Shown here: piece after piece, positions 1 through 64,000 of the stretch
Position numbering within the stretch: position 1 is the first letter of the stretch
How the letters are laid out: the number at the start of each line of letters is the position of its first letter
Origin: Polynucleobacter sp.
GTDB lineage: Bacteria > Pseudomonadota > Gammaproteobacteria > Burkholderiales > Burkholderiaceae_D
Assembly (NCBI GenBank): GCA_021737945.1
Contig: JAIPCX010000015.1
Location: 16,184 to 80,183 of the forward strand
Length of the DNA: 64,000 bases
Direction of reading: 5' to 3'
Translations under genes and position numbers: made by a program
Notes under the pieces: generated by a model
Told to the model about the DNA's origin: nothing
Seen by the model: the letters and a program-made list of their open reading frames with translations, nothing else
Databases searched by the model: none

Positions 1-459
1 GCCTGTATCAAAATCTAATCCCAGAGGTGCGCCAAGGTCCACATGATCTTTAACCTCAAAATCAAACTGGCGAGGTGTGCCAACTTTGCGAAGCTCAACG
101 TTGCCTGATTCATCGCTACCAGAAGGCACCGACTCATGAGGTAGATTCGGTATCGCTTGCATAAAGTCCGCAAGCTTTGTCTGAACGATGTCGAGCTGAT
201 CAGCTGAAGCTTTGAGTTCATCACCCAAACCAGCTACCTGATTCATGACAGCGGTCGTATCTTCGCCTTTACCTTTGAGCGCGCCAATTTGCTTGGATAG
301 CGAGTTGCGCTGCGCCTGCAATTCCTCAGTACGAGTCTGGATAGATTTGCGCTCTGCCTCTAGTGCATTAAAGCTCGCTGTGTCCAGAGTAAATTTGCGG
401 TGCGCCAGACGGGCTGCAACAGCCTCTATATCCTTGCGGAGAAGTTGAATGTCGATCAT
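1..459 (-). CDS. serS: Seryl-tRNA synthetase, N-terminal part (runs off window start)
   Basis: Minus-strand translation from ATG at 459 begins [59 protein letters not shown], the typical SerRS coiled-coil arm. Confidence 0.9.
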
Positions 460-556
460 GGGGAGATGCGTCAGATTAAGAACAAAGATGAGATTGTACC
501 AAGGGCGGGTACGGTCACGGTTTGATTGGGTTAGCAGTAATGTGACGGCAGTAAGC

Positions 557-1846
557 TCATTTTTTACCGCTCGCTTTGTAGTCACTATCCAATTGCCTGA
601 GATACGCCAGCTTCTCTGCGATCTTGCCCTCTAGACCTCGAGGCGACGGCTGATACCAGCCTGGCTCGCGGATACCCTCCGGAAGGTAAGTTTCACCGGC
701 CGCATAGGCGTCGGGTTCATCATGTGCGTAGCGATACAACTTACCGTAGCCCAGCTCTTTCATTAGCTTAGTAGGTGCATTTCGCAGATGCTCGGGCACA
801 GGGCGCGATGCATCATTGGCTATAAAAGATCGCACCTTGTTATACGCGTTATAAACCGCATTGGATTTAGCCGCACAAGCAAGATAAACAACCGCCTCGG
901 CCAACGCCAGCTCACCTTCGGGCGAACCTAGTCGTTCATACGATTCAGCCGCATCCAACGTCAATCTCAATGCACGCGGATCAGCCAAGCCTATATCTTC
1001 GCTTGCCATGCGTATTAATCGCCGGCTTAGATAACGAGGATCAGCACCGCCATCGAGCATACGGACTAACCAATACAGCGCTGCATCAGGGTTTGATCCA
1101 CGAACGGATTTATGCAGTGCAGATATCTGATCATAAAAAGTATCGCCACCTTTATCAAAACGACGCAGGGTGTCGCCCAAACTTTCTTTCAACAAGGCAG
1201 CGTCAATCACACTGACTTTTTTTTGTTGTGTCGCCCGCAAAACAATTTCGATATTATTTAAGAGTTTGCGACCATCCCCGTCAGCACTAGCCGCCAATAA
1301 TTGCTTAGCTTCTTGGTCAACGCTGAATTCATTGTCGATAGCAATCGCACGATCGACTAATTGGAGTAAATCGTCAGGCGTTAATGGCTTTAATACGTAC
1401 ACAGCGGCACGCGAGAGCAATGCGCCGTTTACTTCAAACGATGGGTTTTCAGTGGTGGCACCAATAAACGTCAGTAAACCACTTTCCACATGTGGCAGAA
1501 AGGCGTCTTGCTGACTCTTATTAAAACGATGAACTTCATCAACAAATAAAATCGTTTGCCGACCTGAATTCGCTTGTATGACCTGAGCGCGTTCTACCGC
1601 CTCACGAATATCTTTAACACCTGAAAGCACGGCAGATAACGCGATGAACTCGGCATTGAATCCCTGCGCCATTAAGCGCGCCAGCGTGGTCTTACCTACG
1701 CCCGGCGGTCCCCACAAAATCATGGAGTGCGGCTGACCTGACTCAAAAGCCACGCGCAAAGGCTTGCCTGCTGCGAGCAGATGCTCTTGTCCGATCACAT
1801 CATCAAGAACTGCAGGGCGCAAGCGCTCGGCGAGAGGGGCGCTCAT
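557..1846 (-). CDS. rarA: Replication-associated recombination protein A (RarA/MgsA AAA+ ATPase)
   Basis: ORF with [28 protein letters not shown] Walker A and [21 protein letters not shown]. Confidence 0.95.
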
Positions 1847-1849
1847 GTT

Positions 1850-2500
1850 TTATTGCTGAAGTACGTCGGCACCCTTAGGTAGGGCGAAATGAAATTGATT
1901 GGCTGGCAGTGATGGATTTTTTTCAAACTTGGTAAATGTGAGTAACGAGATCTGACCAAAGCTATCGCGCAATTCCATGGCAACGGGCACGCCGTCCTTC
2001 AAGCCAATCCCAATTTTTTCAAAACTCGTATCTTTAGCTTTGGGGATGGCTTGCAACCACTCAATGCCTTCACGCAGACCGCCTTCGGACAAGGTGAAGT
2101 TTTTTTCCAGATCATTACTACCAAAAAGTATCGCGGCTGGTGAAGAGCCTATGGCATTACCTAGAGTCTTGATCGTGACTTGATTCAGATCTTTATCGTA
2201 GATAAAAAGTTTTTCACCATCAGCCTGCAAAACCTGCTCGTAGGGTTTTTGGTAGGTCCAGATAAATTTTCCCGGACGCGCAAAGATAAACACGCCATTG
2301 GCAGTCGAAGAGACTCGCATCTTGCCGCCCTCTTCTTTCACCATGCGCTGATTAAATTCTCCACGCGCACTTTTGGTGCCTGCTACAAACGCCTTGAATT
2401 GCTCTAGCGCAGATGCCTGTGCAAGCAAGGGAAGACAAATAAACAAACTAAAGAAAAATTTGATTTTCACAGAGCGCTCTTCACTCAATTCATTATTCAA
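1850..2500 (-). CDS. lolA: Outer-membrane lipoprotein carrier protein LolA
   Basis: Signal peptide, LolA-like sequence (GEFNQRMV..., [31 protein letters not shown]), location between ftsK and rarA. Confidence 0.93.
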
Positions 2501-2509
2501 TGCTTGTTA

Positions 2510-4855
2510 TTACTCAGCATTCCCCGAGGGGACCAAGATTTCACGATTACCATTCGACTGCATCTGAGACACGATACCGCTCTGCTCCATTTGCTCGAGC
2601 AGTCGCGCAGCACGGTTGTAACCGATACGTAAATGGCGCTGCACCAACGATATCGATGCGCGTCGATTTTTGAGGACGATACCCACTGCCTGATCGTATA
2701 AAGGATCGGCTTCGCCGCTAGGGGCACCTACGCCACTGGCGTCGGCGCCTTCTTCTATCAGGCCACCCTCGAGTATGCCCTCAATGTAATTCGGCTCGCC
2801 TTGTGATTTGAGGTGCTTGACAACACGATGCACTTCTTCATCAGACACAAACGCACCGTGCACACGCACAGGCATGCCGGTACCCGGCGGCATGTAAAGC
2901 ATATCGCCCATACCCAGCAAAGCCTCAGCCCCTTGTTGATCGAGGATGGTTCGTGAATCAATTTTGCTAGATACTTGAAACGCGATACGCGTAGGAATAT
3001 TGGCTTTAATCAAACCAGTAATCACATCAACTGATGGGCGTTGTGTCGCTAAAATTAAATGAATACCTGCAGCACGCGCTTTTTGCGCTATACGTGCAAT
3101 CAACTCTTCCACTTTTTTTCCAACGACCATCATCAAATCGGCCAACTCATCAATGATGATGACAATGGTAGGCAGCTTGTCTAATGGCTCAGGTGCGTCG
3201 GGAGTTAAACTAAATGGGTTGGGAATTTTTTCTGATTTTTTATCCGCATCAACGATTTTTTGGTTATAGCCCGCCAAATTACGCACACCCATTTTGGACA
3301 TCAGGCGATAGCGTCGTTCCATCTCATTGACCGCCCAATTCAGCGCATGCCCTGCCTGCCGCATGTCGGTGACAACCGGTGCCAACAAATGAGGAATGCC
3401 TTCATAGATCGATAATTCCAGCATCTTAGGATCGATCAATATCAAGCGCACCTGATTTGGATCGGCTTTGTAAAGCAAAGAGAGTATCGTGGCATTGATG
3501 CCGACAGACTTACCCGAGCCCGTTGTACCCGCCACCAGCAAATGCGGCATCTTGGCGAGATCGGCCACAACAGGGTTGCCTGCAATGTCTTTGCCCAGAC
3601 CTATCGTCAGTAGGGATGCATTATCGTTATAAATCTTAGAGCCAACAATTTCTGTCAGACGAACGATTTGTCGATTGGGGTTAGGTAGCTCAAGCCCCAT
3701 GTAGTTCTTGCCAGGGATAGTCTCGACCACGCGTATCGATGTTAACGACAAAGCGCGCGCTAAATCCCGTGCGAGATTAACGATTTGACTTCCTTTAACG
3801 CCGGTTGCCGGTTCGATTTCGTAACGAGTAATCACTGGCCCAGGATACGCAGCCACTACTCGAACTTCAACGCCAAAGTCTGATAGTTTTTTCTCAATCA
3901 GGCGGCTAACAAATTCCAACGTATCGACGCTTACTGTTTCCTGCTCCGTCGGTGGCTCATCTAATAACGAGAGGGGCGGCAAGTTGGTGTCTGGCATATC
4001 CAAGAACAGCGACACCTGTTTTTCTTTTTGTGCGCGTTCAGATTTAGGTACCGACACCACTTGCGGCACGATTTGTATCGGCGAAGTTGCCTTCGATTCG
4101 ACTATGCGCGCGCGTTCTTGCTCAACCACTTCTTCACGTTTAACAGCCGCCTCTTGACCGACCTTACGGTCCTGCCACTCAACATATAGCGCATTGAGTA
4201 ATTGAACAAAGCTCTCTATCGCACCACCCAAACGCTCAGCGACGGCCAACCACGACACATGAAAGCACAAGCTAAAACCCAAACCAAACAGCATCAGCAG
4301 CAACAAGGTGCCGCCATCAAAACCAAAACCTGACTGCGCGCTGCCACCGACTAATTCACCCAACACGCCGCCGGGGTCACGTGGCAATTTCACTTTCAGG
4401 CTATACATCCGAACAAATTCAAGACCGCAACTACCCAGTACTAGCAATACAAAACCACCGATGCGTATCAACACCTCATAACGATGCGGTGCTTCTTGCT
4501 CTTGCTCAAGAAAAAAACGCTTGGCCAGACGTCGATAACTCACCCAAACGGCGGCCAACATCGCCACGCACCACCACCAAGCAGAAAATCCGAAAATGTA
4601 GAACATCAAATCCGATAACCACGCACCAGCCGAGCCGCCCCAATTTAACGGCTTGGTCGACATACCCGCGTGCGACCATCCAGAGTCGGCCGTGGAATAC
4701 GTAAACATGACCAACGTCAAGTAAGCGCCAATAACGGCCAATAAAAGCCAACGAGCCTCGGAAAGCAGGCGTATCAGTCGATTCGGCAGGGGATCGGGCG
4801 CCGCAGCGGGGGGTGTTCGGGTATAGGTGGAAGTATTTCGGCTCATGACATTCAC
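2510..4855 (-). CDS. ftsK: DNA translocase FtsK
   Basis: N-terminal TM segments, [18 protein letters not shown] Walker A, C-terminal gamma winged helix ([23 protein letters not shown]). Confidence 0.96.
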
Positions 4856-5007
4856 AAGTTCTGAGCGGGCTCCTGTAGGGGGCCGTCAGTTCATCTATAA
4901 TTTCGTTTTGATTTTTGCGGCACTATCGCATGAATCTATACCGGATGATACTCCCTCCGGTCAGCATTTTCCCTGTTCCAGCGATTACGCACAGTCCTTT
5001 CACTTAA

Positions 5008-5979
<972 letters not shown>

Positions 5980-6033
5980 GCGTATAGACAGCACCGCTGC
6001 CTAAAATTTCGCAGTTCCCAGTAGGAGACCTGC

Positions 6034-6651
6034 ATGATCAAAGACCTTGCCGAACTCAAGGCGCTGAAGCAGCGACTGAAATCTCGCGCTGAAGCAGCAA
6101 TGAAGGCTGAACAAGAGCGCCGTGAACGCGAGCGCGAGGCGAATCTGTTTCGCACTACTGTTGGCGAAGTTGCGCCACTGAGAACGGCGGCCCGAGTCAG
6201 CACTCCCCTACCGCGACCTCAACCTATCGCTCATCAACGACTGGCGGATGACGAGGCTGCATTGCAGGAATCCTTATCCGATGAATTTAGTATCGATACG
6301 CTGCTAGAGATAGATGAAGATCTCAGCTTTGTGCGCGGTGGCATCGGCCCCGATGTGCTGCGTAAATTACGTGGTGGTGGGTGGGTAACGCAAGATCAAT
6401 TAGATTTGCATGGCTTGCGTACGGATCAAGCGCGTCAAGCTTTGAGTCAGTTTGTTCGTGATTCGATGAAACGTGGAATGCGCTGCGTGCGCATCATTCA
6501 CGGTAAAGGTTTGGGATCGCTGGGGAAAAAACCTGTGTTGAAAAACAAGGTGAGAAACTGGCTAGTACAAAAAGACGAAGTACTCGCTTTTTGTCAGGCG
6601 CGCGCAGCCGATGGAGGCAGCGGCGCGCTGATGGTGTTACTTAAGGGCTAG
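6034..6651 (+). CDS. Smr/MutS2-domain protein
   Basis: C-terminal LDLHGLRTDQARQALSQFV...VRIIHGKGLGS Smr signature. Confidence 0.9.
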   Translation: MIKDLAELKALKQRLKSRAEAAMKAEQERREREREANLFRTTVGEVAPLRTAARVSTPLPRPQPIAHQRLADDEAALQESLSDEFSIDTLLEIDEDLSFVRGGIGPDVLRKLRGGGWVTQDQLDLHGLRTDQARQALSQFVRDSMKRGMRCVRIIHGKGLGSLGKKPVLKNKVRNWLVQKDEVLAFCQARAADGGSGALMVLLKG

Positions 6652-6661
6652 TCTTCGGAAC

Positions 6662-8658
<1,997 letters not shown>

Positions 8659-9837
8659 CGGTAACCAAGCTTCAAAGAGGCTAATCCTGCAAAACCAGAA
8701 TTATCGCACGCGCATCCTTTCTTCTCTGGCCGAACTGGAACCAAGCACATGGAATGATCTGGTTCGTTCGCAACCCGAGGCGAACCCTTTTCTGTCATAT
8801 GCCTTTCTGCACGCATTGCATGAATCAGGTAGCGCGAGTAAAAAATCCGGCTGGCAGCCCCAGTACCTCAGCATTTGGCAAGGCGATAACCTGGTAGCCG
8901 CGTTGCCGCTGTATGCCAAATTTCACTCCTACGGTGAGTATGTATTTGATTGGGCCTGGGCCGATGCTTATCGTCGCAATGGCTTGGAGTACTACCCGAA
9001 ATTGTTATCCGCGATTCCTTTTACGCCAGTGACGGGTGGTCGGCTACTTGCGATAGATGCGCCAGCACGAGCAGCGTTGGTAACGGCGCTAAAAGAAGTT
9101 CAAGAAAAAAATGATCTCTCCTCAACGCACATTCTTTATCCGCCCGAGCAAGAAGCGAAGCAATTAGAAGAGGCCGGATTTATGCTGCGTAAAGGCGTTC
9201 AATTCCATTGGAAAAATCAAGGCTTTGAAAATTTTGAACAGTTTCTTTCAACGCTAGAACAAAAAAAACGAAAAAATATTCGTGCCGAGCGACGTAAGGT
9301 GCATGAAGCAGGCATCTCGCTACGCCAACTCCCTGGGGTGCAAGCGAGCGAAGCTGACTGGAGATTTTTTAAGCGCTGCTACGACAATACCTATAGCGCG
9401 CATTATTCGACACCCTATTTAAATCTTGATTTCTTCCTAAGAATCAGTCAAACCATGCCAGAAAATTTATTACTGGTCATTGCTGAGCGCGAAGGAAACC
9501 CGATTGCCTCATCGCTGTTAATTCATGATCAAAATACGCTGTATGGTCGTTACTGGGGTGCGCTTGAACATCACGCCTGCCTGCATTTTGAGACCGCGTA
9601 CTATCAGCCACTAGAATTTTGTATCGCCAATAAAATTGCAGCATTTGAAGGTGGCGCACAAGGTGAGCACAAAATGGCGCGAGGTTTTCTACCTCAACAA
9701 ACCTGGTCAGCACACTGGTTAGCGCATCCGGGATTTGCCGACGCCGTTGAACGATTCCTAGACGAAGAAGGAAAAGGAATCGAAAACTATGTGGACGAGC
9801 TGAACGAAAGAAATCCGTTCAAGAGTTAACAATAAAA

Positions 9838-9864
9838 AAGCGCCACCGATGTGGCGCTTTTTTT
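9838..9864. terminator. Intrinsic (possibly bidirectional) terminator between DUF482 gene and ppa
   Basis: GCGCCAC-CGAT-GTGGCGC stem-loop flanked by A-run and T-run. Confidence 0.88.
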
Positions 9865-9880
9865 ATTCAACTGTCTATGA

Positions 9881-10429
9881 TCAAAAATTTGGCTTGCTCG
9901 CCGCTTTCTTGTAGTTATCAACGCCAGTCATGATCTCAGAACGTGCATCATCTGGACCAAACCAACCTTCAACCTTGACCCATTTGCCTGGCTCCAGATC
10001 TTTGTAGTGTTCGAAAAAATGCTGAATCTGCTGTAGTCGTAATGAATTCATATCTTCAGGTTTTTGCCAATGCGTATAAATCGGCAAAACTTTGTCGACC
10101 GGTACGGCGAGTACTTTGGCATCGCCTCCGGATTCATCCTGCATCTTTAATACACCTACAGGCCGGCAACGCACCACGACGCCCGCCAACAATGGAAACG
10201 GCGTAATCACCAATACGTCAACCGGATCCCCATCATCAGCGATGGTGTGTGGAACATAACCGTAATTACACGGATAGTGCATGGCGGTACCCATGAAACG
10301 ATCCACAAAAATCGCACCCGATTCCTTATCAACTTCGTATTTGATTGGATCGGCATTCATTGGAATTTCGATGACTACATTGAAATCGTTTGGCAAATCG
10401 CGGCCAGCTGGTACCAGATTCAAACCCAT
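9881..10429 (-). CDS. ppa: Inorganic pyrophosphatase
   Basis: [43 protein letters not shown]...[10 protein letters not shown]. Confidence 0.96.
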
Positions 10430-10570
10430 TTTTACCTCAAAATAAAAAACAAAATAGAAATCACAAAACGCGCGATTATAGCGGCACAGGCTTTCGGTGC
10501 GCTTACATCGTCAAGGGTGGCGTCATTTGAACGACTGTTTGAACGACTGATTGACCGTTTATTTGCGCGA

Positions 10571-11782
10571 TCAGGATTTAGCTGTGAGGGGCAACAAAGT
10601 CACAGCGCACTGACGATAATGATCCGCAGCGGCTTCCGGTTGATTCAACTCTTCATGCAATTGGGCCAGTCGCAAATGGGCTTCTTGCCGGGTGCTTACA
10701 TCGCCACCAGAAAGCGACTGCTCTAAATGGCGCTGCGCTTTGCCCCATAATTTTTGCTTCAGGCACAGCATACCTAAGGCCAGCGAAATTTCAGTGTCGT
10801 TAGGACGCTCTTTCAGCCAATGCTCACAATGCTCAATTTGTTTTAGCAGCGTTGATGAACCTGCCGGCGCTGCGACTTGGCGATAAGCGCGCAACAAACG
10901 AGAATCCCAGGTTTTTGTTAATGCCGCCTCAAGAATCGAAGAAGCTTCGATTTGCTGACCAATTTTTATGAAACCATTCGCCGCTTGTACCGCAACGATG
11001 GTACTGACCCTATCTTCTGAGGGCACTTTGGACCAAAGCAGTTTCAAGGATTCTGGATCTTCACTGGCTTTCGTCAGCAAGGCTTCGTAAGCAACATCTC
11101 GCAGCCGTCGTGAAAGTGTGGGATGCAGTGATTTATGTTTATCTAACAAACGCACAAGCCGCAACACCTCGGGCCAGTTGCGTGCGTTTTGATGCACCTT
11201 GAGCGCTAGCCGTAAGGCCTGAGTATGACGAATACCGCTAGTGTTTAATTCGCGTAAAGCATCCAGTGCGCGATCCGTTTCTTTGACATCTTCGGCATAT
11301 AACTCGACTGCAGTCATCAATCTAGCCGTTCGTAAATTCGTATCTTGATCCGCTTTTAAAAGCCATTCATCACGTCGGCTCAGTTGCTGCATACGCTGTG
11401 CTGCACGCGCACCAATCAACGCTGCTAGACCGGCATTGTCGGGCGAAGTGGCGGCACGTTCGGCTAATTTTTCTGCACGCCCAAATCGACCTTCGAGATA
11501 ACTTTGCAAAGCTTCATTCAATGCGCGGCCCGATTCACGCAACTGCCGCATTGCGCGGTACTGTTCGACTTGACGCGGCATCGCCAGAGTCGCACGTACA
11601 GCGGCGAGAATCCCCAACACAAAGGAAAAGCTGGCAAGCAACACCACAATGAAAAAATTCAATGAAAAATCAACCCGGTACGGTGGATAAAACAAAACGA
11701 CATTCCCGGGATTAAAGCGCGCGAGCACCGCCAATCCAATGGCGGATGCTAACAAGATCATGAGCCAGATAAAAAAGCGCAT
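10571..11782 (-). CDS. hemY: HemY protein (tetratricopeptide, heme biosynthesis-associated)
   Basis: Two N-terminal TM segments, TPR-like C-terminus, position downstream of hemX. Confidence 0.88.
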   Translation of the reverse strand: MRFFIWLMILLASAIGLAVLARFNPGNVVLFYPPYRVDFSLNFFIVVLLASFSFVLGILAAVRATLAMPRQVEQYRAMRQLRESGRALNEALQSYLEGRFGRAEKLAERAATSPDNAGLAALIGARAAQRMQQLSRRDEWLLKADQDTNLRTARLMTAVELYAEDVKETDRALDALRELNTSGIRHTQALRLALKVHQNARNWPEVLRLVRLLDKHKSLHPTLSRRLRDVAYEALLTKASEDPESLKLLWSKVPSEDRVSTIVAVQAANGFIKIGQQIEASSILEAALTKTWDSRLLRAYRQVAAPAGSSTLLKQIEHCEHWLKERPNDTEISLALGMLCLKQKLWGKAQRHLEQSLSGGDVSTRQEAHLRLAQLHEELNQPEAAADHYRQCAVTLLPLTAKS

Positions 11783-11787
11783 GGTAA

Positions 11788-13071
11788 TCAGGGACGCGAA
11801 CGAGACTGACGAACGGCAGCAAGGCTATGCGAGAGTGTCGGCATTTCAATGTTGAGTACGCTCTCTTGCAGCTGCTTGATTAATTCGCGAGCTGCTTGTG
11901 TCTGTCTTGAGCGAATTTCAAAATAGCGCACCAGCGCACGATCGGCTTCGGCTAAGTCGCTTCTAAATGCAGCATCATTGCGCGACAGCAGTGCTAATCG
12001 CGCATTCAATAACCTCAGTTTTAAATTTTCACGCGCAAAGAAAGCCTCACCCGGTGAGAGCAACAAGGCTTCTGGTGTGCCTACCACACGCACGCGAACT
12101 AGCTGCCGAAGCTCATTCCACAAGTCGCTGCTCCAGCTATTCCAACGCTCCAACAGCACAGTTCGCCATTCGTCACTCGCCTTGGAATCGCTAGTACTGG
12201 GAGATGCCAACTTAGACTTGGGTGCCGGCGCTACGACTGCAGGCTTAGCGTCCGATAACAAAGGCATCTGATCTACTTGGGCAACCAGGGCATCTAGCCT
12301 CACAGCAATGCCGGTTAAATCAACACTAGGTAAACTTTTGAGGTTGTCAGTGTCTTTTGCAATCGCACGCCGAATAGCAATGAATTGCGGACGATCAGTG
12401 CGGGCCAAGCGTGCATCTGCATTTTGTAAAGCAATCAATGCGCCGCGTAGGTTTCCAGCAAGCTGTAATTGCTGACTAGCGGTTGACAATACTTGTTCAA
12501 TTTCTGCCAACGCCCAGTCATCACGATTTTTTGCCAGATCCTGATACAGCTGCTCCAGCGCCAACTGCTGCCCTTGTGACTCCACTTGCTTGGCTTCGAG
12601 CACTGCGACTTTGCCTTGCATCAGCTTCAACTCATCATCAACACGATTGGCGATAAGTTTCGTTTGGATATTCATGTTGTCGCCCGATTGCAGGCGTTGC
12701 GCTAACTCGCGACGCAAATCGCTAATGTCATTGCGCGCACTCCACCACTGCAGGCCCAGTAAAAAAGCCAATAAGCCGACGATCAACTTGAGATTAAATT
12801 CTTTACTGTCCAGGCTCTCGCGTAAACGATCTCCCCACGAACGTGAAGCTGGCTCAGCTGGCTTAGGATCTATCGCATCAGGCGCGACTTCGGCGGGCGC
12901 AGCAGCAGTCGGCTGGGCAGTTGGGCCTTGCTGAGTTTCAGGGACTGTCTGTTGAGCTAAGGAATCGTGGGCGATCATAGGCTCGGACTCCGAACTCAAA
13001 GCCGGTACAGGCGTTGACGCCGGGTTCTCAGCTGCGGATGACGATGGGGGGGATGGTGGCAACTCGCTCAT
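11788..13071 (-). CDS. hemX: HemX-family protein (uroporphyrinogen-III C-methyltransferase-like)
   Basis: Pro/Ala-rich N-terminus, single TM (LIVGLLAFLLGLQWW), Q-rich coiled coil; ATG at 13071 overlaps hemD stop. Confidence 0.85.
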   Translation of the reverse strand: MSELPPSPPSSSAAENPASTPVPALSSESEPMIAHDSLAQQTVPETQQGPTAQPTAAAPAEVAPDAIDPKPAEPASRSWGDRLRESLDSKEFNLKLIVGLLAFLLGLQWWSARNDISDLRRELAQRLQSGDNMNIQTKLIANRVDDELKLMQGKVAVLEAKQVESQGQQLALEQLYQDLAKNRDDWALAEIEQVLSTASQQLQLAGNLRGALIALQNADARLARTDRPQFIAIRRAIAKDTDNLKSLPSVDLTGIAVRLDALVAQVDQMPLLSDAKPAVVAPAPKSKLASPSTSDSKASDEWRTVLLERWNSWSSDLWNELRQLVRVRVVGTPEALLLSPGEAFFARENLKLRLLNARLALLSRNDAAFRSDLAEADRALVRYFEIRSRQTQAARELIKQLQESVLNIEMPTLSHSLAAVRQSRSRP

Positions 13072-13841
13072 GGCCGCGATTGTATCGCGGTCACCAGTGC
13101 TTCGTCGCCTGATGCCGTCAGAATAACGTGCTGAAAACCCATGTTTTTTGCAGTCTCTTCGATTCGAACGTGCGGAACGATCACTGTCGCTCGCTGAATT
13201 TGCTCCCAACCGGAGGTACCGGCTACCTGCTCTACATCGTCTTTGAGGTTACGCAAGGCTTCCGAACTGGTGATGACCCAGTCGCAGTCGACCTCCAGCA
13301 GCTGGGATAACTCCTCTCGACGCTCCGCATCCAAAGGAGGCGAGCCACGCCTATAGGCCGCCACCTGATCCACCGTAATCCCAGCCTCACGTAAGCGGTC
13401 AGCCAGCAATTCACGGCCAGTTTCGGCCCGAATAATCAGCACTTTCTTGCCGGCCAGCGCTGGCAAATCTAGCACCTCGAGCAAGGTTTCGGAATCGGTG
13501 CGCTGGGTATCGATAGGGCTAAGTACGGTGGCAGTTTGATCGGTGACTCCATGCCTAGCCAGCGCTTGCCGGCTACCTTCACCCACCACGGCGGCCGACA
13601 CTCCCCGCGGCCACTTAGGCAAAAAGGCAAACGCTGCATCCACCGCATTCGGGCTGACAAAGGCCACCATGGCGTAGTCAGAAAGGTTATTCAGGCAGAC
13701 TTTGAGTTGGGAAGGATCGGACAGTGGCTGTATATCCAACAGCGGAAAAACACAAACAGCACGTCCCAGTGCTATCAGTCGCAAGGCGAGGGATTCCGCC
13801 TGCGACTGGGGACGGGTGATAACAATCAGGTTCTTACTCAA
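13068..13841 (-). CDS. hemD: Uroporphyrinogen-III synthase
   Basis: [20 protein letters not shown]...FPLLDIQP...[15 protein letters not shown] start at 13841 overlapping hemC stop is inferred. Confidence 0.85.
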
Positions 13842-14772
13842 CCTTGCAAGCAGCAAGAATGGCGCTGGCATCCTGCGCCTCAAGGGCGCGCGCAATTTCA
13901 TGGCCCAAGGCCTCGGGCGATGCCGCATCACCGTTAACTTCGGCATGCGCAATGCGCTTGCCATCCGGCGTGGCGACCATAGCGCGCAAGCGCATAGCAT
14001 TGTCTTCAATGGTTGCGAACGCCGCTAATGGAATCTGGCAGCTTCCGCCAAAGTTTTTCGATAGTGTGCGTTCAGCGCGCACAGCACGCTCAGTATCGGT
14101 ATGGTTTAGCGGCGCGAGCAATTCCAGCAACTCTTTACGACCCGAAGGTATCTCGATCGCCATAGCACCCTGTCCGGGTGCAGGCAGGCTGTGCTCAGGC
14201 TCGATGAAGGAACGGATGCGATCGGCCATACCCAGACGCTTTAGTCCGGCAGCGGCAAGAATGATGGCAGCGTACTCGCCACGATCCAACTTACCCAGAC
14301 GCGTATCCAGATTGCCGCGCAAGGGCTGTATGTTCAGCAAAGGGAAGCGCGCAGCGATCAGCGCCTGGCGGCGCAAACTACTGGTGCCGACTATGGCACC
14401 CGCAGGTAAGTCTTCGAGGCTACTATAGGTGTTCGAGACAAAAGCATCGCGTGGGTCTTCGCGCTCCAGAACCGCCGCCAGCTCAAAGCCCTCGGGCAGC
14501 TCCATCGGCACATCTTTGAGCGAATGAACGGCCAAATCGGCTTCGCCATTTTGCATAGCGACTTCGAGTTCTTTGACGAATAAACCTTTGCCGCCGACTT
14601 TCGATAAGGTACGGTCAAGAATTTGATCACCGCGCGTTGTCATTCCAAGAATCGTTACCGTACTGTGCGGATATAATTCGAGCAAGCGTGCCTGAACAGT
14701 CTCAGCCTGCCACATGGCGAGCCTGCTCTCACGTGAGGCAATCACCAGTTTTCCGGAAAACGATGCGTTCAA
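13834..14772 (-). CDS. hemC: Porphobilinogen deaminase (hydroxymethylbilane synthase)
   Basis: [42 protein letters not shown]. Confidence 0.96.
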
Positions 14773-14927
14773 AGCGGCCTCTCAGGTTCATGGCCGATAC
14801 GGATAGTCGTCGACCCAGTTAGCAATTCGTAATGCTGAAAAATTCGGCGGATTTTATCATGCGCCCCTTGTGTCGCCTTGCCAAAAGCCGGAGCGACGAT
14901 GACTCAAGCTGAAAGCATACCCCTGCC

Positions 14928-17759
14928 ATGGCCACCACTAAAACAACTCCGGCTCGATCGTCCAAGATTCTGGACAAGGATGCGCCCCTTAAAGAAGACA
15001 TACGATTACTAGGCCGCCTGCTAGGCGATGTGATTCGGCATCAAGAAGGTGATGCGGTGTATCAGATCGTAGAAACGATACGTCAAACCGCCGTTCGCTT
15101 TAGGCGCGAATCCGACCCCGAGGCGGGCGCCGACCTCGATCGTTTACTAAAAAAACTAACTCGCGACCAGACCAATTCGGTGGTACGTGCTTTCTCGTAT
15201 TTTTCGCATCTGGCTAACATCGCCGAAGACCAGCATCACAATCGTCGTCGTCGCTCCCACCTGCTAGCTGGCTCGGCAGCTCAAGCCGGCAGCATGGCTG
15301 CCACGCTATCTAAACTCGATGCGTCGGGCGTCTCTGGAAAAGCAGTACAAGGATTTTTTACCGATGCGCTGATTTCACCCGTGTTGACTGCGCATCCCAC
15401 CGAAGTGCAGCGCAAGAGTATTTTGGATGCCGGCCGCGAGATTGCGCGTTTACTGGCAGCGCGTGATTTGCCATTGCCACCCGCAGAAAAAAATCGTAAT
15501 ACGCAACTCTTACATGCAGAAATTGCCAAGCTATGGCAGACCCGCATGCTGCGTTATTCAAAGCTTACGGTCGATGATGAAATTGAAAATGCACTGTCGT
15601 TTTACCGCATTACTTTTTTGCGTGAACTTCCCGCATTAATGGAAGACATAGAAACTGAATTCGCCGAACAATATCCCCACACGCGCAGCGTGTCGTTACC
15701 ACCTTTCGTGCAAATGGGCAGCTGGATCGGCGGCGATCGCGATGGTAATCCGAATGTGAATTCAGACACTATGATTCGCGCCATGTCGCGGCAATCGACC
15801 ACGATAGTGGATTTTTATTTAGATGAAGTGCACGCCCTGGGTGCGGAGCTATCAATTTCGACTTTGTTGGTATCGGTCAGCCCCGAACTTCAACGGATGG
15901 CTGACAACTCGCCCGATCATTCTCCGCATCGTACCGATGAGCCTTATCGACGCGCCCTAATCACCATCTACGCACGACTCGCTGCTACCGCGCGCAAACT
16001 TGGTGTAGTCAACATTTTGCGTCAAGAAGTCGGCGCCATGGAGCCTTACCACGACATCAGTGAGTTTGTCGCTGATTTGGAGGTAATTGGTGACTCACTG
16101 CGCGCTAATCATGGCTTACCACTCACTCGCCCTCGCTTAAATACGCTACGGCGTGCAGCTACTATTTTTGGCTTCCATCTAGCGACACTCGATATGCGCC
16201 AAAGCTCGGATATTCATGAACGCGTGATCAGCGAATTATTTAAAGCATCCGATGTTTGCCACGACTACGCCGCACTCACTGAAGAGCAAAAGCTGGCGCT
16301 ATTGCAATCCGAGTTGAGTCAGCCACGTCTACTGTACTCACCTTACGTTAACTATTCAGATGAAACAGTGAGTGAATTGGGCGTCGTTTCTATGGCACGT
16401 AAAGTTCGCGAACAATTTGGTTCGCGTGCCATTCAAAACTACATCATCTCGCATACCGAAACCGTCTCCGATCTGCTGGAAGTTTTATTACTACAAAAAG
16501 AAACAGGTCTGCTGCGAGTCGGCTCAGCAGAAAGAAAAGCTGTATCCGAATTGATGGTGATTCCTCTGTTTGAAACCATTCCTGATCTTCGCAATGCTGC
16601 CGACATCATGAATGGATGGCTGTCTATTCCGGCAGTACGCGAACTAGTGCGTCAACAGGGAGAGCTGCAAGAGGTCATGCTCGGCTATTCGGATTCTAAT
16701 AAAGATGGCGGTTTTCTCACCTCTAACTGGGAGCTGTATAAAGCCGAAGTCGGATTGGTTCACGTCTTCCAAAAGCATGGCGTGAAATTACGCCTATTTC
16801 ATGGACGCGGTGGCACGGTAGGAAGGGGCGGTGGTCCCAGCCATGAAGCTATCCTCGCGCAGCCAGCAGGTACGGTGAATGGTCAGTTCCGACTCACGGA
16901 ACAAGGTGAAATCATTGCCTCCAAATTTTCCAATCCAGAAATTGGCCGCCGAAATCTCGAACTGGTGGTCGCCGCGGTCATGGAAGCCAGCCTCACACCA
17001 GTAAAAGCAGAAGGCAAGCACGCAAAACAATTAGCCAGCTTCGAAGATACGATGAAAATTCTGTCCGATAACGCTTATAAGGCGTATCGCAATCTGGTCT
17101 ACGAAACACCAGGCTTTACTGATTATTTTTTTTCAGCGACTCCGATTGCCGAGATCGCCGAACTTAACATTGGTTCGCGTCCTGCTTCGCGCAAATCAAC
17201 TCGTCGTATCGAGGATCTGCGCGCTATTCCCTGGGGTTTCTCGTGGGGTCAATGTCGCTTGCTGCTACCCGGTTGGTATGGATTCGGCAGTGCCGTTCAT
17301 AGCTGGCTCTCAGATGAAAGCACGGGACCGAAAACAAAAAAAATAACGTTACTGCGTGCCATGTTAAAAGAATGGCCGTTTTTTTCCACTTTGCTCTCGA
17401 ATATGGATATGGTGCTTTCAAAAACTGATCTGGCTGTCGCATCGCGCTACGCCAGCTTGGTAAAAGACAAAAAACTTCGTACTAGTATTTTCAAACGCAT
17501 CTCTGAAGAGCATGAACTCGCTTGCGAATGTTTGACATTGATTACTGGATCCAAAGAGCGGCTGGCGAATAACCCAACACTAGCGCGCTCGATTAAAAAT
17601 CGCTTTGCTTATCTGGACCCGCTGAATCACCTGCAAGTGGAATTGATCAAACGCCACCGAAGCTGGAATGAACAAGGTCGCGAATCTGATATTCGCGTGC
17701 ATCGCGGTATTCATCTCTCAATCAACGGTGTAGCTGCCGGTTTGAGAAATACTGGCTAA
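14928..17759 (+). CDS. ppc: Phosphoenolpyruvate carboxylase
   Basis: VLTAHPTEVQRKSIL, GGDRDGNPNV, EVMLGYSDSNKDGGFLTSNWELY, FHGRGGTVGRGGGPSH. Confidence 0.97.
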   Translation: MATTKTTPARSSKILDKDAPLKEDIRLLGRLLGDVIRHQEGDAVYQIVETIRQTAVRFRRESDPEAGADLDRLLKKLTRDQTNSVVRAFSYFSHLANIAEDQHHNRRRRSHLLAGSAAQAGSMAATLSKLDASGVSGKAVQGFFTDALISPVLTAHPTEVQRKSILDAGREIARLLAARDLPLPPAEKNRNTQLLHAEIAKLWQTRMLRYSKLTVDDEIENALSFYRITFLRELPALMEDIETEFAEQYPHTRSVSLPPFVQMGSWIGGDRDGNPNVNSDTMIRAMSRQSTTIVDFYLDEVHALGAELSISTLLVSVSPELQRMADNSPDHSPHRTDEPYRRALITIYARLAATARKLGVVNILRQEVGAMEPYHDISEFVADLEVIGDSLRANHGLPLTRPRLNTLRRAATIFGFHLATLDMRQSSDIHERVISELFKASDVCHDYAALTEEQKLALLQSELSQPRLLYSPYVNYSDETVSELGVVSMARKVREQFGSRAIQNYIISHTETVSDLLEVLLLQKETGLLRVGSAERKAVSELMVIPLFETIPDLRNAADIMNGWLSIPAVRELVRQQGELQEVMLGYSDSNKDGGFLTSNWELYKAEVGLVHVFQKHGVKLRLFHGRGGTVGRGGGPSHEAILAQPAGTVNGQFRLTEQGEIIASKFSNPEIGRRNLELVVAAVMEASLTPVKAEGKHAKQLASFEDTMKILSDNAYKAYRNLVYETPGFTDYFFSATPIAEIAELNIGSRPASRKSTRRIEDLRAIPWGFSWGQCRLLLPGWYGFGSAVHSWLSDESTGPKTKKITLLRAMLKEWPFFSTLLSNMDMVLSKTDLAVASRYASLVKDKKLRTSIFKRISEEHELACECLTLITGSKERLANNPTLARSIKNRFAYLDPLNHLQVELIKRHRSWNEQGRESDIRVHRGIHLSINGVAAGLRNTG

Positions 17760-17861
17760 GGCCTATTCAGGATAATTCTATTCATGCGATTCCTAATGTG
17801 AGAACAGAAGAATCATCGTCATACTTTATAATCGCAGCCATTTAACATTCTTGAGACCCTA

Positions 17862-19256
17862 ATGTCAGATCAATTTTCCAAAAAAGACGAAGCATGGTCG
17901 GCACGCTTTTCAGAGCCGGTGTCCGATTTGGTCAAGCGCTATACTGCCTCCGTATTTTTTGACTACAGACTCGCTAAGGTCGACATTCAAGGATCACTCG
18001 CCCATGCAGAAATGCTGGCGCATCAAAAAATCATTAGCCAGGAAGATTACGCTGAGATTGTGCGTGGCATGACTCAAATCCAAGCCGATATTTCAGCCGG
18101 CAAATTTGAGTGGTTGCTTGACCTCGAAGATGTGCATCTGAATATTGAAAAACGATTAACCGAACTGGTTGGTGATGCCGGCAAGCGCTTGCACACCGGT
18201 CGTTCACGCAACGATCAGGTAGCAACTGACATACGGCTCTACCTGCGCTCCGCCATCGATGATATTCACGGCTTACTGAATACTTTACAGATCGCGCTTT
18301 TACAGCTCGCTGAGCAGCATGCAAGCACCATCATGCCGGGCTTCACTCATATGCAAGTCGCACAACCAGTGACGTTTGGTCATCACATGTTGGCGTATGT
18401 AGAAATGTTTAATCGCGATGCTGAACGTATGGTGGATTGTCGCAAGCGGGTTAATCGACTACCTCTGGGTGCTGCAGCGCTCGCGGGAACCACGTTTCCG
18501 ATTGATAGACAGCGCGTCGCCAAAACGCTAGGCTTTGAGGACATTTGTCACAACTCGCTGGATGCTGTTTCGGATCGCGATTTCGCGATCGAATTTTGTG
18601 CAGCATCTGCACTGGTGATGACGCATATTTCACGGCTATCAGAAGAGTTAGTGATATGGATGAGTCCGCGCGTGGGCTTCATCGATATTGCGGATCGATT
18701 CTGTACGGGTTCGTCGATCATGCCGCAGAAAAAAAATCCCGATGTTCCCGAACTCGCTCGCGGCAAAACCGGCCGAGTAAATGGGCACTTAGTCGCCTTA
18801 CTAACGCTAATGAAAGGCCAGCCACTCGCGTACAACAAAGATAATCAAGAAGATAAAGAACCTTTGTTTGATACGGTCGACACGGTCATCGATACTCTGC
18901 GAATTTTTGCCGACATGGCAGCAGGCATTAGCGTCAAACCTGACGCCATGCGTGCAGCGGCTTTACAAGGCTATGCAACCGCCACCGATCTGGCGGATTA
19001 CTTAGTTAAAAAAGGTTTGCCGTTCAGGGATGCGCATGAAGCTGTCGCCAAGGCCGTCAGAGCCTGCGAGCAACGCTCCTGCGATCTGGTTGATCTGTCT
19101 ATCGCCGAACTGCGGGAATTTTCCCCACTCATTAACGACGATATTTTTAGCGTGCTGACGCTGGAAGGCTCGGTAGCCGCACGCAATCATCCTGGCGGAA
19201 CAGCACCGGCTCAGGTGGTTGAGGCCATAAAGCGGGCCCGCAGTCGACTAAAATAA
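17862..19256 (+). CDS. argH: Argininosuccinate lyase
   Basis: [40 protein letters not shown]. Confidence 0.97.
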
Positions 19257-19675
19257 TTTCCTTTCGCTATACCGATACAAATAGCGCGGTATTTTATTTT
19301 TCAGAACCGCCTCGGGGCAATGTTGTGATAAAACGTCTTAGAGACTAAAAAAAACGAGATCGGTAAAGTTAATTGGCCGCTGTTGCATAGCAGCATTTGT
19401 ATATCTGCTAAAAAGCGGCTAAATTTTGTTCACGCTTGTTTCAGCCTCGCCTATACGTAGTCATCAGGGCGTGCTTGCAGCGACGAACCCGTCTGAAAAA
19501 AAAGAATAAGGGAGACTCTGGTTAATTTTTGGTATGGCTTGCGCCAATTCTGGTCATGCCATTCCAGATACGACGATCTCTGATGTGAATCTCCGAACGC
19601 GAGATCCATGTCAGCGGTTTTCTTCTATCAGCGCCTTCCTACGCCCCATGAATCTTTCTCGAAAGAAAACCGACT

Positions 19676-20260
19676 ATGTCATCTTTATTGTCCTTCTCCC
19701 GATTCATTGACGCAATCAATGAAAAAATCGGACTGGCAATCAGCTGGGCATTGCTGCTTGCCGTGCTGATCTGTAGCGGCAATGCGCTGGTCCGCTACAT
19801 CTTTAATACCAGTTCGAATTCTTGGCTAGAAATCCAGTGGTACTTATTTGGCGCCATTTTTCTTTTGGCCTCCGCCTACACACTCAAACGTAACGAGCAT
19901 GTACGCATCGATGTGGTGGTAGGTCGATTCTCGAAACGTACGCAGGTGTGGATCGATGTATTTGGTTTCATTTTCTTTTTGTTGCCAGCCACACTGCTGA
20001 TTCTTTATTTTTCTATCCCCTTTGCTTACGAGTCCATTCGTAATCAGGAAGTCTCGAGTAATGCCGGTGGCTTAATTATCTGGCCAGCCAAGACGCTTAT
20101 CCCTGTTGGCTTTTTCTTGCTGACTCTGCAGGGCATATCTGAACTGATCAAGCGTGTTGGATTTTTGATGGGATTAGTAGACGCCAGCGAATTTGAAAAA
20201 CAAGTCGCCACTCCCAAAGAAGAGATCGAGGCAATCAAAGCCGCGAATCAACTTAACTGA
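19676..20260 (+). CDS. TRAP transporter small permease (DctQ-like)
   Basis: Four hydrophobic segments, LEIQWYLFGAIFLLASAYTLKRNEHVRIDVVV, followed by DctM-like gene. Confidence 0.9.
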   Translation: MSSLLSFSRFIDAINEKIGLAISWALLLAVLICSGNALVRYIFNTSSNSWLEIQWYLFGAIFLLASAYTLKRNEHVRIDVVVGRFSKRTQVWIDVFGFIFFLLPATLLILYFSIPFAYESIRNQEVSSNAGGLIIWPAKTLIPVGFFLLTLQGISELIKRVGFLMGLVDASEFEKQVATPKEEIEAIKAANQLN

Positions 20261-20278
20261 TCAAATCGAGGCTCATAA

Positions 20279-21958
20279 ATGATTGAATTTCTAATTGCGA
20301 ACATGGCTCCGATCATGTTCGGTACCCTCATCATATTTTTGCTGTCGGGTTTTCCGGTCGCTTTCTCTTTAGCGGCGAATGGGTTGCTGTTTGGCCTAGT
20401 GGGTATCGAAGTCGGCCTGCTGAAACCCGAACTACTCCAAGCACTCCCGAATCGCCTGTTTGGCATCATGGCTAACGACACTTTGTTAGCGATTCCTTTT
20501 TTCACTTTCATGGGCTTGATTCTTGAGCGCTCAGGGATGGCTGAGGATTTGCTGGACACCATAGGCCAGTTGTTTGGCCCACTACGTGGCGGTATCGCTT
20601 ATGCAGTGATTTTTGTGGGTGCCTTATTAGCGGCCACTACAGGGGTTGTAGCGGCGTCTGTCATATCCATGGGCCTGATTTCATTGCCCGTCATGCTGCG
20701 CTATGGCTACGATAAGAAAATCGCTTCTGGAGTCATTGCGGCATCCGGAACGCTGGCACAAATCATCCCGCCTTCGCTTGTCCTGATCGTTATGGCCGAC
20801 CAGCTGGGACGTTCGGTCGGCGACATGTATCAAGCGGCTTTCATTCCTGGTGTTACGCTGGCTATTTTTTATACCCTGTTTATTCTTGGCGTATCCATCA
20901 TTAAGCCAAACGCGCTACCTGCACTGCCTCCCGAAGCACGCAATCTAAAAGAAGAAAATGGTTCTAGTGGCGTCGCTTCCTTACTGGTGCTGTTGGCTAT
21001 AGGTATAGCTGTCTCATGGATATTTGCCAAATTCCATCTAGCTGTGAATACCAAACTCGCTGGCGATGAAATCGTTGTTTACAGTGGAACCGTTGGTGTT
21101 GTTTTGGTTTACGCCATTGCGCTAGCTAACAAAAAACTTCATCTTGGTTATTTTTCACGTATGGCCGAAAAAGTTGTTCTCGTTCTGGTTCCACCACTGG
21201 CATTGATCTTCCTGGTCTTGGGCACGATCTTCGTTGGTATCGCAACCCCGACAGAGGGCGGCGGTATGGGAGCGCTAGGCGCCATGATTCTGGCATTCAT
21301 GAATCGTCGACTGTCAGGTGATTTGATGAAACAGGCCATGAATTCAACCTCGCGGCTTGCCTGCTTTGTGATGTTTATTCTGATTGGTTCCAGTGTTTTT
21401 TCACTGGTGTTCAGAGGTGTCAACGGTGACCTGTGGGTAGAACATCTGCTGACATCACTGCCCGGTGGTAACGCGGGTTTCCTGATCGTTGTGAATATTC
21501 TTTTCTTTTTCTTGGCATTTTTCCTAGATTTCTTTGAGTTGGCCTTCATTCTCGTACCGCTGGTTGCGCCCGTTGCAGACAAACTGGGTATCGACTTGAT
21601 ATGGTTTGGAGTGCTGCTATCCGTGAATATGCAAACGTCGTTTATGCATCCACCGTTTGGTTTCGCATTATTTTTCTTGCGTTCGGTCGCGCCCAAAGAA
21701 GTTAAAACGAGTGACATTTACTGGGGCGCTGTTCCCTTCGTTTTGATTCAGTTAGTTATGGTGGCACTCATCATTAGCTTCCCCAATCTGATTTCCATCG
21801 ACAGTAAAACAGATATGAAGGAACAAATTGAGTTAAATATTGAAATGCCTGGGGCGAATATGGATTCAGAGGCGCCTAAGTTGGAATTCACTCTCGATAG
21901 CGAAAAAGAGGGAAGTAACGATCTCAAACTGAATATGGGTGAACCTGATAAGAAGTAA
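20279..21958 (+). CDS. TRAP transporter large permease (DctM-like)
   Basis: Polytopic; SGFPVAFSLAANGLLFGLVG, GTLAQIIPPSLVLIVMADQLGRSVGDMYQAAFIPG, ATPTEGGGMGALGA. Confidence 0.93.
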   Translation: MIEFLIANMAPIMFGTLIIFLLSGFPVAFSLAANGLLFGLVGIEVGLLKPELLQALPNRLFGIMANDTLLAIPFFTFMGLILERSGMAEDLLDTIGQLFGPLRGGIAYAVIFVGALLAATTGVVAASVISMGLISLPVMLRYGYDKKIASGVIAASGTLAQIIPPSLVLIVMADQLGRSVGDMYQAAFIPGVTLAIFYTLFILGVSIIKPNALPALPPEARNLKEENGSSGVASLLVLLAIGIAVSWIFAKFHLAVNTKLAGDEIVVYSGTVGVVLVYAIALANKKLHLGYFSRMAEKVVLVLVPPLALIFLVLGTIFVGIATPTEGGGMGALGAMILAFMNRRLSGDLMKQAMNSTSRLACFVMFILIGSSVFSLVFRGVNGDLWVEHLLTSLPGGNAGFLIVVNILFFFLAFFLDFFELAFILVPLVAPVADKLGIDLIWFGVLLSVNMQTSFMHPPFGFALFFLRSVAPKEVKTSDIYWGAVPFVLIQLVMVALIISFPNLISIDSKTDMKEQIELNIEMPGANMDSEAPKLEFTLDSEKEGSNDLKLNMGEPDKK

Positions 21959-21974
21959 AAGGTTTTTTCCTAGC

Positions 21975-22007
21975 AAGCCAGATCCCCCAAGGATCTGGCT
22001 TTTTTTA
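21975..22007 (+). terminator. Intrinsic terminator after dctM-like gene
   Basis: GCCAGATCC-CCCAA-GGATCTGGC followed by T-run. Confidence 0.85.
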
Positions 22008-22021
22008 TGTAAAAAATTAAC

Positions 22022-22051
22022 GCAAAAAAAACCGCTGCACGAGCAGCGGTT
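22022..22051 (-). terminator. Intrinsic terminator region downstream of dctP-like gene
   Basis: AACCGCTGC-ACGA-GCAGCGGTT stem; T-run on minus strand. Confidence 0.75.
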
Positions 22052-22103
22052 AAACACAAGACTGAAGATCATCTATCGACTAAAAAACTCCAGTTCTCAG
22101 ATA

Positions 22104-23186
22104 TTAGCGATTACGACTGGCCAAGTAGTTCTGAATTGGAAGCTCAGCCACCGAATACCATTGATTTTGTTCGCGCTGAAAACGACGCCATTGCTCAAAC
22201 ACTTTTTTGAACTTTGGATTTTTCTGTGACTCTTCATCGAACACTTCATTGGCAGCCTTAGAGCACGCATCCAGAATCGTTTTTGAAAAACTACGCAGCT
22301 TGACACCGTTTTTCATCAATCGAGCCAAGGCTGTAGGATTACGCGCGTCGTACATGGCCTGCATAACCACATGCGCCTCGTAAGTAGCCACTTCTAACGC
22401 TGCCTGGTACTCCTTAGGCAATTTATCCCACTCTTTTTGATTCACATAAAACGACAACTGCGCTCCGGCTTCCCACCAACCTGGTGAGTAATAAAACGGG
22501 GCTACTTTGTTGAAACCTAGTTTTTCATCATCATAAGGACCAATCCATTCGGCGGCATCGATCGTGCCTTTTTCTAATGCCGGGTAAATATCACCACCGG
22601 CAATCTGCTGCGGTACCACACCCAACTTTTGCATCACTCGGCCAGCAAAACCACCGACACGCATCTTTAAACCACTCAGGTCTTGGGGTGTATTCACTTC
22701 CCTGCGGAACCAACCACCCATCTGGCAACCTGTATTTCCACCCATAAAATTAATAACGCCAAAATCATGGAAAAATTCACGCATCAACTGACGGCCACCG
22801 CCCTGATCCATCCAGGCTGTTTGCTGACGTGATGTAAGACCAAAGGGAATAGCCGTATCAAACGCAAAGGTAGCGTCTTTGCCAAAGTAGTAGTACGACG
22901 CAGAATGGCCAATTTCGATTGTGCCAGCCTGAACCGCATCGAATACCTGCAGCGCAGGCACTAGTTCACCACCCGGAAAAGTACGGATCATGAATTTGCC
23001 ATCAGTCAGCTGGGCGACTCGTTTTGAAAGCATTTCAGCCGCACCAAAGATGGTGTCCAATGACTTCGGAAAACTAGACGCTAAACGCCAACTGACTGCA
23101 GGACTGGATTGTGCGATAGCGGGTGTTGCTAATGCGCCAGCCGTTACACCAACTGCCGCCTTTTTAATAAATTCTCTCCGTTGCAT
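22104..23186 (-). CDS. TRAP transporter substrate-binding protein (DctP/TakP-like)
   Basis: RREFIKKA Tat-like signal; WRLASSFPKSLDTIFGAAE..., ALEKGTIDAAEWIGPYDDEKLGF. Confidence 0.92.
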   Translation of the reverse strand: MQRREFIKKAAVGVTAGALATPAIAQSSPAVSWRLASSFPKSLDTIFGAAEMLSKRVAQLTDGKFMIRTFPGGELVPALQVFDAVQAGTIEIGHSASYYYFGKDATFAFDTAIPFGLTSRQQTAWMDQGGGRQLMREFFHDFGVINFMGGNTGCQMGGWFRREVNTPQDLSGLKMRVGGFAGRVMQKLGVVPQQIAGGDIYPALEKGTIDAAEWIGPYDDEKLGFNKVAPFYYSPGWWEAGAQLSFYVNQKEWDKLPKEYQAALEVATYEAHVVMQAMYDARNPTALARLMKNGVKLRSFSKTILDACSKAANEVFDEESQKNPKFKKVFEQWRRFQREQNQWYSVAELPIQNYLASRNR

Positions 23187-23612
23187 GTGTGTCCCCCTTA
23201 TACCGAGCCTGATACAGGATGCAAATCCGCTGCCCGGGAATTTTGCGAAAATGCATTGTCTTTATTAAAACAATAGCAATTCTAGGTGGGGAGCCAAGAG
23301 ACCAGCAAGGTGAGAGAGAGTGTTGACAACAATGTGTTGTTTAAGCGCATTGAGACAAACATTTCTGCACGATTAAGCAAACTTTCTCGTCGCTATGAAA
23401 CCGATTTTTTGTGGAATTATTTGTTGTACATGCACCGCAGTTTTGAGAGAAAGAGCCAGGCGCAATAGAAAACATCCCAGTCGCTGCTTTTCGTTACGGT
23501 GTAGCAATATGAATCGATCAATGGGATCTATTGCTAAAAATCAGATTGATGAAAAACAAAACCCGGGCAATCAACGACTGTCCGGGTTGAAAAAGCTCAG
23601 AAAGCAGGCCAA

Positions 23613-24977
23613 TCAAGAACCGGCTATGGTCATACTTTCTATCAAAATTGAGCCGGTATTTTTTGTGCCGCGCACTAGTACATCACTACCTATAGCGGCG
23701 ATATTTTTTAACATGTCGCGCATGTTTCCAGCGATGGTGATTTCCTCAACCGCATATTGAATTTCGCCGTTCTCTACCCAGTAGCCGGAAGCGCCGCGAG
23801 AATAGTCACCCGTTACATAATTTAAGCCCTGCCCCATCAACTCCGTGACGAGCAAACCTTTATCCAATTTTTTGAGCATCGCACGAAAATCATCGGAAGG
23901 TTTCGTGCGGGTTGAACGTATCTCAAGATTATGCGAGCCACCCGCATTACCTGTCGTCTTCATGCCTAACTTGCGCGCTGAATAGGTCGACAGAAAATAG
24001 CCCTGCAACACGCCATTACGCACAACATCACGCCGCTGCGTACGAACACCTTCTTCATCAAACGGAGCCGAGCCCACTCCACCTAACTGATGCGGATCTT
24101 CGATAATTTGTATATCGGGACCAAATATCGCTGTGCCTAGAGAGTCCGTCAGAAAAGTTGATTTTCTATAGAGTGCACCACCTGAGACTGCCTGCACAAA
24201 TGCACCGACCAAACCTACGGCTTGAGGTGCTTCGAACAATACTGGACACTTACGCGTATCCAGCTGGCGCGCATTCAAACGAGACAGTGAACGCTCAGCT
24301 GCATAACGACCAATCGCTTCAGGATCGGCTAATTTATTAGGATTGCGATCAGAGGAATACCAGCCATCCCGCTGCATGTTGTTACCCTTACCTGCAATCG
24401 GCGACACCGATAGCGAGTGACGCGAGTACGGATAGCCTGCGATAAATCCACGTGAATTAGCCAACACAAAATGCGATTGCTGCGCAAAGGTATTCGCGCC
24501 TTCGCTATTCGTAATCCGCTTATCGACGGCAAACGCAGCGGCTTCTGCTCGCATAGCCAAATCTACTGCTTCGCTAGCCGACAACTGCCAGGGATGAAAC
24601 AATGACAAATCGCGAGGGTCAGTCTCAAGTAATTCAGCCTCTGGCAAACCAGCACAATCATCTTCTGCGGTAAAGCGCGCGATGTTGTAAGCGGCTTCGA
24701 CGGTATCTTTTAACGCTTTACTGGAAAAATCAGACGTACTCGCATTGCCTCGTCGAATAGCTTTACCTTCGCCTAGAAATACGGTGACACCGATACCTTT
24801 GTCTTTGTTCTGTTCTATGGTCTCGACCTTGCCTTTGCGCACAGTCACCGACAGCCCTTGACCTTCGCTAATCTCAACAACGGCATCTGATCCTCCTTTT
24901 TCCCGCGCAAAACGAAGCACGTCGCTGGCGATCTCTTTGAGGTGATCTTGGCTATAAGTAAAGGCGGAAGTAGTCAT
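23613..24977 (-). CDS. pmbA: Metalloprotease PmbA/TldE
   Basis: RKGKVETIEQNKDKGIGVTVFLG, RTKPSDDFRAMLKKLDKGLLVTELMGQGLNYVTGDYSRGASGYWVENGEI; adjacent divergent yjgA. Confidence 0.95.
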   Translation of the reverse strand: MTTSAFTYSQDHLKEIASDVLRFAREKGGSDAVVEISEGQGLSVTVRKGKVETIEQNKDKGIGVTVFLGEGKAIRRGNASTSDFSSKALKDTVEAAYNIARFTAEDDCAGLPEAELLETDPRDLSLFHPWQLSASEAVDLAMRAEAAAFAVDKRITNSEGANTFAQQSHFVLANSRGFIAGYPYSRHSLSVSPIAGKGNNMQRDGWYSSDRNPNKLADPEAIGRYAAERSLSRLNARQLDTRKCPVLFEAPQAVGLVGAFVQAVSGGALYRKSTFLTDSLGTAIFGPDIQIIEDPHQLGGVGSAPFDEEGVRTQRRDVVRNGVLQGYFLSTYSARKLGMKTTGNAGGSHNLEIRSTRTKPSDDFRAMLKKLDKGLLVTELMGQGLNYVTGDYSRGASGYWVENGEIQYAVEEITIAGNMRDMLKNIAAIGSDVLVRGTKNTGSILIESMTIAGS

Positions 24978-25049
24978 AGGGCATTTTCATAAGAAGGTAG
25001 CAAAGCAGGTATCATAGCAGCCGTTGACAATCGACATACGCTGCCCATC

Positions 25050-25649
25050 ATGCCTAATGCTAATCGCGGCTCCGTCGGATTCCAGTCTAGTGAATTCGAG
25101 CAGCAATACGAGCGCCCCTCTAAATCTCAACTTAAACGTGACATGACCGCCCTGCAAAAGTTGGGGGCAGAGCTCGTGGCCGCCCCCAGCGATCGCGTCA
25201 AACGCATTTCCATGCCTGAGGATGTACTTGAAGCCATCATGGAATGCCAGCAAATTACCGATCATGAAGGTCGGCGCCGGCAACTGCAGTATGTCGGCAA
25301 AAAAATGCGCACGCTCGAACCTGCCGAAGTCGCCATCATCCAAACCGCTATTGATAGCTGGCATGGCAGCTCGAAATCTGAAACGGCCGCCTTACATTCC
25401 ATCGAGCGACAACGCGAACGCTTGCTCGCTGATGATAATGCGCTAACTGCTCTACGCGAAAAACACCCTGAGTTAGATATTCAGCATGTTCGCAATTTGA
25501 TACGCAATGCTCGCAAAGAACAAGCGGAGCAAAAACCACCCAAAGCCTATCGCGAAATTTTTCAATTACTAAAAAGCTTGAAAAAATCTTCTAGCGAATC
25601 GCAAAACACTGACCATCCGCACGAGCATGACGATGAAGAAGACGCGTAA
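25050..25649 (+). CDS. yjgA: Ribosome-associated protein YjgA (DUF615)
   Basis: PSKSQLKRDMTALQKLGAELV, RRRQLQYVGKKMR; divergent from pmbA. Confidence 0.93.
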   Translation: MPNANRGSVGFQSSEFEQQYERPSKSQLKRDMTALQKLGAELVAAPSDRVKRISMPEDVLEAIMECQQITDHEGRRRQLQYVGKKMRTLEPAEVAIIQTAIDSWHGSSKSETAALHSIERQRERLLADDNALTALREKHPELDIQHVRNLIRNARKEQAEQKPPKAYREIFQLLKSLKKSSSESQNTDHPHEHDDEEDA

Positions 25650-26247
25650 TCATCCTGATGAATTACTGATTGGATTGGTCTCTATCTCTGATCGAGCATC
25701 GACGGGAGTCTACGAAGACCAAGGCGTACCCGCACTCGAAGACTGGTTTGCACAGGCATTGACCAGCCCATGGCAAATGGAAACTCGTCTGATCCCCGAT
25801 GTTCAGTCCACGATAGAAAAGACCTTAATCGAACTGGTTGACGATATCGGATGCGATCTCGTGCTAACGACTGGCGGTACCGGTCCTGCACGTCGTGACG
25901 TCACACCAGAAGCAACGCTAGCCGTAGGAACCAAGCCCATGCCAGGATTTGGTGAGCAAATGCGTCAAATCAGTTTGCGCTTCGTGCCGACGGCTATTCT
26001 TTCGCGCCAAGTCGCGGTGATTCGCGAAACGCCTGATCATGCGGCGTTGATTATGAATCTACCAGGCCAACCCAAATCGATACGCGAAACTCTCGAGGGG
26101 TTAAAAGATGAGTCAGGTAAATCGATAGTGCCTGGCATTTTTTCTGCGGTTCCCTACTGTATCGATTTAATCGGTGGCCCGTATATCGAAACACAAGAGA
26201 ATGTCTGCAAGGCGTTTCGTCCCAAATCAGCGCTGCGCACAAAATAA
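25627..26247 (+). CDS. mog: Molybdopterin adenylyltransferase
   Basis: IGLVSISDRASTGVYEDQGVPAL, LTTGGTGPARRDVTPEAT, NLPGQPKSIRETLEG. Confidence 0.94.
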   Translation: MTMKKTRNHPDELLIGLVSISDRASTGVYEDQGVPALEDWFAQALTSPWQMETRLIPDVQSTIEKTLIELVDDIGCDLVLTTGGTGPARRDVTPEATLAVGTKPMPGFGEQMRQISLRFVPTAILSRQVAVIRETPDHAALIMNLPGQPKSIRETLEGLKDESGKSIVPGIFSAVPYCIDLIGGPYIETQENVCKAFRPKSALRTK

Positions 26248-26308
26248 GTAATTAAAAAATTTCTTGCTGCGCCATTTTCATCATCACGAGTAAAGAAAGC
26301 TACTCACC

Positions 26309-26977
26309 ATGTCAATACTAGAAACTGTAGAGATTGCCACTGGCGATCATCCTGAAGCAGCCGTTATTTGGATGCATGGCTTAGGCGCCGACGGCAATGA
26401 TTTTGTACCCATCGTCCGAGAACTTGATCTCTCTGAATGTCCTGCGATTCGGTTTGTTTTTCCACACGCAGAAACCATGCCCGTTACGATCAACAACGGT
26501 TATGTGATGCGTGCTTGGTACGATATTTTGGGTATGGATTTAGTGCGACGTGAAGACGAAGTCGGCTTAAGGAAATCTCAACAACAAATCGAGCAATTGA
26601 TTACGCGTGAAATTGAACGCGGCATACCCGCCGAACGCATTATCCTGGCCGGTTTTTCACAAGGCTGCGCCATGACTCTTCAAACCGGCTTGCGCCACCC
26701 AAAAAAACTCGCTGGTCTGCTGTGTCTGTCTGGTTATCTACCGCTCGCAGATAAGCTGCCTGCAGAATGCAGTGAAGCCAATCGTTCTACACCGATTTTT
26801 ATGGCGCACGGTCGCGTAGATCCGGTAGTTCAAATCGCTAGGGCCGAAACCTCGCGCGATTTTCTTACACGTCTAGGCTACGCTATCGAATGGAAAGACT
26901 ATTCCATGCCGCACTCCGTCTGCGAAGAAGAAATCGACGATATCGGTCATGTCATCACACGCTGGCTCAGCGCTTGA
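26309..26977 (+). CDS. Carboxylesterase/phospholipase (alpha/beta hydrolase)
   Basis: AVIWMHGLGADGNDF, ILAGFSQGCAMTLQTGL, MPHSVCEEEI. Confidence 0.94.
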   Translation: MSILETVEIATGDHPEAAVIWMHGLGADGNDFVPIVRELDLSECPAIRFVFPHAETMPVTINNGYVMRAWYDILGMDLVRREDEVGLRKSQQQIEQLITREIERGIPAERIILAGFSQGCAMTLQTGLRHPKKLAGLLCLSGYLPLADKLPAECSEANRSTPIFMAHGRVDPVVQIARAETSRDFLTRLGYAIEWKDYSMPHSVCEEEIDDIGHVITRWLSA

Positions 26978-27202
26978 TTTTTTATCGCTACTCATTCAGC
27001 CACTAAAAATTTGCTTCTTATGTGTGCATTATTTTTTATGGCTGGCTTGCTATCACTACTTTCAAGCCATTCAGCTCATGCAGACGATGTAAGTTTTACT
27101 AGTGACTCAGCTCGTCACTCATATCTTCAACAAAATTAAAAATAAAAACTTCAGGTAAGCTCAGTCCTGTTAACGAATCGACCTAAATCAAACCATATCG
27201 CC

Positions 27203-27898
27203 ATGTCACGACTTCATCATGAATCTCATCGTATGCACCGTATTAACTGGCTGCGCGCAGCCGTACTGGGTGCGAATGACGGGATTATTTCTACTGCCAG
27301 TTTAATCCTCGGGGTAGCCGCCTCGAATGCGAGTCATCAATCTGTCATGGTTGCCGGTCTGGCAGGCCTAATCGCGGGTGCGATGTCGATGGCCGCCGGT
27401 GAATATGTCTCGGTGCAGGCCCAGGCAGATACCGAAGAAGCTGATCTCGCTCGTGAACGAATCGAGCTCGAAGAAGATCCGGCTGCCGAACACAAAGAAC
27501 TCACCGCCATTTACATCAGCCGCGGGTTAAAGCCTGATCTCGCTAGCAAAGTCGCCGCACAATTAACCGAGCATGATGCGTTAGCAGCCCATGCACGCGA
27601 AGAATTAGGCATCACTGAATTTGGCACTGCGCGTCCTTTACAAGCGGCTTGGACATCCGCTGTTAGTTTCGCTGGTGGTGCCTTACTCCCCTTGATTGTC
27701 GCCGCCCTTGCGCCATCGCTGTTGCTACAGCAAATAGTCGCTGCCAGTTCACTGTTGGGTCTGGTGATGCTAGGCTGTTTAGCGTCGCGTGTAGGCGGTG
27801 CCTCAATGCTAAAGGGTGGCTTACGAGTAGCCTTCTGGGGTGTAGCGGCCATGGCAGCTACCAGCCTAATCGGCTGGGCATTTGGCACAGCGGTTTAA
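27203..27898 (+). CDS. VIT1/CCC1-family transporter
   Basis: NWLRAAVLGANDGIISTASLILGVAAS, AGAMSMAAGEYVSVQAQ. Confidence 0.94.
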   Translation: MSRLHHESHRMHRINWLRAAVLGANDGIISTASLILGVAASNASHQSVMVAGLAGLIAGAMSMAAGEYVSVQAQADTEEADLARERIELEEDPAAEHKELTAIYISRGLKPDLASKVAAQLTEHDALAAHAREELGITEFGTARPLQAAWTSAVSFAGGALLPLIVAALAPSLLLQQIVAASSLLGLVMLGCLASRVGGASMLKGGLRVAFWGVAAMAATSLIGWAFGTAV

Positions 27899-27923
27899 CT
27901 GAACAATACAATTTACAGTTAGC

Positions 27924-28445
27924 ATGGATGTACCAATGAACTCCACTCATTCAACGCCGAGCTTCAGCCTACTTTTTCTGTGTATGGGCAATATCTGTCG
28001 TAGCCCAACGGCGCATGGTGTCTTTCGTGATTTGGTGCATGCGCGTGGTCTTCATCAGCAAATACGTATCGATTCGGCGGGCACGCATAATTATCATCCC
28101 GGCAGCCAACCCGATGCACGTAGTCAAAAACATGCAATAAAACGCGGTTATGATTTGTCAGACTTAAGAGCCAGACAGATTCACGACCTAGATTTCGAAC
28201 AGCATGACCTATTGTTGGCAATGGATTGGGATAACCTAGCACTAGCCCAGCAACAATGCCCACCCGAGCATCAGCGCAAACTGCGTCGACTGACTGAATT
28301 TTGTAAAAACCATCAGTCCGCTGTCGTTCCTGATCCGTATTACGGTGGTGATGCAGGTTTCGAGCATGTGCTTGACCTGATTGAAGATGCCTGTGAAGGT
28401 CTGTTGGAACATGTTCAACAACGCCTAGCTAGCAACAAGAATTAA
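27924..28445 (+). CDS. Low molecular weight protein-tyrosine phosphatase
   Basis: LFLCMGNICRSPTA CX5R loop, VPDPYYGG. Confidence 0.95.
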   Translation: MDVPMNSTHSTPSFSLLFLCMGNICRSPTAHGVFRDLVHARGLHQQIRIDSAGTHNYHPGSQPDARSQKHAIKRGYDLSDLRARQIHDLDFEQHDLLLAMDWDNLALAQQQCPPEHQRKLRRLTEFCKNHQSAVVPDPYYGGDAGFEHVLDLIEDACEGLLEHVQQRLASNKN

Positions 28446-28462
28446 AACTCTGGAGACGCGTC

Positions 28463-28942
28463 ATGACCAAGTCTAAGGCAATCCTAATCCTGCTTCTGCT
28501 CATTGCTGTCGTAATGGGTGCACTGACCGCTACAGGCCTGCTGCGTTGGGGTGAAGAACCCAAAACGGGTTTTCAAAAGAATGGCTTGTTAACCGTCATT
28601 TGCGACGTTGAAGTTAGTCGTCCTAACAATGGTCTTGGTCAACCTTTCGACGTCGAGACTATGACCATGCCAGCCGAATTTGATTTCGATGAAAAAACCG
28701 GTTGGTATCCCGGTGAATTTACGATCTCGCAAAATCGTAAAGGCACGTTAACAGTCACGGGACCCGTTCTCGAGATATCCCGCCCCGCGATGTTTAAAAA
28801 ATATGGCTTCGCTGTTTTAGGTGATCACGTCACACTCGATCGCAGCAACGGAAGTTTTAAACAATGGATTGATCTCGAAGGTGCGAAACGGCTTGAGCTG
28901 ATCACCGGAAGCTGCAGGCGTACCACTAATGTGCCCTTCTGA
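28463..28942 (+). CDS. Hypothetical protein with N-terminal membrane anchor
   Basis: ORF with hydrophobic N-terminus (AILILLLLIAVVMGALTATGLL), in line with flanking genes. Confidence 0.65.
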   Translation: MTKSKAILILLLLIAVVMGALTATGLLRWGEEPKTGFQKNGLLTVICDVEVSRPNNGLGQPFDVETMTMPAEFDFDEKTGWYPGEFTISQNRKGTLTVTGPVLEISRPAMFKKYGFAVLGDHVTLDRSNGSFKQWIDLEGAKRLELITGSCRRTTNVPF

Positions 28943-30215
28943 GATTACGGATCAAACAACACCACTCACACCGGCGGCGGCCACACTCGAAAATCGACCT
29001 CTGATTTTCGCTCTGACTGGCACCCTGTCATTGGCAGTCGCCATGGGCATTGGTCGTTTTGCATTTACGCCGCTGATGCCCATGATGTTGCACGATCAAG
29101 TGCTTGATCTACCGAGTGCGAGTTGGTTAGCCAGTGCCAATTATTTCGGCTATCTACTAGGTGCCTTGCTATGTTCATTACAACCGACGCTTTGGACTAA
29201 GCGCGGTTGGTCGCCACTCCCTAGCCCACCCATGGTGCGTGCTGGGCTAGCGCTCACCTGCTTATTCACCGCGATGATGGCGATCGATGTACCGGCTGCG
29301 TGGCCTTGGCTACGTTTTCTCGCTGGCGTAGTGACTGCAGTAGCTTTTGTGTTTACCTCGAGCTGGTGCCTAGGTCACCTATCACGACTACACGCACCTG
29401 CCGCCGGCGGCATCGTATATGCCGGACCCGGTGTCGGTATTGCCGTGAGTGGTTTGTTGGCGAGTTTGATGGTGCAACTAGAGTGGCATTCACGTGTTGG
29501 CTGGTTAGCCTTTGGCTTACTCGCCACCTTAATGACTGCGCTAGTGTGGCGCGCCTATTCGCATCCAGATGCTGAATCAGCGCTAGCCTCTACTGGAAAA
29601 ACAACCCCTAGCCATAGCGGCAGTGTCAGCGAAAAAGCTGCTTTAACTATTGCATATGGATTCGCTGGTTTTGGTTACATCATTACAGCGACGTTTTTAC
29701 CCGTGATCGCGCGCACTGCACTACCTGGCTCGACATGGCCCGATCTGTTTTGGCCCATGCTGGGCATAGGCGTTGCAGTCGGTGCCTTAATCGCCTCACG
29801 CATACCTACCCGCATTGATCAACGTTGGCTATTGGTGGGTTGTTACCTTATGCAGGCTGTAGGGATTGCATTAAGTAATTGGATACCCAGCTTGTTAGGT
29901 TTTGCGATTGGCTCGATTCTGGTCGGCTTACCTTTTACTGCCATCACTTTTTTTGCGATGCAAGTCGGTCGTCGCTTACATCCACAAGCACCATCCGCCA
30001 TCATCGGCTTGTTGTCTGCCTCATTTGGGCTATGCCAAATTGGCGGTCCACCGCTGGCCGCCTTACTGATTTCGCGCGCGCCATCAACAGCTGTTGGTTT
30101 TTCGTGGTCGTTAAATGTTGCTGCCTTGAGCTTAGTTGTAGGAGCAGGAATTTACTTTTGGATGGCGAAAAAATTCCCTGACAAACTATCAGCGTCAGCG
30201 CTGAAGACACGCTAA
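28929..30215 (+). CDS. YbfB/YjiJ-type MFS transporter
   Basis: Twelve-TM-like; AMGIGRFAFTPLMPMML, ANYFGYLLGALL. Confidence 0.88.
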   Translation: MCPSEITDQTTPLTPAAATLENRPLIFALTGTLSLAVAMGIGRFAFTPLMPMMLHDQVLDLPSASWLASANYFGYLLGALLCSLQPTLWTKRGWSPLPSPPMVRAGLALTCLFTAMMAIDVPAAWPWLRFLAGVVTAVAFVFTSSWCLGHLSRLHAPAAGGIVYAGPGVGIAVSGLLASLMVQLEWHSRVGWLAFGLLATLMTALVWRAYSHPDAESALASTGKTTPSHSGSVSEKAALTIAYGFAGFGYIITATFLPVIARTALPGSTWPDLFWPMLGIGVAVGALIASRIPTRIDQRWLLVGCYLMQAVGIALSNWIPSLLGFAIGSILVGLPFTAITFFAMQVGRRLHPQAPSAIIGLLSASFGLCQIGGPPLAALLISRAPSTAVGFSWSLNVAALSLVVGAGIYFWMAKKFPDKLSASALKTR

Positions 30216-30217
30216 CG

Positions 30218-31201
30218 TTAGCGTCCTGCGGCAGGCGGATCGGTATACAAGACAGTAATACTGATACGACGATTGCGCGGATCATTCGGATCGGCTGAGT
30301 TGAATGGTGCTGTGTCAGCCACACCCTCAATTCGCTCAAAGCGCGATGAAGACATACCCGCTTTTTCGAGCATGCGTCGAGTCGCTTCCGCCCGCTCAAT
30401 CGACAAAGACCAATTGGTACGCTCACTACCCACAGGGAATGGCGAACTATCGGTGTGACCTTTAACAGAAAGTTTGTTAGGCATGTTAGCCACTGATTTA
30501 GCAACCTCACTAATCAGTGCAGTAGCTTTAGGACTCATGCTGGCATTACCACTTCCAAACATCGAAAAATTCGCTTTATCAATAATCTCTACCCGCAGAC
30601 CATCACGTTCCCGAATCACATTCACCTGATTTTGCAAATCCGATAGTTGTGGATTTTTCGATAAATTTTCTTTGATTTCTTGTTCTAATTTGTCGAGTTT
30701 TTCACGCTTCGCTTGTTCAGCAATCTGCTGCTTCATTTGCTCGGTGATATTCTCGCCATACTTAGAAATCTTGGGATTATCCTTTTCAGATGTGCCCTGA
30801 TCTTCCCCAGGGCCCGCCTCCGTTTTAGGCGTTGGTCGCTCGATCAGTTGAGCTTGCGTCGGTGGTCCGGGAATACCCTCAGGATCAATGATCGAAGCAC
30901 CGCCCAACATGCCATTGGAGCCAGCAGCCTCACCCAAAGCCGGCTCACGCCGAGTCGAAGGCTGAAAGTACTCAGCAATACCTTGACGCGAATCCGCATC
31001 CGTCGAACCCAACAGCCACATGAGCAAAAAGAAGGCCATCATCGCCGTCATCATGTCGGCAAGCGCAATTTTCCATGCGCCGCCATGCGCACCCGCATGG
31101 CCTTCATCAACTACCTTCTTCCACTTAACGGGGGGTTCGACAGCAGGGGCTTCCGCCCCATCGGCGGCGGCTTCGTCAGGTTTTTTTTCGGCTTCAGCCA
31201 T
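30218..31201 (-). CDS. motB: Flagellar motor protein MotB
   Basis: WKIALADMMTAMMAFFLLMWLLGSTD plus OmpA-like domain (SVKGHTDSSPF, NRRISITVL). Confidence 0.93.
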   Translation of the reverse strand: MAEAEKKPDEAAADGAEAPAVEPPVKWKKVVDEGHAGAHGGAWKIALADMMTAMMAFFLLMWLLGSTDADSRQGIAEYFQPSTRREPALGEAAGSNGMLGGASIIDPEGIPGPPTQAQLIERPTPKTEAGPGEDQGTSEKDNPKISKYGENITEQMKQQIAEQAKREKLDKLEQEIKENLSKNPQLSDLQNQVNVIRERDGLRVEIIDKANFSMFGSGNASMSPKATALISEVAKSVANMPNKLSVKGHTDSSPFPVGSERTNWSLSIERAEATRRMLEKAGMSSSRFERIEGVADTAPFNSADPNDPRNRRISITVLYTDPPAAGR

Positions 31202-31339
31202 GGCATTCAGTCTTTAACGCAACACATAAGGGAATCTATCGACAGCAAAGGCCACGTCTAGAGAGCAGCCAACTAATTCCTTTTCGGAAATATAAGCCAA
31301 ATGGAGGCGGGTGTCGACCCGCACGGCCGCAATACCAGC

Positions 31340-32233
31340 CTAGCCCATCTCGAAATTAGCCATTCCCTCGAGCGCCTTGACCATGGCCGAGTGATCCCAT
31401 CCCTTGCCGCCGTGTGCCACACAGGATGAAAACAACTGCTGAGCACTAGCGGTATTGGGTAGCGAAAGGCCCAGGCTGCGTGCTGCCGACAGGGCCAGAT
31501 TTAGGTCCTTTTGGTGTAATTCGATACGAAAACCCGGGTCAAAGGTGCGCTTAATCATTCGTTCACCGTGGACTTCCAGAATACGTGAGGAGGCAAAACC
31601 ACCCATCAACGCCTGTCTAACCTTGGCTGGATCCGCACCAGCGCGGGCGGCAAATAGCAAGGCCTCAGCCACCGCCTCAATATTTAAAGCAACGATAATT
31701 TGGTTGGCCACCTTGGCCGTCTGACCATCTCCGTGGCCACCCACGTGCGTAATATTTTTGCCCATCAGCTCAAACAAAGGCTGAATGCGCTCAAAACCCG
31801 ATGGCGTTCCGCCCACCATAATCGTCAGTGCGGCATTCTTCGCACCCACTTCACCACCCGATACTGGAGCATCTACATAATCGCAACCTAACGCCAAAAT
31901 ACGCTGAGCGAAATCCTTGGTCGCAATCGGCGAGATAGAACTCATGTCTACCACGGCCTTGCCCTTCGATAGCCCTTGCGCGACACCCTTATCACCAAAC
32001 AGAACAAGCTCCACATCGGGGGTATCAGGCAACATCAAAAATACGATATCGGCCTGTTGTGCCACCTCGAAAGCACTTGCACACAAAACCGCTCCGTCTT
32101 GCTGAAGATAGTCCGGAGTCTTACTGCGTGTATGAGTAAACAACTGATGACCAGCCTTGAGCAGGTGGTGTGCCATGGGGCCGCCCATGATGCCTAGTCC
32201 AATGAAACCAAGTTTTAGTTTTTGTGAGCTCAT
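31340..32233 (-). CDS. glxR: 2-hydroxy-3-oxopropionate reductase / beta-hydroxyacid dehydrogenase
   Basis: GFIGLGIMGGPMAHHLLKAGH, DAPVSGGEVGAKNAALTIMVGG. Confidence 0.85.
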   Translation of the reverse strand: MSSQKLKLGFIGLGIMGGPMAHHLLKAGHQLFTHTRSKTPDYLQQDGAVLCASAFEVAQQADIVFLMLPDTPDVELVLFGDKGVAQGLSKGKAVVDMSSISPIATKDFAQRILALGCDYVDAPVSGGEVGAKNAALTIMVGGTPSGFERIQPLFELMGKNITHVGGHGDGQTAKVANQIIVALNIEAVAEALLFAARAGADPAKVRQALMGGFASSRILEVHGERMIKRTFDPGFRIELHQKDLNLALSAARSLGLSLPNTASAQQLFSSCVAHGGKGWDHSAMVKALEGMANFEMG

Positions 32234-32426
32234 GTGTTTATCTCTGATGGAAAAATAGATGTACCGCGATAGTCGTCAGCTAATAATTCGAACGACGCGG
32301 AGAGGATTATGTCATGGAGATATGCAGTGTCCGAATTCACCCTTGGCTGAAAAAATAACCCTAAAATTTTGAGTTACCCGCCTGCGTTGGGCACGCCCTA
32401 GGTCCACCTGTAAGACTGTTTCTAAA

Positions 32427-32486
32427 CTTGCTTTTAAGCTTGCTTTTAAGCTTGCTTTTAAGCTTGCTTTTAAGCTTGCTTTTAAG
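32427..32486. repeat. Perfect 5 x 12 bp tandem repeat (CTTGCTTTTAAG)
   Basis: Counted directly: 32427-32438, 32439-32450, 32451-32462, 32463-32474, 32475-32486 are identical. Confidence 0.97.
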
Positions 32487-32587
32487 TTTATTCATTTCAT
32501 TGTTTCCAAATGTAATGGACCCTTTCAAAAACAATCTCCTCCGCTATGTTTGAGTGGCTGACCAACTCACCCTTGACCGGAGGCCAC

Positions 32588-33364
32588 ATGACTATCCAAT
32601 CCCTACCCCTTACATTAGCTAGCCTTACCTTAGCTATGTTTAGTGGATTTTCAAGCAGCGCAAACGCACAATCGCAAGAAATGGCACGCGTACTATCAAG
32701 CATCCCTGTCGTGACGCAAGTCAGCGTACCTAGGCAGGTATGCGGCGAAACACAAGTCATTACCTCCTCACCTAAATCTGGGGCCGGCGCTGTCATGGGT
32801 GCCATTGCAGGAGGCGCCATCGGTAACAACATGGGTGGCGGCTCAGGTCGCGCATTAGCCACCGCCGCCGGAGTGATTGGTGGCGCTATTTTTGGGGACA
32901 GTATTGAAGGCGCACCGCCTCCCGTCGCACGCCAAGTCACGAGCTGCACCCACCAAATTAGCTTTGAAAATCGTGTGACTGCTTACAACGTGGTTTATGA
33001 ATACGGCGGCAAGCAATACAGCATTCAGCTTCCCAACGACCCGGGTCCATATCTGCCGGTACAAGTCACTCCATCGGTAGTCGCTGCGCCACCTATGACT
33101 AGCACTACCATCGTTACATCAACACCTGTGATCACAGGCCCCATGGTTGTCACGTCGAGCGCTGCACCGCCTTTGTATGCTCCACTGCCTGTGTATGCGC
33201 CACCATTGTATGCACCACCCATGTATGCACCACGCATGGTTGGCCCATCCTTTTATACTGCGCCTGCAGCATCTTTCCACTTTGGACACAGACAGCATGG
33301 ACACTATGGACAACACCGACATGGGCACCACCGATATGAGCATCAAGGCAGGCACTGGCAATAG
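32588..33364 (+). CDS. Glycine-zipper (2TM) outer-membrane-type protein with YAPP repeats and His-rich C-terminus
   Basis: Signal peptide; GAGAVMGAIAGGAIGNNMGGGSGRALATAAGVIGGAIFGD; start at 32588 preferred to 32546 because of signal peptide. Confidence 0.85.
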   Translation: MTIQSLPLTLASLTLAMFSGFSSSANAQSQEMARVLSSIPVVTQVSVPRQVCGETQVITSSPKSGAGAVMGAIAGGAIGNNMGGGSGRALATAAGVIGGAIFGDSIEGAPPPVARQVTSCTHQISFENRVTAYNVVYEYGGKQYSIQLPNDPGPYLPVQVTPSVVAAPPMTSTTIVTSTPVITGPMVVTSSAAPPLYAPLPVYAPPLYAPPMYAPRMVGPSFYTAPAASFHFGHRQHGHYGQHRHGHHRYEHQGRHWQ

Positions 33365-33499
33365 CCATGAATGTCGTGCAAACGATTTATTCGCTAACAA
33401 GTACCCTTATACTTGATGAGTTGGCGTTCGATGGATTGACTATAATCGCCTTCGTCAACAATCCGCTCGCATATCGGGCAGTATCCGGACATAATAAAA

Positions 33500-34369
33500 A
33501 TGAAAAAAAATATCGGGGTGATTGGTGCAGGTTCCATGGGCATGGCCATGGCATTAAATCTGCAAAAAAAAGGATTCTATGTCGCCATTCGCGATATTCG
33601 AACTGACGTCGAAACCAAAGCTAGAACGCACGGATTAGACGTTGCAAACAGCCCAGCATCGCTTGCCGAAAAAGCTGAGTTCATCATCATCTCTGTCGTT
33701 AACGCCGCTCAGGCACATCAAGTACTGTTTGATAAGGAGGGTGTAACGAGTATCTCTGCAGCAGGCAAAACGATATTACTTACACCCACCATCGCGCCGG
33801 AAGATACCGAAGCCATCAGCAAACAATTACTCGCCCATGGATACAGCGTGCTAGATGCGCCGGTATCAGGCGGCCCAGTGCGCGCACAAGCAGGCACCAT
33901 GAGCCTCATGCTGGCCGGTGATAGCGACGTGATTGCGCAAAATTCATCCGTACTGGAAGCACTGTCGGATCGCATTTTTAAACTAGGGCCACGTCTGGGT
34001 GACGGAGCTCGCTACAAACTAGTCAACAATCTAGTGGCAGGCATGAACCTGATAGCGGCCTCTGAAGCGGTGGCGCTGGGTCAAAAACTCGGGCTAGACA
34101 CGAACAAGCTCGTCGCCTTGATGAGTGCCTCGAGCGGCCAGTCAATGATGTTGGACGATCGTTTGCCACGCGCACTAGCCAATGATTATTCGCCCCACGC
34201 CTACGCCTACATCCTGACTAAAGACGTCGCACTCGGATTAAGCATGGCCGAATCGGCGGGTAGTCATTTGCCCATGGCTGAGCATGCGCTAGAAATTTTT
34301 AAAGCCACGCTCGCACGCGGGTATGACGAACTCGATGATTCTGCAGTGCTAAAAACCTTACTCGACTAA
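33500..34369 (+). CDS. NAD(P)-dependent oxidoreductase, 3-hydroxyisobutyrate dehydrogenase family
   Basis: IGVIGAGSMGMAMALNLQKKGF, DAPVSGGPVRAQAGTMSLMLAG. Confidence 0.9.
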   Translation: MKKNIGVIGAGSMGMAMALNLQKKGFYVAIRDIRTDVETKARTHGLDVANSPASLAEKAEFIIISVVNAAQAHQVLFDKEGVTSISAAGKTILLTPTIAPEDTEAISKQLLAHGYSVLDAPVSGGPVRAQAGTMSLMLAGDSDVIAQNSSVLEALSDRIFKLGPRLGDGARYKLVNNLVAGMNLIAASEAVALGQKLGLDTNKLVALMSASSGQSMMLDDRLPRALANDYSPHAYAYILTKDVALGLSMAESAGSHLPMAEHALEIFKATLARGYDELDDSAVLKTLLD

Positions 34370-34470
34370 AATAGCTCTGTTGCCGTTCAGCAAGGCGTCC
34401 ATAGAGCACCCATTTCTGGCGCAAAAACTTCATAACGAAACACCCCACCATAACAATACGGGAGACAAGC

Positions 34471-35568
34471 ATGGAAAGACGTAAATTTATCAAGGCCGCC
34501 AGCGGCGCAGCGGCAGTGGCACTCGCAGCACCCGCCATGGCTGCAGACCTGCCCACCATCAACTGGCGCCTTGCGTCCAGCTTTCCTAAATCACTCGACA
34601 CGCTGTTTGGCGGTGTTGAGTTTTTTGCCAAGCGCGTAGGCGAACTCACGGGCGGTAAATTCACCATTCGCACCTTCCCTGCCGGTGAACTGGTGCCAGG
34701 ACTTCAAGTGCTTGATGCCGTTCAAAACGGTACCGTTGAAATGGGCCACACCGCACTGTATTTCTATTTTGGTAAAGATCCTTCATTTACTTTTGAAACG
34801 TGCGGCCCTTTTGGCCTCAGCTCACGCCAACAAATGGCGTGGTATCACGCAGGCGGTGGCCGCGAGTTGTATCAAGACTTCTTAAAAACTTATGGTATCG
34901 CCAGCAGCCTGCCTTGCGGTAATACGGGCTGTCAGATGGGCGGATGGTTCCGCAAAGAGATTAAAAGCGTTGAAGATCTGAACGGACTCAAAATGCGCGT
35001 TGGCGGTTTCGCAGGTCGCATTCTGCAAAAACTGGGCGTCGTTCCTCAACAAATCGCCGCTGGCGATATTTATCCTGCATTAGAAAAAGGCACGATTGAC
35101 GCCGCTGAATTCGTTGGCCCCTACGACGATGAAAAACTCGGCTTTGATCGCGTAGCGCCCTACTACTACACACCAGGCTGGTGGGAAACGGGCTCCCATA
35201 TTTCGGTTATCACGGGCACTAAACAGTGGGAAAGCCTGCCCGCACAATATAAAGCGGCTGTCACAGCAGCAGCCTATGAAGCCCATGTCCATGTACAAGC
35301 TACTTACGACGTGAATAATCCACAAGCACTCGCCCGTTTGTTAAAGCGCGGCGTAAAACTGCGCGCTTTCCCACAGGGTGTGATGGATGCATCGTTTAAA
35401 GCCGCCAAAGAAGTCATGGATGCGGAAGCAGCAAAAAATGCGAATTTCAAAAAAATCTACGAGCACTATAAGAAATTCCAGGCTCAGCAAAATCAGTGGT
35501 ACTCCGTTGCAGAGTCACGCATGCAAAACTACCTGCTGAATGCCACTTCAGGCGGCAACAAAAGCTAA
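34471..35568 (+). CDS. TRAP transporter substrate-binding protein (DctP/TakP-like), paralog of 22104..23186
   Basis: RRKFIKAA; WRLASSFPKSLDTLFGGVE, ALEKGTIDAAEFVGPYDDEKLGF. Confidence 0.92.
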   Translation: MERRKFIKAASGAAAVALAAPAMAADLPTINWRLASSFPKSLDTLFGGVEFFAKRVGELTGGKFTIRTFPAGELVPGLQVLDAVQNGTVEMGHTALYFYFGKDPSFTFETCGPFGLSSRQQMAWYHAGGGRELYQDFLKTYGIASSLPCGNTGCQMGGWFRKEIKSVEDLNGLKMRVGGFAGRILQKLGVVPQQIAAGDIYPALEKGTIDAAEFVGPYDDEKLGFDRVAPYYYTPGWWETGSHISVITGTKQWESLPAQYKAAVTAAAYEAHVHVQATYDVNNPQALARLLKRGVKLRAFPQGVMDASFKAAKEVMDAEAAKNANFKKIYEHYKKFQAQQNQWYSVAESRMQNYLLNATSGGNKS

Positions 35569-35597
35569 TTCAATGAGCATTTGAAAGCATGACACTG

Positions 35598-35650
35598 AGG
35601 CCCGGAAATTGATTCGATGTTTACCGGGCCTGAGTTTTTTGATCCCCTTA
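35598..35650 (+). terminator. Probable intrinsic terminator after dctP paralog
   Basis: AGGCCCGG ... CCGGGCCT followed by TTTTTT. Confidence 0.6.
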
Positions 35651-35667
35651 TTTTCACGGAAAAATAA

Positions 35668-36402
35668 ATGCGCCTCAAAGGAAAAACTGCGCTAGTGACA
35701 GCCTCAGGTCAAGGCATAGGATACGCCAGCGTGATGGCGATGGTGGCTGAAGGTGCCACCGTCTGGGCCACCGATATCAATCCCACATTACTCGAGCGAT
35801 TTAAGGGTCATGCCACTATCCATACTCATGTATTGGATGTCATGGATAAAGCAGCAATCAAAGCACTGACTGCAAAAATCCCTACGATCGATGTCTTGTT
35901 CAACTGCGCAGGTTTCGTTCATGCAGGCACCGTACTGGAAGCGACGGATGACGACTGGAACTTAGCCTTTGATTTAAATGTGCGTTCGCAATTCTGGATG
36001 ATTCAAGCGATTCTTCCCGGCATGCTCGCCAAGAAAAAAGGCAGCATCATCAACATGGCCAGCATTGCATCGAGTATTCGCGGCCTACCCAACCGATTTG
36101 TGTATGGCGCGACTAAAGCTGCCGTAGTGGGTCTGACTAAAGCCGTCGCTGCAGATTATGTAACGCAAGGGATACGCTGCAATGCCGTTTGTCCAGGCAC
36201 CGTGGATACACCGTCGCTGCAAGATCGCATTAATGCCTTTGCCGATCCTACGGAAGCACGTAAACAATTTATCGCCCGCCAACCGATGGGCCGACTAGCT
36301 ACCGCAGAGGAAATTGCACCTGTCGTCGTTTTTTTAGCGTCCGATGATTCCACCTTCAGTACCGGAAATCTCTACTCAGTCGACGGTGGAATGACGATTT
36401 GA
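35668..36402 (+). CDS. SDR-family oxidoreductase
   Basis: KTALVTASGQGIGYASV, YGATKAAVVGLTKAVAADY, VDGGMTI. Confidence 0.93.
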   Translation: MRLKGKTALVTASGQGIGYASVMAMVAEGATVWATDINPTLLERFKGHATIHTHVLDVMDKAAIKALTAKIPTIDVLFNCAGFVHAGTVLEATDDDWNLAFDLNVRSQFWMIQAILPGMLAKKKGSIINMASIASSIRGLPNRFVYGATKAAVVGLTKAVAADYVTQGIRCNAVCPGTVDTPSLQDRINAFADPTEARKQFIARQPMGRLATAEEIAPVVVFLASDDSTFSTGNLYSVDGGMTI

Positions 36403-36437
36403 TGCATGCGATTTAATGCATGCGATTTGATACGTTC
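36396..36437. repeat. Short imperfect direct repeat, about 14 bp unit (GATTTGATGCATGC)
   Basis: GATTTGATGCATGC / GATTTAATGCATGC / GATTTGATACGTTC at 36396, 36410, 36424. Confidence 0.8.
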
Positions 36438-36468
36438 GTTTAGCAACCACACCATCTCTACGCAATAA

Positions 36469-36506
36469 AAAAGAGCTGAGGGAACATCGTTCCGCTCAGC
36501 TCTTTT
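36469..36506. terminator. Stem-loop terminator between convergent SDR and ABC SBP genes
   Basis: AAAAGAGCTGAG ... CTCAGCTCTTTT inverted repeat. Confidence 0.75.
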
Positions 36507-36530
36507 GTTAGCTCTTTTATTTAGTAAGGC

Positions 36531-37745
36531 TTACTTCCAAAGCGCGCACTTTGTTTCAGCTTTAGTTAGAAACGCCTGCTCACCAGGAATCACTTGTACC
36601 TGCTTGTAGTAATCCCACTCGCCTTTTGATTCGGCTGGTGTTTTTACCTGCATCAAAAACATGTCGTGCACCATACGACCATCAGGACGGACCACACCAT
36701 TTTTAGCAAAAAAGTCATTCACTTTCGTAGTCTTCATTTTTGCCATGACCTTATCGCCATCATCCGTACCAATGGCTTTTACCGCATTCAAATAAAAGGT
36801 CGCTGCAGAATAATTTGCAGCCTGCACCATGGATGGAGCTTTCTTAATTTTTGCCATGTATTTCTTAGACCAAGCACGGGTCTCGTCGTTTTGATCCCAG
36901 TACCAGCCATCGGTCAGATACATACCCTGCGTCACGTTCAGTCCCAAGGAATGAATATCACTAACGAAAACCAGCATGCCAGCCATTTTCATTTTTTTCG
37001 TCAAACCAAACTCGTTCGCTGCCTTGATAGAGTTCACTGTATCGCCACCTGCATTCGCGAGTCCAAGAACTTGCGCTTTCGATGCTTGCGCTTGCAATAG
37101 GAAAGACGAAAAATCTGAGGTTGCTAGGGGATGACGTACTGCACCCAAAACTTTTCCGCCACTCGCCTTAATCACATCTGATGCATCCTTTTCGAGCGAA
37201 ATACCAAAGACATAATCCGCCGTCAAAAAGAACCAATCCTTATCACCTTGTTTAACCAGTGCGCCACTAGTGCCGCGCGATAAAGACACCGTATCGTAAG
37301 CATAGTGAATCGTATAGGGAGTGCATTCCTCATTCGTTAGTCGGGAGGTGCCCGCACCAATGGCGATGAATGGCTTTTTCTTTTCTAAAGCTACTTTAGA
37401 CATCGCCAGCGCTGTGGCTGAATTCGAACCGCCGATCAACATATCTAGGCCTTGCTGATCAAACCATTCGCGCGCTTTACTCGCAGCGATATCGGCTTTG
37501 TTTTGATGATCTGCCGAGATAAATTCAATTTTTTTACCATTCAACATGCCGCCAAATTCAGCAATCGCCATCTTGATGGCTTCTGCGCCCGCTGGACCAT
37601 CAATGTCAGCATAAACACCCGACATGTCAGTAATGAAACCAATTTTGATCGTGTCATTAGAAATCTGAGCATTGGCACCCTGGGCAGCTGCCAACATGGC
37701 AACACACGACAGGCCCTTCAGCATGAATTTAATTTGTTTGTACAA
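36531..37745 (-). CDS. ABC transporter substrate-binding protein (branched-chain amino-acid/amide type)
   Basis: Signal peptide; IKIGFITDMSGVYADIDGPAGAEAIKMAIAEFGG. Confidence 0.92.
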   Translation of the reverse strand: MYKQIKFMLKGLSCVAMLAAAQGANAQISNDTIKIGFITDMSGVYADIDGPAGAEAIKMAIAEFGGMLNGKKIEFISADHQNKADIAASKAREWFDQQGLDMLIGGSNSATALAMSKVALEKKKPFIAIGAGTSRLTNEECTPYTIHYAYDTVSLSRGTSGALVKQGDKDWFFLTADYVFGISLEKDASDVIKASGGKVLGAVRHPLATSDFSSFLLQAQASKAQVLGLANAGGDTVNSIKAANEFGLTKKMKMAGMLVFVSDIHSLGLNVTQGMYLTDGWYWDQNDETRAWSKKYMAKIKKAPSMVQAANYSAATFYLNAVKAIGTDDGDKVMAKMKTTKVNDFFAKNGVVRPDGRMVHDMFLMQVKTPAESKGEWDYYKQVQVIPGEQAFLTKAETKCALWK

Positions 37746-37979
37746 GTTCAGCTCCCTAATTATTTAAATTGAAATTCTTTAGATGCAGTCGCAGCTCATC
37801 GCTTGCAATCACCTGATTATGCTTGGTGCGACAGTGTACAACCATCTTCAGCCGCACTATTTTAATGACAAGGCCTACAAAAAAATACAATTTTTATATC
37901 GACCAATTTATTAGTTATATTTTTATATCGTTATTTTAAATATCTCTTTATTAAATATTAGTTAAAATTCTCAATTTGT

Positions 37980-40696
37980 TTGAACATCTTTTTGCACGCG
38001 CCGGAGTCTGAATTGCAAAAGAACCTACTTGCCCGCAACACCCTTAGGAAGCTTTTGGATTCGAGCCTGCAATTATGGGCCGTAGGCACCCTAATAGCCT
38101 TGTCGCTTTTGTGGCTTTCGATCATTACTGAGATTGATAGAGATCACCAACTGCTCATCAAACAAGGCGAAGCTGAAGCCGCTTCACTTGCCAGCAATTA
38201 CGCAAAGCAAATTGACTATCTTTTCCTACAAGTAGATCAACTCTCGGCTTTTATGTCTGCGACAGTTACGGGACCGAATCCAGCAAGCTCGTTGCAAAAG
38301 TTATTTAATACCTTGCCTAAAGAAAGCCCGATGAACCTACTGTATGTCGACGAAAAAGGAATTGTTCGCAGTTCCCGTCTAAGACCGCACTTAATGCGGA
38401 CGTGTCGCAGATGCCTTATTTTATTGGACACCGCGATTCAGAATCACTCAAATTAAAAATTCAAAAACCTGCAACGGGCGTTGGTTATCTCAGTGGCAAA
38501 ACCGTCATCCGTTTTAGCCGTCGCCTGCTCAAGGCAGACGGTAGCTTTGGTGGCGTGATTTCGATTGCCTTTCTGCAAGATGAACTAACGAATTTTATTA
38601 CTGGCAGCTCACTCGGGCCGAATGATGTCGTAGGCCTGAAATTTGGTAGCGGTGAATGGCTAAGTTTTAAGACTATCGCTAGCTCAACGCATGAGTCCCC
38701 AAAGCTTGAGCCTTTGTCTATTGGTACCAGTCACGATCTTGAATCGAATCTGCTAGTCAACAATAAGCTTAGCGTATTCAGCTCAGTCAGTTTGAATCAC
38801 TATCCCTTACTCACGTTTGTCAGCATCACGCATGACAACATCATGCAGCCTTACCAAGAAACCGAGCGCGCATACAAGTTAACACTCGCAGCTGGCACAG
38901 CACTTATTCTCATCACATGCATCATCGGTATCTGGTTTCAAATTAAACGTGATCAAGAAAAGAGTTACGCAGAAGGTATACAAAACACATTCCGCTTAGC
39001 GGTGGATGGAGCACAAGAAGAGCTATATATGCTTTCGCAATTTCTGAATCCAGCTGCTGGCCAAGTTGATTTTAAAATCGAAGATTGCAATGGGCAGGCT
39101 ATTCGGTTATCAGGAGTCAGGCGCTCGGATCTGGTTGGTGCTTCGATTAGCCAACTAATGAATGAGGCTAATTTTGACTTTACTCGCTTGTTTTTGCTCG
39201 GTGCAATGGCGAATGGATTTGCAGAGGCTGAAGTGGAATTGTACCGTCAGGGTGTGAAGCTAAAACGCTGGTATCACTGCCGCGCGGTGCGTGCCGATCT
39301 GGGCTTAGCGGTCACCTTACGCGATATTCATGAAGTCAAAGAAAAAGAGCAGCAACTTCAAGCATTGGCGATGACGGACTCGTTAACTCAGCTGCCGAAT
39401 CGCCACTGGATGAATCAACAACTGCCTGAGATCATCCGACAAACTACTTCATCGAACCAAAAATTCGGAGTGATGTTTATTGACCTAGATAATTTTAAAA
39501 ATATTAATGACACACTAGGGCACCAAGAAGGTGATCAGTGCCTGATTGACATAGCAAAAGCATTGCGTGGATCCATACGCAAACAAGATCACGTGATCCG
39601 ACTGGGCGGTGATGAATTTATGGTTCTTCTGCTACACATAGAAGATACGAATACGATTGAAGAAATTGCCTCTCATCTTTTAATAAGTCTACGTTCTGCT
39701 GGTGAAGGCAGTGAGTGGACAACCATGCGCACTCGCGCTTCTATTGGTGGTGCCATTTTCCCGGATGATGCGACGACCGCTGAAGCGCTCATTCAAGCCG
39801 CCGACATTGCTATGTACGATGCCAAGCGTGCCGGTAAAGATCGTTTCACGCGCTACACCAGCGCCATGCACGATCAATTAAGCGATCGCGTCACGTTGGA
39901 AACGGCATTACAACAAGCGGTCCCTGATAATCAGCTTATGTTGTATCTGCAGCCACGCGTTGATGCATTCAATGGCTACCTTTGCGGCTTTGAGGCTCTG
40001 TTGCGCTGGCAGCATCCAGTCATGGGGCTAATTTCACCGGACCGATTTATACCCGTAGCCGAAGAAACCAATTTGATTATGGACATCGGCAACTGGGTTG
40101 CTAACAGCACCTGCGAATTAATTGCCCGTTGGGTGACTGAAGGACGATCTATTCAGCCTATTTCTATCAATGTCTCTGCCAAGCAATTAAGATGTAGTGG
40201 ATTTCGTAAAGCGCTAGCACGCAGCATGCAACGATATGGCATATCGTCATCCCAGATAGCAATTGAATTGACCGAATCGTCCATGGTCGGCGATGACAAA
40301 ACGACGCAAGAAGAACTACGCATGCTGGAAGGTATGGGCTTGAAACTGATGATTGATGATTTTGGAACCGGTTATTCCTCGTTGTCCCATCTACAAAAAT
40401 TGAACGTCGACGTATTGAAGATTGATAAATCGTTCGTTCAAGCACTCTCTTCACAAGATCAAAGTGAACCGCTTTGTCAGGCCATGATACAAATCGGTAA
40501 AACCTTGGGTATGGCCGTAGTGGCCGAGGGAGTAGAGACGGAAGAGCAGCTAGTCGCGCTGCAAGCGATGGGTTGTGATGAGATACAGGGCTTCTTAATC
40601 GCAGCACCCTTGCCGATACCAGAAGCTGAAGCGTTATTAACTCATGGTCCCTTCTTCAAGCCCTTGTCGACTTCGAACAGGCTGAACGCTGCTTAA
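37980..40696 (+). pseudogene. GGDEF/EAL protein with dCache-like sensor, split by an apparent -1 frameshift near 38381 (ORFs 37980..38456 and 38402..40696)
   Basis: First ORF: TM and periplasmic sensor start. Second frame continues RSSRL-KTALNADVSQMPYFIGHRDSESL..., then PAS-like, RLGGDEF and EALLRW. Same layout as the uninterrupted ORF at 61645. Confidence 0.8.
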
Positions 40697-40702
40697 TGCA
40701 AA

Positions 40703-40927
40703 TTAAGTTAATAATTGTCGATGGCTAGTGATCGCTTCACGCACGATGTCACTAAACTCTTCTGTATTTTTTTGGTCGAGGCCTTCTAAAATTGCTCGTC
40801 GCATACGCGGCTCCCAGAAGCGCTTGATATGCGAGGCGATATCTTCCAGCGCTTGAGTGCGATCAGGCATACTCTCGAAAAATTCACCAATCTGATTCGC
40901 CATTCTGATCAGGTTGTTTACGTCCAT
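40703..40927 (-). CDS. fdsD: Formate dehydrogenase delta subunit
   Basis: MDVNNLIRMANQIGEFFESMPDRTQALEDIASHIKRFWEPRMRRAI; downstream of fdhD. Confidence 0.9.
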   Translation of the reverse strand: MDVNNLIRMANQIGEFFESMPDRTQALEDIASHIKRFWEPRMRRAILEGLDQKNTEEFSDIVREAITSHRQLLT

Positions 40928-40983
40928 AGTCGCACCTTTTGCTTTCGCGTTGTTAGTTCGCATTGCTAGTTCGATTTTATAAT

Positions 40984-41820
40984 TCAATCGCTTCGCACTC
41001 GGTCGGCATGCGTATAGATCACGTAACTACGATCTCGCATAAAACCTATCAGAGTCACTCCAGCTCGTTCGGCCAATTCCACCGCAAAACTCGTCGGTGC
41101 TGAGATGGCCGCAATCACACCTACATTCATGATGGCGGCTTTTTGTACCATTTCATAACTAGCGCGGCTAGTGATGAGCAAGACACCCTCAGAGAAATCC
41201 TGCTGCTGCTCTGCCATAACACCAATCAATTTATCGAGCGCATTATGGCGTCCAACATCTTCACGCACCAATGTAACCTGACCCTGCGCTGTCATCCAAG
41301 CAGCAGCATGGGTCGCACCACTATGCATTTGCAGTGGCTGTAAATTTTGCATGGCGTGCATGCCATTCACAATCGCCGCTTCAGTAAAGTGATGACGATG
41401 CGACACTGCTGTTGTGCAGCGAGTGACTTGCTCAAGTGATTCGGTTCCACACAAACCACAGCCAGTTCGTCCTGCTAAATTTCGCCGCCGCTGTTTCAAC
41501 AACATGAAACGCTCAGCGGCAATCTCTACGTGCACTAACCAACCTGCTTCCGTGGATTCAACTTCGCAGGTATACAACTCCGAAGCCTGCTGAATGATGC
41601 CTTCCGAAAGCGAAAAGCCCAGCGCAAAATTTTCCAAATCAGCCGGTGAGGCCAACATCACAACGTGGGAAATACCGTTGTATTCCAGCGCCACCGGCAC
41701 TTCAACGGCAATCAAATCGTTCGTGATTGTTTGCTCGCCATCACGAACCCGCAACACCGATACCTGCTTTAGCGACTCGGCGCTGTTCGTGAGTTCATGC
41801 GCTAACGCAGGATCAGCCAT
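40984..41820 (-). CDS. fdhD: Formate dehydrogenase accessory sulfurtransferase FdhD
   Basis: GRTGCGLCGTESLEQV CxxC motif, TLVREDVGRHNALDKLIG. Confidence 0.95.
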   Translation of the reverse strand: MADPALAHELTNSAESLKQVSVLRVRDGEQTITNDLIAVEVPVALEYNGISHVVMLASPADLENFALGFSLSEGIIQQASELYTCEVESTEAGWLVHVEIAAERFMLLKQRRRNLAGRTGCGLCGTESLEQVTRCTTAVSHRHHFTEAAIVNGMHAMQNLQPLQMHSGATHAAAWMTAQGQVTLVREDVGRHNALDKLIGVMAEQQQDFSEGVLLITSRASYEMVQKAAIMNVGVIAAISAPTSFAVELAERAGVTLIGFMRDRSYVIYTHADRVRSD

Positions 41821-41865
41821 AGCTCGATGAATTCACAAACAAACGATTAACGAACTTTATGATGT

Positions 41866-44718
41866 CTACGCTCCACCCGCCTCAGACTCAAGATGCGCCA
41901 ACTCTAATTGCTGGCGATTAAATTCCTGATAGTCGCGCTGCCATTCCGAATGCTGAGTTACAGGCATTACTTGCACGGCTGTGACTTTGTACTCAGGACA
42001 GTTAGTTGCCCAGTCCGAGTTATCGGTCGTAATCACATTCGCGCCTGATTCCGGGAAGTGGAACGTTGTATACACAACCCCGGGTTGAACGTTTTCAGTA
42101 ATCGTTGCACGCAAAACAGTCTGACCAGAGCGTGATTCAATACCTACCCAAGCATCCTGTTGAATGCCACGCTCTTCGGCATCATGCGGATGAATCTCCA
42201 ATCGATCTTCGCTATGCCATTGCACGTTCTCGGTACGACGAGTCTGAGCACCGACGTTGTATTGCGACAGAATTCGACCGGTGGTCAATATCAATGGGAA
42301 TTTGCGCGTAATTTTTTCCGTTGTTGGCACGTATTGGGTAATAAAGAATTTACCTTTACCACGCACAAACGTATCGATGTGCATGATAGGCGTGCCTTCT
42401 GGAGCTGCGTCATTACACGGCCACTGCACACTACCCAGTTGCTCAATCTTTTTGAATGTCACGCCGTGGAAGGTCGGTGTCAGCGATGCAATCTCATCCA
42501 TGATTTCAGAAGGATGTGAATATTTCATCGCATAACCTAAAGCATTAGCTAGCAACTGCGTAACTTCCCAATCCGAATAACCCGCTTTAGCTGGCATGAC
42601 TTTGCTGACACGCGAAATGCGTCGCTCAGCATTGGTAAACGTGCCATCTTTTTCCAAGAAAGATGAACCCGGTAAAAATACATGGGCGTATTTTGCAGTT
42701 TCATTCAAAAACAAATCCTGAACGACGATGCATTCCATCGCCGACAATGCGGAGGCGACATGCTGAGTATTCGGATCCGATTGAACAATATCTTCACCCT
42801 GGCAATACAAGCCCATGAAGCTGCCATCGAGTGCCGCATCAAACATATTCGGAATACGCAAACCAGGTTCTGGATTTAGAGTTACACCCCAACGCGCTTC
42901 GAATTCAGCACGCGCGATGCTGTCAGAGATATGACGATAACCTGGCAACTCATGCGGGAACGAACCCATATCGCACGAACCTTGCACATTGTTCTGGCCA
43001 CGTAAAGGATTTACACCCACGCCTTCGCGCCCGACGTTACCTGTTGCCATAGCGAGGTTAGCAATACCCATCACCATGGTGGAGCCTTGCGCATGCTCGG
43101 TAACACCCAAACCATAATAGATCGCTGCATTACCGCCGTTAGCGTACAAGCGAGCCGCACTACGAACTGTTTCAGCAGGCACACCAGTTACTTCAGCTAA
43201 AGCCTCAGGCGAATTTTCAGGACGCGAAACAAATTCTTTCCAATCCTTGAACGACTGCGCATCGCAACGCTCAGCGATATAGGCTTCGCTACACAAGCCC
43301 TCAGTCACCACCACATGGGCCAGTGCTGAAATGATCGCTACGTTGGTACCTGGCTTAAGCTTTAAATGATAGTCCGCTTGAACGTGAGGTGACTTCACCA
43401 TTTCAGTGGTGCGTGGATCAACTACGATCAATTTAGCGCCTTGACGCAAGCGACGTTTCATTTGCGATGCAAACACGGGGTGCGCCACTGCAGGATTAGC
43501 ACCAATGACCATGATAACGTCGGCATGCATGACCGAATCAAAGGTCTGCGTTCCCGCTGATTCACCTAAGGTCTGCTTCAAACCATAACCAGTAGGCGAA
43601 TGGCAAACACGTGCGCAGGTATCTACATTGTTATTACCAAAGGCTGCACGAACCAACTTTTGAACTAAATAAACTTCTTCATTGGTGCAGCGTGACGAAG
43701 TGATACCACCGATGGAGTCACGTCCATGCTTATCTTGAATGCGGCGGAATTCACTCGCCGCATACCCAATTGCTTCTTCCCACGAGACTTCTTGCCACGG
43801 GTCAGTAATTTTTTTACGAATCATGGGTTTGAGCATGCGATCTTTATGCGTCGCATAACCCCATGCAAATCGACCCTTAACGCAGGAATGGCCGTGATTC
43901 GCTTGACCATCTTTCCAAGGAACCATGCGTACGACTTCATTGCCTTTCATTTCAGCTTTGAAGGCACAACCCACACCGCAATAAGCGCAGGTAGTGATTT
44001 TGCTGTGCTCAGCCTGCCCCATCATGATGACGCTCTTCTCAGTCAGAGTCGCCGTTGGACATGCCTGCACACACGCGCCGCACGAAACGCAATCGGATTC
44101 CATAAACGAATCGTTCTGACCAGCAGCCACTCGCGAATCAAAACCACGACCATCAATCGTTAGCGCAAACGTACCTTGCGTTTCTTCGCAGGCACGAACA
44201 CAACGATTACAGACGATACATTTCGACGCGTCATAGGTGAAGTAGGGATTGGATTCATCTTTTTTCAAATCCAAATGATTTTTACCTTGGTAGCCGTAAC
44301 GCACTTCGCGCAAGCCAACTAAGCCCGCCACATCTTGCAGTTCACAATTACCATTGGTTGGGCACGTGAGGCAATCTAACGGATGGTCAGAGATGTACAA
44401 CTCCATCATGCCGCGACGAATATCTGCGAGCTTAGGGGTTTGCGTCTTTACCTTCATACCGTTTTCAACCGGCGTGGTGCACGATGCGGGATAACCTTTA
44501 CGACCTTCGATTTCAACCAAGCAGACGCGGCATGAACCAAATGCCTCAAGCGAATCGGTGGCACACAATTTTGGAACGTTGATTCCGGCTTCGGTACTGG
44601 CCCGCATCACCGAGGTACCTGCGGGTACCGTAATGCTGACACCATCAATCTCTAACGTAATGCTGGTTGCTGATTCGCGTTGCGGCGTACCGTAATCGGT
44701 ATCGTTAAGCTTATTCAT
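41866..44718 (-). CDS. fdsA: NAD-dependent formate dehydrogenase alpha subunit (Mo/W-bisMGD)
   Basis: N-terminal 2Fe-2S and 4Fe-4S motifs, CAYCGVGCAFKAEMKGNEVVRMVPWKDGQANHGHSCVKGRF, molybdopterin-binding domains. Confidence 0.95.
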   Translation of the reverse strand: MNKLNDTDYGTPQRESATSITLEIDGVSITVPAGTSVMRASTEAGINVPKLCATDSLEAFGSCRVCLVEIEGRKGYPASCTTPVENGMKVKTQTPKLADIRRGMMELYISDHPLDCLTCPTNGNCELQDVAGLVGLREVRYGYQGKNHLDLKKDESNPYFTYDASKCIVCNRCVRACEETQGTFALTIDGRGFDSRVAAGQNDSFMESDCVSCGACVQACPTATLTEKSVIMMGQAEHSKITTCAYCGVGCAFKAEMKGNEVVRMVPWKDGQANHGHSCVKGRFAWGYATHKDRMLKPMIRKKITDPWQEVSWEEAIGYAASEFRRIQDKHGRDSIGGITSSRCTNEEVYLVQKLVRAAFGNNNVDTCARVCHSPTGYGLKQTLGESAGTQTFDSVMHADVIMVIGANPAVAHPVFASQMKRRLRQGAKLIVVDPRTTEMVKSPHVQADYHLKLKPGTNVAIISALAHVVVTEGLCSEAYIAERCDAQSFKDWKEFVSRPENSPEALAEVTGVPAETVRSAARLYANGGNAAIYYGLGVTEHAQGSTMVMGIANLAMATGNVGREGVGVNPLRGQNNVQGSCDMGSFPHELPGYRHISDSIARAEFEARWGVTLNPEPGLRIPNMFDAALDGSFMGLYCQGEDIVQSDPNTQHVASALSAMECIVVQDLFLNETAKYAHVFLPGSSFLEKDGTFTNAERRISRVSKVMPAKAGYSDWEVTQLLANALGYAMKYSHPSEIMDEIASLTPTFHGVTFKKIEQLGSVQWPCNDAAPEGTPIMHIDTFVRGKGKFFITQYVPTTEKITRKFPLILTTGRILSQYNVGAQTRRTENVQWHSEDRLEIHPHDAEERGIQQDAWVGIESRSGQTVLRATITENVQPGVVYTTFHFPESGANVITTDNSDWATNCPEYKVTAVQVMPVTQHSEWQRDYQEFNRQQLELAHLESEAGGA

Positions 44719-46292
44719 GCTGCCTCCTTGGCTGTATTCTTTGATCCTGCTTGTTTACTGTCGATGCCGAAATCTTCAGGGAAATGATTCATGGCAGAGA
44801 GCACGGGAAAAGGTGTCATACCACCCATCGCGCACAAGGAGCCATTCAGCATCACATCACATAGATCACGCACTAGATGAATCTGTTGTTCACGTTCTTC
44901 GCCGGCTATCACTTTATCGAGCGCCTCGACACCACGCGTAGAGCCGATTCGGCACGGCGTGCATTTACCGCATGACTCAACGGCGCAAAATTCCATTGCA
45001 TAACGAGCTTGCTTAAGCATATCGACCGTGTCATCAAACACCACGATACCGCCATGACCCAAGGTGCCACCTAGCGCTAGAAATGCTTCGTAATCAAGAG
45101 GCGTATCAAATTGTGATTGGGGCAGATAAGCACCTAATGGGCCACCGACTTGAACAGCACGTATTTCACGACCCGAACGTGTACCACCACCAAAGTCGTA
45201 CAACATCTCACGCAAGCTGACACCGAAGGCTTTCTCAACTAAACCACCTTGTTTGATATTGCCCGCGAGTTGTATCGGCAACGTGCCGCGTGAGCGGCCC
45301 ATACCGTAGTCGCGATAAAACGCAGCACCGCGCGCAAAAATAATCGGCACTGAGGCAAGTGATATGACGTTGTTAATGACCGTTGGTTTGCCGAACAAAC
45401 CAGAGATGGCTGGCAGAGGTGGTTTTGCACGCACGATACCGCGACGACCTTCTAAACTTTCTAGTAGTGCAGTTTCTTCACCGCAGACATACGAGCCTGC
45501 ACCGACGCGCACCTCAAGATGAAACGCATGGCCTGAGCCCAAAACATTTTCACCTAAATAGTTATTGTTCTCGGCGATGACAATCGCTTCATTTAATACA
45601 TCAATCGCATGCGGGTACTCGGAACGAACATAGATGTAACCCTTAGTCGCACCGACAGCAAGACCCGCGATTGTCATACCTTCGATCAGCATGAAGGGAT
45701 CATCTTCCATCACCATACGATCTGAGAACGTACCCGAATCACCTTCATCGGCATTACATACGATGTACTTTTGCGAACCGGTTGTCGCACGCACCGTGTT
45801 CCATTTGATACCCGTTGGGAAAGCGGCACCGCCGCGTCCGCGCAAACCCGAATCGGTGACTTGTTGCACGATTTGTTCTTGGGTCAAGCCTAAGGCATTC
45901 TTCAAGCCGACATAACCTTCATGCGCGACATAATCATCTATCGACACAGGGTCGGTAATGCCGATGCGTGCGAAGGTTAAACGTTCCTGATTTTTTAAAA
46001 ATGGAATCTGTTCAGTTTTACCTAATGACAGTGCATGCTTGCCGCCTTGAGTGAAATTCGAATCAAACAAGGATTTCACATCCTCTTCAGTGACCGGGCC
46101 ATAGGCATGACGCTCGCCATTAATTTCAACTTCAACGAGTGGCTCTAACCAAAACATGCCACGCGAACCGTTACGAACCAAACTAATTTCTTCGCCCTTA
46201 GCTTTGGCTTGTGACGTTATTGCATTTGCTACGTCGTTGGCGCCTAGTGCTATCGCGGTCGAATCACGCGGCACAAAAATTTTCACGCTCAT
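44715..46292 (-). CDS. fdsB: NAD-dependent formate dehydrogenase beta subunit (NuoF-like)
   Basis: GLRGRGGAAFPTGIKW, CNADEGDSGTFSDR, ESCGKCTPCRIGS. Confidence 0.95.
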   Translation of the reverse strand: MSVKIFVPRDSTAIALGANDVANAITSQAKAKGEEISLVRNGSRGMFWLEPLVEVEINGERHAYGPVTEEDVKSLFDSNFTQGGKHALSLGKTEQIPFLKNQERLTFARIGITDPVSIDDYVAHEGYVGLKNALGLTQEQIVQQVTDSGLRGRGGAAFPTGIKWNTVRATTGSQKYIVCNADEGDSGTFSDRMVMEDDPFMLIEGMTIAGLAVGATKGYIYVRSEYPHAIDVLNEAIVIAENNNYLGENVLGSGHAFHLEVRVGAGSYVCGEETALLESLEGRRGIVRAKPPLPAISGLFGKPTVINNVISLASVPIIFARGAAFYRDYGMGRSRGTLPIQLAGNIKQGGLVEKAFGVSLREMLYDFGGGTRSGREIRAVQVGGPLGAYLPQSQFDTPLDYEAFLALGGTLGHGGIVVFDDTVDMLKQARYAMEFCAVESCGKCTPCRIGSTRGVEALDKVIAGEEREQQIHLVRDLCDVMLNGSLCAMGGMTPFPVLSAMNHFPEDFGIDSKQAGSKNTAKEAA

Positions 46293-46765
46293 GCTTGACT
46301 CCTTGCTCGCTCAACCAATGTCTTTAAACGCTCAATCGTCATGCGAGCATGTACATCGTCATTAATCATGGCGGAAGGGCCGCACGCGCAGTGACCCAAG
46401 CAATACACAGGCTCTAGGGTTACAGCACCGTCTTTGGTCGTTTCATGGAAATCGCAGCCGAGTGCTTTTACCGCCTCCTGAGCGAATGCATACCCACCGA
46501 CGGCCTGGCACGCTTCGGCTCGACAAATTTGCACAACGACTTTACCGGCCGGCTTCTGGCGGAAGTGATGGTAATAACTAATGACACCATGCACTTCTGC
46601 ACGCGAGACGTTCAGCGCGTCTGCGATACGAGGGACAACCTCTGCAGGCACATAACCCTCAACCGCTTGAATCGCATGCAAAATAGGAAGCAGCGCTCCC
46701 TCAGTCTTGGCCATTCGAGTCAAAATCTCGTCGATGGCATCGGTGGTGACAGTGTCGGACATCAA
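46289..46765 (-). CDS. fdsG: NAD-dependent formate dehydrogenase gamma subunit (NuoE-like)
   Basis: ALLPILHAIQAVEGYVPAEVVPRIADALNVSRAEVHGVISYYHHF, CLGHCACGPSAMIND. Confidence 0.94.
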   Translation of the reverse strand: MMSDTVTTDAIDEILTRMAKTEGALLPILHAIQAVEGYVPAEVVPRIADALNVSRAEVHGVISYYHHFRQKPAGKVVVQICRAEACQAVGGYAFAQEAVKALGCDFHETTKDGAVTLEPVYCLGHCACGPSAMINDDVHARMTIERLKTLVERARSQA

Positions 46766-46958
46766 AATCCTCTTGAATCTGGAATTTATGCAATTAAAAG
46801 CCTAAATAAATTCCTTGAATAGGCTGCTTTTCATTGCGAAACTGGATGTTCAACCTTGCGACAGACTGTGTCAATATGCTTTTTATCGCCTATGAAGCTT
46901 GTGGCACTCTGCCATTCGGGCACTTAACAAAAATGTCGGTCTGACCGATCATGCCAAC

Positions 46959-47285
46959 ATGAAGATCGCAAACAATCATCACATCTATGTGGTCGAGTTA
47001 TCCAAAGACGTGCTGTACGAGCCAAAGTTCAAGAAAGCCAATCCCGATTATCGTTTCGGCAAGCCCTGCGTTTATGTCGGCATGACGGGGCTGGACCCAG
47101 ACACTCGGTTCGATCGCCATAAAGCAGGCATTCAGGCTAATAAGTTTGTGAATAAATTCGGACTCTGGTTATTGCCGGAATTATACGAATCCCATAACCC
47201 GATGCCTTATGAAGATGCTAAGTACATGGAGGTTGATTTGGCCATACGCTTAAGAGAAGCGGGCTATGGTGTTTGGCAGGCTTGA
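46959..47285 (+). CDS. Small GIY-YIG-like nuclease-fold protein
   Basis: HIYVVEL...KPCVYVGMTGLDPDTRFDRHKAG...MEVDLAIRLREAGYGVWQ resembles GIY-YIG core (Tyr, Arg, Glu positions); start at 46959 inferred. Confidence 0.6.
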   Translation: MKIANNHHIYVVELSKDVLYEPKFKKANPDYRFGKPCVYVGMTGLDPDTRFDRHKAGIQANKFVNKFGLWLLPELYESHNPMPYEDAKYMEVDLAIRLREAGYGVWQA

Positions 47286-47481
47286 GCTAATCGCGAAAAA
47301 AAATTCGATCGACGGTTCAATAAATAGTAGTTTGAAAACTAAACACCTCTTATTCCCGCCATATTTTGCAACACGTAATTACAAATGCGTAATGCGAACG
47401 TTTTTACAGTTGAATTAAAGACTTGAAACTTGCATGGTTAGCCTCACGGCATGAATTTACATTCATTCGACGAGGCTACGT

Positions 47482-47814
47482 ATGGAAAACAGACAACTTG
47501 CACGCCTGCTTGGCGCTCTCAGTTTTGAGGAGCGATTAAGGATTATTGGCTCCCTTATTGCCGCCGGCAACGAAGGCCTGTCTCAGACCGAACTCGCTGA
47601 AATCACTGGATTAAACCCTTCCAGTGTGTGGATACATATCGATTACATGATGGGCACCGACATGGTGAAAAGCCGACCAACACCCGCAGGGAAAATATTC
47701 ACCGCCGATCTTCAGCTACTGGAAGAATTGTTTATTTTTATGAATGAAAACTACGGCGCAGGTGTTCGTTTGGTCAACCGCGCTGCTAGCAAAAAGGCAC
47801 GTGTCACTGAATAA
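47482..47814 (+). CDS. ArsR-like winged-helix transcriptional regulator
   Basis: LGALSFEERLRIIGSLIAAGNEGLSQTELAEITGLNPSSVWIHIDYMMGTDMV helix-turn-helix. Confidence 0.82.
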   Translation: MENRQLARLLGALSFEERLRIIGSLIAAGNEGLSQTELAEITGLNPSSVWIHIDYMMGTDMVKSRPTPAGKIFTADLQLLEELFIFMNENYGAGVRLVNRAASKKARVTE

Positions 47815-48036
47815 ATAACAATCTACGCAACGTCCCTCCTTCCAAACCGATCCGCTCATACGCGTGACGAATTCCGGCCTTGATTGCGCCGATTACGCAA
47901 AGCGATCAGTTAGTATCGCTAAACATCTTGATAGAAGCATTCCACACTCAATGAATTTGCTAAATTAGTTTGGTTAGCTCTGATCGTTGAAGTGTAGACA
48001 TACCTGATTTACGTAACGCATAGATTGTCCAAATCC

Positions 48037-48720
48037 ATGAACATATTATTAATCGAAGATGAAGCCAAAATCGCCGACTTCGTGCTCACTGGCCTAAGCT
48101 CTGCCGGGATGCAAGCCGAACATTTGGCTGACGGTAGCGCTGGTTTACAACGCGCTTTATCGACACCCTTCGATGCGATCGTGCTGGATGTGATGCTACC
48201 TAACTTAGACGGTATTAGCGTGCTTAAACATTTGCGCGCTACTGGTCTTGCTACACCCATCATTTTATTGACAGCAAAAACTGATCTGCAGGATAGGCTG
48301 CAAGGATTTGACGCAGGAGCGGACGATTACTTACCCAAACCTTTTTTCATCGAAGAACTCGTCGCTCGCATAAAAATACTCATCAACCGGCAAGCTGGAC
48401 TAACAGCTTCACTGATTGAAGAAAATGGATTGCAACTAAATCGCATCTCCCGCGAAGCCACATGGTCGGACCATCAGGCAACACTAAGCCAGCGTGAATT
48501 TACCTTGATTGAATATTTAATCAGAAGCCCTGATCATATTTTTTCTCGAAATCAGATACTCAAGCATGTGTGGGGCTTGGACTTTGATCCCAAAACCAAT
48601 GTCGTTGATGTGTGTATACAGCGAATCAGAAAAAAACTCATACACCCCCGTAAAGGCGACCCAAAGAATTTTCCTATTGAGTCTATTCGCGGCATAGGCT
48701 ACCGCTTTCGTAAGGCATAA
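48037..48720 (+). CDS. OmpR/PhoB-family response regulator
   Basis: MNILLIEDEAKIADFV receiver with LDVMLPNLDG; C-terminal winged helix; ATG at 48037 preferred. Confidence 0.94.
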   Translation: MNILLIEDEAKIADFVLTGLSSAGMQAEHLADGSAGLQRALSTPFDAIVLDVMLPNLDGISVLKHLRATGLATPIILLTAKTDLQDRLQGFDAGADDYLPKPFFIEELVARIKILINRQAGLTASLIEENGLQLNRISREATWSDHQATLSQREFTLIEYLIRSPDHIFSRNQILKHVWGLDFDPKTNVVDVCIQRIRKKLIHPRKGDPKNFPIESIRGIGYRFRKA

Positions 48721-48761
48721 ATTTTTATCACGGCATTACCTAACCAATTACTGCTTTCCCT

Positions 48762-50189
48762 ATGTTCGGTCTTTCAAAATCCTTCTATGCTAAGGTTTTT
48801 TTTCTGTTCATCGCAACAACACTGGCGATGTTCATACTTAATCAATTGCTGATAGGACGTATCGGTGGTGGCCAGATGCGCAAAGTTTTTATAGAACGTC
48901 AAATAAATATCAATTTGCGCTGGGAGAAAGAACCACTATCAGAAAAAACGGCCGATGAACTCAAAGAAGAATTATTAGACGCTATAAACATCGCTCGCCC
49001 CAATGAAGTACGCGTATTCACCGCCACACCAGAAGCTAATAAACATTATTCCTTCTCTGATTTACCATTTTCTGAAAAATTCCAAGATACCAAAGTAGTG
49101 ATATCCGAACCCTATGACGATGCGCCTCAAGTAGAACGCGCAAAAATTACATTCGAAAATATGGAGTGGAATGCGACTAAGCTCATAACACCGAATAAAA
49201 TCATTGTCGCTCTGGTGAACACCCAAGCCACAAGTCGGCACATGGAGGACTTTCTAGAAGTTCGCATCCGAACAATTAAACAGATTTTTCCTTTTTCATT
49301 AGCGATGTCTATCTTGGCAGCGTTTTTTGTCACAAGAAAAACGCTAGCTCCGATTAAACGAATACAAGGTTCATTACGTGCGGTAGATACCCGCGATCTC
49401 ACCACCCGAGTACCGCATAAGGGCGAAGATAATGAATTTCGAGAATTTATCGATGTTTTTAACAATATGCTGGCACGCCTAGAACGAGGCTTTCTTCAAG
49501 CATCACGATTTTCAAGCGACGCAGCTCATGAACTACGTACACCACTCACCATCATGCAAGGTTACGTCGAAAGAGCCATCGATGAAAGCCAGCCAGGCTC
49601 AAAAATTCAGATACAGCTGCGCATGATTTCGGATGAAATTGATCGGCTTTCGTCCATCACTCAAAAATTATTACTTTTGGCTCAGGCCGATGGTGGACAG
49701 CTAAAGCTACATTTTGAATTCATTAATGTGAGTGACGTGCTTGATGAATTAGTTGAAGATATGAGCTTCCTTGATCCTCCAATAATCACTCGTGGAAAAA
49801 TTCAGAAGAAACTCATGTTTGAAACTGATCGTGCGCTTTTCCAGCAATTAATGAATAATCTATTTACCAATGCAGTGAAATATAACGTCCCCGAAGGCTG
49901 GATTGATATCACTGCATGGACTGATGAGAATAAACTTTACATCAGACTATCTAACCCTACTGATAGCATTAGTGAAGAATTTGTAAGCAAGGTATTTGAT
50001 CGATTTTCGCGTGGAGATAGTGCTCATAACCGCAAGGTAGACGGCACTGGACTTGGGCTAAGTCTCTGCAGAGAAATTGCGCATGCCCATCAAGGTGAAC
50101 TCACCTTCAATGCAATCGATCAGAAAATTGTGACAGTTGAATTTATAGCGCCAGTGAAAAATTCAACTAGCACTTACACAAGCCAATAA
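48762..50189 (+). CDS. Sensor histidine kinase
   Basis: TM-HAMP, FSSDAAHELRTPLTIMQGYVE H-box, NNLFTNAVKYN, GTGLGLSLC. Confidence 0.94.
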   Translation: MFGLSKSFYAKVFFLFIATTLAMFILNQLLIGRIGGGQMRKVFIERQININLRWEKEPLSEKTADELKEELLDAINIARPNEVRVFTATPEANKHYSFSDLPFSEKFQDTKVVISEPYDDAPQVERAKITFENMEWNATKLITPNKIIVALVNTQATSRHMEDFLEVRIRTIKQIFPFSLAMSILAAFFVTRKTLAPIKRIQGSLRAVDTRDLTTRVPHKGEDNEFREFIDVFNNMLARLERGFLQASRFSSDAAHELRTPLTIMQGYVERAIDESQPGSKIQIQLRMISDEIDRLSSITQKLLLLAQADGGQLKLHFEFINVSDVLDELVEDMSFLDPPIITRGKIQKKLMFETDRALFQQLMNNLFTNAVKYNVPEGWIDITAWTDENKLYIRLSNPTDSISEEFVSKVFDRFSRGDSAHNRKVDGTGLGLSLCREIAHAHQGELTFNAIDQKIVTVEFIAPVKNSTSTYTSQ

Positions 50190-50217
50190 AAAAATTGAGT
50201 TTCTAATTCTCTTAAAC

Positions 50218-50970
50218 TCAAAGGCCTGTTTCTAAACGTATTGCCAATTTTTCTGGCAAACCCGCTGCACGACTATCCTCCGCTACTGCTGAATGATCAT
50301 AGACGACACGATGAAACGTGAGTCTTTCTTCATCCAGATCCAACATAGCATAATTGGCACGAGTATCACCATCGCGTGGCTGACCCGCTGATCCAACAGT
50401 CGCTAGCCAGTAACGCTGTGACCTTGCATGAATAGCGACATTAGCCTTAATCGGCACCCGTGCCATTTCGCGATCTGTAATTCGATAATACAAAGACTGC
50501 TCATGCACATGCCCACCCAACACATAACGAACTTCGGTATGGCGGGCCACAGCTTGCATGCTTCGGTTAGCGGTACGCTCCTCCAATACATATTGCCAAC
50601 GTTCTGGCGCATCGGCAGTCGCGTGTACCAAAAATACTTTATCAAACAACAGTGTCAAGGGTAGTTGCTGCAGCCAGTCGCGCTGACTTTCTGTGAGTTG
50701 CTCACGCGTCCACGCAGCTGCTAATTCAAACCATCCGGCATCAGGCGCGACATCGAGCTCGGGCAAAACATCATGATTACCACGAACAATCAATGCACCC
50801 TCTTGCTGCAGCCAGCGACAACGCTCAACGACTTCTGCAGGATGCGGCCCGTAGCCGACTAAATCACCCAATATCGCAAACCGATCTGCACCCTGCTCGC
50901 GTGCATGCTCTAGACACGCATCTAGCGCGGGAAGATTGGCATGCACATCAGCTAACAAGGCAAGTTTCAC
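50218..50970 (-). CDS. Metallophosphoesterase
   Basis: LLADVHANLPAL, ILGDLVGYGPHPAEVV, VRGNHD, VLGGHVHEQS. Confidence 0.92.
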   Translation of the reverse strand: MKLALLADVHANLPALDACLEHAREQGADRFAILGDLVGYGPHPAEVVERCRWLQQEGALIVRGNHDVLPELDVAPDAGWFELAAAWTREQLTESQRDWLQQLPLTLLFDKVFLVHATADAPERWQYVLEERTANRSMQAVARHTEVRYVLGGHVHEQSLYYRITDREMARVPIKANVAIHARSQRYWLATVGSAGQPRDGDTRANYAMLDLDEERLTFHRVVYDHSAVAEDSRAAGLPEKLAIRLETGL

Positions 50971-51223
50971 ATTCGGCTTTCAGGAATTTGATGAGGAATG
51001 TAAACCGGCCGCCACCCTGATAGCAAACAGATTGATACTCTTCGAATGTAAAGTTAATAACTAAGCAATCACTGATTAAATAAAAATCAGATAATTCTCG
51101 ATTAATTGACCCAAGCTAAGCGCTTGATTTGCTTGGCCCCGCGTCGTACAGCTGCGCCGGCTCGCCATAAAATACGTAAAAAATCAGCATCTCCCTGACC
51201 ATCATTTCAATCGATCTTTATCG

Positions 51224-51252
51224 TTGACACTCCCCATCGAGTAAAATTTACT
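51224..51252 (+). promoter_or_regulatory. Sigma70-like promoter (TTGACA-N17-TTTACT)
   Basis: -35 at 51224-51229, -10-like hexamer at 51247-51252, overlapping the LexA-like box. Confidence 0.6.
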
Positions 51253-51268
51253 GTATATTTATACAGTA
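51249..51268 (+). promoter_or_regulatory. LexA/SOS-box-like operator TACTGTATATTTATACAGTA
   Basis: CTG-TATATTTATA-CAG with 9-bp perfect arms; matches consensus TACTG(TA)5CAGTA with one deviation. Confidence 0.88.
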
Positions 51269-51294
51269 CATAAACCTGACTAGGGAGCCACATC

Positions 51295-51489
51295 ATGCGT
51301 TATGACTTAGATAATCACTACGACATCAGCCCTGAAATAAACAACCCCCACCACTGGATACGCGGCACCGATGTCCAACACGTCTGGAGAAAACACGGCT
51401 GGGTACCACCGAGTGAATATCGGCGGGATTTCCAAATGAATTCAATCAAAGATCCCAGCGACAAAGCAGCAGCAAGGCAAACGAATTGA
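51295..51489 (+). CDS. Uncharacterised 64-aa protein, predicted SOS-regulated
   Basis: ATG preceded by AGGGAG with 7-nt spacing; MRYDLDNHYDISPEINNPHHWIRGTDVQHVWRKHGWVPPSEYRRDFQMNSIKDPSDKAAARQTN. Confidence 0.75.
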   Translation: MRYDLDNHYDISPEINNPHHWIRGTDVQHVWRKHGWVPPSEYRRDFQMNSIKDPSDKAAARQTN

Positions 51490-51504
51490 TTCATTTACTG
51501 ATTA

Positions 51505-51535
51505 TTGGTCAGTCGCTAATCAAGCGACTAACCAA
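51505..51535 (+). terminator. Strong stem-loop just after the 64-aa ORF (no U-tract)
   Basis: TTGGT-C-AGTCGCT-AATCA-AGCGACT-A-ACCAA. Confidence 0.5.
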
Positions 51536-51538
51536 AAT

Positions 51539-51928
51539 CTAGTTGCTACAAACGAGACTTATTGAGCCTCGTTTTGCCGCCTTATCATCATGGCCAAGGA
51601 TGATAGTTTGTCTATCATTGCCCTGACACGTCATCGCTACCTGAGATTCCTCAGTACTCCAGCAACGTAACCAAGCACTTTGCGGTTTTGAAGAAGCACT
51701 CTTAATCGCTGCCACCTCGCAATGCGACCAACTGGTAAACATCTCTATATTGAATAATTTCGGCTCATCCGTTGTGAGTGGAATTGTTTTTTTCCCGCCT
51801 GACTTGCCAAACTCCACAATCTCGAGATACGCCTCTGCCTTAGCGTGCGACGCAGCCAGCGGCAATGAAAAAATCATCAGCAATGGAAACCAATGAAAGC
51901 GATTAATAAAGTGGTTGATAGCGCGCAT
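51539..51928 (-). CDS. Hypothetical secreted protein
   Basis: N-terminal signal peptide (FPLLMIFSLPLAASHAKA), four cysteines in the mature part. Confidence 0.65.
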   Translation of the reverse strand: MRAINHFINRFHWFPLLMIFSLPLAASHAKAEAYLEIVEFGKSGGKKTIPLTTDEPKLFNIEMFTSWSHCEVAAIKSASSKPQSAWLRCWSTEESQVAMTCQGNDRQTIILGHDDKAAKRGSISLVCSN

Positions 51929-51976
51929 AAGCTAAGCAGTTAATTATGAGTATGAAGCAACGATTTTGTTTCTAGG

Positions 51977-52483
51977 TTAAACCTTACCCAAATAGTCACG
52001 CTTACCAATTTCCACACCGTTGTGACGCAGGATGGCGTACACCGTCGTTACATGGAAATACACATTCGGCATAGCGTGGTTTAACAAAAATTGCATACCC
52101 TTGTAATGCGTTTCGGTATCACCGCGTTTGGTGACAATATCTTTATCTTCCGTGCCGTCTATTTGGGTAGCGCTAAAACCCTGAATGAAAGCGATGGTCT
52201 TAGCAATACGCTGTTTCAAATCGGCGATGCTCACCTCAGAATCTTCATACGCAGGAATGTCGACACCCGCCAATCTCGCTACAACGGCTTTGGCCGTATC
52301 ACAAGCGATCTGCACCTGACGTATCAATGGAAACATATCGGGATAAAGGCGAAACTGAGTCAATGCGGCTTCGCTCAGCTTTTTAGTATCGATATGGGAC
52401 TGCGCTTTGTCTAACAGGTGATCCAAATTGATCAGCATATTGACGATACGCGGCACGCTGGCCTGGTACATGGACATAGTCAT
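51977..52483 (-). CDS. DUF1993-family protein
   Basis: MSMYQASVPRIVNMLINLDHLLDKAQ, YLGKV C-terminus typical of DUF1993. Confidence 0.85.
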   Translation of the reverse strand: MTMSMYQASVPRIVNMLINLDHLLDKAQSHIDTKKLSEAALTQFRLYPDMFPLIRQVQIACDTAKAVVARLAGVDIPAYEDSEVSIADLKQRIAKTIAFIQGFSATQIDGTEDKDIVTKRGDTETHYKGMQFLLNHAMPNVYFHVTTVYAILRHNGVEIGKRDYLGKV

Positions 52484-52567
52484 GAAAGCTCCTTAAAAGC
52501 CTAATCTTCCCATGTTTTTGCTCACAATGAAAAATGCCCCGCAAAATCTGCGAAGCATTTTTTTATT

Positions 52568-52658
52568 TGGCGGAGAGAGGGGGATTCGAACCCCCGGTAG
52601 GCTATGAACCTACACACGCTTTCCAGGCGTGCGACTTAAACCACTCATCCATCTCTCC
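52568..52658 (-). tRNA. tRNA-Ser (anticodon GGA), CCA encoded
   Basis: GGAGAGATGGATGAGTGGTTTAAGTCGCACGCCTGGAAAGCGTG...long variable arm...GGGGGTTCGAATCCCCCTCTCTCCGCCA. Confidence 0.96.
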
Positions 52659-53028
52659 GGAATTCGTTTGAGCCGTGGTCCAAACGAAGCTCCGGATTAT
52701 AGCAAAACTTCCTAGTGGCTTTTTACATTCTCTTACCGAGCGAAACTAAAAATCATCTTTTAGTGCGAGATTACGAATGGATTTTCTACTTTTAAAAGGA
52801 CTAATCACTTGTAAGCTTTTACCTTCTGCTGCAAGAGCTTAGTTCAAATAGCGCTACTTCGCTCTCAAACAATCGCGTATATGATCCTACAACGCTCCTG
52901 AATAAAATTTTTTCTGTTGATGTCACCACATAAAAATTTAATCGAAATTCAAACCAGAACAATAGGATGCCATCACATATCCACGCAACGTTTAATTTCT
53001 TTACAGTACCCTTATTGATTTGAGTAAG

Positions 53029-53181
53029 TTAGCTATGACGATGATTCGCGCAATTCCCGGTAGGCATGACACTATTCGCAGGATTCTCACTAAATTGGGA
53101 TAATTGGTCGTTCGCACTGGATGATTTAGCCAGCACTACCAAACTGCTCGTTATCAGCCACGCCAGCATCAAATTCCTCAT
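53029..53181 (-). CDS. Putative 50-aa secreted small protein
   Basis: ATG at 53181 behind GGAGAGGG; MRNLMLAWLITSSLVVLAKSSSANDQLSQFSENPANSVMPTGNCANHRHS; below the ORF-track length cut-off. Confidence 0.4.
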   Translation of the reverse strand: MRNLMLAWLITSSLVVLAKSSSANDQLSQFSENPANSVMPTGNCANHRHS

Positions 53182-53420
53182 GATTTCCCTCTCCTATCAA
53201 TTCAAAAAGCCATTTTTAAAAATAAAGCTTTATAAATTTATTAAGCTATGTAAGACAATTGTCGTTTTAGCATCGAGAGGAAAAACAGGTCAACAGATTC
53301 AGTGTACCTAGTACATCGCGCTTGAAAAGCGTTGTCATTAAACACAAATTCGCTGGAGCATTGAGCTAGGGATAGCCCACTGAATGATGCATGCATTTTG
53401 CCGCGGAACGTCGCCGCAAT

Positions 53421-53453
53421 AAAAAAAGCCGCTTCGCCCGAAGACGAAGCGGC
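53421..53453 (-). terminator. Intrinsic terminator downstream of acs
   Basis: GCCGCTTCG-loop-CGAAGCGGC followed by T7 on the minus strand. Confidence 0.85.
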
Positions 53454-53560
53454 AATTCGGTAATAGAGCCATCGGAGTTAGCCCTACGACCTTCCCCCAC
53501 AAAACCATTTGAATCTAAACCTACGTTGCAGCAAAGAGATATCCGTTGCGATATCTCTTT

Positions 53561-55543
53561 TTAAATCGCTTGCTTCAATTGCTCCAAGATCGCTGGATTT
53601 TCTAACGTTGATATGTCTTGCGTAATCTCTTCACCTTTGGCGAGTACACGCAACAGACGTCGCATGATTTTCCCAGAACGGGTCTTGGGAAGATTGTCAC
53701 CAAAGCGTATTTCTTTAGGTTTAGCAATTGGACCAATTTCTTTTCCAACCCATTCACGCAGTTCTTTTGCAATGGCTACTGCTTGCTCACCAGTAGGTCG
53801 CGCGCCTTTTAACACCACGAATGCACAAATTGACTCACCGGTGGTTGGGTCAGGTTTACCTACAACCGCGGCTTCGGCAACCATAGGATTGGCAACGAGT
53901 GCAGACTCAATTTCCATCGTTCCCATGCGGTGACCTGATACATTCAACACATCATCGATACGACCGGTGATGGTGAAGTAAGTGGTTTTTTCATCGCGAA
54001 TGGCACCGTCACCTGCCAAGTACATTGTGCCTCCCAACTCAGGAGGGAAGTAGCTAGACTTGAAACGCTCTGGATCATTCCAGATAGTTCGTATCATTGA
54101 TGGCCAAGGACGCTTCACAACTAAAATACCGCCGTGACCGTGCGGCATATCGTTACCCGCCTCATCAACAATCGCCGCCATAATGCCAGGCAAAGGCAAG
54201 GTACACGAACCCGGCACCATAGGGGTTGCCCCTGGCAGCGGACTAATCATGTGACCACCCGTTTCTGTTTGCCAGAACGTATCAGCAATCGGGCACTTAC
54301 TGTCGCCGACGTTTTTGTAGTACCACATCCACGCTTCTGGATTGATAGGTTCACCGACTGATCCCAGCAAACGTAATGAGGTGAGATCAAATTTTTTCGG
54401 ATGCGCTTTTGGATCTGCATCGGATGCTTTAATCAGTGAGCGTATTGCGGTCGGTGCGGTATAAAAAATCGTCGCTTTATGTCGCTCTATCATTTCCCAG
54501 AAACGACCAGCGTGTGGGAACGTAGGCACACCTTCGAACACAATTTGTGTCGCTCCGACCGCTAACGGGCCATACGCAATATAACTATGGCCGGTGACCC
54601 AACCGATATCGGCCGTACACCAAAATACGTCGGTAGGCTTAATGTCGAAGGTCCACTTCATGGTCAACGCAGCCCACAGCAAATAACCACCAGACGCATG
54701 CTGTACGCCTTTCGGTTTGCCGGTTGAACCTGAGGTATACAAAATGAACAGCGGATGCTCTGCGTTGACCCACTCGGGCTCGCATTGCTCTGGTTGCTTT
54801 TCAATCAAATCGTGTAACCAAATATCACGATCAGCGACGACATTAATTTTGCCTTTGGTTCGTTGATAGATAACGGCGTTCTTGATGCCTTCGCATCCAC
54901 CCATCGCCAAAGCTTCATCAACAATCGCTTTCAAGGGAAGCTGCTTACCACCGCGCACTTGTTCATCAGCAGTAATGACAGCGACGGCACCGGCATCAAT
55001 AATGCGCTCTTGCAGTGACTTGGCAGAGAAACCCCCGAAGACTACTGAATGCGTTGCACCAATACGTGCGCATGCTTGCATTGCTGCGACACCCTCAACC
55101 GACATTGGCATGTAGATGATGACGCGATCACCTTTGTTGATGCCTAGTGATTTGAGGCCGTTGGCGAACTTACATACTTTTTGATGCAATTCGCGATAAC
55201 TGAGTTTGCTAACCGATCCATCATCAGCTTCAAAGATGATCGCAGTGCGATCCGCATTACCATTGGTGAGATTTCGATCTAGGCAGTTGTAGGACACATT
55301 CAACAAACCATCGTCGAACCATTTGTAAAACGGCGCCTGCGATTCGTCTAATGTTTTTGAAAATGGCTTGTGCCATTCAAGATGTTCGCGCGCTAGACGG
55401 GCCCAAAAACCTTCGTAATCTTTTTCTGCTTCGGCGCACAAGGCCTGATAGGCTGCCATACCGGCAACCGTCGCATTTTTTAAAAAGTCTGCAGGCGGAG
55501 CGAATACACGCTCCTCGTGCATGAGGGACTCGATTTCAGACAT
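53561..55543 (-). CDS. acs: Acetyl-CoA synthetase
   Basis: [63 protein letters not shown]; start at 55543 preferred. Confidence 0.96.
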
Positions 55544-55799
55544 GGTGTCTCCATCCTGCAAATAATTATTGTGGCTTAACGATAAGCCGGCACCCTTACT
55601 CAAGCCTTACATAAGACCAAGCGTTATGCTCAGGTATGTAGCTTATAGCAAGCACTGAATTGGCTGGTAGTCGAGGTGTAAAATGATGCGCTGCGAGGCC
55701 ACACATCGCGAGTAGATAGCTTCAGCTTGCGAAGGGCCTCAAAATGCATAAATTTACTTACGTTGCCTACGCTTGCCAATTTCATATTTTAAGCCAATC

Positions 55800-57335
55800 A
55801 TGACCATTATTAAGCAAGAAGATCTGATCGAATCCGTCGCTGCAGCGTTGCAATTTATCAGCTACTACCACCCAACGGATTACATCCGCCATCTGGCTCG
55901 CGCCTACGAACGCGAGCAAAGCGCCGCAGCAAAAGACGCCATCGCTCAGATACTGACCAATTCTCGCATGTGCGCTGAAGGCAAGCGCCCCATCTGCCAG
56001 GACACGGGAATCGTGAATGTATTTTTAAAAATCGGCATGGACGTACGCTTTGAAGGCTTTGCAGGATCGATTACTGACGCTATTAATGAAGGCGTTCGCC
56101 GTGGCTACAACAATACCGATAACAAGTTACGTGCTTCAGTCGTAGCCGATCCGCAATTCGAACGAAAAAATACTAAAGACAATACGCCCGCCGTCGTTCA
56201 CATGGAAGTCGTACCTGGGAATACCTTCGATGTGCAAGTCGCCGCTAAAGGCGGTGGCTCAGAAAACAAAAGTAAATTCGTTATGCTCAATCCCTCGGAC
56301 TCATTAGTCGATTGGATATTAAAGACTGTGCCAACCATGGGCGCTGGATGGTGCCCCCCTGGCATGCTCGGTATCGGTATCGGCGGCACTGCAGAACACG
56401 CCATGCTGATGGCGAAACAATCGCTCATGGAAGATCTCGACATGAGTGATTTGCTGGCTCGTGGCCCCCAAAATAAAACCGAAGAATTGCGCGTTGAGTT
56501 GTATGAAAAAGTCAATGCACTAGGTATCGGTGCGCAAGGTCTCGGTGGACTGACAACCGTGCTTGATATAAAAATCATGATGCATCCAACCCATGCTGCA
56601 TCTAAACCTGTCGCCATGATTCCTAACTGTGCAGCCACGCGACATGCGCATTTTGTGATGGATGGATCAGGCCCTGTGTATATGGATCCACCATCGCTTT
56701 CTGAGTGGCCAGAAGTCCACTGGACGCCTGATACGCAAAAATCTAAACGCATCGATCTCAATACACTCACGGCTGCCGAAGTCGCGTCATGGACACCCGG
56801 ACAAACGCTGCTACTCAATGGAAAAATGCTTACCGGGCGTGATGCTGCGCATAAGCGCATTCAAGACATGCTCGCCAAAGGTGAAAAGCTACCTGTCGAT
56901 TTTAAAAATCGTGTGATTTATTACGTCGGCCCCGTTGATCCTGTGCGCGATGAAGTGGTTGGTCCTGCTGGCCCAACAACCGCAACGCGTATGGATAAAT
57001 TTACCGACATGATGTTAGAAAAAACCGGTTTGATTGCGATGGTTGGTAAAGCTGAGCGTGGACCGATTGCGATTGAGTCGATTAAAAATCATAAGTCAGC
57101 CTATCTGATGGCAGTCGGTGGTGCAGCCTATCTGGTATCGAAAGCGATCAAAGGAGCCAAGGTAGTCGGCTTTGCAGATTTAGGTATGGAAGCGATTTAT
57201 GAATTTGATGTCAGCGATATGCCAGTAACGGTTGCAGTTGATTCCAGCGGTATTTCAGTGCACAACACTGGACCTAAAGAATGGCAAGAACGTATCGCTG
57301 CCACCATCGGCAAGATACCGGTCAAGATTGGCTGA
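55800..57335 (+). CDS. Fumarate hydratase class I (iron-sulfur)
   Basis: RPICQDTGIVNVFLKIG, KGGGSENKSKF, GIGIGGTAEHAMLMAKQSL. Confidence 0.94.
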   Translation: MTIIKQEDLIESVAAALQFISYYHPTDYIRHLARAYEREQSAAAKDAIAQILTNSRMCAEGKRPICQDTGIVNVFLKIGMDVRFEGFAGSITDAINEGVRRGYNNTDNKLRASVVADPQFERKNTKDNTPAVVHMEVVPGNTFDVQVAAKGGGSENKSKFVMLNPSDSLVDWILKTVPTMGAGWCPPGMLGIGIGGTAEHAMLMAKQSLMEDLDMSDLLARGPQNKTEELRVELYEKVNALGIGAQGLGGLTTVLDIKIMMHPTHAASKPVAMIPNCAATRHAHFVMDGSGPVYMDPPSLSEWPEVHWTPDTQKSKRIDLNTLTAAEVASWTPGQTLLLNGKMLTGRDAAHKRIQDMLAKGEKLPVDFKNRVIYYVGPVDPVRDEVVGPAGPTTATRMDKFTDMMLEKTGLIAMVGKAERGPIAIESIKNHKSAYLMAVGGAAYLVSKAIKGAKVVGFADLGMEAIYEFDVSDMPVTVAVDSSGISVHNTGPKEWQERIAATIGKIPVKIG

Positions 57336-58182
57336 TTCTTTTACATCGTTAAATTCGAACGCACCGATTGGTGTGTTCGATTCGGGTATGGGGGGACTGT
57401 CGGTGCTGCGGCATGTTCATGCCTTACTGCCCTCCGAAGAGCTACTGTATTTTGCTGATTCGGGCTTTGCACCCTACGGCGAAAAACCCGAAGCCATCAT
57501 CGTTGAGCGCGTGTTGTCGATTGCTGCGTTTTTACAGACATTCCATGTCAAAGCGATGGTGGTTGCGTGCAATACCGCAACCGCAGCAGCAATTTCAGCA
57601 CTCCGTTCACACTACCCACACATGCAAGTCGTGGGAGTAGAGCCCGGACTGAAACCAGCGGCTGCAATAACAAAATCAGGCGTGGTTGGAGTGTTAGCCA
57701 CGACCAGCACCTTAGCCAGTGAAAAATTTCAGAAATTACAGCAGCAAATCACTGACGCAGTCGACGTGCGTTTTATTACACAGGCGTGTAATGGTCTGGT
57801 TGATCAAATTGAAAAAGGTGAGTTGAATTCGCGCGCGACGGCTGAATTGGTTGAGCGTTATGTAGCACCATTACTAAAGCAAAGCGTCGATACCTTGGTC
57901 TTGGGTTGCACGCACTACCCTTTTGTACAACCATTGATCGATCAGATAGTTAAGTCTGCAGGGCATAGTGTGATTCAGGTTGATACCGGAGAGCCGGTTG
58001 CCAAACAGCTGCAACGACTTTTAGTTCAACACTCGCTGTTGCGTGAAGCATCAGCAACACCCGCCGAAATACTCGCTTTCACCAGCGGTAGCCGAACCGC
58101 GCTCGAAACTGCATTTCGCCAGCTGTTGGGCTTGTCTGTCAGTGTAGCCAGCGTCGATAACGCGGGCTTTGCTGAGTCATAG
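57328..58182 (+). CDS. murI: Glutamate racemase
   Basis: PIGVFDSGMGGLSVLRHVHALLPSEELLYFADSGFAPYG, VACNTATAAAI, VLGCTHYPFVQPLI; TTG start inferred. Confidence 0.93.
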   Translation: MADSFTSLNSNAPIGVFDSGMGGLSVLRHVHALLPSEELLYFADSGFAPYGEKPEAIIVERVLSIAAFLQTFHVKAMVVACNTATAAAISALRSHYPHMQVVGVEPGLKPAAAITKSGVVGVLATTSTLASEKFQKLQQQITDAVDVRFITQACNGLVDQIEKGELNSRATAELVERYVAPLLKQSVDTLVLGCTHYPFVQPLIDQIVKSAGHSVIQVDTGEPVAKQLQRLLVQHSLLREASATPAEILAFTSGSRTALETAFRQLLGLSVSVASVDNAGFAES

Positions 58183-58266
58183 CGCTTGAAATAGCGCCAG
58201 CAGGTCGGAAATTTTGTATAATAGGTAGCTTATTTCGGTCTGAATCTATCAGATCGTTTTATCAGT

Positions 58267-58343
58267 GGTGGCCGTAGCTCAGTTGGTAGAGTCCAGGATT
58301 GTGATTCCTGTTGTCGTGGGTTCGAGCCCCATCGGTCACCCCA
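58267..58343 (+). tRNA. tRNA-His (anticodon GTG), CCA encoded
   Basis: G-1:GTGGCCGTAGCTCAGTTGGTAGAGTCCAGGATTGTGATTCCTGTTGTCGTGGGTTCGAGCCCCATCGGTCACCCCA. Confidence 0.97.
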
Positions 58344-58359
58344 CAGTATTCATTTAGCA

Positions 58360-58391
58360 ATGCCCGATCTTCCAAGGTCGGGCATTTTTGT
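58360..58391 (+). terminator. Intrinsic terminator after tRNA-His
   Basis: TGCCCGATCT-TCCA-AGGTCGGGCA then TTTTTGTTT. Confidence 0.85.
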
Positions 58392-58474
58392 TTCTAGGCC
58401 AGCCGCCTGCTAGTTGATTCGCAGGCATGTGATCTTTGGTAAAGTTCTGGCTTCTGATTCGAAGGATTCTACTC

Positions 58475-59362
58475 ATGCAATCTCTCAACCATCCCCAGCG
58501 TCTGGGCATCATCGGCGGCAGCGGTATTTATGATATCGATGGCCTGGAAAACCCCACCTGGATTAAGGTTGCTTCCCCCTTTGGTGAGCCCTCTGATGAA
58601 ATCCTCACCGGCGTTCTTTCGGGGCAAGCCATGGCTTTTTTACCGCGCCATGGTCGAGGTCACACGATTCCACCGTCTGAGGTGAACTACCGCGCCAACA
58701 TCGATGCGTTAAAACGAATTGGCGTCACCGATATCATTTCACTGTCTGCCGTTGGTTCATTGCGTGAAGATTTAGCACCTGGCACATTTGTGATTGTGGA
58801 TCAATTTATTGATCGTACCTTTGCACGTGAAAAATCATTTTTTGGTAAAGGATTAGTCGCTCACGTATCGATGGCGCATCCTGTATGTTCACGTCTTGGA
58901 GATCATCTGCAAGCCAGTGCTGATGCAACCTCGTTAAACATTGTGCGCGGTGGCACGTATCTGGTAATGGAAGGTCCGCAGTTTTCTAGCCAAGCAGAAT
59001 CGAAACTATATCGCCAATGGGATTGCGATGTGATCGGCATGACCAATATGCCCGAAGCTAAACTAGCTCGCGAAGCAGAAATTTGCTACGCCAGTGTTGC
59101 GATGGTGACTGATTTTGATTGTTGGCATCCCGATCATGATCATGTCAGCGTCGATCAAGTCATTAAAGTTTTACTTGGTAATGCAGGCAAAGGTCGCGAT
59201 CTGGTTAAACAATTAGTCCATCAACTGCCTAAAGACACCAACGCACACACATGTAGTTGCAAGCACTCATTAGAGCATGCACTCATTACTGCGCCGCATG
59301 CACGTAATCCGGCCATGATGGAAAAGTTATCGGTGGTTGCTGGACGAGTACTCCAACGATGA
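58475..59362 (+). CDS. mtnP: S-methyl-5'-thioadenosine phosphorylase (MtnP family)
   Basis: RLGIIGGSGIYDIDGLENP, LPRHGRGHTIPPSEVNYRANI, TYLVMEGPQFSSQAESKLYR..CDVIGMTNMPEAKLARE. Confidence 0.93.
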   Translation: MQSLNHPQRLGIIGGSGIYDIDGLENPTWIKVASPFGEPSDEILTGVLSGQAMAFLPRHGRGHTIPPSEVNYRANIDALKRIGVTDIISLSAVGSLREDLAPGTFVIVDQFIDRTFAREKSFFGKGLVAHVSMAHPVCSRLGDHLQASADATSLNIVRGGTYLVMEGPQFSSQAESKLYRQWDCDVIGMTNMPEAKLAREAEICYASVAMVTDFDCWHPDHDHVSVDQVIKVLLGNAGKGRDLVKQLVHQLPKDTNAHTCSCKHSLEHALITAPHARNPAMMEKLSVVAGRVLQR

Positions 59363-60021
59363 GCATCACATCAACCACTCAGCGCGCGCACATTATTCAA
59401 GCCTGCCAACAGCTTGAAGTGGCGGGGTTGAATCGTGGTACATCAGGCAATATCAGCTGCCGTGAGGGCGATCATTTCCTAATTACGCCTTCTGGCGTGC
59501 CAACAGCGCAGATGCAACCCGAAAGCATAGTCGCCATGAATTTTGAGGGTCAGGTAATCGGTAGTGGCAAGCCTTCAAGCGAATGGCATTTTCATAGCGA
59601 CTTACTGCGCCATCGTCCCGAGCTGCATGCGATCGTTCACACGCACTCGCCAAATGCAACCGCGCTAGCTTGCCTTCGTGAAGATTTGCCTGCGTTTCAT
59701 TACATGATTGCGATTGCCGGTGGCGATTCGATACGCTGCGCACCCTATGCCTTATTTGGCACACAAACTTTATCGGATTATGCAGTAGCAGCCATGCAAG
59801 ATCGCAAGGCCTGTTTGCTTGCCAATCATGGATTGATCGCTGCGGGTCGTGACCTTGATGAGGCCATGGCTGTAGCGATAGAAATTGAATCTTTATGTCA
59901 GCAATATTTATTGGCTCGCCAAAATGGGCAACCTGTATTGCTATCGTCCGAAGAAATGCAGGCTGTGATTGAACGTTTCAAAAATTACGGCCGTAATGTG
60001 CATTCCCCCGAAAAAACCTAA
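59359..60021 (+). CDS. Class II aldolase, FucA/Ald2-like
   Basis: LNRGTSGNISCR, GKPSSEWHFHSDL, VHTHSPNATALA, FHYMIAIAGGDSIRCAPYALFGT, NHGLIAAG; ATGA overlap with mtnP. Confidence 0.88.
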   Translation: MSITSTTQRAHIIQACQQLEVAGLNRGTSGNISCREGDHFLITPSGVPTAQMQPESIVAMNFEGQVIGSGKPSSEWHFHSDLLRHRPELHAIVHTHSPNATALACLREDLPAFHYMIAIAGGDSIRCAPYALFGTQTLSDYAVAAMQDRKACLLANHGLIAAGRDLDEAMAVAIEIESLCQQYLLARQNGQPVLLSSEEMQAVIERFKNYGRNVHSPEKT

Positions 60022-60031
60022 GCGAGAAACC

Positions 60032-60559
60032 ATGGACTTTACTTCGTTAATTCGCACTATTCCTGATTATCCGAAAGCTGGCATACAGTTTCGCGATATC
60101 ACTACCCTATTAAAAGACGCCGATGGTTTTCATGCAGCGATCAATGCCTTAGCTGATCGCTATCGCGGACAAGGTATTTCAAAAATCGTGGGTATTGAAG
60201 CACGCGGATTTATCTTTGGCGCACCCCTCGCTTATGCACTGCAACTAGGATTTGTTCCTATTCGCAAGCAAGGCAAACTGCCAGGTGCCGCTATGGGACA
60301 TGATTACGATTTGGAATATGGCAGCGATCGTATAGAAATTCATCACGATGCGATTAGCAAGGGAGAAAAAATTCTGATCATTGACGATTTGCTAGCCACG
60401 GGTGGTACCGCACACGCCGCAGTCACGTTGGTACAAAAAATGGGGGGTGAAGTGGTGGAGTGCGCCTTTCTAATCGACCTGCCCGACGTGGGCGGTAAAA
60501 AACGCTTAGAAAAAGCAGGCATTCCGGTTTTCGCTTTATGCGAATTTGAAGGCGATTGA
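60032..60559 (+). CDS. apt: Adenine phosphoribosyltransferase
   Basis: IRTIPDYPKAGIQFRDITTLL, GIEARGFIFGAPLAYAL, ILIIDDLLATGGTAHA. Confidence 0.95.
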   Translation: MDFTSLIRTIPDYPKAGIQFRDITTLLKDADGFHAAINALADRYRGQGISKIVGIEARGFIFGAPLAYALQLGFVPIRKQGKLPGAAMGHDYDLEYGSDRIEIHHDAISKGEKILIIDDLLATGGTAHAAVTLVQKMGGEVVECAFLIDLPDVGGKKRLEKAGIPVFALCEFEGD

Positions 60560-60560
60560 T

Positions 60561-61619
60561 ATGAGTGAAGCCATACAGACGCTACGCTGGCGCGAGACTG
60601 CCCACGGTGGTCAGTTAGAAATGATTGATCAAACACGCTTGCCAGCGACGTTTGAGTATCTCAACTACAACTCAGCTGAGGGTGTCGCACACGGTATTCG
60701 CACTATGGTGGTCCGTGGTGCGCCGGCTATTGGTGTTGCTGCTGCCTATGGCGTTGCGCTCGAAGCACAGCGCCTGTGCAAAAACGCTAGCGACCACTTT
60801 GATCAGCAACTTGAACTTGGATTTACAAAGCTGGCAGAAAGTCGCCCTACCGCTGTTAATCTTTTTTGGGCACTGAACCGCATGCGCAAATGTTGGCAAC
60901 AACATGCTACGCAAGCTAAAGCTCAGTTAGCAACCAGTTTATTGAATGAAGCAAAATATATTCATGAAGAAGATATACGTATCAACCACGCCATAGGAGC
61001 AAACGGTGCAAGCCTGCTGCCCGATGGTGCTCGTGTTCTGACTCACTGCAATGCTGGTGCGTTAGCCACCGCTGGGCATGGCACGGCATTGGGTGTTATC
61101 CGTTCTGCAGTCGCCGCGGGTAAAAAAATTAGCGTGATCGCTGATGAAACCCGCCCATTTCTGCAAGGTGCACGCTTAACTGCCTGGGAAATGGTTCAAG
61201 AAAAAATTCCTATAACACTCATTACAGACAATATGGCAGGCCACCTGATGGCAAGCGGAGAGATTGATGCTGTCGTTGTTGGTACCGATCGAGTCGCCGC
61301 TAACGGTGATGTAGCCAACAAAATCGGAACCTACATGGTAGCAGTGCTGGCGCACCGCCATCGCATTCCGTTTTACGTTGCCTGCCCGCTATCCACGATT
61401 GATATTTCAGTCATGAGCGGCGAACACATTCCTATTGAAGAAAGATCAGCACAAGAAGTAACGGGTTATCGCGATTATCAATGGGCTGCAGAAGGAGTAA
61501 AGGTGCGTAATCCTTCGTTTGATGTGACACCCGCTGAACTAGTCACGGCATTGATCACTGAGATAAAAGTCGTTCATGCTCCGAATGAAAAGAATATTAA
61601 AGAATTATTTTCTGACTAA
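60561..61619 (+). CDS. mtnA: S-methyl-5-thioribose-1-phosphate isomerase
   Basis: VVRGAPAIGVAAAYG, LTHCNAGALATAGHGTALGVI, VVVGTDRVAANGDVANKIGTY. Confidence 0.95.
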   Translation: MSEAIQTLRWRETAHGGQLEMIDQTRLPATFEYLNYNSAEGVAHGIRTMVVRGAPAIGVAAAYGVALEAQRLCKNASDHFDQQLELGFTKLAESRPTAVNLFWALNRMRKCWQQHATQAKAQLATSLLNEAKYIHEEDIRINHAIGANGASLLPDGARVLTHCNAGALATAGHGTALGVIRSAVAAGKKISVIADETRPFLQGARLTAWEMVQEKIPITLITDNMAGHLMASGEIDAVVVGTDRVAANGDVANKIGTYMVAVLAHRHRIPFYVACPLSTIDISVMSGEHIPIEERSAQEVTGYRDYQWAAEGVKVRNPSFDVTPAELVTALITEIKVVHAPNEKNIKELFSD

Positions 61620-61644
61620 ATTTGCACTGAAATTTTAAGCTACT

Positions 61645-64000
61645 TCAAAAGAATTTTTTAGTTAGTAATGCAGGGATATTTTCAGGGGGAACGGGTCGTG
61701 AGATCAAATACCCCTGCACTTCATCACAATTCATGGCTTGCAGTATCTCTAGCTGTTCAGTGGTTTCAACGCCCTCGGCAACAATCGCAATATCTAAGCT
61801 ACGCCCGATTGAAACAATGGTTTCACATAGCGCCCTGCTCTGATGATCCGACGCTAGCTTGAAGACAAACGATTGATCAATTTTGACGACATCAATATCC
61901 AAACTTTGTAATTTCGATAGAGACGAATAGCCAGTACCGAAATCATCGATTTGCAGCTCAATACCCATCTCATGTAATCGCTTCAATTCATCGATAGCCA
62001 TCCCTGTTTCATCCAGCATGCTGGATTCAGTCAACTCAATCGCGACTAACGATACTGGCAAGTCATACCGTTCAAGATTTTTTATGATCGATAAGCGCAG
62101 CCCATCATCAATTAACTGAAGTGACGATACATTGATGGATACTGGCCTGAGCGCACAACCCTGCTCACGCCATGCAGCCAATTGTTGGCAGACCTTGCGG
62201 ATAACCAAATCACCCAGCGGAATGATCAGTCGTGATTCTTCTGCAATCGGTATGAAATCAGCAGGAGAAATCAAGCCACGCACGGGATCACGCCAGCGAA
62301 CTAATGCTTCCATGCTGGCGAATTCACCAGTAATAGCAAATGCCCTAGGCTGGTAGTAAACGACAAACTCGTCGTTTTGTATGGCTTGTTCCAGTGCGCG
62401 CTCAGTAGAAACTCTGTCTCGAATTTTTTGTGAAAATTCTTCGTTATAAAACCGACAGTGCGATTTACCCTCTGATTTTGCTTGATACATCGCAATGTCA
62501 GCGGCTCTTAACAAACTATCGATATCCTCACCATGATCAGGAAACACGCTGATCCCTATCGAAGCTTTGGGTACAAATCCCCGCCACTGCGCTACTGAAT
62601 TTTCCAAACTAATCGCCTTCAATAATTGTTCAGCAATCGGTAACGCGTCTGCCATATCGCCAAGACAAGTAATGATAATTAAAAATTCATCGCCACCAAT
62701 ATGCGCCAAATAATCTTCTGATCGTAGCGCCAGCCTCAAGCTATGTGCAACTGCAATGATTAGCTCATCACCGATCTTGTGGCCGAGTGAATCATTAATG
62801 TCTTTAAAATTATCTAAATCAACATACAGCAAGGCCATACGATGATTATTTTCAATCGATTTTTTTACTACGTTAGGCAGGTAATCATTTAGCCAGCGGC
62901 GGTTAGGCAAGCCCGTCAATGAATCAGTGCGCGCCATGACAGCGAGTGTCTCCGTTTGTTGTCTGGCTTCAGAAACGTCGCGGATAGTTATCGCTACCCC
63001 ATTACCTGAACGAATTGCCCGTCGCTGAAACCAACCAGCAGCATGTCGCTTTCCATGAGCAACATGAAATTCATCTTCTACAAATCCATCCTTAAGGACA
63101 TGAGCAAAAAAATCAAACAAACTTTGCAAGGCTTTACCTTGGTAAATCTCAGTTAAGCTCTTTCCAATTAACTTGGCGCGCGGGTAGCCAGCCATTTCCG
63201 CTGCTCGCTCGTTACAATCTGCTATCAACAACCGATGGATTCGCCCATCGTTATGATAAGTGGGTTGAACCATGTAAAACGCTTCATGCGCACCATCAAC
63301 AGCTAAGCGGAATGTCGTTTGAATTTCAGATTCACGTCGCTGACGTTCGATATTTCTAAGATGCGCATACGCACCTCCTACGGCAAACAACAGCGTGAGT
63401 GCACTAAACGCTAAAGCAATGCCCAGATAGGTCAATCGTGTCGAGGCATAGGAAGCTGTCGCATTATCAACATCTATAGCCGCAGCAACTACCAACGGAT
63501 AGTCTTCAATATTTTTCCAGCTAACTAAACGCGAACGTTGATCGATGAATAGATCTTCAGATTGGCGCGCGCTACCCTTGGATAAAGCAAATTGCGGTAA
63601 CTCTTTATAAAAGGACTTAGTCGACCCGCCACCCGATTGGCTCGCAAGGAGCACACCATCGGTGAAATACACTGAAATAAAATCACCAACTAATAATTGC
63701 GACTCGTCATAGAAACCAGTGACGTAGTTAACTTCCATGGCGATCAGCACCACTCCATCAAATGATCCATCCGGTCGGTTAAATGCACGCGTAAATCGTA
63801 AGATTTTTTTCCCAGCAAAGCCGCCACGACCATCCGCTGGAGGAGAAATCAATAAACCACTCTGGGGATCTTTGCTGTGCTTTGCAAAAAAAGGCAAATC
63901 ACCCATATACGTATTTTTCGGGAGCTGCCGGGTCGATGAAACCGCATAACCCTGAGAATTAATAACTACCGGATAGATCGTTTTTTGAAAGACACCTTGA
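61645..64000 (-). CDS. dCache-like sensor/PAS/GGDEF/EAL protein (5' end outside window)
   Basis: Frame stays open to window edge (QGVFQKTIYPVVINSQGYAVSSTRQLPKNTYMGDLPFF...); HIGGDEF with upstream RSED I-site; MEALVRW. Confidence 0.93.
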   Translation of the reverse strand, partial: QGVFQKTIYPVVINSQGYAVSSTRQLPKNTYMGDLPFFAKHSKDPQSGLLISPPADGRGGFAGKKILRFTRAFNRPDGSFDGVVLIAMEVNYVTGFYDESQLLVGDFISVYFTDGVLLASQSGGGSTKSFYKELPQFALSKGSARQSEDLFIDQRSRLVSWKNIEDYPLVVAAAIDVDNATASYASTRLTYLGIALAFSALTLLFAVGGAYAHLRNIERQRRESEIQTTFRLAVDGAHEAFYMVQPTYHNDGRIHRLLIADCNERAAEMAGYPRAKLIGKSLTEIYQGKALQSLFDFFAHVLKDGFVEDEFHVAHGKRHAAGWFQRRAIRSGNGVAITIRDVSEARQQTETLAVMARTDSLTGLPNRRWLNDYLPNVVKKSIENNHRMALLYVDLDNFKDINDSLGHKIGDELIIAVAHSLRLALRSEDYLAHIGGDEFLIIITCLGDMADALPIAEQLLKAISLENSVAQWRGFVPKASIGISVFPDHGEDIDSLLRAADIAMYQAKSEGKSHCRFYNEEFSQKIRDRVSTERALEQAIQNDEFVVYYQPRAFAITGEFASMEALVRWRDPVRGLISPADFIPIAEESRLIIPLGDLVIRKVCQQLAAWREQGCALRPVSINVSSLQLIDDGLRLSIIKNLERYDLPVSLVAIELTESSMLDETGMAIDELKRLHEMGIELQIDDFGTGYSSLSKLQSLDIDVVKIDQSFVFKLASDHQSRALCETIVSIGRSLDIAIVAEGVETTEQLEILQAMNCDEVQGYLISRPVPPENIPALLTKKFF

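Follow-up and report, generated by a model that had tools for sequence, protein, structure and literature searches.

We identified a small gene in the window (i.e., the whole 64-kb stretch of DNA analysed here) that carries a LexA-type operator and encodes a relative of proteins made by environmental phages. In our best explanation, which we hold with a probability of roughly 60%, the gene is repressed by LexA, inducible by damage, and belongs to an undescribed phage protein family whose members run to roughly 35-70 residues; its product would serve as a docking peptide in recombination or replication. Under this reading, LexA would occupy a 20-bp operator at the promoter and block transcription; RecA filaments would then lead to LexA cleavage, yielding a short mRNA for a 64-aa protein alongside the products of recA, lexA and umuDC, and the protein would dock onto a DNA replication or recombination protein. 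Among the host copies putatively captured from phages, one slot would have been wired into the SOS regulon, with the others running without a LexA site.

A predicted LexA operator upstream of a 64-aa ORF

The features of the locus are as follows.

51224..51229, forward strand: TTGACA, a possible -35 hexamer present in the sequence
51249..51268, no strand assigned: predicted LexA operator (SOS box) TACTGTATATTTATACAGTA, from matrix score and conservation
51282..51287, forward strand: Shine-Dalgarno sequence AGGGAG, 7 bases before the ATG
51295..51489, forward strand: 64-aa ORF of family type A (ATG at 51295, TGA at 51487-51489), from ortholog comparison
51370..51423, forward strand: conserved core DVQHVWRKHGWVPPSEYR, residues 26-43, from alignment and structure model
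51505..51535, no strand assigned: stem-loop just 3' of the stop codon (-20.1 kcal/mol, z -5.3)

The first-pass annotation had described a near-perfect LexA box in front of this ORF, and the sequence indeed reads as a palindrome with perfect 9-bp arms and a 2-bp centre, separated from the ATG by 26 bp. CTGT-N8-ACAG is the consensus given for most Betaproteobacteria in the passage of PMC6595937 that cites Sanchez-Alberola 2015. The bare pattern is not rare by itself, with one occurrence observed in the window against 0.76 expected; the site was therefore scored with a 20-bp operator matrix built from the genus lexA sites together with recA and umuDC of the genome that holds the window (G000), leaving the window site out. 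It reached 22.5 bits, on a par with the recA (21.4) and umuDC (22.0) operators, and the second-best site anywhere in the 64 kb scored just 3.9 bits. Conservation with the orthologs, a check proposed in the first-pass annotation, was equally clear. Exact CTGT-N8-ACAG sites lie upstream of 22/22 SOS-type loci (family types A and B, see below) versus 0/31 other paralogs, at 25-60 bp from the ATG, and in the DNA alignment of type A the operator varies at a single central position and in its 3' flank, being otherwise invariant. We regard this conservation of the box in all 22 SOS-type loci as the decisive evidence; control of the window gene by LexA, predicted from operator strength and conservation, is very probable, and every sequence test made places the gene in the SOS regulon.

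The ORF is real and its coding sequence is under purifying selection, since pairwise dN/dS within type A (five orthologs compared) is 0.04-0.28, the coding-type pattern that the first-pass annotation had proposed looking for in homologs. Within close type B, pairwise dN/dS is 0.08-0.24. The ORF was confirmed to be free-standing in the window, and the earlier proposal of a monocistronic SOS gene is supported by the presence of lexA, the conserved boxes and this selection. The protein has a pI of 7.0 and no membrane segment, and GGAGCC at the ribosome-binding site is kept in 6/6 A-type loci. The proposed TTGACA-N17-TTTACT promoter fared less well: both hexamers are present, but TTTACT fits a -10 element at only 4/6 positions, a promoter scanner does not call the pair, and TTGACA is not conserved among A-type orthologs. 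The hairpin after the stop codon is as strong as had been claimed, and is kept only in the closest orthologs. Its role as a terminator is unproven, because no T-run follows it, it is missing from 3/6 A-type loci, and it is not a genome repeat, an explanation that we considered and rejected.

Genome G000 contains 30 exact CTGT-N8-ACAG sites compared with 19 for the reversed control, and those that are real SOS sites by context include lexA, recA, umuDC, the window gene, a 63-aa ORF and a 128-aa ORF. The lexA gene, at G000:C45:69701, has two tandem boxes of its own, and lexA scored over the cut-off in 20/22 genus genomes searched. The 63-aa ORF (G000:C26:38984-39172, reverse strand, METEMIDQELPGKLEIKIVSRPSSQAQRIWRKRGRPRDL..., loci L130 and L138-L142) is a second small LexA-boxed ORF; it carries the upstream box in 5/5 genus genomes holding it and has WRKRG alone in common with the main family. 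The 128-aa ORF (G000:C43:18825; L131 2076-2459, forward strand) contains CxxC pairs and lies directly 3' of the SOS box TACTGTACATTTATACAGTT; Pfam gave no match above the cut-off for it.

A paralog family in one freshwater genus

Of the 146 genomes covered by the homolog search proposed in the first-pass annotation, the 24 of the window's genus all yielded relatives and the remaining 122 yielded none; profile searches agree. The genus is uncultured, Oxalobacteraceae-like and freshwater; its named records are MAGs that carry the labels Oxalobacteraceae, Burkholderiaceae, Burkholderiales or Noviherbaspirillum, and lakes and ponds are the source of many. Most genomes hold two to four family members at separate places. 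Types A (the window gene) and B share DVQxLWRKxGWxPPSEYRxDF, type C has the core ..GSDVQSLWKRHGWTPPSEKRR..RG and type D the core ..NVQDIWRKYGWVPPTESRKDFRATLRTT... The 31 box-free paralogs comprise C, D and two unclassed members, and most genus genomes retain the two box-free types.

Types A and B lie at different sites in the chromosome. They look functionally equivalent from their distribution, because they are mutually exclusive (never seen together) and one or the other is present in 21/24 genomes. Extra B-type copies cut at contig ends were noticed at G004:C210 and G017:C135 (L109, L110), so that some genomes may hold two SOS-type copies. Apparent family remnants in G001 and G021 proved spurious. 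The paralog family, its phage kinship and the A/B swap go beyond the first-pass annotation.

That annotation recognised no family for the protein, and neither did any of five resources. The window protein matched no family in Pfam or NCBIfam at E<=1, including the known small SOS families DinI, YebG and SulA; PHROGs and PDB searches of family members gave no significant match; and PADLOC gave none for the window protein and, over all 68 members, just two that were weak and isolated (E about 0.02).

Conserved core and predicted structure

Across an alignment of 68 genus and viral proteins, V27, W31, G35, W36 and P39 are invariant. The family is defined by this V, W, G, W, P core in an ORF of about 35-85 aa, and the window protein has both. 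A structure model places a short helix at residues 27-33, a GWxPP turn, and a second short helix at 39-42, with pLDDT about 87 for residues 31-40 and low elsewhere (overall pLDDT 64.9, pTM 0.30). The model thus depicts, with low confidence overall, a largely disordered protein whose ordered part comprises one short helix and a W-x(4)-W/PP turn. Because the conserved aromatic core sits within variable tails, the protein most likely acts as a docking peptide, its putative target being a protein of DNA replication or recombination.

Relatives in environmental phages

A scan with the genus alignment showed that at least 403 environmental viral contigs encode the core [DN]VQxxW[RK]KxGWxPP[ST]E. Among 80 first-scan contigs the viral ORFs have a median of 62 aa, and in the 71 distinct proteins from these contigs conservation extends beyond the search motif, with near-invariance at V (100%), Q (98%), G (97%), E (98%) and F (91%). 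Since the scan made no use of these residues, the viral proteins are true relatives, and on these alignments there is very little doubt that the window protein is akin to a phage family. A further scan recovered a second viral branch, F+Y.PA..TDVxxTW+RFGWxP, on 123 contigs. CTGT-N8-ACAG was found upstream of 0/80 first-scan viral genes, a result that counts against our best explanation.

Named phages and plasmids were searched by tblastn of several members against INPHARED and PLSDB. Among 50,697 named phage records two family members were found, both in spring-water phage assemblies: Caudoviricetes sp. MW202796 (UOF82026.1) and MW202674 share the core (VDIRETFRKMGWVPPSE and TDVAETFKRFGFVPPSQ) in short ORFs, but these are hypothetical or unannotated, form a divergent branch and are not known to have an SOS box. 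In MW202674.1 the ORF (L264 1456-1560) is an unannotated one of 35 aa, MSLLDPKFKYIPAAKTDVAETFKRFGFVPPSQQKK. Matches in CcrColossus, VBv52 and a Pseudomonas phage were noise (E>1), and in KPP25, RHph_TM3_14A and ctNMl277, which have the nearest polA or helicase, the gene was absent in the regions read.

The sole cellular finds outside the genus are phage or prophage DNA, and the weak cellular matches there consist of GlxA/AraC C-termini, one chance frame and one real prophage. We also observed a strong match within the same class, in a genome that belongs to a different taxonomic family; it lies on a phage-like contig of 1,063 bp (G848:C283, L276), which is probably misbinned. In a tree on 32 columns each of the types A, B, C and D came out as a single group, with the order of these groups among the viral sequences, and the direction and number of transfers, not fixed by it. 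Capture of the host copies from phages is probable.

The company kept by the phage genes provides a lead on function. Within 400 bp of 94 distinct viral cores we found DUF3310 (28), a VRR-NUC nuclease (19) and an ERF annealing protein (10); near other viral cores are polA, YqaJ, RusA, and Cas4/RecB-like and PD-(D/E)XK exonucleases. At least one of ten tested genes of DNA-metabolism or associated type lies near 71/94 cores; some of these genes were named through phmmer, from their similarity to locus proteins that had been identified with Pfam or by inspection. In several phages the family ORF runs straight into the ERF gene, and a prophage relative in another Burkholderiales family lies immediately ahead of RecB-like and RecT-like genes (identities by inspection). 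This early-block location is suggestive of a recombination or replication function.

Proposed role and alternatives

From the phage neighbours and the SOS control together, we tentatively place the target among DNA recombination or replication proteins, at somewhat under even odds. The host copies are maintained where phage genes are absent, so the docking partner is probably host-encoded. Among the functions guessed at in the first-pass annotation, that of a polymerase or recombinase modulator agrees with the phage contexts, and a division inhibitor finds no support. More speculatively, and at well under even odds, the family could constitute a new and widespread class of peptide-sized accessory factor for DNA recombination or replication in undescribed aquatic phages, taken up repeatedly by one genus, with one slot rewired to SOS so that cells with damaged DNA would deploy a recombination helper of phage type.

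Early phage blocks, however, also carry anti-host and anti-defence genes. The strongest alternative is that the protein is a LexA-controlled host-takeover factor or inhibitor of growth or division, with which phages would redirect host RNA polymerase, division or a RecBCD-type nuclease, and which the host would reuse to pause growth or modulate end resection. Small mobile proteins of phage early regions often inhibit host enzymes: T7 gp5.9 and lambda Gam act on RecBCD, and SulA and SidA belong to SOS. A single small ORF under SOS in 21/24 genomes would suit such a role, but the protein has no membrane segment and belongs to no known inhibitor family, and the retention of two box-free paralog types in most genomes would be odd for a toxic inhibitor. 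We consider this alternative unlikely, though it deserves more weight than those that follow.

Much less probable is an SOS-regulated antiphage or superinfection factor, which would mimic the phage recombination peptide and so poison incoming replication. Phage infection can trigger SOS, and the conserved residues of the host copies are those at which they resemble the phage proteins. Against this, the window protein has no PADLOC match, no defence island was seen around any copy in G000, and selection on the gene is strongly purifying, not of the rapidly changing kind.

That the core is a stray AraC/GlxA-type helix-turn-helix fragment and the protein a small DNA-binding factor is very improbable: the family profile does pick up, at E 1e-4 to 6e-4, a GlxA-like C-terminal helix in two genera besides this one, but none of 25 genus and 6 viral members matches a Pfam helix-turn-helix family at E<=1, and the single helix and turn of the model are too short for such a fold. 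Equally improbable is a coincidental box with the ORF outside LexA control, for which the expectation of 0.76 bare patterns per 64-kb window speaks, but against which stand the 22/22 versus 0/31 conservation across divergent loci and an operator equal in strength to those of recA and umuDC.

A damage-inducible docking peptide of phage kinship thus remains our preferred explanation. Through it, an orphan ORF becomes a way into a common, unnamed phage protein family, with a lead on its function in that the host copy is predicted to be damage-switched and the phage copies have recombination genes as neighbours. If true, a bacterial SOS regulon would clearly have taken in and domesticated a recombination factor from phages, and assays of the host copy would need no cultured phage.

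Comparison with known systems

The regulon around the gene resembles the Betaproteobacteria LexA/SOS regulon in its canonical operator, in lexA autoregulated by two boxes and in the inclusion of recA and umuDC, and differs from it in that the window protein belongs to no known SOS family. DinI, YebG, SulA, SidA and DdrR are small SOS modulators and offer the same arrangement of a small single-gene product controlled by LexA (or an analogue); the window protein has no sequence match to them, belongs to a multi-member family shared with phages, and lacks a membrane segment. Lambda Gam, P22 Abc1/Abc2 and T7 gp5.9 are accessory proteins of phage recombination modules and, like the phage members described here, are small and encoded beside exonuclease and annealing genes. 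The resemblance is one of size and setting only: there is no family match, and the present family is also chromosomal and under LexA. Its phage members lie in DNA replication and recombination blocks, whereas the window gene stands free on the chromosome, outside any such block.
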